Positions 1 through 64,000 of a stretch of DNA of 64,000 nucleotides are shown one piece after another (within the stretch, counting starts at the first letter, position 1; each line of letters opens with the position of its first letter). Location of the stretch: contig JAQMWT010000314.1 of NCBI GenBank assembly GCA_029834535.1, positions 248,001 through 312,000 of the forward strand, read 5' to 3'. The DNA is from Chrysophaeum taylorii. Its lineage: Eukaryota; Sar; Pelagophyceae; Pelagomonadales; Pelagomonadaceae. The notes beneath the pieces are model-generated. The model saw nothing but the letters and a program-made list of their open reading frames with translations, had not been told where the DNA came from and made no database searches. The position numbers were made by a program, and so were the translations under genes.

Positions 1-10
1 TTATTATTAT

Positions 11-48
<38 letters not shown>

Positions 49-303
49 CTTCGCTTCGCTTCTCTCGACGACGACGACGACGACGTTCTCGCAATAATTA
101 ATTATTACTAGTGTGATGCCGCGCCGGCGTCTCTTCTTCACTCGTCACGGCCGACCGCTTGGCGGCTGTGTTTCCGCGAAGAAGGCGCAACTATCTTTGA
201 ACCAACAGACACAACAGAGAGGCAGGATAGTAAAAAGGCGCCACTTTATTCTTCACCACCCGCACTACCCCCCCCTTTCTGGAGAGAAGAAAAGCGAACA
301 ATA
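1..303. other. Upstream non-coding stretch with microsatellites
   Basis: This stretch begins with a TTA/TAG trinucleotide run (about 1-47) and an ACG run (about 68-85), followed by mixed sequence leading to the ATG at 304. A short open frame from about 116 to 304 has no recognisable content and is best read as the 5' leader of the next gene. Confidence 0.5.
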
Positions 304-1344
304 ATGGAGTCACGGCCCCAGTCTGAGATGGTGTTTGACCCAACAGGGAGTGCGTTTCCGTTCCGGCGGTCGGACTACAGGTATTTGGATGATTTTCCGT
401 TCGGGAAGGCTAGCGCCGAGTTCGAATCGATTCTCGGGACCGCGACGTTCGACAACGCGACGGCCGCGATGAGTCTGCGGCGCGCGATCAACGAAACGCT
501 CGAAAGCGCCGACTGGCAGGTCAGGACGCGGGGGGACGGGGCGTGGGCGACGGTGTACGTTTACACGTGCGAACGTGCCGTGCGCGCGCGGTGCGTGCAC
601 GTGGGCACCCAGTCGCACGAGGACGCTTGGAAATTCAAGCGAGACCATCGTCCGCTCATGCGCGAAAAGCTGGCCGAGTTCGAGGCGGCCCCCGAGTGCG
701 TGCCGGGGATCGTGAACGGCGCCTCCATTGCTGCCGTGTTGCGCGAGCTCGTGGAGGCGCGCCTCGCTCCATTCCAGTTCCTCGTCGCGAGCGGATTCCG
801 GTACTTGCTCGTCGATCTGGACGACCTTCGCGCGATTCCCGCCGATGCCAACCGGTTTCCGAAGCCCCCCACCAAGAGCCCCGACGAGGGACGAGTGGTC
901 CCCGTCGACGACCGCGCGATGCGGGACATCGTTGACGGCATCGCGCTCGGGGCCAACCATTACTTCCAGCGGTCCCACTACGCCGGTCTCCGAACCCTCC
1001 TCGACCGCCGGAATATCCCCTACTCGATTTTTATCGAGCGCGCGGACCCCGACCGTCCGGTCGGAGGGGAGGGGGGATGCACCGCCCAGGGCGAGGCCGC
1101 CCTCGAAAAGCTTCGGCGCGAGGGCCCCGACCACGTCGTCCTCGCGGCGAGTCACGAGGACGGTTCGCGCTTGGAAGCTCACCTGGACACCCCCGACCCA
1201 GAGACCGCCCGGCTCCACACTCTTCGTGCGGTGCTGCCGGGACTCGAGCCCACCAAACTGGAACCCGGCGGACCACCTCTCACCAACGTCTACATCCCCG
1301 ATCGCGTGCTGGTTCCGCCGACGGATCACACTTCGGAGGATTAA
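304..1344 (+). CDS. Unknown 346-aa soluble protein
   Basis: This is an uninterrupted 346-codon frame starting at ATG 304 (context ATAATGG) and ending at TAA 1342-1344. I do not recognise the family. The protein has no signal peptide or membrane segment. It is rich in charged residues, with a Pro-rich C-terminal third that ends in an acidic tail. The strong third-position GC bias matches that of the recognisable genes nearby, which supports coding. The antisense strand is also open over nearly the whole length, but that frame reads as Arg/Pro-rich mirror sequence with no features. The gene converges on the plastid-targeted protein gene with only 4 bp between the two stop codons, so the 3' UTRs must overlap. 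Confidence 0.7.
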   Translation: MESRPQSEMVFDPTGSAFPFRRSDYRYLDDFPFGKASAEFESILGTATFDNATAAMSLRRAINETLESADWQVRTRGDGAWATVYVYTCERAVRARCVHVGTQSHEDAWKFKRDHRPLMREKLAEFEAAPECVPGIVNGASIAAVLRELVEARLAPFQFLVASGFRYLLVDLDDLRAIPADANRFPKPPTKSPDEGRVVPVDDRAMRDIVDGIALGANHYFQRSHYAGLRTLLDRRNIPYSIFIERADPDRPVGGEGGCTAQGEAALEKLRREGPDHVVLAASHEDGSRLEAHLDTPDPETARLHTLRAVLPGLEPTKLEPGGPPLTNVYIPDRVLVPPTDHTSED

Positions 1345-1348
1345 CTAA

Positions 1349-1654
1349 CTAGGCGAGTTTCCGGGCGATGTCGCTGACCATCTCCTCGATCTTGTCCAGT
1401 CGCGTCGCGATGGCGTTTTCGCCCGCTTTCTTCTCGGCCGCGTCGATGTCGGCAGTCAGGTCCTTTACTTTTGCCTCCATGCGCGCCACGCCTGCGTTCA
1501 TCGACTTCTCGAGCAGCGCCTCCACCTCGGCCATGAGCTCGGTCTCCTCGACGGTCGACTTGACGGCCACCGCCGGCCGCATGCCAACAGGCGGCGCGAA
1601 CGCGCCAGCGAGACCGAGGACGGCGGCGATCGTCACGATGAGGAAGCGAGCCAT
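1349..1654 (-). CDS. Small plastid-targeted coiled-coil protein (heterokont AFAP motif)
   Basis: The 101-aa protein starts at the ATG whose complement is 1652-1654. Residues 1-19 form a hydrophobic signal peptide (MARFLIVTIAAVLGLAGAFA) followed directly by AFAPPVGMRP. Signal peptide cleavage just before a Phe in an ASAFAP-like motif is the hallmark of plastid import across the four membranes of heterokont plastids, so the product is inferred to lie in the plastid stroma or periplastid space. The mature part (about residues 30-101) is a single charged helix-forming segment with heptad-like spacing and no catalytic motif. The upstream frame is open much further, but that sequence is antisense to the GT2-like gene and lacks features. 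It diverges from the glycosyltransferase gene at 1787 with 132 bp between the starts. Confidence 0.75.
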   Translation of the reverse strand: MARFLIVTIAAVLGLAGAFAPPVGMRPAVAVKSTVEETELMAEVEALLEKSMNAGVARMEAKVKDLTADIDAAEKKAGENAIATRLDKIEEMVSDIARKLA

Positions 1655-1786
1655 TTGACTACTTACACTTGTACGTACTCCGTGTCGTCGTCGCACGATC
1701 TTCAACTCCTCTGAGACGCTAACCCTGAAAATGATCCTATACCCTGCAAAAAAAAAAAGAATAAGGGTAATAATAATTTTTGAACA

Positions 1787-3037
1787 ATGTTGTGTGTTGT
1801 GGCCCACAAGCGGGGCGCGACGATCCGCGCGGGCATCGCGTTCGAGTCCGAGGTCGTCGGGAGCGTAGCCGCCGGCGGCGAGGTTGAGGTCGACGAGTCC
1901 TGCGTCGCGGTGGCGCGGGACCTCAAACGCGTGCGCGTGGTCTCGCCCGCGGCGGGCTGGGTGACGCTCAAGCTGTTGCGACGGAAACATAGGATTCGAC
2001 GAAAAGATACGGAAGACGAGTGGGTGCCTGCGCCGTGCCCGTCGACCGTCTCGCCCGTGACGGGCCTCGCGTACGCGCCGCACGACGTCGATGATGATGA
2101 CGAGGCGGCGCCGTTTACGCGAGGCCGTCGTCGTCTCGAGGGTCGGTCTCTCGCGCTGCTGGCGGAGATGGAGGCCGCCGACAAGGAGGAGCGGCGGCTC
2201 GCGGCGGTGCGGGGCGAGGCATTGGCGCTCGAGGCGTTGCGAGCAGAAATCCCGCGTGCACCCGAGTGGGTGTTCCGGGCGGCGCCGTCCGCGCCAAAAA
2301 CGCCGCTGGTCCCGCCGCCGCCCGCGACGGACGACGACCGCTTCGTGAGCGTCGTAACCCCCACGACGAGGGCTCGGCCGCACGAACAACTGTATCGGTG
2401 CTTCGCGGCGCAGACCCACCACCGCAGAGAACTCGTCGTCCTCGGCGACGGGTGCCCGTCGCCGTTCTTCGCCAACCTCGAAGATCCCCGGGTCCGGTAC
2501 TTTGCCGGCACCAAGGACCGGACCCTGGGCGCGAAGAGGCGGTGGTTGTGCGAGCAGGCGCGAGGGGAGGTGGTGGCCAACATGGACGACGACGACCTCT
2601 ACGAGCCGACGTATCTGGCGAGGATGCTCGCGGCGCTCGGGTCGACGGGGGACCTCGCCAAGCTCGCGAGCTTTCACTTTGTTCGGACCGATGATGATCG
2701 CAGGCTGCGCATGTACGACGCCGATGCGGACCGCGGCGTTGGGGCCCACCTTCGGCGCTGGGGGTACGGATTCACCTTCGTCATGTCGCGGCGCCTCGTC
2801 GACGCCGTCCCTTACGCTTCGGACCTCGACGTCGGCGAGGACTACGACCTTGCCGTCCGTGCCATCGACATGGGCCTCCGGTGCGCCTCCTTTGCCGACA
2901 CGACCACCGGAAAAATTGCGGTCCACGTCCGCCACGCCACCAACGCGATTTACTTCGGCTCCCCGCCTATCCTGTCGTTGGCCCAGGGTCTCTTGTCTTG
3001 CAGCAGAGTTGAAGAGGCTTCTTTCTCCTTCGGGTAA
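1787..3037 (+). CDS. GT2-like glycosyltransferase with N-terminal SH3-like segment
   Basis: This 416-aa protein has two parts. Residues 1-65 resemble a bacterial-type SH3 domain (repeated hydrophobic/Gly pattern around SEVVGSVAAGGEVEVDE), a region that may bind a substrate. Residues about 185-400 look like a GT-A fold of family 2: VSVVTPTTRARP at the start of the fold, LVVLGDG in the next strand, GAKRRWLCEQARG before the metal site, and the acidic motif NMDDDDLYEP near residue 265. A later GEDYDLAVRA segment fits the ED base motif of the family. The acceptor cannot be told from sequence. There is no signal peptide, so it may be cytosolic. The middle (about 95-185) is charged and low in complexity. 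An AAGGGTAAT motif lies 25 bp before the ATG. Confidence 0.8.
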   Translation: MLCVVAHKRGATIRAGIAFESEVVGSVAAGGEVEVDESCVAVARDLKRVRVVSPAAGWVTLKLLRRKHRIRRKDTEDEWVPAPCPSTVSPVTGLAYAPHDVDDDDEAAPFTRGRRRLEGRSLALLAEMEAADKEERRLAAVRGEALALEALRAEIPRAPEWVFRAAPSAPKTPLVPPPPATDDDRFVSVVTPTTRARPHEQLYRCFAAQTHHRRELVVLGDGCPSPFFANLEDPRVRYFAGTKDRTLGAKRRWLCEQARGEVVANMDDDDLYEPTYLARMLAALGSTGDLAKLASFHFVRTDDDRRLRMYDADADRGVGAHLRRWGYGFTFVMSRRLVDAVPYASDLDVGEDYDLAVRAIDMGLRCASFADTTTGKIAVHVRHATNAIYFGSPPILSLAQGLLSCSRVEEASFSFG

Positions 3038-3073
3038 ATAGTAACAGCCCCCAACGCACAACAAACACAACAA

Positions 3074-3910
3074 ATGGCCTACCTCGCACAAGACCGGAGT
3101 CGGATGCAGCCCCCCCCGCGGAAACGCGGGAGCGTCCTGAAGCGGGTCGCCTCGAACATCGCCGAGGGCGTCGACGGATCCGACAAGAGGTTTATCTCCC
3201 ACGACGACTACGCATCGCGCGCCGGACGGAGTTTGTACTGGGAAGACCTCTGGCAGCAGACTCCCTGGTTCGACAACGACGGACCCTGCGTCGCGCTGAT
3301 GGAGTATCTCGGCACCTGCTCGGGGACGGCGCTGGTGCCGGGCTGCGGCAGGGGCCACGACTGCCACGCCCTCGCCGAGCGCGGTTTCGCGCGCGTCGTC
3401 GGCGTCGACATCTCTCCGCGCGCAATCGACGCCGCCCGCGCCTGCCGCACCTCCCCCGCGGTCGAGTTTATCGTAGCAAACTTCTTCGAGATCGACGGCG
3501 TCTTTGATTTTGTCTTGGATTCGATTTTTTTCGCGAGCCTGCATCCGCACGCTCGCAGAGCCTGGGCCCGCCATATGGCTCGCGTCGTCGCCCCCGGGGG
3601 AACCTTGGCTGTTCTCGTCTTCCCGATGGCGCGCTGGTGGCACCTCTCCCAATTCTACAGGCATTTTTTCTCGGGACCACCCTACAACATCACGGTCGAC
3701 CTCGTCAAGCACCTCCTCGCCCGCGAGGGCTTTGCGCCAGTCCACGTCCAAGACCCCCTACCCCCCGACCTCCACCACCTCCCCAACAACCACCTCCACG
3801 CCGACTCGGCCTTTCTCGTCTTGCAGAAGCAACCTATCCTCGCCAAGAGCGGCGACTCGTCCGACTCCTTCGGCGAGACCGATCTCGGCGAAGTCGCCGG
3901 CCAAGTCTGA
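3074..3910 (+). CDS. TPMT-family S-adenosylmethionine methyltransferase (thiol/halide methyltransferase type)
   Basis: The 278-aa protein has the class I methyltransferase layout of the thiopurine methyltransferase family, which includes plant and algal halide/thiol methyltransferases. The SAM-binding motif I is LVPGCGRGHDC near residues 88-97. It is followed by VVGVDISPRAIDAA, by ANFFEI...FDFVLDSIFFAS (motif II region) and by VVAPGGTLAVLVFP. The family typically methylates halides, bisulfide or thiocyanate and would release methyl halides, a known trait of marine algae; which substrate is used here is not visible. The N-terminal 50 residues are basic and not clearly a targeting peptide. The start lies in an A-rich context (ACAAATGG) 36 bp after the stop of the glycosyltransferase gene in the same direction. 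Confidence 0.85.
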   Translation: MAYLAQDRSRMQPPPRKRGSVLKRVASNIAEGVDGSDKRFISHDDYASRAGRSLYWEDLWQQTPWFDNDGPCVALMEYLGTCSGTALVPGCGRGHDCHALAERGFARVVGVDISPRAIDAARACRTSPAVEFIVANFFEIDGVFDFVLDSIFFASLHPHARRAWARHMARVVAPGGTLAVLVFPMARWWHLSQFYRHFFSGPPYNITVDLVKHLLAREGFAPVHVQDPLPPDLHHLPNNHLHADSAFLVLQKQPILAKSGDSSDSFGETDLGEVAGQV

Positions 3911-4306
3911 CGACGACACCCACCACCTGTCTCCTTCTTCCTCTTTGTTGTTGTTGTTGTTGTTGTGGTTTTTTCGACGACTTTTATTCTCGTTGGCGGT
4001 GGTACTCCTCGGCGGCGGACCTCTCTTCGTCCGTAATGGATGGTGATTATGACGCTCTCCTACGGCGGGTCGAACTCACATATTATTTCGTAATGTACGA
4101 CTATTTCTTAGTTTTATCGCCGAACAAGTAGAAGAAGATTACGCGGGTGGGCGGGCGTTATTATGGAGGGTTTCGCTGAAAAAGATTTAGACAGGTCACG
4201 TGGTTTCTTTTGGTGACAAAGGGGAATCTTTAAAATGCTTTAGATGACGTCCAAGTGATTGGCAACGAATATTCGCAGTAGTAGAAAGAAAACACACGTA
4301 ACGGAG
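3911..4306. other. Intergenic, no gene seen
   Basis: It contains a TTG trinucleotide run (about 3948-3966) and otherwise unremarkable 3' and 5' flanking sequence. The frame upstream of the next ATG is open back to a TTG at 4259, but there is no reason to prefer that start in a eukaryote. Confidence 0.4.
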
Positions 4307-4609
4307 ATGATCTCGAGGAGGAGCTTCGAGAAGCCGCAGCGCGACGAGGCCCGGGGATCCTACTCGCTCCCGGTGCCGATCCCCGAACCCCTCACATACT
4401 GGCACGAGACCGACAAGGACTACGCCGTGCAGTGCGAGTACCAACTCTGGCGCATGGCGCAGCGCGTGAGTCTCGCTGGCATCGGCAAGTACGTCTGCCC
4501 CGACGAGGACATCTTGCGAAGAGCTTACATCCGCCAAGACCGGGACATTCCTCAGGATCTCGATGACGACCGCGCGCCGCCGACGCTTATCTTCGGCATG
4601 GAGCTCTGA
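4307..4609 (+). CDS. Lineage-specific 100-aa protein, PVPIPE/DKDYA family, copy 1
   Basis: The 100-aa product starts at ATG 4307. The family is not one I can name, but it is real, because a second member lies at 12066-12341 with the same order of conserved blocks: S-L/M-PVPIPE, then DKDYA, then C-E/D-Y-Q/R-LW, then QRV, and a C-terminal P-Q...LIFG-M/L-E/D. The spacing between blocks varies, which suggests an ordered core with flexible linkers. There is no signal peptide or membrane helix. Two cysteines (one in the CEY block, one in KYVCPDE) are present, the first conserved in the paralogue. The function is unknown. Confidence 0.65.
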   Translation: MISRRSFEKPQRDEARGSYSLPVPIPEPLTYWHETDKDYAVQCEYQLWRMAQRVSLAGIGKYVCPDEDILRRAYIRQDRDIPQDLDDDRAPPTLIFGMEL

Positions 4610-6136
4610 CTCCCTCTGTGTGTGTGTTTTTTTGACCCCGCCGATGCTCCTTGTCCGGAAAAGTGAGCCGCGAAGATGTCACGTGTGTTCGAATAGACAA
4701 AACCTGTGTTGAAAACAAAATTCCGACGACAACATGATGTAAAAAATGATGTGCACTCGAAGAAGAAGCCACAAACGACGCAATAATAAAGGTGGTGCTA
4801 GTCGTTTGCTCTTCCAAGGAGAGGGGCAGCCGCCTCGTACATCTTGCTGCGGCGGCGGCGGCGGCCTCGTGTGTCGGAATCTCCTTCGAAGGCGCGGTCG
4901 CCATAAGGTGCCGAGTTTCATTTTCCCGCATACTCTCTGCGATCTGGAGGTACCGTATCTCTGGCCCCATGCGAAGATCGCGGATCACAAACCGCCGAAA
5001 CCACACGAGGAACCATCATCTCGAACTTTTTTTTGCAAAGTCATCTCGAACTTTTTCTTTTCGAGAAAAAGAATCATCATCACCACGAACTTGAAGAAAC
5101 TCCACCTTTTTCAGAACGCACGAGAATTCATCTCGAGCTCCTCTTCTTCTTCTTCTTCTTCTTCGAATGAAAACGTAACCGCACGAGCGGTGAGTCGCCT
5201 GCCAGCACGATGAGCCTGACCTCGTTGACTGACCAATTACATCTCGCTGGAGGGTCAGCCTGAATTCTTCATAGCGCCAATCGCGCCAAGAAACATGAGG
5301 AGAACATAGACTCAGCGGTGAACTGGCCTCCAAGATCCAGGGGTCGTCAGTTCCATTCCGGAGACGAAAATCGACACGATGTTGACACCGCGCTCACTCT
5401 GAATTACCGTTCCCCGCGCGAGGTGGCTCTCGAACGGAAACCCGATGGATGCTTTTGGGGGTCGATTTCTCCTCGCACTACCAACGCACACCAACCTCAC
5501 CGCTCTTCATGTGACTTACTTGTCGACGATGAGTAGTCGACGATGGGGTCGACGACATTCAAATTAGGGTTTACGAATCAAAGGGAAATAAGAACAAAGG
5601 TGATTTTGGCGGGGGTCACAGCGTCGAAGATTGGGGGGTAAGAGTAAACTCAAATGTTAAGCGCGCTGGGGTTAGTTAAGGTTACGGAGTCAACCGAAAT
5701 GTGTCACTTACTGAGACTGCGTCGCCTTGGACATACGGTAGGCCCGCTAGGGGGTGACGGGCACGCTCGCGGTGCACCGTGATGGAGAGACGCCGGCAGA
5801 GGCGCTTTGCGGAATTTTCTGTCGGCGCGTATTCGCGCTGGATGCCGCTGGCCAGATTTGTTGGCTGGGCTCGGGGCGCCATCGCGGCGGCGAGCGATGA
5901 AGGTGGTGGGGTACCGCGTCGGGCAGCAGAATACGATCGTTTTGACGTCGGCGGAGACCGCCCGGAGTAGACGTTCCCGGCGTGGCTCCGCAATAGAAAA
6001 GTCAGGAACGAGCCTCGACGCGGACTTGAAGGAACGGAACGCTCGCCGGACGCGATTCCACAACAAGAAGCCCGAAGTCCTCGACGGTGTGCCTGCCCCC
6101 TCGTGCACGAGGCCGCTCGGACTTAAAGGACCGAGT
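4610..6136. other. Intergenic region with a dispersed-repeat copy
   Basis: No confident gene is seen. There is a TTC/CTT run at about 5142-5164 and several short open frames with no shared features. The minus strand from about 5690 to 5905 is a diverged copy of the element at 31138-31552 (separate repeat entries). A second minus-strand stretch, about 5880-6125, reads as smooth protein-like sequence for about 70 codons but has no start or splice sites I could place. Confidence 0.35.
5690..5905 (-). repeat. Dispersed repeat, copy A
   Basis: Read on the minus strand this begins CGCTCGCCGCCG then ATGGCGCCCCGAGCCCAG and continues through a segment translating as RRLSITVHRERAR. The plus-strand copy at 31138-31552 has the equivalent ATGGTGCCCCGAGCTCAG and RRLSITVHREHAR in the same order. 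Homology is visible both at the start block and about 100 bp further in, with insertions or deletions between. The element type is unknown; a short transposon-derived or duplicated gene fragment are both possible. Confidence 0.55.
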
Positions 6137-6471
6137 CTATAGCGCGCGGGACGGAGCGGCGTTGCGGTTGAGCGCGCGGAAGATGGATGTGCCGTACGGG
6201 TCGAGAAGGCGTTGGACGTCGCCAAGGAAACCGCGCTCGGACAGCGCGGGAAGCAGGCCGGCGACTGCAGGCAGCCCGAGGAATTTGGCAGCGACTTCCA
6301 GGAAATCGCTGTTCGAGAAGGCTGGCAAAAAAATCGCGAGGGCCACCCTCGCGGTGGAGAGCTGGTCTGCGAAAAAGGAAGGACGCCTTGCGGACGTCAC
6401 GCGCGGGGAGAGCACGAAGACCAACCTGGATTCGCTCGACGCGAAGATAGCCTCGCGTCACGGCTCGCCAT
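6137..6471 (-). CDS. Small two-exon gene, unknown 91-aa protein
   Basis: Exon 1 is 6426-6471 and exon 2 is 6137-6366, with a 59-nt intron (6367-6425) that starts GTTGGT and ends in a pyrimidine-rich TTTTTCGCAG. Joining them in phase 1 gives a 91-aa product beginning MASRDARLSSRRANP and ending at TAG 6137-6139. The second exon codes for a smooth amphipathic sequence (ARVALAIFLPAFSNSDFLEV and LSERGFLGDVQRLLD), unlike the arginine-rich noise of the opposite frames. The family is not recognised. It lies 74 bp downstream of the coiled-coil gene on the same strand, so it could be a further exon of that gene, although no matching splice pair was found. Confidence 0.45.
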
Positions 6472-6545
6472 CGCACCCCCGGGGCAGCTCCAGGAGCGCG
6501 CGCTCGCATAATGAGAACCAAGCCACCCCTCTTAATCATCATTTA

Positions 6546-7259
6546 CTACGAAAATTCTGCTCGTGATGTTGCCTCTTCGAGCGAGAGGGTGAGGCAGTCG
6601 CTGGCGTGTAGGACGCGGAGGGCAGACTCGGCGCGCGACCAGTTATGTTGTTTCTCGTCTCCTCCGTCGCCGCGGGTGTCCATATCCCACCTCTCCTCTT
6701 GCTGCGCCGCGCGGACCTTGGCCGCCGCGAGCCTCGCTTCTGCGAGGACGCGGGCGGCGCGGTCTGTCACCGCTCGCGCTCTCCGTCGAAAGGTTTTCGC
6801 GGCTTTCTTCGCCGCACCAACGGCCGCCGCCTCAGTCTCGACCGCGTGTCGCAGCTCGGTAGTGTCCGACGACTCCTCTCCGGGAGGAACAACCTCGAGG
6901 AGCGCGAGGCGTTCTTCGAAGCGAGCCGTAGACACGGCGCACGCGCCGAGCGCGGCCTCGGCCGCCGCGGTCTCCTCTCGCGCTTTCGAAGCCTCGGCGC
7001 CCAGATCCGCCACACGCCGCTGGGTCTCCTCGAGCTCGCGGGAAACCGCCTCGGCCGCCGCGACGTCGGCGGCGCGGCGCTCGATCGCGAGCTTGGCGTC
7101 GCGCCACTGCGTCACCAACGACCGTTCCAACTCGACGATCCGATCGTCGCTCTGCGAGATGGCCGCCTCCAGCACGCCGCACCGCCGCTCGGCGGACTCG
7201 CACCTTTCCCGCGAGGCGGCCTGGTCGGCCTCGAGGGCGCGTATCCTCCGCCGCCGCAT
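6546..7259 (-). CDS. Coiled-coil protein, 237 aa
   Basis: The ATG has its complement at 7257-7259. Almost the whole product is one long Ala/Glu/Arg-rich helix with heptad spacing (for example LEADQAASRERCESAERR and ELERSLVTQWRDAKLAIERR), so it should form an extended coiled coil. There is a short break near VVPPGEESSD at about residue 127. No catalytic motif, targeting peptide or membrane segment is seen. Such proteins are often structural parts of the cytoskeleton, basal body or flagellum, which is plausible in a flagellate but cannot be shown. The gene diverges from the small membrane protein gene at 7312 with 52 bp between start codons. Confidence 0.6.
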   Translation of the reverse strand: MRRRRIRALEADQAASRERCESAERRCGVLEAAISQSDDRIVELERSLVTQWRDAKLAIERRAADVAAAEAVSRELEETQRRVADLGAEASKAREETAAAEAALGACAVSTARFEERLALLEVVPPGEESSDTTELRHAVETEAAAVGAAKKAAKTFRRRARAVTDRAARVLAEARLAAAKVRAAQQEERWDMDTRGDGGDEKQHNWSRAESALRVLHASDCLTLSLEEATSRAEFS

Positions 7260-7311
7260 ACCTACTCCCTAACGGCTTTCTTTTTTTTCTCAGGGTAAGC
7301 AAGAAAGGGTC

Positions 7312-7581
7312 ATGACGCTCGCCTCGGGACTCTTTGGTGCCTTTGTCGGCCTCGGCCTCCAGTTCAGCTCCAACACAATCCGCAAACTCCACCTCTGGCG
7401 CCGTCCCTGGGAGCACCTCGTTCTCGTCGGGATCGGGGCGTGGTGCGGCCACAACTACCCGCGCTGGGAGGACGAGCTCCTCGACTCCGTCAACCGTATG
7501 CGCGTCGACCGCAAACTCCCGCCCCTCAAAAAGGCCTTCTGGGGCGTCCAAGTTACCACCCAGGGCCCGCCCGAGGAATGA
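7312..7581 (+). CDS. Small membrane protein, 89 aa
   Basis: The N-terminus (LASGLFGAFVGLGLQFS) and the segment HLVLVGIGAWCGHNY are both hydrophobic enough to span a membrane. Between them lies KLHLWRRPWE and after them an acidic/basic tail (PRWEDELLDSVNRMRVDRK). The size, the two short helices and the RRPWEHLV pattern resemble small inner-membrane accessory proteins of mitochondria, but I cannot assign it to a named subunit. A CAGGGTAAGC motif lies 20 bp before the ATG. The stop at 7581 is 31 bp from the stop of the convergent three-exon gene. Confidence 0.6.
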   Translation: MTLASGLFGAFVGLGLQFSSNTIRKLHLWRRPWEHLVLVGIGAWCGHNYPRWEDELLDSVNRMRVDRKLPPLKKAFWGVQVTTQGPPEE

Positions 7582-7612
7582 ATGAATGAGTGAATGATGC
7601 CTAGGACTACTA

Positions 7613-8525
7613 CTAATAAGTCTTACGCGGCGAGGCCCTGCGCGACAAGAGGCGGGCTTTAGCTTGGGCTCTGGTGGTCCGCTCGAGGCCGTCGTCCCGG
7701 CGCGTCGCCTGCGTGGAGAGTGAGAGGACGTGCGACAACACTTACGATCGCGCTACCCAGGAACGCGAGGGGTTCGAGGTCGTCGGCCGTCTCGCGCGTC
7801 CCGAGCGCGAACCAGCGCCGACCTAAAAGTGTTTTTTCTTTTGACGAAAGAAATCTCTTTCACTCACAGGTGGCGTCGAGGCGCCGGACGAAACGATCCT
7901 CGAGGTGAGTGTCTAGGTTGGGGACGACCAAGACCGTCGGAAGGTCACCAAAGTAGGCAGACCAGAGCGCCGCGTCGTCGTCCTCGGCCGGATCGACGAC
8001 GACCACCGCCCCCGAGCAGTTCTTGACGAAGGCAGAGAGGGCGTCCTCGCGGTTCCTGTGGATAGGCCTCGTCGACCCGAGCATCGCAGCCTCGGCCTTG
8101 AATTCGTTGAGGACGATGTTGAGCGTAAAGGACCGCGTCATGAGGCGGACGTTCGTGTGCCGATACTGCGATCTCCCTTCGCTCTCGCGCGATCCGGTCG
8201 CCCGCACGCTGCTCGAGCCCTTGGTCGAGTCCCGCAACACCCAACGGTCGACGACGCGCGAGGTCTCGGACCCGACCACCACGACTCGAGCGACCGTCGC
8301 CCTGTGCCGCAGGGCGCGTCCCTGGCTCTGCGTCATCCCGAACGTCCGTAGCACCCACGTGTCCTGCGTCGGCTCGTCGAAGCAAGCGACATCCGTGCAC
8401 GCGGGTTTCCAGGTCGGCGCCATGCAAAACTGCGTCCCCTCGGACCCCGGGTCCCGCCCGTACTCTTCTTCGAGCTCCTCCTCATCCGCCACATCCCGGT
8501 CACCGAAACATGCGACCCCAAACAT
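7613..8525 (-). CDS. Three-exon gene, 276-aa protein with a degenerate Ras/Rab-like nucleotide-binding fold (tentative)
   Basis: Exons are 7868-8525, 7746-7822 and 7613-7708, with introns of 45 nt (GTGAGT...TTTTAG) and 37 nt (GTAAGT...CACGCAG); both junctions keep one frame and the joined product ends at TAG 7613-7615. The start is the ATG at 8525 (MFGVACFGDRD); the open frame further upstream begins only at a TTG. Residues about 85-240 alternate strand and helix as in a small GTPase: ARVVVVGSETS at the place of the P-loop strand, GAVVVVDPAEDD and PTVLVVPNLDTH in the following strands. No GxxxxGK[ST] loop, DxxG or NKxD is present, so if the fold is right the protein cannot bind GTP in the usual way. 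The AP-binding p34/AAGAB type is another possibility. The assignment is inference. Confidence 0.6.
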
Positions 8526-11500
8526 TTTTTTTTTCCGTTTCGCCACACTTTGTTTTTTAACTTTTTTTGAATACCCTCCAAACTCGACACGTGGTGGTGG
8601 TGTGAAGGACAACTTGGAAACAAGCGATGGCGACGACTAGACACGCGGAATCAGAAAGACGCGTTTTCGTGCTCGGCGAATACTTGCCGATTCGAAAGCG
8701 GCTTTTCTCGTCGTTGTCATCATCGAACCAACGCCGTCACGTGCTCGCCGGTACACCCGGCTTTTTTTTACACGTCTTACTATTTTTTTATCCAAAAAAC
8801 TCAGAGTCCCAAGCTTAAAGAGCCACAGCTTTCTACGAAGATTGTGGTTTTGCGGTATGTCTGACTGAATGAATCCGCACGGTTTCTCGCGGACCAGTGA
8901 GTGCCAATTCGAATGAACGGAAGCGCCTTCTCCATGCCTTTCATGGATCGCATGTCTCATCAGTAGTGTTGTTTCGCGTCGCGGTATGTATGTTTCTGAA
9001 GGAAGGAAGAAAGAAAGACTTCGGTGCTCCCGACTCCTCGCCCCAACGAGAGGAAAATATCGCCAATTCGTAGGGCTGGAAGAAATAGCACAGTGCGTTG
9101 TATCGACAATGCCGATGGTGAGTAAAAAAAAAAAAAAAAAGCGAGGGTTATTAGACGTTGTCCAAAGTTGCTGAAAGGGCGCTATAGTAGCGTCGGCACG
9201 GACATTGGACGGAAATCGAGGTCAGGCAATTGTCAACGCTCATGATTTATGTCATACCGTAAAGTTTGGCGCTTCCGCAGTGCAGGAGCAATCATCGGCC
9301 AAACTTCCAAACGGAAGGTTCGCAGCGGGGTGTGGGCGGGGGGCGCAGAAGAAAGTTAGTTGGCGACTACGCTGGTTGTCAGTCAAATCGCAGTCTCCGC
9401 ATGGCGACAAGCTATCAACCTCTACTCTCCTTCATGCGCCCCTGCGTCGTCTTAACGCCCTGTGATGATCATCCCACGAGAGCTTCTTCCGTTGGGAATA
9501 CCGACGCCCCGTGCACTGGGCTGGCCTATATTTAGATAGCTTCCAGTGTTTAGAATCAACACTGGCTGCTTACTACTCCGCCTTCCCCAATGAAATCTCG
9601 GTCTTCGGATTAAGGATCAGCGAGTGCGTCCACGCCGAAATCAAGTCAATCATGAAAACCAAGCACGGAAATCTAGATAGAGATCCATCGCGACTTGAGC
9701 AACGAGCACATCGAACAACTGGCCGGAGGATATTGGAATACGGACCGTGTAGACACCCCGAATATTTCATGATCTTCAGCATTACTTGCTGACGGTGATT
9801 TTGACAAGAACGACGTTATACAATTTCCCCCCCAATGAATGCATCGCCTCTGCCATAACGACGTGGGTCGATGTGCCCGACAAGGATTGCGTGAGAGAGC
9901 CTGGCGTTTGACCGGCAACGAGGTCGCCCGGTGTTGATTCCATTAAGCTATCGTGCTCAAGGAGCCGCGAACGTGCCGGCAGCAAGAGTCTTCCCTTAGC
10001 AACTTCGCGAAGACTTCAATGGCTGTGGGACTGAGCGAGGTCAGACGAGATGGCCAAGATTTCGGCTACGCCTTGGTGATTTTCGGAAGCAACCTGGGAG
10101 CGAGCTGGGCACCACTAGATTTCCTGCCTCGATAATTCCGAAGGGCGCAGAGCCCTGACCTAGACCAAAGCAGCAACAGTTCTGCCAGTGACCCTAGTCC
10201 TTTGACTTTGCCATTGACACGAGCTATTTCGCCCATGACTTATTATCGCTTTGTACGTATCCACGACCACAAATAAATAGGCACGGCCACGGCGGAACGC
10301 CGTTAAATTCGCGTGTGATATGATCGCGCGGTGACCTCCTCGAACAAACGACGCGCCGAGTCCCAGCCAGGGTCGCCCAAGACGAGACCTGCTGTCCACT
10401 TCGACCTGGGGGCACATACGAACAGCACAGTCTGAAGCGAAGACGCCAGTGGTGTCAGTGCCGGCTTTTGACCAGAGGAGCATCGCCTCCAATATGCCCG
10501 ATCTTAGTATTGAGTTGGTCAGTTGACCGCCAACCAACTCAACACTGACCAACTCAACACTAACCAACTTTTTCCACTTGATTGTTTCAGCAGTCGTTTA
10601 TCGCTCCAAATGCGCTTGCTCGTTGACGCACCCTATTCTGACGACTTCCACGATCGGGCCCTTGACGTCGAGCCTTTACTTCGGCATCTCGCAGTTCGTC
10701 GGTAATAGCGAATCTTGGCGCGCTGTGCATGCAGCCAGTGGCCGTAGGACCAATAAACGAAGGAGGTGTGGCTCACTGCTCGCGCAATGCGGATACCGTG
10801 CCGCCGCACACGACGCGAAAAACTGGTGTCGTGTTTTTCGGCAGAACGGATGAAAAATGCCGCAGCACGTCGGGTCCCGAGTGGTATTATAAAGCTGAAG
10901 GGTCTCTCTGACACGGCTGTCGACGACTTGAAGTGGCCAGCAAGCCCGAGTTGCCGGTCGGATTCGACGTCAGGATGAGGGGCTCGTTTCCCATTTGAGA
11001 ATGAGGCGTTGAGTCGCCAGTTTATCCTGTTGATGGAATCAACACTTACAAATCGAATAATCCGAGCGGTCGTCCGACCGACCACTAAGCTTTAAAACTA
11101 AGCTTTAAAGTAGAAACGCTTCGCGGGACCAGCCACGGCGTCTCGTGCGTAAAGAGCGTCGCGAGACCGAGAGATACGCGCGGCTTGCGCGACTTCGCAC
11201 CACCGCAGCACCGCGACCTCGACGCGGATCAAAAGCGACAACGTCGTGCTAGCGCGCGGCCGCAAGAGAAAAGGAGCGCGAGCGGGCGCGACGGCGTCGT
11301 GCTACCGCGCGACCGCATCACGAGCAAAAGCAACGAGACCAAGCGCAAGAGCGTCCGTGCTACCGGGCAGCCGCAACACTACGAAAAGGACCGCGAGCGG
11401 GCGCGACGGCGTCGTGCTACCGCCGCGCGGCCGCAACACTACGAAATGGAACGGCCGTCCGTCCGACCGACAGCGTCGTGCTACCGCCGCGCGGCCGCAA

Positions 11501-12065
11501 CACTACGAAATGGAACGGCCGTCCGTCCGACCGTTCGTCTGTTCGTCGTCCGTCCGTCTTTTGTAGACAACGTCGTGCTATACCGCGCGGCCGCAACACG
11601 CGCACACTCATGTTTGAGCAAAGGTTGAAGAATTAATTGTCAACGAAGCCAAGCGGCCGTCCGTCCGTCCGTCCGTCCGTCCGTCTACAATTGTACTAAA
11701 GAAAAACTAAACTAGCCCCCCAGCGCTAGCCCTTCTTAATTAGTAATCTGACACCAAGCGGCTATTAATATCCCGTTGCTGGCACCCTTGCCAGCCTTGC
11801 CATTTTGTTGTTGTCATGCGCGTGTATCAAGGGTCATTTTCTACAGTGTATGTCAGCCTTAAATGTATGTTGACAGCAGAAGGGTTAACGCGTGCATGCG
11901 CTCACCTAATAAGTCTTTCCTAGAGTCTTTCCTATCAAATATTATCGCTGCGAACGGGCCAAGTTTCCGTTAGTTCAAGTTTCCAGCAAGATTCACAGTC
12001 GTCGAACGGTTCCTGTTGGGTTGATTTTGGAATCCGTTTAGGTGTCAAGCTATAAGCAATAGTTC
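8526..12065. other. Gene-poor, lower-GC repeat region
   Basis: This 3.5-kb stretch contains no gene I can support. Open frames are short, overlap each other on both strands and lack conserved motifs. Base composition between about 8800 and 11100 is visibly more balanced than in the genes. Landmarks are a poly-A run at 9125-9140, a short direct repeat of CCAACTCAACACT near 10525-10570, a copy of the TCCTGTTGATGGAA element at 11022-11042, the minisatellite at 11236-11600 and a GTCC tetranucleotide run near 11655-11685. Confidence 0.4.
11236..11600 (+). repeat. GC-rich minisatellite
   Basis: Diverged tandem copies of a unit of about 40-70 bp share the core CGTCGTGCTACCGC and GCGGCCGCAACACTACGAAA. 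At least five copies of the first core are seen (near 11240, 11298, 11410, 11477 and 11570). The two copies around 11420 and 11487 are almost identical and extend through GGAACGGCCGTCCGTCCGAC. The reading frames through it are repeat-made and not genes. Confidence 0.75.
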
Positions 12066-12341
12066 ATGCGAGCTTCTTGCGAGATGGCCAAGGTCGCACG
12101 TGTCGCCCGCATGCTGAGACGAGACTTGAGCATGCCCGTCCCGATTCCCGAGACGTGCGGCGACGACTGCGACAAGGACTACGCCCGGCACTGCGATTAT
12201 CGGCTTTGGGTATTTACGCAGCGCGTTCGAGGAGAGTCGTGGTCTGACCCGCGCCTTGACGCCGCGCTTCTCGAGCCCCCGGACGTCGACTCCCCGGTCC
12301 GCGACTTCCCCCAGCAGCTCATCTTCGGTCTCGACGTATGA
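12066..12341 (+). CDS. Lineage-specific 91-aa protein, PVPIPE/DKDYA family, copy 2
   Basis: This is the paralogue of the 4307-4609 gene and is read in the same direction. The conserved blocks are SMPVPIPE (residues about 21-28), DKDYARHCDYRLW (about 36-48), QRV (about 52-54) and FPQQLIFGLDV at the very C-terminus. The central variable segment is shorter than in copy 1 and the cysteine of the CDY block is kept. The N-terminus is basic (ARVARMLRRDL). An alternative start is the in-frame ATG at 12084, which would remove six residues. Function is unknown. It sits alone in a repeat-rich region, between the inverted TCCTGTTGATGGAA copies at 11022 and 15303. Confidence 0.65.
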   Translation: MRASCEMAKVARVARMLRRDLSMPVPIPETCGDDCDKDYARHCDYRLWVFTQRVRGESWSDPRLDAALLEPPDVDSPVRDFPQQLIFGLDV

Positions 12342-13011
12342 GCACGATGGTTGTCTCCCCCGACGCAGCGATAATTGTCGGAGTCGAGCGCCTCGAGGCT
12401 CGCCGGACTCGGTCGAGCTTCTGTTTTTAGTCTGCTTCTTGTCCACCACCACCTCTATGATGATATGCGCACGCTGTTATGCTATCGACCTCGCGTGCGG
12501 CCATCTGATGATATTTATGACTGCCCACGTATTTTCTCTTCTCCCTCCACCTTCGTGCGGCCTAATAATAATATTTATACATCCTCCCGATATTTCGATG
12601 CAGACGACTCGCCTCAGTGGCCCTCGCCTTAAACCGGCCGCCGGCGCCTGGCATGGCGCGGGGAGTGGGCTGTCGTGCCGAGTCAGTAAGCGCACGAGCC
12701 TTATAATAAGATTCGCACTTTTTTTTTTTGGCCGCCCTATTAAGCTCAAGCACGCAGCAAAGCGAGAATGTTCGCCACGAACAAACGCTGACGCACGCAC
12801 AATTATTGAAGCCTTACCCATACTTCCGGGCGATGTCGGTCCATTTCGGTGTCAGGCTTCAATTTTAATTCAAGTTGGTGTTTTTAGCGATGCGGGCGTT
12901 ATTCGTGCGTTTTTTTTTGTTCAACCAAGCCTCTTCCCTTTTGTTTTTGATTCCGTTACTTATTTTCCTCCAGCTTTGTAAAAAACTGAGTCAGCTTGAC
13001 GTCATAAGCTT

Positions 13012-13045
<34 letters not shown>

Positions 13046-13972
13046 CTGATGTTGCAACGCATATTTCGAAATCAGGATCAGCACCCTCTGGTTCTATTCC
13101 CTGCTTCTCCGGAGGACTGCTGCGCCGAGCGCGGTCGTGCGAGATGGGAACACTTCGCCGACCCGACCCTCTCGCCTTGGGCTGCGACGCGCGCCGGGGC
13201 ACATCGAGACCAGCGGCACTCGTTTGAAACAAGCCGTCGTCGGAAAATCCGTCCAAACCCTAGGTCGGCACGTTTGAGGCCGCCCTGCCCGAACGCCGAG
13301 GGACTTTAGAGAATACTCAAAGCCACATCGTCGGGAGCTTCCCCCGGGCCCGTGAGCGGCGGTGTTCCCTATAGGCTGCCCGTCGTGATCCGCTACGCCT
13401 CGCTCGAGCACGTGCCATGCCGCGTTTGTTCGCTCTCGACAGAAAGGACCTGCTGGTGAAGGCAGTACTGGCCACCGGCACGCGCCGGCAGGTCTGGTCG
13501 GATTGGCACCTAATGAAGGCCCTTCTCGCACGCGACCGGTCGAAGAACCTCCGAGACGCACGAGGATCGAATACTAAAATTCGGCGCTTGGACCGCGCCT
13601 GAAATCTAGCGAATACATCGACAACGCGAATGGCGTCTAAAGGCGCCACTACTTTCTGAGCAACGAGTGGCGCTGTGCCTACGTCATCTTGCTGGAGGGA
13701 GAGACGCTCCCTTGGCCGACCGGCCGAATTCCGTTTCCGGAGGCTACGAGCGAGACGTTTTGGACCACGGACGGGCGAAAACAACCCCGCAGCCTTTCGC
13801 GTGAGCCAGCGCTTGCGATTCTGCCGGCTCCGACGCCCGCCCCGGCAGCCCCGGTCGTGCAGGGCACCGACACCGGCCGAATTCGAAGCCCGTCGCCGAC
13901 GCCTCGTCTAGGAGCAAGCGACGCGTCCAACACGGCCGAAGCTACCCCACGCCGCCTCGCCAGAAGGGTCGT

Positions 13973-14476
13973 ATGAGTGGTCAGAAAGATGACGCCGAAT
14001 ACCGCGACAGCGACGAGATGGACGCGGAGTTGAGTTTGGAGGAGCTGCAAAAGCGGCGGCTCCGTGATTATAAAGCTCTGGTGAAGTCGCCACGCATGAC
14101 AGTCAACGCGGCCTGTATTGCGCGCTGGACGAGAAAGAGGACAAGATCACCGCCCAGCAAAAAGAATTCCGTCGTTTACAGGCCGAACTTGATGCTGTTC
14201 GACTTTCGTACCAAAGCACCGGTGCCGGAGAAGAAGATGATGATGCGGCGGAGCTGACTTCCCAACGTCGATTAGAGCTTCTCCGACGACTACTTATGGC
14301 TGCGCGCGAAAAGCTTCCGCGAGCACGACATCGGCGATGCGACCTCCTCGCCGACTTCGCATCGAGACTCCCGTCGCATGAGCGTTCGGCTTTGATGCCA
14401 ATGTTGCCGCCGGGTGAAGCCGCCAAAGACCAGCTCGCACGTGTTGGGCGGTTTCGTTGTATACAAGTCTCTTAAG
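13973..14476 (+). pseudogene. Coiled-coil open frame split between two reading frames (relic or unresolved intron)
   Basis: From ATG 13973 one frame reads MSGQKDDAEYRDSDEMDAEL and continues with ELQKRRLRDYKALVKSP to about 14095. A second frame then takes over with ALDEKEDKITAQQKEFRRLQ, AELDAVRLSYQSTGAGEEDD and LPSHERSALMPMLPPGEAAK, ending at TAA near 14473. Both halves look like the same acidic/basic coiled-coil protein. A GTGAAG donor at 14083 with the TTTACAG acceptor at 14180 would join the frames but would remove convincing coiled-coil sequence, so a frame break in a decaying gene is equally likely. No family is recognised. Confidence 0.35.
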
Positions 14477-15236
14477 GGCAGGATTTTTCGTCTGATGTGG
14501 CACCTTTGGGGAGAGAGAGATAGGGTCTAGTTTTAGGGTGACTGTTTTCTACAAAGCTGGAGGGAGGGAGGGAGGTATTATTGCTAACAGGGAAAGAAAG
14601 GTTATGAGAAGAAAAGGTGGAGAGCCGACCAACGCTCTGCCTGCACCGCCGCCATCGCGGTGGGTGGGCCGGGCGAGGAATCAACCTTACCCTCTCCTGC
14701 AAGAGGCGCCGACACCTCTTTGTCTGTCTCATGGCCCAAAAGAAAGACGTGCGGCCGACGCGTGCCAGTAGTCCCCAGAAAAAAGAACTCCGTTTCCACT
14801 TCCTTCCGCCGAAAAAAAAGGAAAAGGCCCTTGCCGTCGTCTACCGCAGAAAACCCGTTCTGTGGCATTCTTCTCCTCCATTTTGCCAGGGAGTTTTAGT
14901 TTCTTGCCCCTTCAGCACGAGCACTATTGATTATTACCCTAAGTCTTTTGCCCTTACCCTAACGGCACTTATTTCGGGAAAGAAAGTTAAGTTTGTCGAA
15001 AAAAAGAAAAGCACGTTTGCGTGCTGCTGGCCGCGCCGCCGCTGTAGCGGCCGAGGCCGACTGGTGAGTAATAGGCGTCCTTCGCTAGGCTCCAGACCAT
15101 AGTCAAGTACGTACTTAGCTGGGGGCCCTTTCGGCCACCGAGGAAGTCGATTCGTTCTTCCACTGGACGATGAGACGCTCTGCTGCCTCGTAAGCAGCAG
15201 CGCGGCGCTCTCCAGCGACGAGCGCTGGCTTGATGT

Positions 15237-15303
15237 TTGATTCCATCAACAGGAAGGAAGTCGTGGTTGTTGATGGAACTCTGGAGTTCCATCAACAGGA
15301 TAA
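15237..15303. repeat. Palindromic cluster of the TCCTGTTGATGGAA element
   Basis: TTGATTCCATCAACAGGA at 15237-15254 is followed by a near-perfect palindrome at 15269-15296 whose 13-bp arms are GTTGATGGAACTC and its complement around a 2-bp centre. The reverse complements of 15237-15254 (18 bp) and 15287-15303 (17 bp) are both found exactly at 11022-11042. Confidence 0.7.
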
Positions 15304-15557
15304 TACGACGTTTGATCAAACTACTAAAAATTTTCCGAGGTTATTAATTAATTAAGCTAGACCCTGGGCGCAAAAGCGAGCATTCCAAGCCGATGACTCA
15401 GCGTGACGATTCAGATTAGGGTCTAGTTTCAGACCTAGTTGTCGCAGAGATTAGGGGTCGTATCTTGGAAGTCTTCGGGGGGGTGGCTCGAAGGAGGCGG
15501 GCGGCTCTGAGAAGAATGAGAATTGGGGTTAAGGGTAATCATCCCTGTTCGCCGATA

Positions 15558-16850
15558 ATGGCGGATGCCCAGCAGGACGCCCAGGCGGTCCAGGTGGAGA
15601 TATGGAAAGTGAAGAAGCTGGTGAAGTCGCTGTCGATGGCGCGGGGTAACGGGACGTCGATGATCTCGCTCGTAATCCCGCCGCGCGACCAAATCTCGCG
15701 CGTGACGAAGATGTTGGCCGACGAGTATGGGACGGCGTCGAACATAAAGTCGCGCGTGAACAGGCTGAGCGTGCTCGGGGCGATCACGTCGACGCAGCAA
15801 CGGCTAAAATTATACTCCAAGGTGCCGCCGCACGGGCTTGTGGTGTATTGCGGTACTATAGTGACGGAGGACGGTAAGGAGAAGCGCGTGAACATCGATT
15901 TCGAACCCTTCAAGCCGATCAACACGTCTTTGTACTTGTGCGACAACAAGTTTCACACCGAGGCCTTGAACGAGCTCCTCGAAGACGACGACAAGTTTGG
16001 GTTCATCGTGATGGACGGAAACGGTTCGCTCTACGGAACGCTCCAGGGGAACAACAGAGAGGTTATCCACAAATTCTCTGTCGACCTCCCCAAGAAGCAC
16101 GGCCGAGGCGGCCAGTCGGCTCTGCGTTTCGCGCGGCTCCGCATGGAAAAGCGACACAACTACGTCCGGAAAGTGGCCGAGCTTGCCGTTCAGTTCTTTA
16201 TTACCAACGACAAGCCAAACGTCGCCGGCCTCGTCTTGGCGGGGTCGGCCGACTTCAAGTCCGAGCTCCAGACGTCGGACATGTTCGACCAACGCCTCGC
16301 CAAGGTTGTCATCAAGACGGTCGACGTCTCCTACGGCGGAGAAAACGGCTTCAACCAGGCGATCGAGCTCAGCGCCGAAACCCTCGGCTCGGTCAAGCTC
16401 GTCCAGGAGAAGAGATTGCTTCAGCGCTACTTTGACGAGATTTCCCAGGACACGGGCAAGTACTGCTTCATGGTCGAGGACACCCTCAAGGCCCTCGAGC
16501 TCGGCGCGGTGGAGACCCTCATCGTCTGGGAAAACCTCGATATCGAGCGTATTACCTTGCGCGAACACGGCACTCAAAACCAGAAAATCCTCCACGTCGC
16601 CAAGGACAACTTCAAGGGAGAGTCGGACTACGAGATCGTCGAGTCCATTTCTCTGGTCGAGTGGTTCGCCAACAACTACAAAACCTTTGGCACGACCCTC
16701 GAGTTCGTTACCAACCGAAGTCAGGAGGGATCTCAGTTTTGCCGCGGCTTTGGCGGCATCGGCGGCATTCTCCGCTGGCGCGTCGACTTCCTCGAACTCG
16801 AGATGGCCGCCGAAATGGACGATCTACAGAGCCAAGAACAACTCACCTAA
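15558..16850 (+). CDS. ETF1: Eukaryotic translation termination factor eRF1
   Basis: The 430-aa protein is full length for the family and intron-free. It recognises all three stop codons in the ribosomal A site and triggers peptide release together with eRF3. Domain 1 (about residues 1-140) has the stop-codon reading elements [18 protein letters not shown] and YLCDNKF. Domain 2 has the catalytic GGQ loop in [15 protein letters not shown] near residue 185. Domain 3 follows with the conserved [20 protein letters not shown] segment. The intact NIKS and YxCxxxF motifs fit the standard genetic code. I start the gene at MADAQQDAQ (15558) because the 31 codons upstream are arginine-rich and absent from the family. 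An AAGGGTAATC motif lies about 25 bp upstream. Confidence 0.97.
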
Positions 16851-17290
16851 TTTTTTTTTCTTTTATATCAATCATATACTCGCTTCTTTTTTTTACTTAC
16901 GCCGCCACCACCTTCACCACCTCCTCCTCATACCTGGACTTCTTGCCTGAAAAGACGTCAAAACACGCGAGCTGCTGCGTTCGTTGTGTTGTGTTGTGTA
17001 CCCTCACACACCTCTTTCACTCTCTGTCTTGTGGGTGGCCGTCGAGACGAGGCGCGTACACTGTCGTCCCCGCCACTCGATTGTTAGGAGTGAGAGGCCA
17101 CACCACCACCACCACCACCACAACGACCACCACTTGGTACTTTGCCGAGAGTCGCGGCCGGACGACGCCGCCGCCGTCTCCCTCTGTTGTTGCCTACAAC
17201 TTTGCGCGCCCATATCCGATGGATGGATGGATGTAAGTCGGTGGTTCACTCTTGATGATGATGGTGCACGGCGTCGGATGGTAGTCCTAA
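16851..17290 (+). other. eRF1 3' flank before the tandem array
   Basis: T-rich 3' UTR-like sequence follows the stop (poly-T at 16853-16862). A CAC run (about 17101-17120) and GATG runs lie further on, and the tandem array begins near 17291. No gene is seen. Confidence 0.5.
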
Positions 17291-17378
17291 CTACTAATCG
17301 ACAGATGTTTGTCTGTCTGTCTGTTTGTGTGTCTGTTTGTCCCTCGATTTAGGGTAAGGATCAGGTAGGCGCGAGAGC

Positions 17379-17975
17379 CAGACAGTGATCCTCCAAGCCG
17401 TCTACGGCGACCTCGCAGACTATTTCCACGACCCGCGGCGGCTCTTTTAGCCAGCGCGCCATTCTCACGCCCCGTCGAAACGATGTTGTCGATGCTGACA
17501 ACGCGCGCATGACCGCGGCCTTTTTTTCCCGGAGACGAGGCGTCGGAGTTCTTTTAGGCAGACTAGGTTGGGTCGGAAGACGACGCCTCGCTCTTTACAG
17601 TCGAGTTTTCGACTCCCTGACAACCAACGGCATGCTGGCTTTGAGCGCGAGCTTAAGGTCTTCGCAATCTCGACCCGTCGCACGGCCACTGCAACGGTAC
17701 TAGATACATGATCGATCGTGTCGTGTCACCGAGGCTCCTCCAACCTGTATCCCTTAAAGCCCGCCGACGCCAAACGATCACCAAGAGCCAGGGCCAGACG
17801 CCCCGCGAGGTCGGCGTCCTCTCCCCCAAGCCCGTCTTCTGTCACGTCCAGCTCTACGTGGCTCTCTGTCGATCGACAACCCCGGGGATATGCTCTTCTG
17901 AGTCGACGACTCCACCCTACCCCACACGTGCTACGCAATACCTATAAGCCCCCTCCCGGCGTCTACACGCGCACT
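17379..17975 (+). mobile_element. Helitron helicase C-terminal relic, array copy 1
   Basis: The translation in shifting frames shows the end of a Pif1-like helicase of the Helitron Rep/Hel type: a YFHDPRRLF-like block, AILTPRRNDVVDADNAR (motif before the last ATP-binding part), a NSLTTNGM block and finally TITKSQGQTPREVGVL with PVFCHVQLYVAL (helicase motif VI region, normally TINKSQGQT...YVALSR). The frame is broken in several places, so nothing functional can be made. Helitrons are rolling-circle DNA transposons. Confidence 0.75.
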
Positions 17976-18373
17976 GTAAGTGAACTTACTGGGACCAGGT
18001 GAACTTACTGGAACCAGGTGAACTTGCGGAGGTTAGAGATTGGGACTAGGTGAAATTAGTGACCAGGCGAACTTACTGAGACCAAGTGAACTTACTGGGG
18101 TTTTTAGAGTAAACTCAAAGGTTAGCGGCGTGTGCGGATCAAAGCAGCTTGGATTGGCGGGGGTGACGGCGACGAGCTCGAAGGAAAGTGGATGTGAGCA
18201 CGAGTGGGTTTACCCTGAATTTACTGGGGTTAGAGATTGGGACTAGGTGAACTTACTGGCGAACTTACTGGCCTGCACTTGTCCTAACTACTAATCGACA
18301 GATGTTTGTCTGTTTGTCTGTCTGTCTGTTTGTCCCTCGATTTAGGGTAAGGATCAGGTAGGCGCGAGAGATC

Positions 18374-18966
18374 CAGACAGTGATCCTCCAAGCCGTCTAC
18401 GGCGACCTCGCAGACTATTTCCACGAGCCGCGGCGGCTCTTTCAGCGCGCCATTCTCACGCCCCGTCGAAACGATGTTGTCGATGCTGACAACGCGCGCA
18501 TGACCGCGGCCTTTTTTTCCCGGAGACGAGGCGTCGGAGTTCTTTTCGGCTGACTAGGCTGGGTCGGAAGACGACGCCTCGCTCTTTATAGTCGAGTTTT
18601 CAACTCCCTGACAACCAACGGCATGCTGACTTTGATCGCGAGCTTAAAGTCTTCGCAACCTCGACCCGTCGCACGGCCACTGCAACGGTACCAGATACAT
18701 GATCGATCGTGTCGTTGTCACCGAGGCTCCTCCAACCTGTATCCCTTAAGGCCCGCCGACGCCAAACGATCACCAAGAGCCAGGGCCAGACGCCCCGCGA
18801 GGTCGGCGTCCTCTTGGCGAAGCCCGTCTTCTGCCACGTCCAGCTCTACGTGGCTCTCTGTCGATCGGCAACCCCGAGGATATCCTCTTCTGAGTCGACG
18901 ACTCCACCCTACCCCACACGTGCTGCGCAATACCGATAAGCCCCCTCCCGGCGTCTACACGCGCAC
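18374..18966 (+). mobile_element. Helitron helicase C-terminal relic, array copy 2
   Basis: This copy has the same segment and the same frame breaks as the other copies, with a CACGAGCCGCGG variant at the HDPRR block and a stop where the later copies read RLGWVG. Sharing the breaks means the unit was already dead when it was tandemly amplified. Confidence 0.75.
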
Positions 18967-19312
18967 GGTAGGTGAACTTACTGGGACCACGTGAACTTAC
19001 TGGGGTTTGAGATTGGGACTAGGTGAACTGAGTGACCAGGTGAAACTGGGACCAGGTGAACATACTGGGGTTTTTAGAGTAAAGGGTTTTTAGAGTAAAC
19101 TCAAAGGTTGGCGGCGCGTGCGGATCAAAGCAGCTTAGATTGGCGGAGGCGAGAGCGACGAGCTCAAAGGAGTTGGTGTGAGCTGGGTGAACTTACTGGC
19201 CAGGTGAACTTATATGAAACTTACTGGGACCAGGTGAACTTACTGGGGTTAGAGATTGGGACTAGGTGAACTTACTGGCCTGCACTTGTCTTCCTAACTA
19301 CTAATCGACAGA

Positions 19313-19351
<39 letters not shown>

Positions 19352-19416
19352 TTGTCCCTCGATTTAGGGTAAGGATCAGGTAGGCGCGAGAGTAAGGATC
19401 AGGTAGGCGCGAGAGC

Positions 19417-20009
19417 CAGACAGTGATCCTCCAAGCCGTCTACGGCGACCTCGCAGACTATTTCCACGACCCGCGGCGGCTCTTTCAGCGCGCCATTCTC
19501 ACGCCCCGTCGAAACGATGTTGTCGATGCTGACAACGCGCGCATGACCGCGGCCTTTTTTTCCCGGAGACGAGGCGTCGGAGTTCTTTTCGGCCGACTAG
19601 GTTGGGTCGGAAGCCGACGCCTCGCTCTTTACAGTCGAGTTTTGAACTCCCTGACAACCAACGGCATGCTGACTTTGATCGCGAGCTTAAAGTCTTCGCA
19701 ACCTCGACCCGTCGCACGGCCACTGCAACGGTACCAGATACATGATCGATCGTGTCGTTGTCACCGAGGCTCCTCCAACCTGTATCCCTTAAGGCCCGCC
19801 GACGCCAAACGATCACCAAGAGCCAGGGCCAGACGCCCCGCGAGGTCGGCGTCCTCTTGGCGAAGCCCGTCTTCTGCCACGTCCAGCTCTACGTGGCTCT
19901 CTGTCGATCGGCAACCCCGAGGATATCCTCTTCTGAGTCGACGACTCCACCCTACCCCACACGTGCTGCGCAATACCGATAAGCCCCCTCCCGGCGTCTA
20001 CACGCGCAC
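19417..20009 (+). mobile_element. Helitron helicase C-terminal relic, array copy 3
   Basis: It is nearly identical to copy 4. An open frame of about 204 codons runs through the unit only because it crosses into non-native frames in its second half. The leader of this unit has TAAGGATCAGGTAGGCGCGAGAG twice in tandem, as do copies 4 and 5, which groups these three copies as the youngest. Confidence 0.75.
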
Positions 20010-20337
20010 TGTAGGTGAACTTACTGGGACCAGGTGAACTTACTGGGGTTGGAGATTGGGACTAGGTGAGCTGAGTGACCAGGTGAAACTGGGACCAGGT
20101 GAACATACTGGGGCTTTTAGAGTAAAGGGTTTTTAGAGTAAACTCAAAGGTTGGCGGCGCGTGCGGATCAAAGCAGCTTAGATTGGCGGAGGCGAGAGCG
20201 ACGAGCTCAAAGGAGTTGGTGTGAGCTAGGTGAACTTACTGACCATGAAACTTACTGGGACCAGGTGAACTTACTGGGGTTAGAGATTGGGAGTAGGTGA
20301 ACTTACTGGCCTGCACTTGTAACTACTAATCGACAGA

Positions 20338-20376
<39 letters not shown>

Positions 20377-20441
20377 TTGTCCCTCGATTTAGGGTAAGGA
20401 TCAGGTAGGCGCGAGAGTAAGGATCAGGTAGGCGCGAGAGC

Positions 20442-21034
20442 CAGACAGTGATCCTCCAAGCCGTCTACGGCGACCTCGCAGACTATTTCCACGACCCGCG
20501 GCGGCTCTTTCAGCGCGCCATTCTCACGCCCCGTCGAAACGATGTTGTCGATGCTGACAACGCGCGCATGACCGCGGCCTTTTTTTCCCGGAGACGAGGC
20601 GTCGGAGTTCTTTTCGGCCGACTAGGTTGGGTCGGAAGCCGACGCCTCGCTCTTTACAGTCGAGTTTTGAACTCCCTGACAACCAACGGCATGCTGACTT
20701 TGATCGCGAGCTTAAAGTCTTCGCAACCTCGACCCGTCGCACGGCCACTGCAACGGTACCAGATACATGATCGATCGTGTCGTTGTCACCGAGGCTCCTC
20801 CAGCCTGTATCCCTTAAGGCCCGCCGACGCCAAACGATCACCAAGAGCCAGGGCCAGACGCCCCGCGAGGTCGGCATCCTCTTGGCGAAGCCCGTCTTCT
20901 GCCACGTCCAGCTCTACGTGGCTCTCTGTCGATCGGCAACCCCGAGGATATCCTCTTCTGAGTCGACGACTCCACCCTACCCCACACGTGCTGCGCAATA
21001 CTGATAAGCCCCCTCCCAGCGTCTACACGCGCAC
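20442..21034 (+). mobile_element. Helitron helicase C-terminal relic, array copy 4
   Basis: It differs from copy 3 by only a few substitutions (for example CAGCCTGTATCC for CAACCTGTATCC and GGCATCC for GGCGTCC). The following tail is longer than that of copy 3, with extra GGTGAACTTACTGG variants. Confidence 0.75.
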
Positions 21035-21380
21035 TATAGGTAAACTTACTGGGACCAGGTGAACTTACTGGAACCAGGTGAACTTACTGAGGTTAGAGAT
21101 TGGGACTAGAAGAACTTAGAGACCAGGTGAACTTACTGAGACCAAGTGTGAACTTACTGGGGCTTTTAGAGTAAACTCAAAGCTTAGCGGCGTGTGCGGA
21201 TCAAAGCAGCTTTGATTGGCGGGGGTGAGAGCGACGAGCTCGCAGGAGAGTGGGGTGAGTGTGGGTTTACGCCGAACTTACTGGGGTTAGAGATTGGGTT
21301 TACGCCGAATTTACTGGGGTTAGAGATTGGGACTAGGTGAACTTACTGGCCTGCACTTGTCTTAACTACTAATCGACAGA

Positions 21381-21415
<35 letters not shown>

Positions 21416-21480
21416 TTGTCCCTCGATTTAGGGTAAGGATCATGTAGGCGCGAGAGTAAGGATCAGGTAGGCACGAGAGC

Positions 21481-22073
21481 CAGACAGTGATCCTCCAAGC
21501 CGTCTACGGCGACCTCGCAGACTATTTCCACGACCCGCGGCGGCTCTTTCAGCGCGCCATTCTCACGCCCCGTCGAAACGATGTTGTCGATGCTGACAAC
21601 GCGCGCATGACCGCGGCCTTTTTTTCCCGGAGACGAGGCGTCGGAGTTCTTTTCGGCCGACTAGGTTGGGTCGGAAGACGACGCCTCGCTCTCAAGAGTC
21701 GAGTTTTGAACTCCCTGACAACCAACGGCATGCTGACTTTGATCGCGAGCTCAAAGTCTTCGCAACCTCGACCCGTCGCACGGCCACTGCAACGGTACCA
21801 GATACATGATCGATCGTGTCGTTGTCACCGAGGCTCCTCCAACCTGTATCGCTTAAGGCCCGCCTACGCCAAACGATCAACAAGAGCCAGGGCCAGACGT
21901 CCCGCGAGGTCGGCGTCCTCTTGGCGAAGCCCGTCTTCTGCCACGTCCAGCTCGACGTGGCTCTCTGTCGATCGGCAACCCCGAGGATATCCTCTTCTGG
22001 GTCGACGACTCCGCCCTACCCCACACGTGCTGCGCAATGCCGATAAGCCCCCTCCCGGCGTCTACACGCGCAC
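21481..22073 (+). mobile_element. Helitron helicase C-terminal relic, array copy 5
   Basis: This is the same segment with a few private changes (CTCAAGAGTCG for CTTTACAGTCG, GCCTACGCC for GCCGACGCC, and AACAAGAGCC, which restores an INKSQ reading). Its tail leads into the 5' flank of the chitobiase gene. Confidence 0.75.
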
Positions 22074-22476
22074 TATAGGTGAACTTACTGGGACCACGTG
22101 AACTTACTGGGGTTAGAGATTGGGACTAGGTGGACTGAGTGACCAGGTGAAACTGGGACCAGGTGAACATACTGGGGTTTTTAGAGTAAAGGGTTTTTAG
22201 AGTAAACTCAAAGGTTGGCGGCGCGTGCGGACCAAAGCAGCTTAGGTTGGCGGAGGCGAGAGCGACGAGCTCAAAGGAGTTGGTTAGAGCTAGGTGAACT
22301 TACTGACCAGGTGAACTTACTGACCAGGTGAACTTACTGGGGTTAGAGATTGGGACTAGGTGAACTTACTGGCCTGCACTTGTAGTCGCTTATTTTTGAG
22401 CAGCACGCACGCCTTTTCTACTAGTACTTGTACTAGAGGTCATGTTGGTACGCATTCCACGTGCGTAGAGGTTAGG

Positions 22477-24006
22477 ATGATGATGAGCGCGTGGGTCCTT
22501 GTGGTCGTGTCGTTGACGGCCAACGTCTTCCTGACCTTCGTCGCTCTGAAAAAAAAAGAGCTCGTGTTTGAAGAAGAAGAAGAAGAAGAAGAAGAAGGGA
22601 GATCTCCTTCTTCTTCTGTAGGGGGGGATCTGGAGACGGAGGTCGCGGGGGCAATTCGACGACGGCAAAACTCGTCGATCTGGAGGTCGTTCGACAACCT
22701 GAGCGAACACGTCGCCGCTATCGAGGCACTGCTGCCGTCGCTCCTCGAGAGCGTCGCTTCGAGCGAGTCCTCGTGCGCATGCGAGAACGCTAGTCTGTGC
22801 GCGCGCATCGCGCCGCGACCGGACAAGGAGGTTCTGGGATACGGGGGTAGTGTTCTTGACCTCGCGCGCGGCGGCGCGGTGGAGCGGAAGCACTGGAAGA
22901 CGATCGCTGCGCGACTCACGACCGTCGTCGGCGGAGCCTACTCGGACAACTGGAGCAGCGATCGGTTGTGCGACGCACACGCGAACGGCGTGCGATTTTT
23001 GCTCGGGAACCCGTCGGCGTCGGCGAACCTACCAAAGTGCCAGAGCGAGTGCGGATGCGCCGAGTGGTGCGACGCCTGCGACCGACCTCCGTACTGGAAC
23101 TGCTTCTTCAACACCACCAACGTTGCAGTCTGGATCGCTGAAGCGCTCGAGAAGGTCGGCAGCCGTCGGGCCGACGGTTTGGTGTTCGACGTCGAGAGTC
23201 ACGCCCACGGCTACGCGCCGTACGTGGGGACACAAGTGTTCTACGACGCGTATGGCTTGTTTGGCGCGACGTATACGGCGCTCGTTGCCTTGACGACCAG
23301 CACGGCGCGCCTGGTATTGCCGGGAGCAATTTTTGGCGCAGCGGTCGCGTGGGCGCCGACGGGCGTCGACGGCAGATTCTACGACTACGCCGGCCTCGCC
23401 GCGGGCCTGGACTTTTTGTTTGTGATGGACTACTGCGTTCGGAGCCAGGTCTACGATCGCTGCGTCGCTCACGGGAACGGATATATGGACGTCACCCACG
23501 GGTGGCAGCAGTACCTCGCCGCCGGCGTTCCGTCGAATAAGTTATTTGCCGGCGTTAATTGGGCGGGCCAGTCGTGGCCCTGCATCGATACCGACGATCA
23601 CGTCGACGTGTGCCGGGTGCCTCTCGAGGGGGGGGACGGCTTCCGGGGAGTCAATTGCACCGACGCCGTAGCCTCGGAGATTGACTTTAGCGACGCGCAG
23701 GCCATCCTTCGGAACCGCTCTCGTCATCAAAAGCGGCTCGTCGCGGAACGCCGATTCGACCCCTACACCAAGCTCGCCTACTTCAATTGGCGCTCCGAGT
23801 CCGGTGGTTTGCTCCACCAGACCTGGTTTGACGACGTCGAGGCCCTCACCCACAAGTACGCCGCCGCCGCGACCCTCCGCCTCGGCGGCGTCGGTCCCTG
23901 GACCTTCACCAAGCTCAACTACTCCTCCTCCGACCCCCTCGTCTTCAACGACACCACGGCCATGTGGACGGCCCTCGACGTCTACCTCGAAGAAGAAGGG
24001 AGATGA
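22477..24006 (+). CDS. GH18 di-N-acetylchitobiase-like glycosidase, membrane-anchored
   Basis: The 509-aa protein starts at the first of three tandem ATGs (22477). Residues 4-25 form an uncleaved-looking signal anchor (AWVLVVVSLTANVFLTFVAL followed by KKK), then a Glu run. From about residue 120 it follows the di-N-acetylchitobiase (CTBS) pattern: the GH18 catalytic motif DGLVFDVES near residue 234, the strand FLFVMDYCVRSQVYDRCVAH, KLFAGVNWAGQSWPCIDTDD and the C-terminal KLAYFNWRSESGGLLHQTWF. CTBS removes GlcNAc from the reducing end of chitobiose cores in lysosomes. The catalytic Glu is present, while the first Asp of the usual DxxDxDxE is Asp-Gly-Leu-Val-Phe, a variant spacing seen in this branch. 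The many Cys and NxT/S sites fit a secretory-pathway or vacuolar enzyme. The upstream 95 bp is the end of the Helitron-derived array. Confidence 0.85.
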   Translation: MMMSAWVLVVVSLTANVFLTFVALKKKELVFEEEEEEEEEGRSPSSSVGGDLETEVAGAIRRRQNSSIWRSFDNLSEHVAAIEALLPSLLESVASSESSCACENASLCARIAPRPDKEVLGYGGSVLDLARGGAVERKHWKTIAARLTTVVGGAYSDNWSSDRLCDAHANGVRFLLGNPSASANLPKCQSECGCAEWCDACDRPPYWNCFFNTTNVAVWIAEALEKVGSRRADGLVFDVESHAHGYAPYVGTQVFYDAYGLFGATYTALVALTTSTARLVLPGAIFGAAVAWAPTGVDGRFYDYAGLAAGLDFLFVMDYCVRSQVYDRCVAHGNGYMDVTHGWQQYLAAGVPSNKLFAGVNWAGQSWPCIDTDDHVDVCRVPLEGGDGFRGVNCTDAVASEIDFSDAQAILRNRSRHQKRLVAERRFDPYTKLAYFNWRSESGGLLHQTWFDDVEALTHKYAAAATLRLGGVGPWTFTKLNYSSSDPLVFNDTTAMWTALDVYLEEEGR

Positions 24007-24173
24007 CCTGAGATTCAAACAACGAGTAGTAACGTCTGGAAGCGGTCGTTTGAACACACGAGTTCTGGGGACACACAAGGGGCTTTTTGTTTCAAAAAGA
24101 AGCGTTCTTCTTTCTCTTGGAAACATTTTTTGCCACCACCGACCCACCGACCCACCAGAATAATAAGAAGCTG

Positions 24174-26153
24174 ATGGGGCTGTGCAACAGCGTGCGCCGA
24201 GGAGACGTGGTAAAGGCGGCGGCGGCGGCGGCGCCTCGAGGAGGAGAAGAAAAAGAACAACAACAACAACAACAACAACAACGAGCAGAAGATGTGAAGG
24301 AAGAAGATCTGCCGGCGTCGGCTTCTCTGGACGCCGTGCTGGACAAGGCGAAGCGCATGAAGTTGCTCCGGAACAAGGAGATGGTGATGAGGCAGGTCGA
24401 GAGCGGCGTGGTGAGTCCCAAGTCGGCGGCGATGCACTGGGACCGCGCCGTGCGCGAGTTCGACGAGGCAATCACGTCGACCGCTCACCACGACGAACTC
24501 GTGGAGGCGATGGAGGAGGCAGAATTGTCGCCGGTGCGGTGCAGGCAGCTGTCGTACGTCCGGAGACTGAACACCGCGCTGTCGATGGTCGAATTTCGCG
24601 CAACAAACAATTTTGAGGATCCTATGATGATGTCCTCGACCGAGCGCAGCGCTACCCCCCCCGAGGGATTCGCGGGGTGGGTTTCGTACGTCGTCGTCGA
24701 GTGCGGCGAACGCGGGTTAATCCTAAACAAAACCGCATCGAAGGATCCTGTCGAGCCAAACGTGTGCTTTGCCGCGGGGGACAGGCTCTTTGGCCTCGAC
24801 GACGAAGAGACCGACGCGACCGCCCTGTACAAAAGCGGAAAGGTGTTTCTGGAGGTGACCGACGGCGCGCAGCGCGGGTTCGTGCGTCGCGTGCGGCGGG
24901 TCTGGGACTACGACGGGGCGAAACCAAGCAAGGGTGAGGACGACGACGACGTCAAGTGCAGGTTCCTGGTGGTCCCCGAGGCATCGGCCGCGCAGATGCG
25001 GGTGTTGGCGCCCGCCCCGGAACCGTTCGAGATCAAGGCCGCGCGGCTCGAGTCGATGGTTCGTTCGCTGAGGTACCCGTGGGAAGCCGGTCAGACGTTG
25101 GTCGTCGTGACGCGGAAAGGTATGGGCCGCGCGTTGCTGGACCAAACCAGCGGCCTCTCGACGCGCGACTTCCGCCAGACGTGGCGGTTCGGTATCGTCG
25201 GCGAGCACGCGAGGGACGACGGCGGAGTAACGCGCGAAGTCTGGAATCTCGCGATCGCCGAGATATTTTCGCCGTCGTTTGGGTTGTGGCGGTACGCCGC
25301 CACAGACAACGTCACGGTCCAGATCCGGCCGGATGCAGAGGACAACCAAAAGTACTACGGGGTCGGAAGGCTCGTGGGCAAGGCCCTGCTCGACAAGCAG
25401 CCGATCTCCGCTCTCCTGAGCAGGCCGATGCTCAAGCACATCCTCGGCTTGCCGGTGACCTTTTCGGATCTCGAATTCGTCGACGCGGCGCTCCACCACT
25501 CCTGCAAGTACCTCTTGGACAACGAGGGGGCCGACAACTTGTGTCTGATGTTCGACCACCGCGACCGCGACTCGAAACAGACCCACGAACTCGGGAAGGG
25601 GGGAAGGTCGAGGCCCGTCACCGACGAGAACAAGGACGAATTCGTGGCTCGACTTTTTAAGTATGCGATGATGGACCAGATCGCCAAGCCCCTCGCCGCT
25701 TTTCTTCGCGGCATCTACGAGATCCTCCCCCTCGAGATACTCTCCAACGCGGGACTCGCCGCGGGGGACTTGGAGCTATTGATCTCGGGACTCGATCGAA
25801 TCGACATTCGGGACTGGAAGAAGCACACAACGCTCTCCGGCGGCCTCTACCGCTCGGCCCCCGTCGTCGCCTACTTCTGGTCCTACGTCTCCGACCTCTC
25901 GGACGCGCGTCGCGCTAAACTCCTTCAGTTTGTCACGGGAACCACGCGGCTCCCGCCGGGCGGCTTCCGCGACCTCCAGGGCAGGGACGGCGAGCCTAAA
26001 AGGTTCGAACTCCGCGGCAAGCACCAACCCCCACCCTGCGCCCACACCTGCTTCAACACGCTCGACCTTCCAAAGTACACCAGCAAAGCCGCCCTCGCAG
26101 ATGCCTTCGACACCATCCTCGACGCCGACGTCGCCTTCTTCTCCTGTGTTTAA
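24174..26153 (+). CDS. HECT-type E3 ubiquitin ligase with N-terminal lipidation signal
   Basis: The 659-aa product begins MGLCNSVRRG, which fits N-myristoylation at Gly2 (with Ser6) plus possible palmitoylation at Cys4. It is the reason for choosing ATG 24174 over the upstream frame. Residues about 20-40 contain Ala and Gln runs. Residues about 155-280 hold a compact unknown domain (GWVSYVVVECGERGLILNKT), possibly PDZ-like. The C-terminal HECT domain runs from about 320 to the end: WRFGIVGEHARDDGGVTREVW, YYGVGRLVGKALLDKQPI, PVTDENKDEFV and the catalytic site HTCFNTLDLPKYTS with the active Cys near residue 625. HECT ligases accept ubiquitin on this Cys from an E2 and pass it to a substrate. 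A lipid anchor would place it at membranes. The open stretch has no frame-breaking intron. Confidence 0.93.
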   Translation: MGLCNSVRRGDVVKAAAAAAPRGGEEKEQQQQQQQQRAEDVKEEDLPASASLDAVLDKAKRMKLLRNKEMVMRQVESGVVSPKSAAMHWDRAVREFDEAITSTAHHDELVEAMEEAELSPVRCRQLSYVRRLNTALSMVEFRATNNFEDPMMMSSTERSATPPEGFAGWVSYVVVECGERGLILNKTASKDPVEPNVCFAAGDRLFGLDDEETDATALYKSGKVFLEVTDGAQRGFVRRVRRVWDYDGAKPSKGEDDDDVKCRFLVVPEASAAQMRVLAPAPEPFEIKAARLESMVRSLRYPWEAGQTLVVVTRKGMGRALLDQTSGLSTRDFRQTWRFGIVGEHARDDGGVTREVWNLAIAEIFSPSFGLWRYAATDNVTVQIRPDAEDNQKYYGVGRLVGKALLDKQPISALLSRPMLKHILGLPVTFSDLEFVDAALHHSCKYLLDNEGADNLCLMFDHRDRDSKQTHELGKGGRSRPVTDENKDEFVARLFKYAMMDQIAKPLAAFLRGIYEILPLEILSNAGLAAGDLELLISGLDRIDIRDWKKHTTLSGGLYRSAPVVAYFWSYVSDLSDARRAKLLQFVTGTTRLPPGGFRDLQGRDGEPKRFELRGKHQPPPCAHTCFNTLDLPKYTSKAALADAFDTILDADVAFFSCV

Positions 26154-27120
26154 CAACATAACCAACTGCGGACGAGGAGGAGTAAGATTTTTTTTGGATT
26201 TATATTCTAGTGGATGTGGCACGAGGCACAACAATTTTGTCTGCGCGAGAGATCGGACGGACGAGGTTTTTTTGCGCTTTATAATATTTTATCTGGGAGC
26301 CGCGGCTTGAGGATGTCCTTGCGCATCATCTCGAAAGGCGTCGTCGAGTCCGAAGCTTGCTGAACGGGGCCAGGAGAGGATTTAGAAGTTCACCTGCAGC
26401 AGCAGCAGCCTGGGGCGCCCCGTCGGTTAGAACAAAAACAATGACGACGCTTGCGTTTGCGTGCCCCCCCTCTTTCCAGTCGATATATTTTAATAGTCCT
26501 CGTTTCTAAAGTATTAATCATGAGTTCGGCCTCAGGTGAATATAGTCGGCACAACATGCTATCGACCCCCCAGACTCGTCGTCGCGTTAATATCGTCGCT
26601 CGCTCGCTGTGAGTCCAAAGTGCACTTCCTATAGATGCCGGCCGCGCTTGGTCCAGAGGGCTGACCCGGCAGGCGTCGTGCGGTTTTTTTTTGCCGAGCA
26701 CGCTGTCGCCAAGAAACTGGAGCGCAAACACCCCCCTAATTCGTCCGTAGCAGTCTCCTCGAATTTGCAGTTATGGACCTCGTCCCGATACTCCCCCTCT
26801 TAAAGTCTACGCGTAGGACGTCGGAAGGGAATCCGGTCTTCTCTCTCTCGAAAGCTGGCAGTGATGCCCATTCTCACTCCCAACTTTTAAATCCTTGTGT
26901 CCTACATCACGAGCGCGCCAACATACTCAAGCTAGTCAACGACCGTCTTCAAACCGGCGTCTTGCAACAACATCATAGAGACTGAACCTAGAGCCCGCTC
27001 GAAGCTCGCGCGCCAATCCCATCCCATCCCATCCGGGGTGCGAACGAAGCCCTTCGCCTGACGCGCTCTCTCCACATCCTCAAAAAACACCACGTTACTC
27101 TCGGTACAGGTGTTCCTGGC
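26154..27120. other. Intergenic, no gene seen
   Basis: This 967-bp stretch lies between the stops of the HECT gene and the convergent eL38 gene. It contains a GCA run (about 26394-26411) and short frames on both strands without motifs. CCCATCCCATCC near 27017 is a small pentamer repeat. Confidence 0.4.
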
Positions 27121-27330
27121 TTAAATATCCTTGCGCGTCAAGCCCGGCGGCAGCGACTGCGTCAACTTGTCCGCCTTCTCGGCGTCCTGGACGCGGAGTG
27201 TGTAGAGATAGCGCGAGCACCGAATCTTAAACTTGACGACGTCCTTGGTCTTCTTGATCTTCACCGACTTGGCATCCCGCCTCCGTGCCTTCTGGAGAAA
27301 GTCCCGAATGTCGCTGATCTCCTTAGGCAT
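27121..27330 (-). CDS. RPL38: Large ribosomal subunit protein eL38
   Basis: The 69-aa product matches eL38 along its whole length: it starts [20 protein letters not shown], continues [20 protein letters not shown], and ends [10 protein letters not shown]. It is a cytosolic 60S protein near the exit side of the ribosome. It is intron-free here. Upstream on its strand, about 45-70 bp away, is TTAGGGTTAAACGAAC, a variant of the AGGGTAA motif found at other starts, next to a TTA/TAA microsatellite. It diverges from the Tudor-like gene whose first exon begins at 27676. Confidence 0.96.
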
Positions 27331-27675
27331 CTCGCTCTTCTTGTCTTGCGCTCGCTGATTCCAGTTCGTTTAACCCTAATAGGGTTATTATTATTATTAA
27401 GGCGCGAACTCAAAGGGGAGTGGAAAGGGGGGGTCGATCGGCACCAGTATTAGGGTAAGTGTCATAATCCTTTCTTTCGCTTGTGAACCCTCTCTTGTGG
27501 CTCAAAAAAAACGTTGCTTGCGTCAAGTTGTTTTATTTATTATGTTGAAGGAAGGAAGCGCCTTGCGGCATCATATATCCGTTGGCCCGTTTACAGGACC
27601 GTTGGTCTCATCTCCCACTGGACGTTTCCGCAAGAGCACGACTATTTATCTTCTGCTCAAACATCGAGAGGAATA
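27331..27675. promoter_or_regulatory. Divergent intergenic region eL38 / Tudor-like gene
   Basis: The 345 bp hold the presumed promoters of two divergent genes. Visible elements are CCCTAATAGGG (a short palindrome at about 27371), a TTA run, and TTAGGGTAAGTG near 27450. No further gene was found. Confidence 0.35.
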
Positions 27676-28839
27676 ATGACCAAGGCCGTGAAGGTGACGA
27701 ACAACCGGAACAGCGCGATGCCGAACTCGATGAAGGAGGGCGAGCCGTCGCTCGGTGCGTGCGTGTCGAGGCGCGATAAATAAATGACTTTGTCTCCCAC
27801 AGCAACGATAGTTCGAGATAGGGTGTCGAAGCGCGTCGGGGTCGTCGAGAGCATCAAGGTCGGGGGGTGGCGGGTCGTGCGGTACGAGGACGGGGAGAGC
27901 CGACTGCGGCGGTCGGGAAATCTGGCGTACGTCGAGCGGAACGCGAACATTCCTGCCGCGCTCGCGGCGATGAAAGAGGATATCTTGGCGCGGCTCAAGG
28001 CGAAGGAAGACCAGGCCAAAGCTCGGGCTGCGCTGAAGAAACGGCAGCGGCCCGACGCGGCCGCGCGGTCGGGTAAGAAGGCTGCGGTGAGCGACGAGCC
28101 GGAATTCCTGATAAACGAGCCGTCGGTGGGCAAGGTCGTGCAGGCCAAGGACACGGGGGAGGTGGGCGTGGTGTGCCAGGTCAAGTGCAGCGGGTGGCGC
28201 GTCATACGGACCGAGAAAAGCGACGAGGACATCGTGAAGAGGCCGACGCAGCTGTGCTACGCCAAGCCGCGGGTCGCGGCGCTCGTCTCGGTCGAGTCGA
28301 TCTTGCGTCGGTACAGATGTAAGCCGAGCAAGATTCTTCCGGGTGTCGGCGACGCTTTCGTCTTGCTCCGCGACGACGAGACTTGGCGCCGCGGCTTGGT
28401 CTCGAGCGTGCGACGGGCCGACGATTCGAGCGACTTCGAGGTCATGTTGACGCTGCGATTCGAGGACGGCGGCTGCGCGGACGAGAAGTGGCCGCCGCTC
28501 GCCGAACGACGCCTCTTCGAAGCGACGAGCTCTCGCGTCCCAAAGTGCATCGCCAAACCTCCCCAGGATCTCGTCGGCTACGCGACACGCCTCGACGGCC
28601 GCTGCGTCTCCGTCGTCGGCTTCGCCCGCCGCGCCGACCGCAACGCCGCCCTTCTATTGGTCAAGTTCGAAGACGACGACTCCGTTGCCGAGGTCGACGC
28701 TGCGAGGGTCCGCGCGGCGATGCTCGAGGCAGAGCAGGCCCATCGCGTCTGCCCCTACGCAAACCCGGCAACCCAAGTTTCCATCCCCGCGTGCCGAGCC
28801 TCCAGCGCCGACGACGACGACGACCAACTCGACAACTGA
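27676..28839 (+). CDS. Two-exon gene, protein with two Tudor/SH3-like repeats
   Basis: Exon 1 is 27676-27754 and exon 2 is 27803-28839. The 48-nt intron starts GTGCGT and ends TGTCTCCCACAG. Joined in phase 1 they give 371 aa starting MTKAVKVTNNRNSAMPNSMK. The ATG at 27784, which also opens exon 2, lies inside this intron. Two matching barrel-like repeats follow: GVVESIKVGGWRVVRYEDGE (about residues 38-57) and GVVCQVKCSGWRVIRTEKSD (about 143-162), each followed by Arg-rich and LxY positions. A third, weaker copy may lie near residues 215-245 (WRRGLVSSV...EVMLTLRFEDG). Between repeats 1 and 2 is a Lys/Ala-rich helix. The shape suggests a chromatin or nucleic-acid adaptor, but there is no specific match. 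The tail is poly-Asp. Confidence 0.65.
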
Positions 28840-29932
28840 CCCCTCCTCTTCTGGTTGTCCTTGGCATGATATACCCCTCCCCTCCGAGTGGAGTGGAGTG
28901 AAGTGGAGTGGAGGCGGCGCTTTATTTCGACTCATTCAATTTAAACACTGTCGTCGGCTTGCAACAAGCCTGGGAGTTCCTCTAGGTTGGCGCATGCCAA
29001 GCGAGGACCACATCGCGTGCCAAGCGAGGACTTACATCGCGCGCCAAGCGAGGACCACATCGCGTGCCAAGATCGCGCGCCAAGCGAGGACCACATCGCG
29101 TGCCAAGATCGCGTGCCAAGCGAGGACCACATCGCGTGCCAAGCGAGGACCACGTCGCGTGCCAAGCGAGGAATTACATCGCGTGCAAAGCGAGGACTTG
29201 CATCGCGTGCCAAGCGAGGACCACATCGCGTGCCAAGCGAGGACCACATCGCGTGGTAAGCGAGGACCACATCGCGTGCCATGCGAGGACATCGCGTGCC
29301 AAGCTCGAATGCAGCTAAATATCCGCGTCTCCGCAGACGAAACGACGGCTATCCCCTCCTTCTGAGCAGCACGAGGGCTTCATTCACATTTGATCCGCGC
29401 CTGTCGTTGTATCAACCTCGCCTCGCCTCGCCTCCTTCGGCGCCTTCTGCTTCAGGACTGCGACAGCGTGCTGAGGTCGCCTCCGCGCCCGATACCTCCT
29501 CCGGTCCCTCTTGCCAAAACCGAGGCTTTCCTTCTTTCTTTCTTTCTTTCGACCTTGTCGGCGTCGCCTGAAAACTCGATGTCGCGCCTCGCCCGGCGTC
29601 TCCTGCCGACCACTTGCGCCACAACCTTCCCGCCTCCGCACACTACCCGTGAGCCACCTCTCCTCGCCGGCCGCGGCCGTCCTTCCCCCCTCTGGGGTTA
29701 TGACAACGCCGACATCGACGGCATTGCCTCTGATATGAGGACGTCGGGGAGTTTTTCCTCCACAAAACATCGACCGCCAAGGGGTTCTCCTCGTCCTCCT
29801 CGCGCTACCCCGGGCGACGCCCTCGGCTCGCGTGGTGGATCGCATGCCTCATACTTGCGCCGCGTGCTTCGTGGCGCTAGGTTTCAAACTGTAGTATTTT
29901 GCGAACTCAGTGACGTGGCACGTTGACCGCCG
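28840..29932. other. Intergenic region with a minisatellite
   Basis: It contains a GTGGAGTGGAGTGAA block (about 28885-28912), the minisatellite at 28990-29312 and a TTTC run near 29535-29550. Open frames of up to about 178 codons on both strands in 29380-29930 overlap each other, are Arg/Pro/Ser-rich and have no motifs; I do not support any as a gene. Confidence 0.4.
28990..29312 (+). repeat. 23-bp minisatellite
   Basis: About 13 tandem copies of GCCAAGCGAGGACCACATCG plus CGT are seen, with variants in which ACCA is changed (ACTTACATC, AATTACATC) and two short 13-bp forms (GCCAAGATCGCGC and GCCAAGATCGCGT). All six frames are open through it, which produces several false reading frames. Confidence 0.9.
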
Positions 29933-31081
29933 ATGATTTTCGTGGCGGTGGTGATGGTCGTCTTAATCGCAATCCTCCGCGGCCAGGAGGACCACCGCAA
30001 AAGCCGCTACAGGTGGACAGTCAACCGCGAGTCGACGAATTTAGTGCTGTGCCGGATGCACCTCATCGCCCAAGAGGGACCCAGAGATGAGGTGTGCCCG
30101 TCCCTTCCCAGCGACGTTCCCTTCGGCGAGCCATTCGTCGTTCGCTCCACGCGGGAATGTTCACGCTGGGGCCGCGAGCTCGCATCGTTCTGCTCGGGCC
30201 AAGTCGTGGTGAACGCGTCGCGGGCGTCGACGCAAGATGGGCACAGGCATTACTCGTTCCCCTTGGCGAGGTCGGGACCGCGAAGAGACTGCTCGAGTCG
30301 AGTTGTGAATTTTTTCAAAGCACCCTGGCCCCACTACCAACTGGGCCTCCAGACCGAACGACTGTGCAGCAGAAGGCCCATGGAGTGCTTCAAGGCCGGC
30401 GAGTGGTCGAGCTTCAACTGCACGTACGACGACCTCCGTTTGCCGCGAGGGAGTATCGCCAGAGACGTTGGGGACCGGTGTCGCGCGGTCGACCTCGCCG
30501 ACAGGCCGGGGGCATGGCTCCCGGCGCTGCGGGGGGCGATCGCGACGCGGACCGTTGCCCCGCCCCCCCTCGGGGCGATCGTCGTCCACGTACCCGCCGC
30601 CGACGTCGACAACTCCGCCTCGATGGTCGCGGAGTTGTTGGATGTGGGCGATTTTCATGTGAAACCACTCTCATACTACGAGCGGGCTGTCCCGACAGAT
30701 TTGGCGAGCGGCAAGCGCGTCGTCCTCGTCGCCGCCGAGACTGCGACCCTCGAGCAACCCGTTCCATTCAAATCCTGTTTGTTCGTCCACGCTCTCAAAG
30801 ACTTCTTTTTGGACAACCGCAATGCCTCGGTCGTGGACGTGCGCGTGGGCGAGACGCCCGACGACGATCTCATCTTCATGGCCCACAGCACCTTCTTCGT
30901 CCCGGCGGCCGGCGCCTCGAGTCGCCTCGCCGCGACTCTCGTGCGGGACAAGGGAGGCACTGTCCTCGATGACGACAATTCCGATTTCTCCAGAAGACCC
31001 ACCTCATCTTCCGTAAATGAGGAGGAGGAGGAGGAGGAGGATCTCGAGGACATCGCGGCCGTCGACCTCCTCATCAACTGA
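29933..31081 (+). CDS. Type II membrane protein, possibly glycosyltransferase-like, 382 aa
   Basis: Residues 2-16 (IFVAVVMVVLIAILR) form a signal anchor and the rest should be lumenal. The lumenal part has many Cys (including SRRPMECF and SFNCTYDD) and NxS/T sites. The C-terminal half has the order seen in GT-B type fucosyltransferase-like enzymes: LGAIVVHVPAADVD, LSYYERAV, KRVVLVAAET, VDVRVGETPDDDLIFMAHST then FFVPAAGASSRLAATLV. In those enzymes the last block holds a Ser/Thr-rich loop before a helix that binds the sugar nucleotide. Similarity is limited to pattern, so the function is tentative. A short acidic tail ends the protein. The minus strand is open over much of it but is Arg/Pro-rich. 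Confidence 0.65.
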   Translation: MIFVAVVMVVLIAILRGQEDHRKSRYRWTVNRESTNLVLCRMHLIAQEGPRDEVCPSLPSDVPFGEPFVVRSTRECSRWGRELASFCSGQVVVNASRASTQDGHRHYSFPLARSGPRRDCSSRVVNFFKAPWPHYQLGLQTERLCSRRPMECFKAGEWSSFNCTYDDLRLPRGSIARDVGDRCRAVDLADRPGAWLPALRGAIATRTVAPPPLGAIVVHVPAADVDNSASMVAELLDVGDFHVKPLSYYERAVPTDLASGKRVVLVAAETATLEQPVPFKSCLFVHALKDFFLDNRNASVVDVRVGETPDDDLIFMAHSTFFVPAAGASSRLAATLVRDKGGTVLDDDNSDFSRRPTSSSVNEEEEEEEDLEDIAAVDLLIN

Positions 31082-31675
31082 GAAAAGGCAGGCTGAGTCA
31101 CTGCCATCCGTGCACTAACTAACATCGATCGCCGCCAAAATGGTGCCCCGAGCTCAGTCGTCAGGCGGGCTAATGGATGGTATCGAGCGCGAATACATTG
31201 CGCGCGCTGCGTACGCCGACAGGAAACTCTGCGAGGTCGACCCGGCAGCCCCGCGGGGCCCTCACCGAGATTGTTGGGCCCGTGCTGGGGTTTGTGGTTG
31301 GCAATTTCGCGGAGGGTGGGGGGCCTTATCCACCGTGTTGCCCCTCATATTGGCTTTAACACTGGCCTCAAAGAGGGTGTTCCGTCGCTTGAGGCAGCCA
31401 CGACGCCTCAGACGCAGCGACTCTACCGGCGTCTCTCCATCACGGTGCACCGCGAGCATGCCCGTCTCCTCCTAGCGGAACTACAGAGCGTCGAGGGCGG
31501 TGCAGCCACCGCCCACCTCCAGCAGGGGCATGACGCGCCAGGCGCACTTTAAAGTGCGCCAAGCGGCATGTATTGCTAGATTTAGGCGGAGTAGTAAGGA
31601 CTGTGAATGACGTCATCAACGCTCGGACCCTAAGATGCGTCACAGTGCACGACCCCAACGCCTGGATCTTTAAGA
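31082..31675 (+). other. Intergenic region with the second copy of a dispersed repeat
   Basis: The element at 31138-31552 fills most of this space (separate entry). Beyond it, 31553-31675 is the leader of the EF-hand gene. Confidence 0.45.
31138..31552 (+). repeat. Dispersed repeat, copy B
   Basis: It begins ATCGCCGCCAAAATGGTGCC and encodes broken pieces of a protein, including IEREYIARAAYADRK and, after a frame change, LYRRLSITVHREHARLLLAE. The minus-strand copy at 5690-5905 has the same blocks in the same order but is shorter in the middle. It ends near a perfect AAAGTGCGCC direct duplication (GGCGCACTTTAAAGTGCGCC, a 20-bp palindrome at 31541-31560). Confidence 0.55.
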
Positions 31676-32194
31676 ATGGGCCTCGCGTCGTCCAAGGAGG
31701 TGGACCCGAGGAAGTTGGAGGAGATGATCGCCAAGTTCAACTACCTCGACGAGAACCACGACGGAAAGATTTCGCTCGGCGAGCTCCAAGAGTACCACCG
31801 CGAATTCGATGCTGCCTACGACGCGAGGCATGTCGAGGCCGAGTTCCGCCGCCTCGACTACGATGGTAACGGCGAGATCAAGCTGGCCGAGTACCTCAAA
31901 GCCAACGGTATCGACCTCGGCAAGGGCGACGAGGAGCTCGATCGCGAGCGCGAGGCAGAACTCGAGCGCGAAGCCCGGGTTCTCGCCGAGGGTGTCACCG
32001 CCGTGGAGATCGTCCCGGACGGCTCGGAGGCGGTCGAGATTGGTGCCACCGCTGAGGCCAGGGACGTCTGCGTCGACACCGAGGTCGTGGCCGTCGCCGC
32101 CGTCGACGAGGCCCGCGGCGACGTTCCAGTCGTCGCAGAGGCCGTCGTCGCTGACCTCGCTCGCTTCGGTGGCGGCGTCGGCGTTGCTATTTAA
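31676..32194 (+). CDS. N-myristoylated EF-hand calcium-binding protein
   Basis: The 172-aa product starts MGLASSKE, a good N-myristoylation signal (Gly2, Ser6 and a following Lys). It has two canonical EF-hand loops: DENHDGKISLGE (about residues 25-36) and DYDGNGEIKLAE (about 61-72), each with all calcium ligands, so this pair should bind calcium. After a Glu/Arg-rich helix (about 82-102) comes an unusual tail of about 70 residues made almost entirely of Val, Ala, Glu and Asp, with no membrane-like stretch. The role would be a membrane-linked calcium sensor. The stop codon shares its bases with that of the convergent tetraspan gene. Confidence 0.88.
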   Translation: MGLASSKEVDPRKLEEMIAKFNYLDENHDGKISLGELQEYHREFDAAYDARHVEAEFRRLDYDGNGEIKLAEYLKANGIDLGKGDEELDREREAELEREARVLAEGVTAVEIVPDGSEAVEIGATAEARDVCVDTEVVAVAAVDEARGDVPVVAEAVVADLARFGGGVGVAI

Positions 32195-33072
32195 TGATGA
32201 TGATGATTATTATTATCGAGGGGCTTCGCCGTGGGCTCGACGCCCTCCCCACCACTTGACGGCTCGAGGATGGTGGGATGGACAATGATGGGGTCCTGCG
32301 TCGCCGGCCGTAGCTCGACGACTGGGTGGACGATGATCGGTTCCTGCCGCGCCTCGACGACGACGGTGCCGTGGTTGTAGACGCGCCTTCGGTTTTCCGG
32401 CGTCGACAAGACGGCGACGGCAAATCCCACCGTACCGACCAAGGCGACGAGGGTGAAGACGATGTAGATGACCGCGATGGTTGTCGCTTCCTCGCGCACC
32501 GTATGTTTTCCGGCGTAGCAACCCTCCTTCTCAACTCGAGGGTTCTCGAACTTGCGGCATTTTTTTTCGCTCGTCCAAGCGCGACACCAACCCTTGCCTC
32601 CTTTGTCAGCGTCGCAGTCCGGGTCGACCCATCGCGACGCGACAAAGTCGCCCTTGCCCTTGCGTCTGGCCTGCGGTTTCTTGCAGTATACGTAAGCGTC
32701 GTGGTTCCCGCAGAGGAGTGCGCGCCATTCGTCGCAGTCGACGGACGCCTCGCACGAGTACTCGACGACTGCATCGATCGACGACGGCCATACGATGATC
32801 CCCAGTAACCCAACGACGACGTAGCCGCAACATGCCCAGGCGAGGGGCCTCTTCGGGACCTTGCAGCAGCACGCGATGGCGCAAGCGTGGGCGAAAATTG
32901 TGAACAAAACGACTGCCGACAAGCTCGCCATCACCGTGAACGATGGGCCGGTCCAACGGGCCGAGACGGCTGTCGTCGTGTGCAGTGCTACGAACGACAC
33001 CAAGCTCGCGACGAGGAGCGTTACCATCCACCGCTCCTGCGCATGCGCGCTCCACCCACGCTGTCGCAACAT
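32191..33072 (-). CDS. Four-helix membrane protein with Cys-rich loop (tetraspanin-like topology)
   Basis: The 293-aa protein has four predicted spans, at about residues 16-36, 46-70, 79-99 and 197-221. The large loop between spans 3 and 4 (about 100-196) has eight or more Cys (YSCEASVDCDEW, LLCGNHDAYVYCKK, GWCRAW, KEGCYAG), as in tetraspanins, but the CCG signature is only loosely met by ACCCKVP and ACCGYV in the second and third spans. The tail is Pro/Val-rich with a repeated PIIVHP motif and ends in a His run. A distinct tetraspan family is equally possible. The last 4 bases overlap the end of the EF-hand gene on the other strand. Confidence 0.7.
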   Translation of the reverse strand: MLRQRGWSAHAQERWMVTLLVASLVSFVALHTTTAVSARWTGPSFTVMASLSAVVLFTIFAHACAIACCCKVPKRPLAWACCGYVVVGLLGIIVWPSSIDAVVEYSCEASVDCDEWRALLCGNHDAYVYCKKPQARRKGKGDFVASRWVDPDCDADKGGKGWCRAWTSEKKCRKFENPRVEKEGCYAGKHTVREEATTIAVIYIVFTLVALVGTVGFAVAVLSTPENRRRVYNHGTVVVEARQEPIIVHPVVELRPATQDPIIVHPTILEPSSGGEGVEPTAKPLDNNNHHHH

Positions 33073-33299
33073 TGTTGGTGTTACGAAACTGTCAGTTTTA
33101 TTTCTGTAAAGGGCCCTAATGTTTTCTAGTAGTGACCGGTAGCAAATAATAAATCTTCTGGAGAGTATACGAAACGGACGCCTAACGGACAGAAAGACAT
33201 ACTACTACTACTACGGTCTTTTTTAAACGTGGCCGGCCTTGAAGACCACGCGGGGGTACGATTCGTAACGCGACGAAGGACTTGAAGCGCGCCGTTTAG

Positions 33300-33347
<48 letters not shown>

Positions 33348-33417
33348 GACAATAAGGAACAATGCTCCGTTTGGTGGTTATTTAAAATAGAGGACGAATG
33401 AAGATTCATGATGATGA
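33073..33417. other. Intergenic, microsatellite
   Basis: A (TGCG)n tract spans about 33300-33347 (11-12 copies). A CTA run lies near 33201. No gene is seen. Confidence 0.5.
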
Positions 33418-34869
33418 TCAAGGCGCTTGTGCTACTATGCGGCGGCGGCGGCGCAGGGCCTTGATCTTGTGCTTGAGGTCGGCCGTCGTTTTCAAAGAAG
33501 GAGGGGCGGCATCGTCGTGGTCGTCGTTCGTATCGCAGGGAGGAAGCGTAGTTGCGGGAGCGTGTCGACGAGCCCTTTTAATGTTGTGGTTGGGTCGGAG
33601 ATCCTCCCAGGGACGTTTGATGGCGGCCGTGGCAATCGCTTTGGAGACGGGGTTGAGAAGGCGGAGGACGTCGTCCTCTTGGACGTCGTCGCAGAGGTCG
33701 AGGGTGGTCTGCACGCGGGCCTCGATCGCCTTGACAAGATCGAGGTCGTGCTGGGTGACCAGGGTGACCGCCCTGCCAGGTCGACCCGCGCGACCCGTGC
33801 GGCCAACGCGATGGACGTAATCATCCGGGTCCCTCGGGACGTCAAAGTTGACGACGAGGTCGACGCGGGGAATGTCGAGGCCTCTGGAAGCGACGTCGGT
33901 GCACACAATGACGCTCGCTCGATGCGACTTGAACTTGCCGAGGCTCGCGTTGCGGCGGCGCTGGCCCAACTTGGAGTGAAGGCAGATCGCGGGAACCTTG
34001 AGCTCGGCCAGGAGAGCGTCCAGCTCGTGACACCGACGACACGTCTGGACGAAAATCATGGCGCTCCGGTTGTTGCGGACGTCCAGAACTTTCAAGAGCT
34101 GCACGAAGTAGGAGACCTTGACGCGCGCCGGCATAAATAGGTACTGTTGGCACAGCTTGGCCGGGACGGCCGCCGGCGCGGAGAGGTCGACGCGGACGAG
34201 CGGACGTTCTCTAATATCCACCAACCGGTCCAGGCGCTCGGTCGATGTCGCCGAGAAGAAGAGCGTCTGATGTGGGGTCCGCTCGATGGCCTTGAGCGTG
34301 GCGAGGATGGTGCCGAGGTCCTCAGAAAACGACGGCGATACCAGGCGATCTGCCTCGTCGAGCACGAGCGTGCGAAGACGCGAGAACTGTCGTTCGAGCT
34401 GCCGGAGGTGGTCGACCAGTCGACCCGGCGTCGCAACGATTATGTGGGGCCGCCGCTCGAGGTCGAGGGCTTGCTGCGTCGCATCGACGCCTCCGACGAT
34501 CGTCGCCACTCGCACCTTCTGTCGCGCGCCAAATGCCTCGAACTGCTCTGCTGTTTGCGCCGCCAGCTCGCGCGCGGGGGACAGCACTAGACCGAAAACT
34601 CCGTACGGCTCCTTGAACAGCATCTGGAGCATCGGGAGCGCGAAGGCTGCCGTCTTTCCGGAACCTGTCTCGGCGAGCCCAAGCACGTCTTCGCGCGCGA
34701 GAATGCGGGGGATGCACGCCCGCTGGATCGCCGTCGGCTCCTTGAGCCCCATCGTGCGGCACGCTTCCTGCACCCACGCCACGAGCCCCACCTCCGCGAA
34801 TCCATCTTTCTCCGACTCCGATTCTGGGGGCGGCAAGACCCGCCGCGAAGCGGAAGAAGAAGCCCACAT
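33418..34869 (-). CDS. DDX49: DEAD-box RNA helicase DDX49/Dbp8
   Basis: The 483-aa protein carries all DEAD-box motifs in order: the Q motif (EPTAIQRACIPRIL), Walker A AETGSGKT near residue 66, PARELA, TPGRLVDHL, DEADRL near 170, FSATS, then in the second RecA domain MIFVQTCRR, HSKLGQ, VCTDVASRGLDIP and HRVGRTGRAG. The best fit is the Dbp8/DDX49 subfamily, which acts in the nucleolus in early 18S rRNA maturation within the small-subunit processome. The C-terminal 90 residues are basic (RRRRR), fitting nucleolar targeting. A TAAGGGTTATTAATTAA element lies immediately upstream on its strand. No introns. Confidence 0.93.
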   Translation of the reverse strand: MWASSSASRRVLPPPESESEKDGFAEVGLVAWVQEACRTMGLKEPTAIQRACIPRILAREDVLGLAETGSGKTAAFALPMLQMLFKEPYGVFGLVLSPARELAAQTAEQFEAFGARQKVRVATIVGGVDATQQALDLERRPHIIVATPGRLVDHLRQLERQFSRLRTLVLDEADRLVSPSFSEDLGTILATLKAIERTPHQTLFFSATSTERLDRLVDIRERPLVRVDLSAPAAVPAKLCQQYLFMPARVKVSYFVQLLKVLDVRNNRSAMIFVQTCRRCHELDALLAELKVPAICLHSKLGQRRRNASLGKFKSHRASVIVCTDVASRGLDIPRVDLVVNFDVPRDPDDYVHRVGRTGRAGRPGRAVTLVTQHDLDLVKAIEARVQTTLDLCDDVQEDDVLRLLNPVSKAIATAAIKRPWEDLRPNHNIKRARRHAPATTLPPCDTNDDHDDAAPPSLKTTADLKHKIKALRRRRRIVAQAP

Positions 34870-34969
34870 TTGTGTGGTGCTGTTAATTAATAACCCTTAG
34901 GAGGAGTAGGAGGAGGGACAGCCCAGCCCAGCCCAGCCCAGCCCAGCCGGGGTCACACACCCCCCCCTC
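34870..34969. repeat. Pentamer repeat between convergent/tandem genes
   Basis: A GCCCA pentamer run (about seven copies) lies at 34921-34947, between the start of the helicase gene and the stop of the giant sulfotransferase gene. Confidence 0.7.
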
Positions 34970-37900
34970 TTAGCAGTCAGAGTCGACCTTTAAAGACAGC
35001 CGGGGTCGGGAGGACAGCCAGCCCCCGCAGGGGTCACTACCGCCGCACGCGATCCCCGCCCCGCGGAGCTCCTCGAAGACGACGCGCTCCTCGAGAAGCC
35101 CGGCAGCTTCAAGACGCGCGCAGAACAATCGGAGTGCGAACGAATACACCTCCAAGTCCGCTGCGTTGTTGGTGCGAATCGCAGCATCCACCCCGTCGTC
35201 CCTCGACGCTACAAACTCGGCGTAGTCGGATTTGAGGTTCCGACGAAGCCCCGTCAGGTTGGACCAAAAGACGGCACGACTCGGGCGGACTCGATCAAAG
35301 GGCGGCGTCTCGTACGCGAGCATCGCCGTCGACGCTGGCGCTTCCGCGACGTGGACGACCGTGCTCCCGCATAATCGAGCTTTGGCGAGCGCCGCGTCGC
35401 CGCTGGCGTCGATCATCGGATCATACGGGTACGCGTTGCGCGCAAGCATTCGCGTCATCACGTTGCCTGACACAAACGTTTGAGAACGCGAAAGCAAGCA
35501 CGCTCACGGTATTCCGGCAATTCGACGTACGACGCGAAGCACGCCAGAGTGGCGCACGTGCCGGGCGGCCGGTGCGGCGGAGCGTAGAAGAACGCCGACG
35601 CCAATCGAGCTCGCGGCGAACGGACGCCGACGAGCGACGGAATAAAATCATCGCCTCGTTTTTCGCGAGGCTGGTGCCCGGCACATCCCAAAACGGCGGG
35701 ACACTCGAGACCTCGCCGCGGACAAGAGCCGGGTGGATCCCCCGGGTACACGCAGCACGGCTGACCCTCGGGCTTGCAACCGACAAGGCTACGGGCGACG
35801 AGAGAGAGCCACGACGACCCGGTTTTGGGTACTCGGGTCAGCCGGACGACGGTCGCGGCGGGCGCGCCGTCGACGGACGACCGACGGCGAACTTCGTACC
35901 GCGCGAGCGCGCGCTCGAACGCGTCTGGTGGTGGCGTCATCATCGTCGAACCACCGCAGGGCTCTTGCACCGACTTGGGTGGCGCGTAGCCGAGCGGGCA
36001 CAGCACCTCGCGTCCCCCCGCGGCCTCGAATACGGCGGACGCGAGATCCGCGTCGTATATTGATGCGTCTTCGCGCGTGCCGTGGCGCCGTCGTTTCGGG
36101 CTTACGCCCGCGTCGCGCCACCTTCGAATCGCCACGTCGACATTTTTTTCGCTTCCTCGAAACACGATTTGAAGGACGGACTCGAGCGCTTCGACCGGCG
36201 CGGCGACGAGATCCTCGTAGCGCACCGTGAGATTGACGGCGCTGCGCCAATGATCGACCAGAAGCCTCCAGCGGCGCGCCTCGACCACGGCAAACTCCGA
36301 CCAGGAAGAAGAAGAAGAAGAAGAAGAAGAAGAATGTACCTCGTTCTCGTTGCTGTACTCCCAGTAGCTGCGAATCGCGTCGAACGGATCGCGCACCAAT
36401 AATACCGCGGGAGCGCTGCCGTCTGCGGCGTTCGCTAATAGTTGCTGGCAGTCGCGCGGACCAAAGTCGATGATTGCCGGATGGTGTGTCTTAACGACGC
36501 TGACGAAGCTGCCCGAACAATAGCCTTCCCCAAGAAATCGTTCGTTCATGAGAAGTTCTGGATCCAAGTGGGTGGAGCCGGTTCGCGTTCCCGACGCCCG
36601 TTCGACGAGCTTCCGGAGCATCGTCGAGCCGCTTCGCGGAAACGACGCGACAAGGACAACCGTATGCTCCTCCAATAACACTGGAGCATAAGAAGATAAA
36701 TAATGGGCACACATCGAGTTAAATCGTCTCGACGCGGCAAGCTTCGTCACTCGGACGGGTCTTTGGAAATCGCGATTCGACGAAGAGAAGTTATACGTGC
36801 GTTCTCGCGTACAATGCAGGTGGAACGCCGCGATCTGAGCGCACGGATTCAGCATCGTGTATCCCGCCTCGACGAACGCGTCGATAAGTCGAAGATCCGA
36901 ACCGAGCACGTTTTGCTTGACGCCTCTCGCGGCGCTCACGATTGACTGCGGCACGGGCGAGACAAAAGCGAACGCGTCGTAACCGTGGATGTTCTCGGAC
37001 GAAGCACACAGATTCGCTGGCAAACCCAAAACGTGACCGCCGCCGCTGGCACGGACGCACGACGGTGCTGGCCGCCGCGTCATCGCAAATGCAATCCTGC
37101 TCTCGTCGCCGCGAAGCAGCTGAACGCAGCCAACCGTATCGTCAAAGTAGATGTCCGCGTGTGCGACGACTACGACTTTGCCGGTAAGGTAACGATTCGC
37201 ATATTCCAAAAAGTCGGCGTAGTCCGGCTGCCGCGCCCCAAAGGGGACCGCCACGAGCTTATCGGCGTTTCCGCGTGTTTCACTACCAAGGAGCGCCTCT
37301 CGCGGATCAACATCCTCTCCGAAGCTGTGGAGCGATGTTATGACATCAATAGCCAGGTTCGTGCGTTGCGCCGTTACGAGTTCGCCGTATCGGGCAGCGC
37401 TCGAGGCTTGGCGGTAGAGACCCGAAATCAAGTGCACTCCCTCGTCGTCCGTACGAGGAGCACGCGACAATAACAGATGCCGTTGCGCCGAAAGAAGGTC
37501 TTCGGCAAAGCGACGATTTTCTCCGTCGGCACTACCGCGTGCGAAGCACGAAGCGCCGGTTTCCAGACGGTCGGTGCGTAAGCACACGACGCCGACGTTG
37601 TTCCAAGCATCAGCAAGCCTTGAATCACACTCGAGCGCACGAACGTACAGGTCCTCGGCCGCGTATAGTTCGAGGCGCTCGTGTGCGAGCACGCCGAGCT
37701 TGTAGTATGCGGCTGCCGTCTCTGCCTCTCCGAGCACTCTTTTACACGTTGACAACGACGTGACGAGATGCTCTTCGACCGTTCTTCTGTTGACGCTGGC
37801 GTTCCGCAACCCACATCCATCTATGACTGCTCGATATGCTGCCGTGGCCGCAGCATTGTCCCCACGAACATAAGCCTCGTCTCCGCGCGTCAACAGCGAG

Positions 37901-40900
37901 TGCGCGTCGCAAGCATCCGACGAAACAACGCGAACGCGACGGCGCGCGAGCTCGCGCCGTAAAAATCGCGCAATATCACCAGCATCACTCCAGCCAGGGG
38001 CGAACACTAAAAGATGGTCCTCCTGGGTGTCGCGAGTCTGAATCGCCGCCAAATACTCCGACCACTCGGTAAAGACGAGCAATCGTTCCTCCTCCTCCTC
38101 CTCCGTACCTCGGACTTCATCATCATCCGAAAAACGACGACCAGGACAGACGACCACTACCCGAACTGGTCTCCGATCGCGTCCTAGAAGCGCAAGAGTC
38201 CGGTCAAGGAGGCCAAGCTTCTTGCCTCGACTAGCGCGTTGTTGAGCTTGGAACAAGTCGGATACAGCCGGCGCGTATCCTACGGCGACGGCACGCTCGA
38301 GAAGGTCGATCGCATCCGAAATACGATCCTCGTCATAACGAATCGCCGCGAGATTGCCCAACGCCCGCGAAAAGTTCGCTTCCAAGTCAAGAGACCGCTC
38401 GTAATACTCTGCAGCGCGAGCTGGCGCGCTGGCGTGTAGAAGAGCACCAAGCCCGAAGAGCGATTCGGCTCGTTCGCGCGAATCAAAGTCCTCCGTGGCA
38501 AAGTCGTACGCCGCATTGAACAACTCGAGCGCCGATATGTCGTCGCCAGCCTCGTGCCGCTCAACAGCCTCGGCGCGAAGAGACTTCGCGGTGTCCTCCT
38601 CCTCCTTATGTTGTTGAAGAGGAGGGTGCTGATTTACCTTTTTTGCCCATAATACGACTACGGCGTACGTCTCCATCGACGCATTGCGCTGCTGCTCCTG
38701 GAAATAAAGGGCAGGACCGGTCTGGACTTCTATGACGGCCAACCCCGCGGTCGCGGCGTGCGAACGCACTCGTCTCACCGTCGCGCCAAAACTCGCACAC
38801 AATAGCATTCCTTCGCTTCGCAACTCGACCGCTGCTCGCGCGATCGAGTCGCCGTTCGTAGCGGGCTGGATAGCAAGGTCCGCGTCGCTCTCGACACTCT
38901 CATCGCAATGCTCAAACCTGCGATATGTCTGGCTTTTTTGTTTTTTGAGGCATCGCAGTGGGACATCTGCATCGTTGAATATTCGCGCGACAGACTCGAG
39001 CCACTTCTCGAAGAACTCCAGGGCTGCAGTTCGGAGAGAGATTCGAATTGTGTGAGATGATTGCAAAAACAGGGGCCGATCGAGCTGTTCAGAATGCGAT
39101 GAGAGGTCCGGACCACCACCACCCGAGATCCGGTGATCGGGGGATTCGACTTCTTGAACAAACCACGAAATTGTTGCGTAGCTCGCGGCGGCGGCGTTGT
39201 TGTCAGAAACAAAATCAAGCCTGATCATGTCTTCGAGCTCGAAGAAGAAGAACGCAGTGCTCGTCGCTTGCACTCCAACACGTCGAGATACTTTTTTCCT
39301 ACCACCATCAGTGCCGACGATCGTGGTGATGATGTTGGCTCGCCGTATCTTTGCGGGCAACCGCAGTCGTATCCAGAGGTCAGTTGACAACTTGTCGTCG
39401 GTGAGTCGGTCGACCAGGACGCGAGCAGACGCGATCCGCCCACCCTCGCATACTCTAGCATTCTCGATCCGCGCCAACCGCGTCGCGAGCATCGAGCGCC
39501 CGATTTCGTCGACCGTCTTTGTGGAGAAGCCATCCAATTTTTCGAGCTGCGTCTCGAGCGTTTTAGTCTTGGTTGAGGTGACAAATTTCAAACAAGCCGT
39601 CTCGTTGCGTGCGACTCTCTCTTCAAGCAACGCGGTGCCCGCCGCGTCGTCTGTGATCACGACGCACCTGTCCAAGATCTCATCATTTTCGAACTCGCGG
39701 ATCGCCCAGTCGTTTCTGGATAAAAAAAATGCGGGCGGATCCCTGCAGCGTCCTCCAAATAAACGGCGACCGCATTCTTTTCGTGACGTCTCGTTCCGGC
39801 GGTGGTACGCACAGCTGACATCGTGGCCTTCGTCGAGGCGCTTGCACGCGAGTATTCGGTTGACTGGCGGCGGCGTATCGTGGCTGACAAAGAACGACCC
39901 AACGAGACCGCGGCTATTCAACGCGTTGGCCACTTCGAGTAGCGCACCCCACTTATCAAATACAAGGGCAAGAGAGGGTGGCGAGGGAATCACGCTTACG
40001 TCGAGACGACTGGCGACGTCGACCGCAGTAGCCCGTGCTTCGCATGCCACCGCCGCGTCGTCGTCAAACTGCTGGAAACGCTCGCTCAGACGGCGTGCTG
40101 CTGTTTCGTTCAGCAAATCTTTGATGCGACGCCCCGAAATTCTGAGCCGCTCTTGCCAATCCGCCGCAAGAAGCCAACCATCTCGGCGACGAAGCCACGA
40201 TTCCTTGGACGTGCCAGCTTTATCGACGCAGTTTGGGTGGAGAACGATCGGACCCGGTTCGCCGCCTTCGAGGCTCGCGAGAACGTCGAGCCAGCGATCG
40301 CAACCTCCAACCGGAAACAGCAACGAGTCGAGGATCGTTACAGCTGCGTCTCCATCCCGAAAACTCGCGTTGTTCGAGAACACGAAGCGTGCTGACCCGC
40401 CGCTACCGCGAACGACGCCGTTCGCATCCCAGCCGAGTTCGTCGAGCGCGCGGTTGGTGGCGACCTGGTCGTCGCCGACGATGCGAGTCAACTCGCGAAC
40501 ACGCTTTGCGAGATTGGCGCCGAACGCGGTGGTAGCGCGGTGCGCCGCAAAGCCGGCGCAGGCGGTAGGCGTTTGCCATTTGGTTGCGAGTTCCTGGGGA
40601 AACTCCCCAGCCCCAAAGCAATGATCGCACGAAGCCTCCAAAATCTTGGGTCGCGGGTCTCGCACGAACACCACATCGACATCAGAATGCAACACCTGCT
40701 TGCCCTGCAAGTTGCAGCCAACCAGGATGGTCTCCAAAGCGACTGCGCGCGCGTTCCAAAGCGCAGCGAGCTTGTCGGCGGCAGGCCCCTGCTGAGCGTC
40801 TTTCCACTCTCGCCACGCATCATGAGATAACGATTGCACCGGCACAACGTTCGCACCCGCGTCCCCCAAGATCGCCTCAAGCTCTGCGTCGAGGGACAGG

Positions 40901-41088
40901 AGCGCGTAGGGCAGTCCAAGTCTCTGGGCTGAAACCGCCCAATTTAGCGCCAACGGCGCGTACGACGCCGTCGAGAATGCGACGGCAATCAACTCTTCTC
41001 CGCTTGCGAGCGCCCGTAAGCTTCTGCACCCCGAGCCGGCGCTGGACGGCTGGGCGAAGAGGGCGAAGACAAGCAGCGACAGCAGCAT
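34970..41088 (-). CDS. Giant secreted multidomain glycosyltransferase/sulfotransferase, 2025 aa
   Basis: Two exons, 35508-41088 and 34970-35466, are joined across a 41-nt intron (GTGAGC...TGTGTCAG); the join restores ELPEYRNVMTRMLARN, typical of sulfotransferase C-termini. Domains in order: signal peptide (1-17); GT77-like nucleotide-sugar transferase (about 25-330) with DxD-type motif HSDVDVVFVRDP near 137; a NodB/deacetylase-like segment (about 370-430; ALVFDKW, GSFFVSHD, GHDVSCAYH) lacking several metal ligands; a beta-rich linker; TPRs (about 865-930 and 1105-1180); a second glycosyltransferase-like domain with VVVVAHADIYFDD near 1302; sulfotransferase 1 with the PAPS loop SFPRSGSTML near 1477 and VRDPFDAIRSYW near 1565; sulfotransferase 2 with RVPKTGSSW near 1753. 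Inferred role: synthesis and sulfation of a Golgi-made polysaccharide. It diverges from the sulfatase fusion gene. Confidence 0.85.
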
Positions 41089-41158
41089 TCGCGTCAGGGT
41101 AAGCCTTCATTCGCTAAGGCCGTCGCTCAAGTACTGGTGTGACGACAGATGAATAATT
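41089..41158. promoter_or_regulatory. 70-bp bidirectional promoter between the two sulfation genes
   Basis: The two start codons of the divergent giant genes are separated by only 70 bp. CAGGGTAAGC lies at about 41094-41103. There is no TATA box at a usual distance on either strand. Such a short space implies shared control of both genes; this is inference. Confidence 0.5.
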
Positions 41159-44100
41159 ATGCGAACAACAGTCTTCGCAACCATCGCGACGCTATTCTTG
41201 CGCGCTGCAAGTGGTCCTACACCCCCTCGCGGAATCCTCGTCGTCACTGCAGAAGATCTGGGCTTGGCCGATGATGTGAGCCATGACAATAATGTGACGA
41301 CGCCAAACCTGGCGCGGCTAGCTGCAGAAGGAGTGTCGCTCGCCGCATTCTACCAAGAACCGGCGTGCGTTCCGGCGCGTACCGCTCTGCTGACGGGTCT
41401 GGCGCCCGCGCGACTTTTGGGAAAGAAATGTGCGATTATTTCGAGACGGTTGGTCACCCTCCCTGCTCTGCTAAACTTGCACGGGTATTCGACGCGACGC
41501 GTCGGAGTCCTACGGCTGGCGGAGGTCGAAGGGCGCCATACCGCCGGTGACTGCATCCCAGGTTGGTCATTCGAGGCTACGTACGACAGCTACGTCGGTT
41601 TGGACTCCGAACCCAGGGTGTTTCTTAATTTCGACTTTGAAGGCAACGAAGGCTCTGCCTCGATTCGCGAGCTGGCTGCCACCGGAAAATGGTTTGTCTC
41701 GGTCCATTTCCGCACCCATCTGACGCTCGAGGCGCTTCCTGCGACCCGACGAACAAAAAAACCGAGATCGTCGCGACGCGAAATGGTTATCGAGAATCTA
41801 GACGAGAATCTCGGCAAGCTGTTAGGCGAGATTGATGATTTTACGCTTTGCTTCTTTCTGTCGGACAACGGATCAGAAGGTGCTCGAACGTCTCCCGCCC
41901 TGTCTAGCAACAGAGAGCATGGGGTGGCTGCCATTTCGCGAGCACCAGCATTCATCAGGTGGCCTGCAGGCGGCGTGCTGGGTGGTGGCGTCGTTCGACG
42001 AGTCGCGTCGATTCGCGACGTTTTTCCAACGGTGGCCGAGGCGATCGGGATGCCAATCGACGGTCTCCTGCTAGGCCACCATCTCGACGGCATCTCGTTT
42101 CTGGATGCCACGCGAGGCTATAACACCACCACCGACTTGACGACGAGGACTCTTGTATGGCAAAGCGATTTATCTTGGTCGGGGTGCTGCGGCGACAAAG
42201 ACGACGCCGCGCGTCGACGGAAGCGACGTCGTGGTGCCGTGCAAGAGGGCAGTCGATGGCGGGCGTACCTGAACGCAAGAATGCGGATCGTTGAGCTCTT
42301 CGACATCGAAACAGATCCAAGGGAGCAAGAGAACGTCCTTCTCTCGTCCGATATCCAGCGGCGGGCCGTCGTTTTACGGCTGCGAGCAGCCGTCGAGCGC
42401 GAATTGTTGTTGTCAAAGCCAGTCCTTTCTTGGAATTTATCGAGTGCAGCAGCATCATCAGACATACATCAATGTGAATTCGATCCCCACAATATGCTCT
42501 TGTTTGCCGACAAAAAAAAAGCTGGAGGAGGCCGCCGCCTAATGGTGCGCTTCACGTTTGAGTTGGACGCGGCCACGCGATGGCACGCGCGGGGTATCAA
42601 ACACGCCGAAGCCGGGCGCTACGACTTGGCAATCGGTTCGATGTCTCGTGCTCTCAGACTTCTTGCTTCTCCTGAGGATAAAGGGAGCATGCGACTAGCA
42701 GCCCAATGTCACTTTGTTCTCGGGTGGGTTCATCAGCTGCGCCAAGAGTGGGCTGGAGCTCGTCGATACTACGAGCACGCCGTCGCGGCCGACGAAACCT
42801 TCGTCGACGCCCGCACAAATCTCGGCGTAGTCCTCGATGCATTAGGAGCCCCATCAATGGCTCTGCGTATTATGAAAAGCGCTTTTGACCTGGCCGACTC
42901 AAGCACTCCGAGGGACGAGGCAAAGCGCGCGAGTCTACTGCGCAACGTCCAAATCCTCGAGGGCCGAACGATGGTCGTTGATGCGCAAGAAGAAGCGAGA
43001 TTCTCCAAAGTGCAATCAACGTACGGTTGTCAACCCCTGCCAGGCGACCCATCGCTCCGTATGCTCCCAACGATTCTCGTGGCCTCGGCCCCGAAGACGG
43101 GGTCTACGAGCCTCGTGGCCGATCTGCTGGCGCATCCCCAGATCGTCGGAGCCACGTGCAAGGAAACACGCTTCTGGCCGATCGACCACCGCGAGAATGC
43201 GTCTTTCGCCTTGTTGAGGTATCGCGCTCTCTTTCCCACCCGAGCGGACGCCGACGTCCAGGGTTGGAGAGCTGGAGTTGACGGCGGGTTGTACGGGCGT
43301 TGGCGGTCGATTCGAGGCGGTGCGCCCGCACAGGTGGCTGCCCTGATGCCAAAGGTAACTCGCGTCGTCGGTGTTTTGCGTGATCCTGTGGCCCGCTTCA
43401 TTTCTGTGTGGGTCGGTGCCGTCGCGCGCGACGATCTCGAGGCGACTTGTGGAAAGTTCTACGACGCGGCCCTCGATGCCGTCGCCGAATGTCGCGGGAT
43501 GCTGGCGTGCGAGCGCGAACGCGAAGCTGCGCCGCTCGCTGACGGGATCTATGTTTCCACCATACGGCAGTGGAACGCCGCCCTCGGTCCCGAGCGCACG
43601 CTCTGGCTCCCGCACGGTGCCTTGCACGACGACGCTGACCGCGTTCTCCAGCTTGTCGCGCGGTTCGCCGGCGTCCAGCCGTACGGCCAAAATGACCACG
43701 ACAAAAGACCAAGCACCGTGGCGCCGATCGGCTCGAACAATCTCCGCGACTATCGTGATCCGGCGGCGTCTCGCTTCTTCCGAGCTGCGGTCGTCGGCGC
43801 TTCCGACGACGACGACGACGACGACGACGACACCTGGCGCTGCGACGAGCGACGGGTCGGTCGATTCTATCAGCCGTGGAACGCGCTCTTAGCTCCAGAG
43901 CTTCTTGCGCGCGACCGCGACTTGGTGGACTTGTGGCTCAGCGATCCTTGGTTCTGCGAGGCCGTCGCGGCACGCTCGACTCTCGAGAATCTCTGCCGAT
44001 CAACAAAAGAATCAACAAATCTCCTGCCGTGCAATCACACCGGCCCGGCGACTCTTCACCTTCTTCTTCACGAGTTTGGCGCTGTTCATATCCAATCGCT

Positions 44101-44326
44101 CGATCTCACCGAAGTCTCGTCGCTCCGGGATCTCGTATCCGTCGTTCGACCGCAGTTCGAGCGAACGTGTGGCCACGTTACCGGGATCACGGAGGGATTT
44201 GACCGCACACCGCCCGCCGTCGTCTGCTTGGCCGAGCTCGTGTCCAGTTTTGTGACGTATGTCGTCGATGCATGCTCCCCGTTCGGCGCGAGGAGTGCTC
44301 ATCCACTTGATCGTAGGGTGACCTAA
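41159..44326 (+). CDS. Sulfatase-TPR-sulfotransferase fusion protein, 1055 aa
   Basis: After a signal peptide (1-18) comes a type I sulfatase (about 20-400): GILVVTAEDLGLADD at the metal-binding start, the formylglycine signature CVPARTALLTG with Cys70 fitting CxPxR, and FFLSDNGSEG near 235. Cys70 must be converted to formylglycine by a sulfatase-modifying enzyme. Residues about 465-600 form TPR helices (HARGIKHAEAGRYDLAIGSM). Residues about 635-830 form a sulfotransferase like those acting on heparan sulfate: PAPS loop SAPKTGSTSLVAD near 641 and VLRDPVARFISVW near 741. An Asp run follows and the last 150 residues are unassigned. The protein would both remove and add sulfate groups, most likely on a glycan in the secretory pathway. 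It is divergent from, and clearly related in design to, the 2025-aa protein. Confidence 0.88.
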   Translation: MRTTVFATIATLFLRAASGPTPPRGILVVTAEDLGLADDVSHDNNVTTPNLARLAAEGVSLAAFYQEPACVPARTALLTGLAPARLLGKKCAIISRRLVTLPALLNLHGYSTRRVGVLRLAEVEGRHTAGDCIPGWSFEATYDSYVGLDSEPRVFLNFDFEGNEGSASIRELAATGKWFVSVHFRTHLTLEALPATRRTKKPRSSRREMVIENLDENLGKLLGEIDDFTLCFFLSDNGSEGARTSPALSSNREHGVAAISRAPAFIRWPAGGVLGGGVVRRVASIRDVFPTVAEAIGMPIDGLLLGHHLDGISFLDATRGYNTTTDLTTRTLVWQSDLSWSGCCGDKDDAARRRKRRRGAVQEGSRWRAYLNARMRIVELFDIETDPREQENVLLSSDIQRRAVVLRLRAAVERELLLSKPVLSWNLSSAAASSDIHQCEFDPHNMLLFADKKKAGGGRRLMVRFTFELDAATRWHARGIKHAEAGRYDLAIGSMSRALRLLASPEDKGSMRLAAQCHFVLGWVHQLRQEWAGARRYYEHAVAADETFVDARTNLGVVLDALGAPSMALRIMKSAFDLADSSTPRDEAKRASLLRNVQILEGRTMVVDAQEEARFSKVQSTYGCQPLPGDPSLRMLPTILVASAPKTGSTSLVADLLAHPQIVGATCKETRFWPIDHRENASFALLRYRALFPTRADADVQGWRAGVDGGLYGRWRSIRGGAPAQVAALMPKVTRVVGVLRDPVARFISVWVGAVARDDLEATCGKFYDAALDAVAECRGMLACEREREAAPLADGIYVSTIRQWNAALGPERTLWLPHGALHDDADRVLQLVARFAGVQPYGQNDHDKRPSTVAPIGSNNLRDYRDPAASRFFRAAVVGASDDDDDDDDDTWRCDERRVGRFYQPWNALLAPELLARDRDLVDLWLSDPWFCEAVAARSTLENLCRSTKESTNLLPCNHTGPATLHLLLHEFGAVHIQSLDLTEVSSLRDLVSVVRPQFERTCGHVTGITEGFDRTPPAVVCLAELVSSFVTYVVDACSPFGARSAHPLDRRVT

Positions 44327-44840
44327 TTTGTCAACGACGACGACAAGGCCCAGCGCCGCCATGGTGTGTTTATCTTGGCGGAAATCGGAGATGACAGCTC
44401 CTCATGGTTTTTTATGCTGGACGCCCGTTTCACCACCTAGACAGCACACTCTGAAGGACTTCCTTCCTTCCGCCGAGATGACGTCGTGACTCTCACAAAC
44501 TCGCGAACTTGTGTGTTTTGTGTACTTATTTTGATCTCCCTCGTCGGACAGTACATGTGGTGTGGTCCTCCGATGTGAATCGCCGCATCTCTTGAATTTC
44601 CACACCGGAATTTTCGAGTGCGATACGCGTCGATCGCACTCTACCGGAACGTGGTGTCGATCGATATCGCACAACCATCGGACTTTCCGTCGTCGTTCGA
44701 GCATGGCTAAAACATTGCGCTTCGACGCGTCTGGCATTATAACCGAGGTCGGCATCCAATAATTTGACCATCAAACAAGCCGCGTCTACCACCACCTTCC
44801 GGGGCTCGGCTCGGGTAGCGGCGGCGCACGTTATTATTTA
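44327..44840. other. Intergenic, no gene seen
   Basis: This 514-bp stretch lies between the stops of two convergent genes. Short frames on both strands show no motif. Confidence 0.4.
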
Positions 44841-45605
44841 TCATGGAGCCGCCGCTCTCGCTGCGACAACGATCATGGGGTTGCGCAGGCCGACCCAGCC
44901 GGGGGGCGAAACGTCGGCAACAGAAATATCCTCGAAACCACCCGCAAAATGAAAATAGTTCGCCACGATGCGCGCGTGGGAATCTTCGGTGTAGGGCGCG
45001 AGCCAAACAGGCACCACCTTGGTAGGGAACATGCGGTTGGTGAAGGCCATGGCCGCCAAACCACCTGGTTTCAAGACACGACTTACCTCTCGGAAAACGT
45101 CGAGCGGCTTCGTCAAGTAGTCTACGGACAGCGAATTCGTCACAACATCGAATTCGTTGTCATCGTACGGCAGTTTTGGGTCGCGGTTGAGGTTCCGCAC
45201 GGTCCACTCGGTTTTGCTGGGGTTGGCCAGGAGTTCGAGCGGGTTCAGCCCGAGGACGGCACACCTCTCGAACTGTTTAGGGGGGAAGTGCGAGGTCCAC
45301 GACGAGCACAAATCAAGGACGGCGGCGTTCTCCGGGATCGCGCAGTCGTAATACGTCGTCAGCGCAGACCGGGACTCCTCGGCGGCGTGTTGCACGAACT
45401 TGGGAACAAGATAGAAAAGTTGATCATTTGAGGCGTCCTGGGGTATCAGGTCGTCCGGCGAATAGGGCCAACGTTCCGCAAAAGGTTGGCTCAGGACGCG
45501 CGACGCGGCCGACTGTGTCGCGTGCGGTACCTCGACGCCCGAGAGCAACAGGGCCAACCCCGGGCACCAAATAATGAGCGTCGTCGTCAAAAGAAAAAGG
45601 ATCAT
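44841..45605 (-). CDS. SAM-dependent methyltransferase (type 11) with N-terminal signal
   Basis: The 254-aa protein starts at the ATG with complement 45603-45605. The frame is open 74 codons further but only to poorly conserved sequence. Residues 1-22 are hydrophobic (MILFLLTTTLIIW), a signal peptide or anchor. The methyltransferase fold follows: AAVLDLCSSWTSHFPP (a weak motif I in which the usual glycines are replaced by Cys-Ser-Ser), LPYDDNEFDVVTNSLSVDYL (motif II region) and REVSRVLKPGGLAAMAFTN (motif III). This LCSS-type motif I is known from a family of algal and cyanobacterial methyltransferases of unknown substrate. Residues before the fold (about 45-105) are specific to that family. 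AAGGGTAAC abuts the start codon. Confidence 0.8.
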   Translation of the reverse strand: MILFLLTTTLIIWCPGLALLLSGVEVPHATQSAASRVLSQPFAERWPYSPDDLIPQDASNDQLFYLVPKFVQHAAEESRSALTTYYDCAIPENAAVLDLCSSWTSHFPPKQFERCAVLGLNPLELLANPSKTEWTVRNLNRDPKLPYDDNEFDVVTNSLSVDYLTKPLDVFREVSRVLKPGGLAAMAFTNRMFPTKVVPVWLAPYTEDSHARIVANYFHFAGGFEDISVADVSPPGWVGLRNPMIVVAARAAAP

Positions 45606-47294
45606 AAGGGTAACAATAAAAAGTGGTCGACCTTTTTTAAAGCCAAAAATCGGAGGAGGTACACAGTACAAAATTCTTGAAGGTGGTGATAATGCGTTCG
45701 CATACGCACTCCAGATCGCAAAGCCTGCCAAAGGCGCAGCATCCTGGGATGCTGCAGGGACCAGGCTAGGGCTCTTGGGAGAGCAAACTACGAGCAAGGT
45801 AAGCTCGCTTGCGCTCCAAGCATCCAACGGGGCACTACTTGCGGGTTTTCCTCCAGCATTACGGTCTGATCAAACGACGCCGCCGCATTGGGTGATGAGG
45901 ATACGCAGGCCTGAAACCCCATTTTTTTTAACGCGAGCGTGTTGTGCTCTGGATCATTGACGAGCTATTCAGGACCTTGGAGTCGAATGGCTCGAATGTC
46001 GAAATGTGCCTGGGTCGACGCGCGAGAGGCGGACCAGAGCATGATATTGTCGTCGTCGATCTTTGTTGTGGGCGAGCTCAAAAGCTGCTGCCTAAAGTGG
46101 GTGTTCCAAGACGGCGAAACTCGATGAAAGAACCCCAGTGGAAGTCGTTGAAAATGACAGCGCGCGTCCATACTGAAGATGCGAAGGAGCATCGACAAAT
46201 ACGGAGGGATTGTCAGTTCAGACCGCAGGTGTTTAGAGGCGTCGTCAGTCGAAGAGATCAGAGAGCCCTCACGTGGCCCGTGTTCGAGATCGTTTTGCGC
46301 CAAGCGATGGACACGTTCCGTCGTAAAGTCGGAGACGCGGGAGGTGCAGAACGGTGCGCTGGCGCAAAATGATGTACGGCCAGATTCCAAAATTCAGAAG
46401 CAGACGACGGCGCCGAGCCATGCCATGTTCGAGTGATGACAGTCTGATGATGTTGTTAATTAAGACTGCCAATATATTTGGTTCGCCGGTCGCAGAAAGA
46501 AAGTGCATCTAGCATGCGGCTCTGCAAGACGGGCGTCACGCGGATAGGCCGGCGACCTCCTCGACGTCGATGAGGCTGAATTCCTGCAGTCCGTTCGCGA
46601 CTCCCTCGTTGTCATTCGTTGCGTGGACGTGCGCGCGACGATCCCTTCCACGAGCTATTCTACGAGAAACTCCTTGTCATCATCCTCGGCTCCACGTTCG
46701 ACATTCCGGCCGGCAGTACGCTCGTTTAAATCGGGACCCTCGTAGATTTCGCCCTTTGTAGAGAACCAAGGTCCACAACGCCTCGACGCCAAAATACGCG
46801 CCGAGCCCTCCGCGATCGCGAGCCCAGCGCGATCCCCGGTGAGGTCCGGCATGTGAGCGTGATGCTCGATGTGACGCTGTCATCGAGCAAGCAGCGGCGG
46901 CAGCGGGATGATGGCCTGTCGCCGAGGAAAGCGCGCGGGGACAGTGGCGGGTCGATCTTCTGGCCTTTCCGGCGCATGCCCGCGAACACTTGCGGGGCTT
47001 GCTTGCGGAGTCTCTCCCACTCGGGGCTCTCGCCCGACAAGCCTTCCTCAACACGCACTTCTCCGTGTTGCACGCGTATCGCACTCGTCGACGATTATGT
47101 CCTTCATCTTGGTGTCGATAGCCTCGCACAGCTCGTCGAAAGGCTGCTCCAAGCGTCGCGCGCTCATGAGATGAGATGAGATGAGATGAGCGAGCGCCTC
47201 GAGTAGCCGTGCTCGGTTTACCAAACGGACCCTCTCGACCGAGCGCAGCCGCGTGCGTCGCAGCTGCGTGCGTCTTGTGCAAAAAGCCCGAAAA

Positions 47295-47328
<34 letters not shown>

Positions 47329-47737
47329 ATGTTGCGAAGAAACCGCTCGTCTTGACCACAATTATTCGAAACATGGCTCGTGGCTACACCTTGCCGAACC
47401 TACGCCGCGTGGGTGGGAGAAAGGTGCGAGGAAACGAAGGAAGGACGACTGGAACGGCGGTCTCTGCGAGATGTTTCCTCCTCTTCAAGGGAGTCGCGCC
47501 TGGTCCGGCATGGCCCGCAGCTGCCAAAATCACCCCGACAACAAGCACGCAGCTTCGCGCTTGCAGCTTGCGAGGAGCTGCTTGAGGAGACCATGCCGAC
47601 ATGCCCGCTCTCTCTCGTCGACGATACGATGGATGGATGGCATCGCCCCCACCCCCCCCATGGATGGCATCGCCCCCCCCCCCCCCCCCCTTCATTCGGG
47701 TAAGGACATTATTAACGGACAGAAGGAGCCGGAAGTG
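45606..47737. other. Intergenic region with decayed coding fragments
   Basis: No intact gene is supported. A 141-codon minus-strand frame (45965-46390) and a 142-codon plus-strand frame (45944-46372) overlap and neither has a recognisable motif. The stretch 46650-47240 is entered separately as a relic. There is an ATGAG pentamer run at about 47166-47190, a GCC run near 47298-47328 and a poly-C run near 47674-47690. GGGTAAGGAC lies 40 bp before the TAT-SF1-like start. Confidence 0.4.
46655..47235 (-). pseudogene. Decayed protein-coding relic, family unknown
   Basis: On the minus strand, protein-like blocks follow one another but switch frame: EQPFDELCEAIDTKMKDIIV then DECDT, SGESPEWERLRKQAPQVFAG, GQKIDPPLSPRAFLGDRP, and DLTGDRAGLAIAEGSARILA followed by GPWFSTKGEIYEGPDLNE. 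Block spacing suggests one former gene of at least 190 codons. No family is recognised; a transposon-encoded protein is possible because Helitron relics occur nearby. Confidence 0.35.
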
Positions 47738-49090
47738 ATGATGGGGGATTCGTCTTGGTACTACAGCGTGGACGGGAAGAGCTTGGGTCCCGTACCCGCG
47801 GGCGCGTTGCTCAAGCTGGTGGAGCGGGGCGTCGTGCCGGAGTCGGCGAGCGCATGGAAATCGGGGCTCGAGAAGTGGGTTCCTCTGGAGTCTGCTCTTG
47901 GTCTAGGCGTGACGCTGGTGCGGTCCTCTTTTTACGTCGTTGCCGGGGAGTCAACATTGGGTCCGTATAATTTGAGCGAGCTCCGGAGACGGTTCGAGGT
48001 GGGCGAGATTGATGGTCTGAGCCGCGTATGGCACGCGAAATCGACCGAGTGGACTCCGCTAGGCGAAATTCCCGAACTCCGAGCTCTCTTGGCGACCGCC
48101 ACAGAGAGCGCCGACTACGACGTCGCCGCGCAGACCTTCGAGCCGCAGCCTGAGATGCCCGTGGCGAAAAAACGAAGCTTTAGGGCAGACGACGGGCGCG
48201 CGTTCGAGTACGACGGCGAACAATGGGTCGAGTCTCGAGATCGCGTCGGCGACGACGAAGAGGAGCCCGAGGAGGAGGAGGAGGACAAGCCGAAGAAGAA
48301 AAAGAAGAAGAAAAAGTTCGACAAGGGGAAGTGCTGGGTATACATCGAAGGCCTGCCGAGCGACGTCACCGCGGAAGAGATAGTCGACCACTTCAAGAAG
48401 TGCGGGGTGATCGCCTCGGATCCAGAAACAGCCAAGCCAAGGGTCAAGATTTACCAAGAACACGGCATCCCCAAAGGAGACGGGAGTCTGTGCTACGCAA
48501 ATGCGGCAAGCGTTGATTTGGCCCTGCAAGTATTGGACGGAGGTTCGCTAAGATTCGGCTGCCCCCTCAGAGTTTCCAGAGCTGAATTTTCGGAGCGAAG
48601 GCTCGGCGAATACGACCCGTCGAAAGCAAGAAGGGTCAACGCGGTCAAAGTCAAGTACGCGAAGAAGGCCACGCAGCAGCTGACCCAATGGGACGCCGAC
48701 GAGACGGGCTTGAGGATAATTGTCGTAGAGCGAGCCTTTAAGGCTCCCGTCAACGAACCCGAGCTCCAAGACAGGATCGCGCAGTTTTTCATCGAGGAGC
48801 GGATCGACCCTCCCGATAAGATCACGCTCTTTCCTCGCCACCCGGATGGCATCATCGTCGTCAAAACCAAGACGGCTGACGATGCGCACCGCGTCATTGC
48901 TCTCCTCGATGGCCGATCACCTTTTCTCGGCGAGGGGACGATGCGCTGCTTTTTCTGGGACGGCGTCACCAACTATGGTGCGGAAGAGCTCGACGACGAC
49001 GACGACGAGGAGGGCCGGATCGACCGCTTCGGCGACTGGCTCGAAACCCAGAAACTTCCACCCGAGCTGGCCCTCCATGTTGAAAAGTAG
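47738..49090 (+). CDS. HTATSF1: TAT-SF1/CUS2-like splicing factor with two GYF-like domains
   Basis: I start the 450-aa protein at MMGDSSWYY (47738). The open frame upstream to 47471 is low-complexity and follows no family sequence. Two GYF-like modules come first: SSWYYSVDGKSLGPVPAGAL (about 4-23) and SFYVVAGESTLGPYNLSELR (about 66-85). Next is the TAT-SF1 acidic linker with ADDGRAFEYDGEQWVE, an Asp/Glu and Lys run, RRM1 (about 200-290; CWVYIEGLPSDVTAEEIVDH and KGDGSLCY) and a degenerate RRM2 (about 325-418; ITLFPRHPDGIIVVK and MRCFFWDGVTNYGAEE). The human and yeast relatives join U2 snRNP and help fold U2 snRNA before SF3b binding. GYF-like domains at the N-terminus are not in the animal or yeast proteins. 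Confidence 0.9.
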   Translation: MMGDSSWYYSVDGKSLGPVPAGALLKLVERGVVPESASAWKSGLEKWVPLESALGLGVTLVRSSFYVVAGESTLGPYNLSELRRRFEVGEIDGLSRVWHAKSTEWTPLGEIPELRALLATATESADYDVAAQTFEPQPEMPVAKKRSFRADDGRAFEYDGEQWVESRDRVGDDEEEPEEEEEDKPKKKKKKKKFDKGKCWVYIEGLPSDVTAEEIVDHFKKCGVIASDPETAKPRVKIYQEHGIPKGDGSLCYANAASVDLALQVLDGGSLRFGCPLRVSRAEFSERRLGEYDPSKARRVNAVKVKYAKKATQQLTQWDADETGLRIIVVERAFKAPVNEPELQDRIAQFFIEERIDPPDKITLFPRHPDGIIVVKTKTADDAHRVIALLDGRSPFLGEGTMRCFFWDGVTNYGAEELDDDDDEEGRIDRFGDWLETQKLPPELALHVEK

Positions 49091-49885
49091 CTAGGGGACT
49101 CTTACTTGCTTGTTGTAGTTGCGGAACTGCGCTGATATCGATCGATCGATCGATCATCATCGGAATTTAGCGGCTTCATGCCACGCCACGTGGGGGTGTG
49201 AATAGTTTCTTGAATAGTTGCTCCTTAAATGAGGATGACTGCAAGTTACCCGGCTGATCGCTCGCGTGAATGAAGAAGCACCCGAAGACGTGATTGGCGC
49301 CACTTTTCGGTCGCGCCGGGTCGCTGCTGGGTGACCTCGGGATATATTTCAAGGCAGCCGAAGCCTCGCCTTATGCGACGGCCTCAGAGCGAGGCAGACG
49401 CCATTTAATGAGGCGTAGTCAAGACGACGCCCGCCCCGTCGCTTTCTCCTCAATTTTGCGCGCGCCTCAAAGTACGCGTGGCAGACGGGGCACTTCACAT
49501 TCCTTCTTCCCTCGCTATACTTGCCGACGACGAGCGAGGCGTGCCATGTTTGGTATGTCTGAATCCCGGTCGAAACGGGTCCGTGCATGCGTGCAACACA
49601 CCACGACACTTATCGAGTGTCTCACGGTCCTCCGAGCGCGCGGGATCTCTCGTCGGGTGCGCGCATCACCGTCATAGCAGCGCTCGATAGGCGCGTATTG
49701 TGCGACGGGCATATGAATGTTCGTCTCGAACTTGAAATGCTCCAGTTAGCCAGGTGTCAGCGTACAGAGGTCGCTGAACAGGTCGTGGCCGAACGTTCGA
49801 GCATTGGTTTGCGATCAGGAATTCGCTCGGACGCTTACGCAGACGAATGGACCGAAGGGGACTGGAGACCTTGAGTTGGGGAACT

Positions 49886-50124
49886 GCCGGCACGCGTGCA
49901 CCGTCTAAATGTCGTCGGCACGCGCGTCGGCCATCCGGGTCTGCGGGTCGTTCCATGCGCGGGCCTCAACTTGAGTCGATCTCGCGCTTTACCTCGTGCT
50001 CGAATAATAACGACAAAGCGGCCGCGTTTGCCGGGTGACGGTGTCGACCGGTAATCTGCGTCTGCTGTGCTGCATACAGCGACACGCGCAGGCACCATCC
50101 GCGGCTTGCGCACGGACGTCGTCT
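49886..50124 (+). repeat. Left arm of a long inverted repeat
   Basis: This ~239-bp arm starts at CCGGCACGCGTGCACCGTC and ends at CACGGACGTCGTC. Its reverse complement recurs at 50662-50900 with about 10 percent differences (for example GTGTCGACCGGTAATC here against GTGTCTACCGATAATC). The arms are separated by about 537 bp. Confidence 0.85.
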
Positions 50125-50661
50125 CCTAGGGGGAGGGCGCGTCCCTTCACCAGGGTTTCTTCTCTGCACAAAAGTGTTGCTACCGCCAGGGTTATTTATT
50201 TTAAAGGTAGCAGTAAATGTTTTTAAAAAGGTCGACTGGTAATTAAGAGGGGGGTGTGTGTGTGGTGCATGAAGGATGTGGGTGGTGGTTTTTTGGGGTA
50301 GGAAGGATGTGCCTGACGGGCGGAGAAAAGTATGCGGGACCTAGTCGGGGTCATCGCCGAGTCGCGGGGTAACAGGCGAAGAGAGGACGGGCCCCGCCCG
50401 GGGGTGTGTCCCACGAATCAGGGTTAGACTCAGGTAGGCGCGAGCGCGAGTTCGGTCCGGCATAAGGCTCGGCACTCGCCAAGGGTAGGGAACGCCGTTG
50501 CGACATATCATGTCTCTGCCGACGTTCTCGAGCTCGAATCTATGGATTCTATCTATGGATTCTATCCATTTATTGAGCGCATGGTTTGACTCGTCGCGCT
50601 CGATGACGACCAAGTTGGTCGTGCAGGAGAAGTGATACGTAAAAAAAAGAAGAACCAACAC

Positions 50662-50900
50662 AGACGACGTCCGTGCGCAAGCCGCAGATGGTGCCTGCGC
50701 GTGTCGCTGTATGCAGCACAGCCGACGCAGATTATCGGTAGACACCGTCACCCGGCAAACGCGGCAGCTTTGTCGTTATTATTCGAGCACGAGGTAAAGC
50801 GCGAGATCGACTCAATTTGAGGTTCGCGCCTCTAACGACCCGGAGACCCGGATGGCCGACGCGCGTGCCGACGACATTTCGACGGTGCACGCGCGCCTGC
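50662..50900 (-). repeat. Right arm of a long inverted repeat
   Basis: It is the reverse-complement partner of 49886-50124. It begins AGACGACGTCCGTGCGCAAG and ends ACGGTGCACGCGCGCCTGCAG. The strings GGATGGCCGACGCGCGTGCC and ATTCGAGCACGAGGTAAAGC are exact complements of the left arm. The arms lack any intact gene. Confidence 0.85.
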
Positions 50901-51339
50901 AGTTGGGGACAGACAGACAAACAAAGAAACCTCTCCTTTGAGGAGTAAGGATTGGCACGGACCGCCTCAAGATTGGAATAATGAAAGACAACCACGACGC
51001 TTCAATACGGGCACCACCACAACTCGGAGACAACGCGTTGACATCCGCTCGGATAATATTCCGAGCCGAATGACGACGATGACCCGCAGCGTGCGTGCAC
51101 CACCACTGTCCATCAAGACGAAGGAAGTGGTTCGATCCTTTTGTGGTCACGTAGGATGACACACCGACAAGCTGTGATGAATGCCCAACGTCGTTTACGA
51201 CACCGTATACCACCGGAAGGGTCGTTGCGACAATAATTGAGGGTCGCCTCGAGCGATTTCCGTGGTGCGGCACGAAAAAAAAATGAGCCGGCTCTTCGTA
51301 AAAAAAAAGGCTCTGGGTGTCGTCTTCCAATGCGTTTAT

Positions 51340-52087
51340 TCACTCGTCGACGAGACGCGCGCGTAGACGACGCCGGGGGGGGGCGTCGTCGGTATTGCGC
51401 AGCACGCGCGGGGTAGGGTGGGGCCGTCGACCCAGAAGAAAGACGATGTCCTCGGGCTTGCCGACTCGGCGGCTGAGAGCCACGTAGAGCTGGGGCCGTG
51501 GCTGAAGACGGGCTTGGGCAAGAGGATGCCGACCTCGCGGAGCGTCTGGCCGCTCGTTGATCGTCGCGATCCAAGGCGGGGTTGCTGGAGCAGCTCGAAG
51601 GGGAGCTCGCTCGCTCGCCCTGGTGAGGGCGACGCGCGGGATCAAGAGGTTTTCTCTTTACCGTTCACCAAAAAGCTGAGATGTGCAGGAGCCTCGGAGA
51701 GACGATCGCGATCGCGACGACGTATCGGGCGCGGACGCGGCGGCCGCGCGACGGGTCGAGATTGCGAAGACATTAAAAAGCTCGCGTTGAAAGAGGGCAT
51801 GCCGTAGATTGTCCGGGAGTTCAGAAACTCAAAATAAAAGAAAGAGCGAGGCGTCTCGTTGCGACCCAACCTTGTTGGCCGGGCCTAAAAGAACTCCGTC
51901 GCCCAGTCTTCTCCGAAAAAGGCCGCGGTCGTGCGCGCGTTGTTGAAAGAATCCACAACGTCGTTTCGGCGTGGCGTGAGAATGACGCAAAGCTGGCTGG
52001 CTGGAAGAGCCATCGCGGGTAGTGGAAATCGTATGCGAGTCGCGCTGTAGAGAAGACGGCTCGCATGGCAGGATTAAATTTTGGCAC
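51340..52087 (-). mobile_element. Solo Helitron helicase C-terminal relic
   Basis: Read on the minus strand from 52087, frame pieces follow the order of the array unit at 17-22 kb: AYDFHYPRWLFQ (compare ADYFHDPRRLFQ), then RARPRPFSEKTGRRSSF, LNSRTIYGMPSFNASF (compare LNSLTTNGMLTLIAS), SQSRPVARPPRP, then QLYVALSRRVGKPEDIVFLL and HPTPRVLRNTDDAPP. It keeps YVALSR and PEDIVFL better than the array copies, so it is a separate copy of the same family rather than an escaped unit. It is broken in several places. Confidence 0.75.
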
Positions 52088-52119
52088 CGAGAGTAGTGAG
52101 GGTTTTTTTAGTTAGTTAT

Positions 52120-52953
52120 ATGACCAAAAACCGGGCGGGTTCCCCGCCGGATGCGCGGATGGAAGAGGACCAGTCGTTGACGCCGATGCTAGTTGAGATG
52201 GCGCGCGTGCAGGAGGAACCGTCGACGCCGTCTTCGACGAAAAAGATCGAGGAGGTTCCGAAGGAAGAAAAAGAGGAGGAGGTCGAGGCTGGGTTGTACA
52301 GGGAGTTCGCCGTCGGTTCTGGAATATCGAGTTCGTGGGATGACGGCGATGTGGCGAATCCCGAAGAAGACGAGTGCGGGTGCGAGTCGAAGGTATCAAA
52401 TACGGTGCGGATGTGCACGCGGGGGCTCTGCAAGTTGGTCGGTGCGAAGCGGCTGGGTCACATGGCGGTTCTTTTCAGTCGGAAGCGCGTCGGAGACAAG
52501 CAGACGACCACTCGGCTGCTGTGCATCGTGGGCCCGTTTTGGCCCTTTGCCTTCTCGGTCACCTACCCGCTCGTGATTCTCGTGAGCACGACCGTGGCGG
52601 TCGTCCTTCTCCCCGGTCGCTCGGTCGTTACGATTGGTCTCTGGGCCTTCTTCGTCCTTTCCCTCCTCGTCACCCTGAGTTTAACTGCCTGCCGTAACCC
52701 AGGGATCCTGCGACGACACGCCGAGCAGCCCGCCTCCTCCTGGCGCTGGAATGACCAGGCCCGCACCTTCCGGCCCCCCGGCGCCGTCTACGACGACGAT
52801 CTCGGCCTCGTCGTCGAGCAGTTCGACCACCTCTGCCCCTGGACCGGCACGGGCATCGGCGCCAACAACCTCGCCGCCTTCCACGCTTTCGTCTCCCTTC
52901 TCTGCGTCTGCATCATCTTCGACGTCCTCCTCGTGATGCGTGTCCTTCCTTGA
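52120..52953 (+). CDS. Divergent DHHC-type palmitoyltransferase-like membrane protein
   Basis: The 277-aa protein starts at ATG 52120 (the frame is open upstream only to a TTG). Residues 1-110 are acidic and cytosolic. Four spans follow: about 137-158, 160-180, about 184-204 and one at the C-terminus (about 250-274). The DHHC core is recognisable in FRPPGAVYDDDLGLVVEQFD followed by HLCPWTGTGIGANNLAAFHA, equivalent to the usual RPPRASHC...FDHHCPWVGNCIG. Here DHHC has become DHLC and nearly all zinc-binding Cys/His before it are missing, while the nucleophilic Cys and the PW and IG..N residues remain. In normal family members this Cys carries palmitate to target proteins. Whether this one still does so is doubtful. 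Confidence 0.8.
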   Translation: MTKNRAGSPPDARMEEDQSLTPMLVEMARVQEEPSTPSSTKKIEEVPKEEKEEEVEAGLYREFAVGSGISSSWDDGDVANPEEDECGCESKVSNTVRMCTRGLCKLVGAKRLGHMAVLFSRKRVGDKQTTTRLLCIVGPFWPFAFSVTYPLVILVSTTVAVVLLPGRSVVTIGLWAFFVLSLLVTLSLTACRNPGILRRHAEQPASSWRWNDQARTFRPPGAVYDDDLGLVVEQFDHLCPWTGTGIGANNLAAFHAFVSLLCVCIIFDVLLVMRVLP

Positions 52954-53232
52954 GATGGTCTCTTGTCTTTTTCGCAAAAAGAACGGGAGCGCGCGCGGAG
53001 TCTCATCATCATCACGACAACGACTTTTCTCGCCAGTGCCTATTCTCAAACATTGATTGATTCATATGTGGGGATCATCGACTCGGCGGCGGGCGCGTCC
53101 TCCTCCTCGAACCAACAACGTGTCAGCAGCAGATCTTTTCATAATAATAATAACAATGTTGCTCGCTTCTCGTCGTCGTCGTCGTCGTCGTCGTCCCAGA
53201 ATTTTAGAGATTTTGTTTGACACATAAAAAAA

Positions 53233-53895
53233 CTGGCGAGCAAACGGAAGCACGAGGAGGAGGAGGAGGAGGAGGAGGAGGTGGTGCGGACGGTGTACTG
53301 CGAGGGTATTTCGTACGAGGCCGACGAGGAGGATGTGCGGGCGTTCTTCGCTCCGCTCGAGGTGGTGGACGTCCGGCTCCCTAGGTACCAGGACTCGGGC
53401 AAGATTCGGGGATATGCCCACGTCGACTTGCGCGGGGACGAGGCCGCCGAGCGCGCCCTCGAGAAGGACCGCGAGGACCTCAAGGGCAGGTACGTGACGG
53501 TTCGACTCGCGACCGAGAAAAAAGAGACGCCGCGAAGAACGCGGCCCGAAGGATGCCGGACGCTCTTCGCGAAGAACGTGCCGTACGGCGCCAACGAGGA
53601 TGCGGTGCGGAACGCGTTTTCCCAGTTCGGGAAGGTCGAGGACGTCAGGATTCCGTCGTGGCAACACACGAAGCGGACCAAGGGGTTCGCCTACGTCCAG
53701 TTTGCGAAGGAGTACGCGGCCGAACGCGCGTACGCGGCCCGCGTCGAGCTCAAAGGCCGCGCTCTCGCGTGCGACTACGACGCCGACCAACGGCCGAAAT
53801 CGAGCTTTCGCCGCACCGACGGCCACCCGTGGGCCAAGACCCGCGTCGGCCGCCGCATCACCAAGCACGCGCGTAAAACGACGGGGGAGGATTAA
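53233..53895 (+). CDS. Two-RRM RNA-binding protein, apparent CTG start
   Basis: The conserved part is clear: RRM1 (about residues 16-92) with VYCEGISYEADEEDVRAFFA (RNP2 side) and GYAHVDLRG (RNP1), then RRM2 (about 110-185) with TLFAKNVPYGANEDAVRNAF and GFAYVQFAK, then a basic tail. It resembles nucleolin-like or Gar2/Nsr1-like nucleolar RRM pairs. There is no in-frame ATG between the RRM and the in-frame TGA at 53218-53220. The best start is CTG 53233 in the context AAAAAACTGGCGAGC, giving a typical N-terminus (L/M)[15 protein letters not shown] and 220 aa. An unseen upstream exon is the alternative, but no acceptor with a pyrimidine tract lies in the gap. Confidence 0.85.
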   Translation: MASKRKHEEEEEEEEEVVRTVYCEGISYEADEEDVRAFFAPLEVVDVRLPRYQDSGKIRGYAHVDLRGDEAAERALEKDREDLKGRYVTVRLATEKKETPRRTRPEGCRTLFAKNVPYGANEDAVRNAFSQFGKVEDVRIPSWQHTKRTKGFAYVQFAKEYAAERAYAARVELKGRALACDYDADQRPKSSFRRTDGHPWAKTRVGRRITKHARKTTGED

Positions 53896-54133
53896 AGAAT
53901 AGTAGATAATAATTTAAAGGGGGGAGGGAGTGAGTGACTTTTTTATGTTGCGGGAGGAGACGACAGTGATTATCATCATCATCGTGGGGAGCGAATTTTT
54001 TTTTTCAGGCAGACAGACAGATAGATATATTGGGGTAGTCGTCGTCGTCTTAGTCGTCGTTACGCGGGGCTCGAAGACGTAACACCCGAGAAGAGAGGCG
54101 AGGAAAAATAAAAGGACCAGCGGCGGCGTGGGG

Positions 54134-54529
54134 TCAGGAAAAGACGACCCTCCTGCGTCTGTCGCAGGGGCAGCAGGGGACGAACAATGCGGCGGGCCAG
54201 AATAGAATGAACAGAACCGTCGCGATGCAACAAGACACGGCGCCGCAATAGCGTTCCTCGACCTGCATCCCCTGGGGGGGCGGGACGGCGACGAACGCCT
54301 GGACGTGCGTGGCACGATCGGCCGGGTACGACTGGACGGGCTGACAGGTCGCCGGATGGGCGACGGCGACGGGAGCCCCCGCCCCGCCCGCTGGCTGCGC
54401 TGTCGCGACCACCGCCGTCGTGTGGGCGAGCGGGGCATCTGGGCGGTGATACGCCACGACGGTCGCCTACGCCGGTGTCACCACCATAAACGACACATCT
54501 ACCTGGGAGATGGGGCGCGTGTTGGTCAT
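54134..54529 (-). CDS. Small Pro-rich, Cys-rich tail-anchored protein (two exons)
   Basis: Exon 1 is 54503-54529 and codes only for MTNTRPISQ. A 36-nt intron (GTAGAT...GGCGTAG, 54467-54502) follows, then exon 2, 54134-54466. The joined 119-aa product continues ATVVAYHRPDAPLAHTTAVV. Without the intron there is no ATG in frame. The N-terminal two thirds are Ala/Pro/Val-rich and disordered. The C-terminus has GMQVEERYCGAVSCCIATVL then FILFWPAALFVPCCPCDRRR: a hydrophobic hairpin or span framed by Cys pairs. This layout resembles BRI3 and LITAF-like or plant CYSTM proteins that sit on endosome or plasma membrane, with the Cys often palmitoylated. Assignment to one family is not possible. Confidence 0.72.
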
Positions 54530-54713
54530 GAGCACGTCGTCGTCAACACTGGCCTCACAACGGACCACAAACTGGCCAAGAACAAGGACAGATTTTCTGG
54601 GAGCTTCAACTGGGGAGCGACGTTTGTATCCGTTTGACAGAAAAAAAAACAGTCAGGCAACACATAATTCAAACAAAGAAAGAGGTGGGGAGGAGGTACA
54701 CTGTAGTAGTAGT

Positions 54714-55688
54714 CTAGGGGGGGGTCGCCACCTCGACGATTCGCTTGATGCCCTTCCGGACGGCGGGCATGCCCTTCCGGACGGCGGGCAGAACGAGGCG
54801 CTTGACGTCGGCGACGAGGGGGTCCACGAGCCGCTTGAGGTCGTCGGCGTGCGTCAGGACGGGTTCCAGGAGTTTTGCAAGCGTCTTGCGGAGCTCGGTG
54901 GCGAAGGCGGCGACGACCCCCAAGGGAACGACGTGCAAGGCGAGGCGAATGGGGGGCGCGACCACCCTGGCGACCGCAGCTTGGGGAGCAGCAGCAGCAG
55001 CAGTCACAAAGCGGATGTGGGGCGCGACGCTGACGACGGCCGCGGTGGAGATGATCAAAGCGACGTCCCTCACTAAAGGCGAGACGCGCGTCGTGTTGAC
55101 CAAGGCGAGCTCCCGTTTGAGAGCGTGGAACTCGAGCCGGAGGTCGCGGTCTATCTGCGTTTTGAGATTGTCGGCGTGCGCTGCGAGCGAGCGCTCGGCA
55201 TCGTCGATCTTCGCCCGAACGGCCACGTCGAGCGCGGCGGCCGATTTTTCCGTCGCCGTCGCGAGCGAGGCCGTCGCCTTGTGCGCGGCGCTAGTCGCGG
55301 CCGCCTCGAGCAGTTCGACCGGAGGCGGCTTGGGGGCCCCCGACGGTACCAGCAACACGACGACGATCGTCACGCTCGCCGCGACCGTCGCGACCAGGCG
55401 GCACCACGACCCTCCCTTCGCCTCGTGCGGCTTCTGCACGACGGTCGCCTTGACGTGGTGCAGCCGCCGCTTCTTGCTGTAGTCGGCCAACACCTGTTTC
55501 ATCTGCGTCCCTTTCCGGACCTTGAGCACGTCGATCTGATTTGTCTTCTTGTTCCGCACGCGTACGGTTACCCACTCATCGTTGTTCTCCCCGTGCATCG
55601 GGTCCGTCTTGTCCGACGCGATCGACAACGCGTCGTCGGTGCACTCGCTCACGCCGTCGAGCTCCACAAACTTCCCGTGGGAGCCCAT
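54714..55688 (-). CDS. SUMO-like/Rad60-type domain fused to a membrane helix and coiled coil
   Basis: The 324-aa protein starts at the ATG with complement 55686-55688. Residues about 38-78 (EWVTVRVRNKKTNQIDVLKV, then RKGTQMKQVLADYSKKRRL) match the first half of the SUMO / Rad60-SLD beta-grasp fold: two strands, then the helix with the K-x-x-xL...Y pattern, but the rest of the fold is short or missing. A span follows at about 101-118 (ATVAASVTIVVVLLVPSG). After it come long Ala/Lys/Asp helices like apolipoprotein or LEA repeats (about 128-325). There is no C-terminal Gly-Gly, so it cannot be a conjugated modifier. The topology would put the SUMO-like part in the cytosol or nucleoplasm and the helices on the other side. 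The function is unknown. Confidence 0.68.
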   Translation of the reverse strand: MGSHGKFVELDGVSECTDDALSIASDKTDPMHGENNDEWVTVRVRNKKTNQIDVLKVRKGTQMKQVLADYSKKRRLHHVKATVVQKPHEAKGGSWCRLVATVAASVTIVVVLLVPSGAPKPPPVELLEAAATSAAHKATASLATATEKSAAALDVAVRAKIDDAERSLAAHADNLKTQIDRDLRLEFHALKRELALVNTTRVSPLVRDVALIISTAAVVSVAPHIRFVTAAAAAPQAAVARVVAPPIRLALHVVPLGVVAAFATELRKTLAKLLEPVLTHADDLKRLVDPLVADVKRLVLPAVRKGMPAVRKGIKRIVEVATPP

Positions 55689-56266
55689 CCTCCACGATTG
55701 ACACCACCAGCCGACGACTGATAACCAAACTTTGTGACGAAGATGTTAACGGTCAAAGGGTAAGTAAGGAGGATCCTTTGCATTCGTGGGGGTCGTCGAG
55801 GGCGCGTCGGGGTCGACGGTGTGCGTGGGGGAGGTTATCAACGTAGTCAAATCGCGGCAGTTTCCGCGCGTCGCACGCACACACCATCAACTCTATACTT
55901 CTCTGCTCGTCTCTGACCGCCCTGTATAGATCTGCGTTGGGATTAGTTATTAGTCATTCGCCCCACACCCTGGGGTGGTCGGTTCGTTCGTTCGTCCCCC
56001 GAGTGGACGAGATACTCGAAGAAGAAGAAGAAGAAGAAGAAGAAGGAGCAGAAAAGGGAGAGGGGGGTGGGGATTTGAGGTTCGCGCGCGTGGTGAGTAG
56101 GCGAGCGAGCGGGTGGGAGTGAGCGAGGTAGAATTTGCGTGTTAAAAAAAAAAAAGCGCAGGCGGGTTTCGGGTTTCGGGTTTCGCGCATCACAAAAAGA
56201 AAAATCGCAAGGAAGAAGACGTCCGGCCGGCACGGCAGCAGAGGGAGGGGGACTGGGTCTTCTTCG
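55689..56266. other. Intergenic, simple repeats
   Basis: This 578-bp stretch lies upstream of the SUMO-like gene and downstream of G6PD. It contains AAAGGGTAAGTAAGG near 55757, a GAA run (about 56015-56044), a poly-A run (56143-56155) and three tandem GGGTTTC heptamers at about 56165-56185. No gene is seen. Confidence 0.45.
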
Positions 56267-58003
56267 CTAGCGCCTGGAGAGGATGTGGAGGGAGTGTGGG
56301 CTCGGGGGGTTGTAGAGGTCGTCGTCGTCGTCGTCGTCTTCGTCCGGATACTGGGGGCGAAAGAGGCGACGGGTGCAGGGTCCGTCGGAGCCGTAGGCGT
56401 AACGCTCGGGACGGTCGAGGCGGGTCGAGAGGTGGTTCAAGGCCGGGGTGAAGATGCGCCAGGCGGCGTCGAGCTCGTCGACGCTGACAAAATTAGTCGC
56501 GTCGCCGCGGAGGACTTCCAACAAGAGGCGCTCGTAGGCCTCGGGCATGCCGCGGGATTCTGCGGGCGTGTAGAGGAGATTCATGCGGCGCGGTTCGATC
56601 CGGAGCTTCGAGTGCAGTCCCGGGACGCGGTTCTGAACGCGCCAGTAGATGCACTCGTCGGGCTGAACGCGGACGACGAGCTCGTTGGCGTCGCAGCGCG
56701 AGCACTCGGCGACGGCCCCGGCGACCTTGTGGAAGATGATGCGCACTTCGACCTTCTTCTGGGATACGGCCTTGGCGGCGGTGAGGACGAAGGGAACGCC
56801 AGCCCAGCGAGGGTTGTCGATGTACAAGCGCGCCGCGGCAAAGGTCTCTGTCTTTGACTTTTTGTTCGACACCGAATCGTCGTCGACGTAGCCGTCGTAC
56901 TGGCCGACGACGAGGTCGCGCTCGGCGTCGAGGGCGCGCACGCCGCGAAGGACCTTGACCTTCTCCCTGCGGATGTCTTCGGCGCCAAAACTCAGCGGCT
57001 GCTCCATCGCGACGAGGGCCATAATCTGGGCGAGATGGTTTTGCATGACGTCGCGGATGATGCCGTAGGAGTCAAAGTACCCGCCGCGGCCCGCCGTCCC
57101 GATAGACTCGAGGCAGCAGACCTCGACCCTAGCCACGTGAGACCGCGACCAGATGGCTTCGAAGCAGACGTTGGCAAACCTCAGAACCAGAACATTCATG
57201 ACGAGCTCCTTTCCGAGGTAGTGGTCGATCCGAAAGGCCTCGTCCTCCCTCACGAGGGTGCCGAGGTCGTGGCAGAGGGCGCGGCACGACTTTAGGTCGC
57301 GGCCGAACGGTTTTTCCAAAACAAACCTCCCGACGACGTCTTTCGCGCGCGCGCCCGACGCGTTCAGGCACGCGCAGATCTTGCCGTACAAGAAGGGGGG
57401 GACGGCGAGGTAGTAGACGCGAAGTCGCTCGGCGTGGGTGTGATGGGCGTCGAGGTCGTTCATGCTACTCGCGATCGACCGCGACGGGTAGACGGTCGAC
57501 GCCTTGGCGCTATTCGGAGTCGGCGGTTCGCTCGCCGCCGCCGAATCGGCAGCAAGTTCCGTTTCGTCGCGGAAGGCTTCGAGGGCCTCCAGCTTGGGAC
57601 GCAGCCTTTCCCCAAAGTGCTCGACGCAATCGAACTGACCGGAGACGTAGTGGCACCTTTCGAGAAAACTGTTCCTTTCGGTCTGCGCGTGACCCGAGTT
57701 GTAAATGGCCCGGAACACCATCCGCCGGAACACCTCGGCGCTCATCGGTTCCCGCGCGTACCCCACGATCAACGTCGTCCGCGGCAGGAACCCGCGCCGC
57801 CACAGAGCGAACAAGGTTGGGTAGGTCTTCTTAGTCGCGAGATTTCCATCGGCGCCGAACAGAACGATGGTCGTTCGCACCGAGACTCCCTTCTTCACGC
57901 CCTCGCCCGTGCTCAAGCTCCGGATCGAGAACGGGGTCGACGCCTCCTTCAACGCGTCTTCCAATTCCTTCACGCGAAGCCGCAGGGCCTCGACGTCCTC
58001 CAT
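56267..58003 (-). CDS. G6PD: Glucose-6-phosphate 1-dehydrogenase
   Basis: The 578-aa enzyme starts at MEDVEALRL (ATG complement 58001-58003; the two codons before are TTG TTA). It oxidises glucose 6-phosphate to 6-phosphogluconolactone, making NADPH in the oxidative pentose phosphate pathway. The NADP-binding loop is VLFGADGNLATKKTYPTLFA near residues 46-65, where the usual GASGDLA has become GADGNLA. The active-site block RIDHYLGKELVMN lies near 256-268 with the catalytic His in the DHYLGK motif, followed by EAIWSRSHVARVEV. An insert of about 35 residues (about 150-185), rich in Ala, Ser and Pro, precedes YYLAVPP. A coiled N-terminal extension without a transit-peptide look suggests the cytosolic isoform. 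The tail is a poly-Asp stretch. It diverges from the dynein gene with 110 bp between starts. Confidence 0.96.
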   Translation of the reverse strand: MEDVEALRLRVKELEDALKEASTPFSIRSLSTGEGVKKGVSVRTTIVLFGADGNLATKKTYPTLFALWRRGFLPRTTLIVGYAREPMSAEVFRRMVFRAIYNSGHAQTERNSFLERCHYVSGQFDCVEHFGERLRPKLEALEAFRDETELAADSAAASEPPTPNSAKASTVYPSRSIASSMNDLDAHHTHAERLRVYYLAVPPFLYGKICACLNASGARAKDVVGRFVLEKPFGRDLKSCRALCHDLGTLVREDEAFRIDHYLGKELVMNVLVLRFANVCFEAIWSRSHVARVEVCCLESIGTAGRGGYFDSYGIIRDVMQNHLAQIMALVAMEQPLSFGAEDIRREKVKVLRGVRALDAERDLVVGQYDGYVDDDSVSNKKSKTETFAAARLYIDNPRWAGVPFVLTAAKAVSQKKVEVRIIFHKVAGAVAECSRCDANELVVRVQPDECIYWRVQNRVPGLHSKLRIEPRRMNLLYTPAESRGMPEAYERLLLEVLRGDATNFVSVDELDAAWRIFTPALNHLSTRLDRPERYAYGSDGPCTRRLFRPQYPDEDDDDDDDLYNPPSPHSLHILSRR

Positions 58004-58113
58004 TAACAAAAATCACAAGCGAAGCTTTTTTGGTTGTGATTTGCGGAGGTTAACTTGACTGACTCAGAGTTGCGAATCCTCCTCCCTCCTCCCGATAACG
58101 AACGACGACGACG

Positions 58114-58254
58114 ATGCGCCGCCGCCGCCGCCGCATCGTCGAGGAGGAGGAGGAGGAGGAGGAGGAGGAGGAGGAAAGGCCATTTCCCGACTGGCTGCGA
58201 CGCCTCGAGGAGGCAAAAAAGAAGAAGGGGCCGCCGGAATCATTCAAGGTCCCC

Positions 58255-58286
<32 letters not shown>

Positions 58287-61200
58287 GTCGAGGGTCGATG
58301 CGAAGAATGTCCGCCTATCTTGGAAGACTGCCGAGACGGTAGAAGAGGAAGCGCGGACGAGGGCGGACCGGAGGGACAAGAGCCGCCCCGAGGCCCCGCG
58401 GCCCTTTCCGTTCCCGATCCGACCCACCAAGGTCAGGGAGGGCACCGCGGTGGCCGACTACGCTTTGGAGCGCGGCACGCGCAAGAAGTTCTTGCCTCGC
58501 TTCGAAAAACAGGATAAAGAAGAAGAAGAAGAAGAAGAACCGCCGACCATCCTCAAGAAGAGCCGCGAGGACGAGTACAACGAGGAGGGCGACGAACTGG
58601 ATCGTCTTTTCAAAGAAGAGAACCTACTTCGGCTCGACGTCTCAAAACTTCCGGTCGAGTTGTTCGACTCGACCGAGTTCGAGGAGCGGGACCGGTCCCC
58701 GCACGAATGGCTCGAGAATCGCAACGATTTTGGCGAGGTCCTGGCTTTCGCGGCCTATTACGACACCCACGGCAAGGAACCGATCTGGCGCTGGCGCAAG
58801 TGCAAGGTACTGCGGTATTCGGACGACCAACGAAAGTTCGAGGTCAAACTCGGGGTCAAGACCAAGTGGGTCTCGAGGCTCAACCTCAGGTTTGCGGCCG
58901 AGGACGAGGACACTTGGGATAGGAGACGGACTGCCGCGCGAGAGAGGCGCGACGCCGTCAAGCAGCAACTACGCCTCGACTTTTTTGTCGACAAGCAGCC
59001 CGCGACTTCCGAGATACAGCAGTCGACGATCTGCGCCATCCACGCCCGTCTCCAGGATGGACGCTTGAAATTTCCTCCCGAACCAAACACGCCCGCGGCC
59101 GACAGGCTTCGCGCGCTCACGAACGAGGCCGTCCGGGGCTACGAGAGGGCGATGAAGCGCGCGATCGTCAAACACGGGCACGCCGTCGACCAAAATTTTC
59201 GCGACGAATTCCAACGCCTCAAACTCCCCGCGCAAGCCGTCGCGCCACCGACACCCGCGCCCAGGCGCGCCAAAATCACGCTCCCGGCCCACCCCTACGC
59301 GGAGCGACGCGCCGTCGTCGCGCAGGCCCACTTCTCGTCGAACAAGGAGGTCTTGAACACCTTCGCGTGGCTCAATGCGGCCTGGGAAAACGTCGTCCAG
59401 CGCGCGCGATTCGTCAGGGTCCCGCCGCAATCAGACTCGGTTTTTGAACCCCCACCCCAGAACGCGCCTCCTCTCTCTACTACCAAAAGAGCCGCTGCTA
59501 TCCTCCAACAGGAGACCGAGGGCCTACCGTTCGCACTTCCGTGCGACATGGCCGACTTTGTCGCCGCGCAGGAAAAGCACTGCGAGGCCTACGCCTCCGC
59601 CTTGAGGAACGAGTGGCGGACGGCCTTTGCCGAGCAAATCGTCGACAACGTCCAAGATGTCTTCGACTTTTTCCAGTCAAATCACGCCGCCTTCGAGGCA
59701 TCCACGCTCCGCAGGCTTCTCCGCCATTTCGAGCTCCGTATGACCGAACAGCTCCGGTGGAGCGTCCGCGCGTCGCTCGACGCGTGGCTCGGCTTCATCA
59801 AGCGCTTCACGAGCACCGAAGAAGAAGAACAAGAAGAAGCCAGAAAAAAACACGCGACGCCATTGTTTAATGTGAAACTCGTCGTGGCCACAGCAGACGC
59901 CTCCTCCTCCTCCTCCTCCTCCTCCTCGGTATCATCTCCGGCCTCGGTGGTGAAAATCGAGCCGTCGTACGACGAGGTTGAAGATGCGCTCATAGCTCGC
60001 GTCGACCAGCCCGTCGCCGCGGTGAGCGAGATTGCGTGCGTGGACGTCGAGCTCATGTCGCTCCTGCACCTCCCCAAGAGGCCATTGCTCCCCCTAGACG
60101 ATGCCGCCGCCAAGACCGGCGACAAACCTTTGGTCGCCGGGACAGCCGCCAAAGTCGACGAAGCGCGCGAGGAGATCCGGCGCCAATTGCGGGTCGCGTT
60201 CGAGCGACCGCGGGCACTCGCCGAAAAGTTTGGAGCGTTTGCGTGGATTGCCGACGTCGACACGGCCGCGCACGTTCGGAGTTTTGTGAGGCGCGACCCC
60301 CCCCCCGAGCTCGACGAGTACGTCGACGAAGTACGTCGATTCCACCAAGCCGCGAACGCGATCGGGAGTTTGAGCGAAGACGACGAACGGCTGGGTCTGT
60401 GCGCCGTCGACACGACCAAGGCAAAAGCTGCGCTGGTCCACAAGGCGCGCGAGGTGCTGCTGGCGCTGTTGCAGCACGTCGTTTTCGAGGCGCGCGCCGA
60501 GAACGAGGCAACCATCGAGCGGTACGAGCAAATCCTCGCGAGACTCGCCGAGCAACCGACGAACGAGGCGCAGCTCGCAGCGCTCAAGGTATTCATCGCC
60601 GACTCCAAAAAGGAGGTGCTGCGAATGGTCGACAGCGTTCAGGAAATGCACGCCCGCCTCGCTCGATTCGACGAGTTTATGATCCCCATGTCCAAGGAGG
60701 ACACGTTTCTCGCGTGGTCGACGATGGAGTACCCGAAGCGCGTCGACGACGCCTCGAACGACTGCGAGACGCGCATCGAGATGGACAAGGTCCGCATGAT
60801 GGACAAGCTCGCGATGGAAAAGACTTCGTTCGACCAAAAAATCCAACAATTCGAAGTTGATGTGAAAAGGGTAAAAGCATACGCCGACTACGCCAACGAG
60901 CAATCGTACGTCGAGGAGATCAACCGGCTGCAGGACGCGATCACCGAGGCGAAACACACGGCACAGGATTTCAACGAACGCGAACAAGTCTTCGGGTTTC
61001 CGCCGACCGAATACGCCGAATTAAACGCGATCGAGACCGAATTGAACCCCTTCTGGGACCTCTGGAACATGATCAGCGACTTTCATACGAATCGGCACGA
61101 GTGGCTCCACGGCGCTTTTTTGGATTTGCAAGGCGCGAAGATCCAGCGCGAGGTCGAGGTCTGGTGGAAGCAGAGCTACAAGCTCAAGGCGCAGCTCGAG

Positions 61201-64000
61201 GCACAGACGCCGGGCGCCGCCGCTTGTGCGGCCAAGCTGCGCGAGGAGACGACCGAGTTCAAAACCAACCTCCCGCTCATCCAGGCGCTCGCGTCGCCGG
61301 CGCTCAAGGAACGCCACTGGGCAAAACTATCCGACAAGATCGGCCACCGCCTCTCGCCCTTCGACGAGAGCGGGGTCGAACTCACGCTCCAAGGCCTCCT
61401 CGACATGAACACGGGTGCCTACATCGAGGAGATCCAGGAGGTCTGCGTCGCCGCCGAAAAAGAGTACAAGCTCGAACGCGACCTCCAGGCGATGAAGGAC
61501 GAGTGGGCGGTCGTCCAGTACGACGTCAAACCGTACAAGGAAACGGGCACGTGCATCGTCGGCGGTATCGACGACATCATCACCCTCCTCGACGACCACA
61601 TCGTCAAAACACAAACCATGTGCGGCTCCATGTTTATCAAAGCGATCGAAGAAGACGCCAAGGCCTGGGAGCAGCAGCTCAAGTACGGCCAAGCCCTCAT
61701 CGACGAGTGGATAGCGTGCCAGCGCGTATGGATGTACCTCGAGCCAATATTCTCGTCGGAAGATATCATGCGCCAGCTCCCGACAGAGGCCCGCCGCTTC
61801 AACGACGTCGACAAGCTTTGGCGCGCGACGATGAAGGGCACCGAAGAAGACCCCATCTTCATCGCCCAGGCAGACCCCGCGAAAAAGCTCAAGAAAAAGT
61901 TTCTCGAGGCGAACGAGAAGCTCGACAAGATTCAAAAAGGCCTCGCCGACTACCTCGAGGTCAAGCGCCTCTGCTTCCCGAGGTTCTTCTTTCTCGCCGA
62001 CGAGCAGATGTGAGGCCGCGCATTATCCTACGAGTTGCGCGAGAACCCACCTTTTTTTCAAAACAGGCTCGAGATCTTGTCGCAGACGAAGGAGCCGCGG
62101 GCCGTGCAGCCGCACCTTGGCAAAGCGTTCGAAGGTGTGTGAAGATTTTATTACGAAAAAACACCGCTGTTTCTTCTGCTTATTATTATTGTTATTCGTG
62201 TTCGCTATGTTGCGCAGGTCTTACTCGAGTGAAGTTCGAGACGGACTTGAAGATCACCGAGATGATCAGCAGCGAGGGCGAGCGGGTGGCGCTCAACTCC
62301 CCCGTCGATCCAGAGTCGCCCGCCAACAAAGGTACTACGTCTCATGCCAGCACGGCGCCGTCGACACTTTGCGTATTAAATAGGCGCCGTCGAGCGATGG
62401 TTGCTCCAGCTCGAGGAGCTTCAGTGGCAGTCGGTTCGCAAGCAGGTCGAGCTCTCGCTCGCCGAGTACCCCAAGCTCGAACGGGCAAAGTGGACGCTTA
62501 ACTGGCCGGCTCAGGCCGTCCTCGCGACGTCGCAGATGTTCTGGACGCAGGACGTCAACACGGTCATCGCCGAAGCAGGGAGCGCCGGCCTCGAAAAGTT
62601 TGTCCTCAAGCTCAACGACCAGCTGACCGAAATTGTCATGCTCGTCCGCGGCAAGCTCACAAAACTCCAGCGCAAGACGCTTTCGGCGCTAGTCGTGATG
62701 GACGTTCACGCTCGCGACACCATCGCGGCGATGGCGACAGCAAAGGTCGAGAAGACCACCGATTTCGACTGGGTCTCGCAGCTGCGCTATTATTGGGAGC
62801 CCTCGTGGAAGGATGGCCAGGCCGTCAAAAAGGGTGACAAAACGGTGGTCGCTCGCATCGTCAATGCCAAATGCCTCTACGGCTACGAGTACCTCGGCAA
62901 CTCCATGCGGCTTGTCATCACGCCGCTTACTGACAGATGTTACCGTACGATGATCAGTGCGATCGACCTTCTGTATGGTGGCGCACCCGAGGGTCCGGCG
63001 GGAACTGGCAAAACCGAGACCGTCAAGGATCTGTCCAAGGCCATGGCGATCCAATGCGTCGTCTTTAACTGTGAGAGTGTTTGGTGGGGCCTCCGATTTG
63101 ACCATCAGTCCGCAGGCTCGGACGGTCTCGACTACAAGGCAATGGCCAAGTTCTTCAAGGGCCTCGCCGGCTGCGGATCGTGGTGTTGCTTTGACGAGTG
63201 AGTTGCTCTCGTCGCGATGCTCGCTCAAATAACTGGCTTTAGGTTCAACCGGATCAACGTCGAGGTATTGTCGGTGATCGCCCAGCAAATCCTGACGATC
63301 AACAAGGGCAAAGCCGCGGGTGTGGAGAAGTTCAACTTCGAAGGGACATACATGAAGCTCAACCCAAATGCCAACCCGTTCATTACGATGAATCCCGGCT
63401 ACGCCGGTCGCGCCGAGCTCCCAGACAATCTCAAGGCACTCTTCAGGCCGTGCGCGATGATGGTCCCCGACTACGCGCTCATTGGCGAGATCCGATTATA
63501 CTCGTTCGGTTTCGAGGATGCACGAAGAAATGCCCAGAAGCTCGTCCGCACGCTCCAGCTCTGCTCCGAGCAGCTCTCGAGCCAACGACACTACGATTAC
63601 GGCATGCGCGCCGTGAACTCGATCCTTGTCGCTGCGGGCAACCTCCGGCTCAAAGTCGGCGACAATCCACTATGGAGCGAGTCGAAGATCGTGCTTCGGA
63701 GCGTGATGGACGTTAACCTGCCCAAGTTCACCGTCGACGACCTCCCACTGTTTCGAGGGATCACGTCCGACCTCTTTCCGGGGGTCGAGCTGCCGACGGC
63801 GGACCACGGTGCGCTCGTCCCAACTATCGACGAAGTGTGCTGGAGCGGCGTCGGGGTCGCCCCTGACAGGAGCTTCAAGCTCGAGCCCGTCAACTCGTTC
63901 ACCCTCAAAATCGTTCAGCTCTATGAGATGGTCTTGGTACGCCACGGCGTCATGGTCGTCGGCCAGACCCTCGCCGGTAAGACGGCGGCCATCCACACAC
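58114..64000 (+). CDS. Axonemal (inner-arm type) dynein heavy chain, 5' part, runs off the window
   Basis: Six exons are visible: 58114-62009, 62067-62134, 62218-62331, 62384-63070, 63116-63197 and 63243 onward. Introns are 57, 83, 52, 45 and 45 nt, all GT-AG, and each join restores family sequence, for example ADEQM+[10 protein letters not shown] and FNC+SDGLDYK. More than 1860 residues are present. The first ~700 residues are the tail, with Glu/Arg and Asn runs at the start. From about 960 comes the DHC_N2 linker. AAA1 has the P-loop [13 protein letters not shown] and the Walker B region CCFDEFNRI split by an intron, then [20 protein letters not shown]. The AAA2 P-loop ([10 protein letters not shown]) is just reached at the window end. 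Closest by pattern are single-headed inner-arm chains (DNAH1/3/7/12 group). The gene implies a motile flagellum. Confidence 0.94.

What the first reader, a model, noticed from the sequence alone, without database searches (positions are those of the whole stretch)
34970..44326. Head-to-head pair of giant sulfated-glycan enzymes sharing a 70-bp promoter
The sequence shows two divergent genes, 2025 aa and 1055 aa, each with a signal peptide, TPR segments and PAPS-type sulfotransferase domains. One adds two glycosyltransferase-like domains and a second sulfotransferase. The other adds a sulfatase. From family knowledge, glycosyltransferase, sulfotransferase and sulfatase together are what is needed to build and edit a sulfated polysaccharide. 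Having all these activities in two fused, co-regulated proteins would be an unusual, possibly undescribed, glycan sulfation module in a microalga. That they work on one glycan is inference.
Basis: partly seen in the sequence, partly recalled or inferred. Interest (0 to 1): 0.88.

Follow-up and report, generated by a model that had tools for sequence, protein, structure and literature searches.

The report
Fused algal glycan-sulfation enzyme pair
Two neighbouring genes of a slime-forming marine microalga each code for a large chained enzyme that looks built to make and sulfate sugar polymers; one is shared with a brown-tide alga, while the other carries a sulfate-removing part that has probably lost its activity.

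Summary
The window is very probably Chrysophaeum taylorii (Pelagophyceae), a mucilage-forming alga. P1 (34970-41088, minus strand) is 2025 aa after one 41-nt intron: PF03407 glycosyltransferase, two TPR blocks, a GT-A-like domain, a PAPS sulfotransferase (ST1) and a motif-only second one (ST2). P3 (41159-44326, plus) is 1055 aa: sulfatase, TPR, sulfotransferase. Start codons lie 70 bp apart.

P1's core (GT, TPR, GT, ST1) is conserved in Aureococcus anophagefferens and two unnamed proteins; all three lack ST2. No ortholog of P3 was found in a limited search. P3's sulfatase keeps CxPxR and SDNG but has D->E, K->V and K->R at sites kept by 14 of 14 aligned sulfatases of the genome, and Arg at a site that varies (9 His, 4 Asn, 1 Asp), so desulfation is doubtful. 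Another sulfatase-sulfotransferase fusion (L038) lost a Lys and two His that two paralogs keep.

Pfam shows at least five further single-frame fusions of glycosyltransferase, sulfotransferase or sulfatase domains, so the pair is part of a trend. Most likely P1 builds and sulfates a Golgi glycan, and P3 is a sulfotransferase with a non-hydrolytic, substrate-binding sulfatase module. Co-regulation is untested.

The parts
34970..41088 (-). P1 gene, 2025 aa spliced (1876-aa ORF plus last exon): GT1 - middle region - TPR - TPR - GT2 - ST1 - ST2
35467..35507 (-). 41-nt intron (GTGAGC...TGTCAG) in P1; same junction in the deposited model P0015
40129..41016 (-). GT1 domain (about aa 25-320), PF03407-type, DVD motif LHSDVDV also in the three relatives
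38629..40101 (-). middle region (about aa 330-820), no family match, poorly conserved (17-40% identity); about 92 aa of it are left out in P0015
38239..38601 (-). TPR block a (about aa 830-950)
37459..37821 (-). TPR block b (about aa 1090-1210)
36694..37443 (-). GT2 domain (about aa 1216-1465), GT-A-like, AHxDxYFD motif in P1 and three relatives, diverged paralogs at six fetched places of the genome
36019..36681 (-). ST1 PAPS sulfotransferase (about aa 1470-1690): PRSGST and VRDPFDAIRS motifs
34973..35871 (-). ST2, putative second sulfotransferase (about aa 1740-2025, across the intron): PKTGSS and VRSPRARLAS; absent from three relatives
41089..41158 (.). 70-bp gap between the two divergent ATGs (possible bidirectional promoter; inferred)
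41159..44326 (+). P3 gene, 1055 aa, no intron needed: sulfatase - TPR - sulfotransferase
41231..42448 (+). P3 sulfatase domain (about aa 25-430): CVPAR (C70) and SDNG (D236) kept; E32, V117 and R252 replace invariant D, K and K; R119 at a variable His/Asn/Asp site
42590..42958 (+). P3 TPR block (about aa 478-600)
43052..43798 (+). P3 sulfotransferase (about aa 632-880): PKTGST and LRDPVARFIS; NDST-like

Best explanation
P1 is probably a secretory-pathway, single-chain glycan assembly enzyme: two GT-A-type glycosyltransferase domains extend or cap a sugar chain, TPR blocks hold the protein together or in oligomers, and the attached PAPS sulfotransferase(s) sulfate the product. This core is shared among pelagophytes. 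P3 is a sulfotransferase known only from this alga so far, whose N-terminal sulfatase domain has probably lost hydrolysis and serves to hold a sulfated glycan, so that the C-terminal sulfotransferase acts on already sulfated chains. Shown by sequence: the fusions, motifs, substitutions and conservation. Inferred: location, substrate, loss of activity, the binding role and cooperation between P1 and P3.
Against: C70, R74 (the formylglycine motif) and SDNG are kept in P3, which a pure binding module would not need; altered but real hydrolysis is possible. K->R at R252 is conservative. A third sulfatase with a sulfotransferase-like tail, L043, keeps GKWH, so loss is not a rule (2 of 3). Not all sulfatases of the genome were fetched. 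No transcript, protein or glycan evidence. The GT2 fold rests on a low-confidence model; Foldseek alone gave no match at E <= 0.001 for it, and the top Foldseek row for the longer model is an isoprenoid synthase domain-containing protein.
Confidence: 0.45

Rival explanations
1. One reading: one co-regulated pair that builds, sulfates and desulfates a single polysaccharide, with a working sulfatase in P3.
For: Head-to-head start codons 70 bp apart; C70/R74 and SDNG kept; formylglycine-generating-enzyme family present in the genome (5 matches).
Against: Three substitutions at positions invariant in 14 of 14 other aligned sulfatases and a fourth at a variable site; no P3 relative found while P1 relatives were; no expression data.
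Confidence: 0.15
2. The neighbourhood is accidental: P1 is a functional pelagophyte enzyme and P3 is a fast-evolving or decaying fusion with no partnership with P1; its sulfatase substitutions are decay.
For: P3 was not found in the protein collection, although the same collection holds C. taylorii proteins; gene packing here is tight (a DEAD-box helicase ORF starts about 100 bp beyond the end of P1); secondary-metabolism genes of this alga show little clustering.
Against: P3 is open over 1055 codons with coding bias throughout and keeps both PAPS motifs and the Cys motif, which fits constraint better than decay.
Confidence: 0.25
3. P1 modifies a glycoprotein or theca protein rather than building a polysaccharide: GT1 belongs to PF03407, which includes plant enzymes adding sugars to wall proteins and pectin side chains (recalled), and the sulfotransferase sulfates that glycan or protein.
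For: PF03407 match in P1 and P0016 above cut-off and in paralog L053 at 66.6 bits; pelagophytes carry a Golgi-made perforated theca (PMC12168098, passages).
Against: The best structural rows of GT2 are polymer-making synthases, but these are distant and not decisive.
Confidence: 0.15

Closest known systems
Bifunctional heparan sulfate N-deacetylase/N-sulfotransferase (NDST)
   Same: Two activities on one glycan in one chain (recalled); P3's sulfotransferase is nearest to the NDST sulfotransferase among solved structures by sequence (1nst E 1.8e-4).
   Different: P3's partner domain is a sulfatase-family domain, not a deacetylase, with a TPR block between; P1 adds glycosyltransferases.
Chondroitin synthases (CHSY3-CHPF, bacterial K4CP)
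   Different: 6-12% identity in those rows; no sulfotransferase or TPR in those enzymes (recalled); P1's product is unknown.
TagF-like bacterial capsule polymerases with TPR domains (PMC5974469, passages)
   Same: Single-chain, multi-domain polymer makers; in Cps1B the TPR domain was shown to mediate oligomerisation.
   Different: They handle phosphate-containing polymers, not sulfates; bacterial; no homology to P1 was tested.
AURANDRAFT_61697 of Aureococcus anophagefferens (P0018) and unnamed P0016, P0017
   Same: Same order GT1 - middle - TPR - TPR - GT2 - ST1, 47-64% identical in the three enzyme domains.
   Different: No ST2; no P3 relative found.
Type I (formylglycine) sulfatases
   Same: P3 hits PF00884 at 59.5 bits; CxPxR and SDNG kept.
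   Different: Three invariant catalytic or metal-site positions changed; fused to TPR and a sulfotransferase.
Multi-domain sulfatases of Planctomycetes (PMC4807772, passages)
   Same: Sulfatase genes described there as fused to other domains by gene fusion.
   [quoted passage not shown] bacterial.

Membership tests
PAPS-dependent sulfotransferase (P1 ST1) | Pfam match and both PAPS-binding motifs | tested here: met
   PF13469 30.0 bits (cut-off 27) and PF00685 23.8 (cut-off 22); motifs kept in relatives, with a variant 3' motif RRPWDALAS in Aureococcus
PAPS-dependent sulfotransferase (P3) | Pfam match above cut-off | tested here: not met
   PF00685 15.0 and PF13469 13.9 bits, below cut-off; 17.9 and 17.1 when the region is scanned alone, still below
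PAPS-dependent sulfotransferase (P3) | Both PAPS motifs in order, and similarity to solved sulfotransferases | tested here: met
PAPS-dependent sulfotransferase (P1 ST2) | Family or structure match | tested here: inconclusive
   no Pfam match, only two ribosomal-protein rows at E > 0.4 in the PDB search; motifs present
Type I formylglycine sulfatase (P3) | PF00884 over cut-off and CxPxR motif | tested here: met
   59.5 bits; C70-V-P-A-R74
Type I formylglycine sulfatase (P3), catalytic competence | Full set of metal and catalytic residues (human arylsulfatase A numbering recalled: D29, D30, C69, R73, K123, H125, H229, D281, N282, K302) | tested here: not met
   E32 for D29, V117 for K123, R252 for K302 (each invariant in 14 of 14 others); R119 for H125 (9 His, 4 Asn, 1 Asp in the others); D30, C69, R73, D281, N282 kept; H229 could not be placed with certainty
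PF03407 glycosyltransferase (P1 GT1) | Pfam cut-off and DxD | tested here: met
   22.2 bits against 22 (P1), 24.7 (P0016), but 20.7 (P0017) and 13.1 (P0018) below cut-off; DVD in all
GT-A glycosyltransferase (P1 GT2) | GT-A fold with metal-binding Asp motif | tested here: inconclusive
Co-regulated divergent gene pair | Shared promoter, co-expression | not testable with these tools
   only the 70-bp gap is seen
Conserved P1-P3 linkage | Same neighbours in related genomes | not testable with these tools
   no relative genomes held for this assembly; P3 relatives not found

The most novel reading that the evidence does not exclude
Sulfotransferases of this alga have recruited dead sulfatase domains as readers of sulfation: a module that binds a sulfate ester without cutting it and hands the chain to a fused sulfate writer. 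It would have arisen at least twice (P3 and L038), next to a pelagophyte family of glycosyltransferase-TPR-glycosyltransferase-sulfotransferase enzymes.
Probability: 0.25. Interest if true: 0.78.

Novelty: new variant of a known kind. Interest (0 to 1): 0.52.

Why it matters
To my knowledge, enzymes that sulfate microalgal mucilage are hardly assigned. P1 gives a conserved pelagophyte candidate that reaches a brown-tide species, joining glycosyltransferase-type domains and sulfation in one chain. If sulfatase domains have twice become non-hydrolytic partners of sulfotransferases, that is a new way of making sulfation depend on existing sulfation, and it warns against counting PF00884 matches as desulfating enzymes.

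Tried and rejected
Structure prediction of P1 aa 1080-1876 with 4 sequences gave pLDDT 46.9; used only as weak support. The middle region of P1 was scanned against Pfam alone and through its Aureococcus counterpart, which looks by eye like a methyltransferase; no methyltransferase match. No structure was predicted for it or for P3; alignments A2 and A3 were made for it but not folded.

P3 relatives were sought twice in the large protein collection. One search found 13 proteins covering 9-37% of P3, all with sulfatase or phosphodiesterase Pfam domains and none with a sulfotransferase domain listed; (TPR plus sulfotransferase) found none. Both scored about 8000 word-sharing candidates, of 580-1846 aa by the tool's length rule, so a diverged or differently modelled relative can be missed.

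The L043 tail was considered a third sulfotransferase: motifs only, no Pfam or PDB match. L038's sulfotransferase is a Pfam match (28.4 bits) although my motif pattern does not find it.

Ten literature searches showed no description of a sulfatase-sulfotransferase or glycosyltransferase-TPR-sulfotransferase fusion in algae in the titles, abstract starts and passages seen. The algal sulfotransferase/sulfatase survey PMC4659905 (passages) has no occurrence of 'fusion', 'TPR' or 'Aureococcus'; the review PMC11625862 has none of the six terms sought. Only open-licence papers are searched.

Full report
WHAT IS THERE. The window lies in a 985,660-base contig of a 70.8-Mb, 697-contig assembly. The nearest protein to P1 is CTAYLR_000055 of Chrysophaeum taylorii (P0015), whose contig has the same length and whose sequence aligns to P1 without substitutions apart from two omitted stretches and a junction residue. 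The published C. taylorii genome has 71 Mb on 702 contigs (PMC10366177, passages). I therefore take the window to be C. taylorii; the identification is inference from these agreements.

P1 runs on the minus strand from 41088 to 34970. A 1876-aa ORF ends at a stop, but a 41-nt intron with GTGAGC and TGTCAG ends carries the frame on to 2025 aa. P0015 uses the same junction.

P3 runs on the plus strand from 41159 to 44326 without an intron. It is open over 1055 codons; the longest stop-free run in 200 base shuffles was 317 aa, and the coding frame scores best of six in all 6 segments of a codon-usage test trained on P1 and the neighbouring helicase. The start codons are 70 bp apart.

RELATIVES OF P1. 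One search returned 4 proteins: P0015, the unnamed P0016 (1480 aa) and P0017 (1452 aa), and Aureococcus anophagefferens AURANDRAFT_61697 (P0018, 1512 aa). Identity to P1 over GT1, GT2 and ST1 is 47-64%, over the middle region 17-40%. All three end before ST2. P1's core is thus a family shared by at least two pelagophytes, and ST2 an addition seen only in C. taylorii.

P3 AND ITS SULFATASE. The domain hits PF00884 at 59.5 bits and many solved sulfatases. It was aligned with 14 other distinct sulfatases of the genome (17 rows before merging pieces of the same place; picked among fetched loci by a CxPxR/DNG pattern). P3 keeps the CxPxR motif (C70, R74), D33 and SDNG (D236, N237). It has E32 where 14 of 14 have Asp, V117 where 14 of 14 have Lys, and R252 where 14 of 14 have Lys; R119 stands where the others have His (9), Asn (4) or Asp (1). 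A wider audit took 38 profile hits among 450 ORFs; recounted, these are 29 distinct places. One is an exon piece without the site; of the other 28, 26 keep the Lys of GKWH (one of them as GKLYH). The two that do not are P3 and L038. Not every sulfatase of the genome was fetched. L038 (contig C37) is a 987-aa frame with sulfatase (108.8 bits) and Sulfotransfer_3 (28.4 bits). Its paralogs L044 and L048 are 49% identical to it and keep Lys and both His, while L038 has Val, Gln and Ser. So two sulfatases fused to sulfotransferases have, apparently independently, lost catalytic residues. Roles of the residues are recalled from human arylsulfatase A.

The sulfotransferase of P3 is below the Pfam cut-offs but matches NDST (1nst, E 1.8e-4) over 205 residues and has both motifs. 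No protein related to P3 over more than a sulfatase-sized part was found, not even a C. taylorii entry, so the published gene set of 10,810 genes (PMC10366177 section 6) probably lacks it or models it outside the length range searched.

A GENOME-WIDE TREND. The genome gave 50 matching stretches for sulfatase, 28 for Sulfotransfer_3, 33 for Sulfotransfer_1 and 23 for Sulfotransfer_2; these are lower bounds that include exon pieces and overlap between families. Of the 12 long frames that I scanned for this (8, 4 new), Pfam shows fusions above cut-off in five: L038 (sulfatase + ST), L039 (two ST stretches + GT2), L042 (CAP59 mannosyltransferase + sulfatase), L056 and L057 (Fringe + ST). L043 (sulfatase + ST motifs), L045 (unassigned N-terminus + ST), L058 (ST plus a sugar-transferase-like start, judged by eye) and L055 (sub-cut-off GST match + ST) are weaker; L040, L041 and L044 showed sulfatase-type families only. 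Frames were chosen by length, so no rate can be given, and introns could hide gene boundaries. The genome has APS kinase (2 matches) and formylglycine-generating-enzyme-family proteins (5 matches).

MECHANISM. Most likely P1 acts in the Golgi: GT1 and GT2 add sugars, ST1 (and ST2) sulfate the product, TPRs organise the chain or oligomerise it as shown for Cps1B (PMC5974469, passages). P3's sulfotransferase acts on glycans held by a sulfatase-shaped module. The biological setting is the mucilage of C. taylorii; in other pelagophytes the matrix is Golgi-made and stains pink with toluidine blue (PMC12168098, passages), which fits an acidic, possibly sulfated matrix (inference). That P1 and P3 share a promoter or a glycan is not shown.

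VERDICT. Observation confirmed; interpretation partly supported. The elements are all of described kinds; their combination is new to me and was not seen in the searches named. The strongest lead is the repeated loss of sulfatase catalytic residues in sulfotransferase fusions, with n = 2 of 3.

Noticed in passing
L038:3910-6870 (contig C37): A second sulfatase-sulfotransferase fusion (987 aa) whose sulfatase lost a Lys and two His that paralogs L044 and L048 keep.
   Followed up: yes
L039:4748-8455 (contig C667): One 1236-aa frame with two Sulfotransfer_3 stretches followed by a family-2 glycosyltransferase.
   Followed up: partly
L056:1-2442 and L057:1039-3399: Two frames with a Fringe-like glycosyltransferase followed by a sulfotransferase.
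   Followed up: partly
L042:2714-5533: CAP59-type mannosyltransferase and sulfatase in one 940-aa frame.
   Followed up: partly
L055:1295-3199: A weak glutathione-S-transferase N-terminal match (17 bits, below cut-off) ahead of a strong Sulfotransfer_1 domain in one frame.
   Followed up: no
L040 and L041 (contig C362): Three related sulfatases within about 17 kb; two have long N-terminal extensions in frame, and one extension has a sub-cut-off YHYH match.
   Followed up: no
G000:C572:108430-108885: APS kinase match inside a 1124-aa open frame, perhaps a fused PAPS synthetase.
   Followed up: no
P0018 about aa 570-730: The Aureococcus relative has a stretch that looks by eye like a methyltransferase (LEVGGGD), lost or blurred in P1; Pfam gave no match.
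   Followed up: partly
window 58114-62013: Dynein heavy chain N-terminal region 2 in a 1299-aa ORF (345.5 bits).
   Followed up: no
window 33418-34869: Intact DEAD-box helicase ORF on the same strand as P1, starting about 100 bp beyond P1's end, showing tight gene packing.
   Followed up: no
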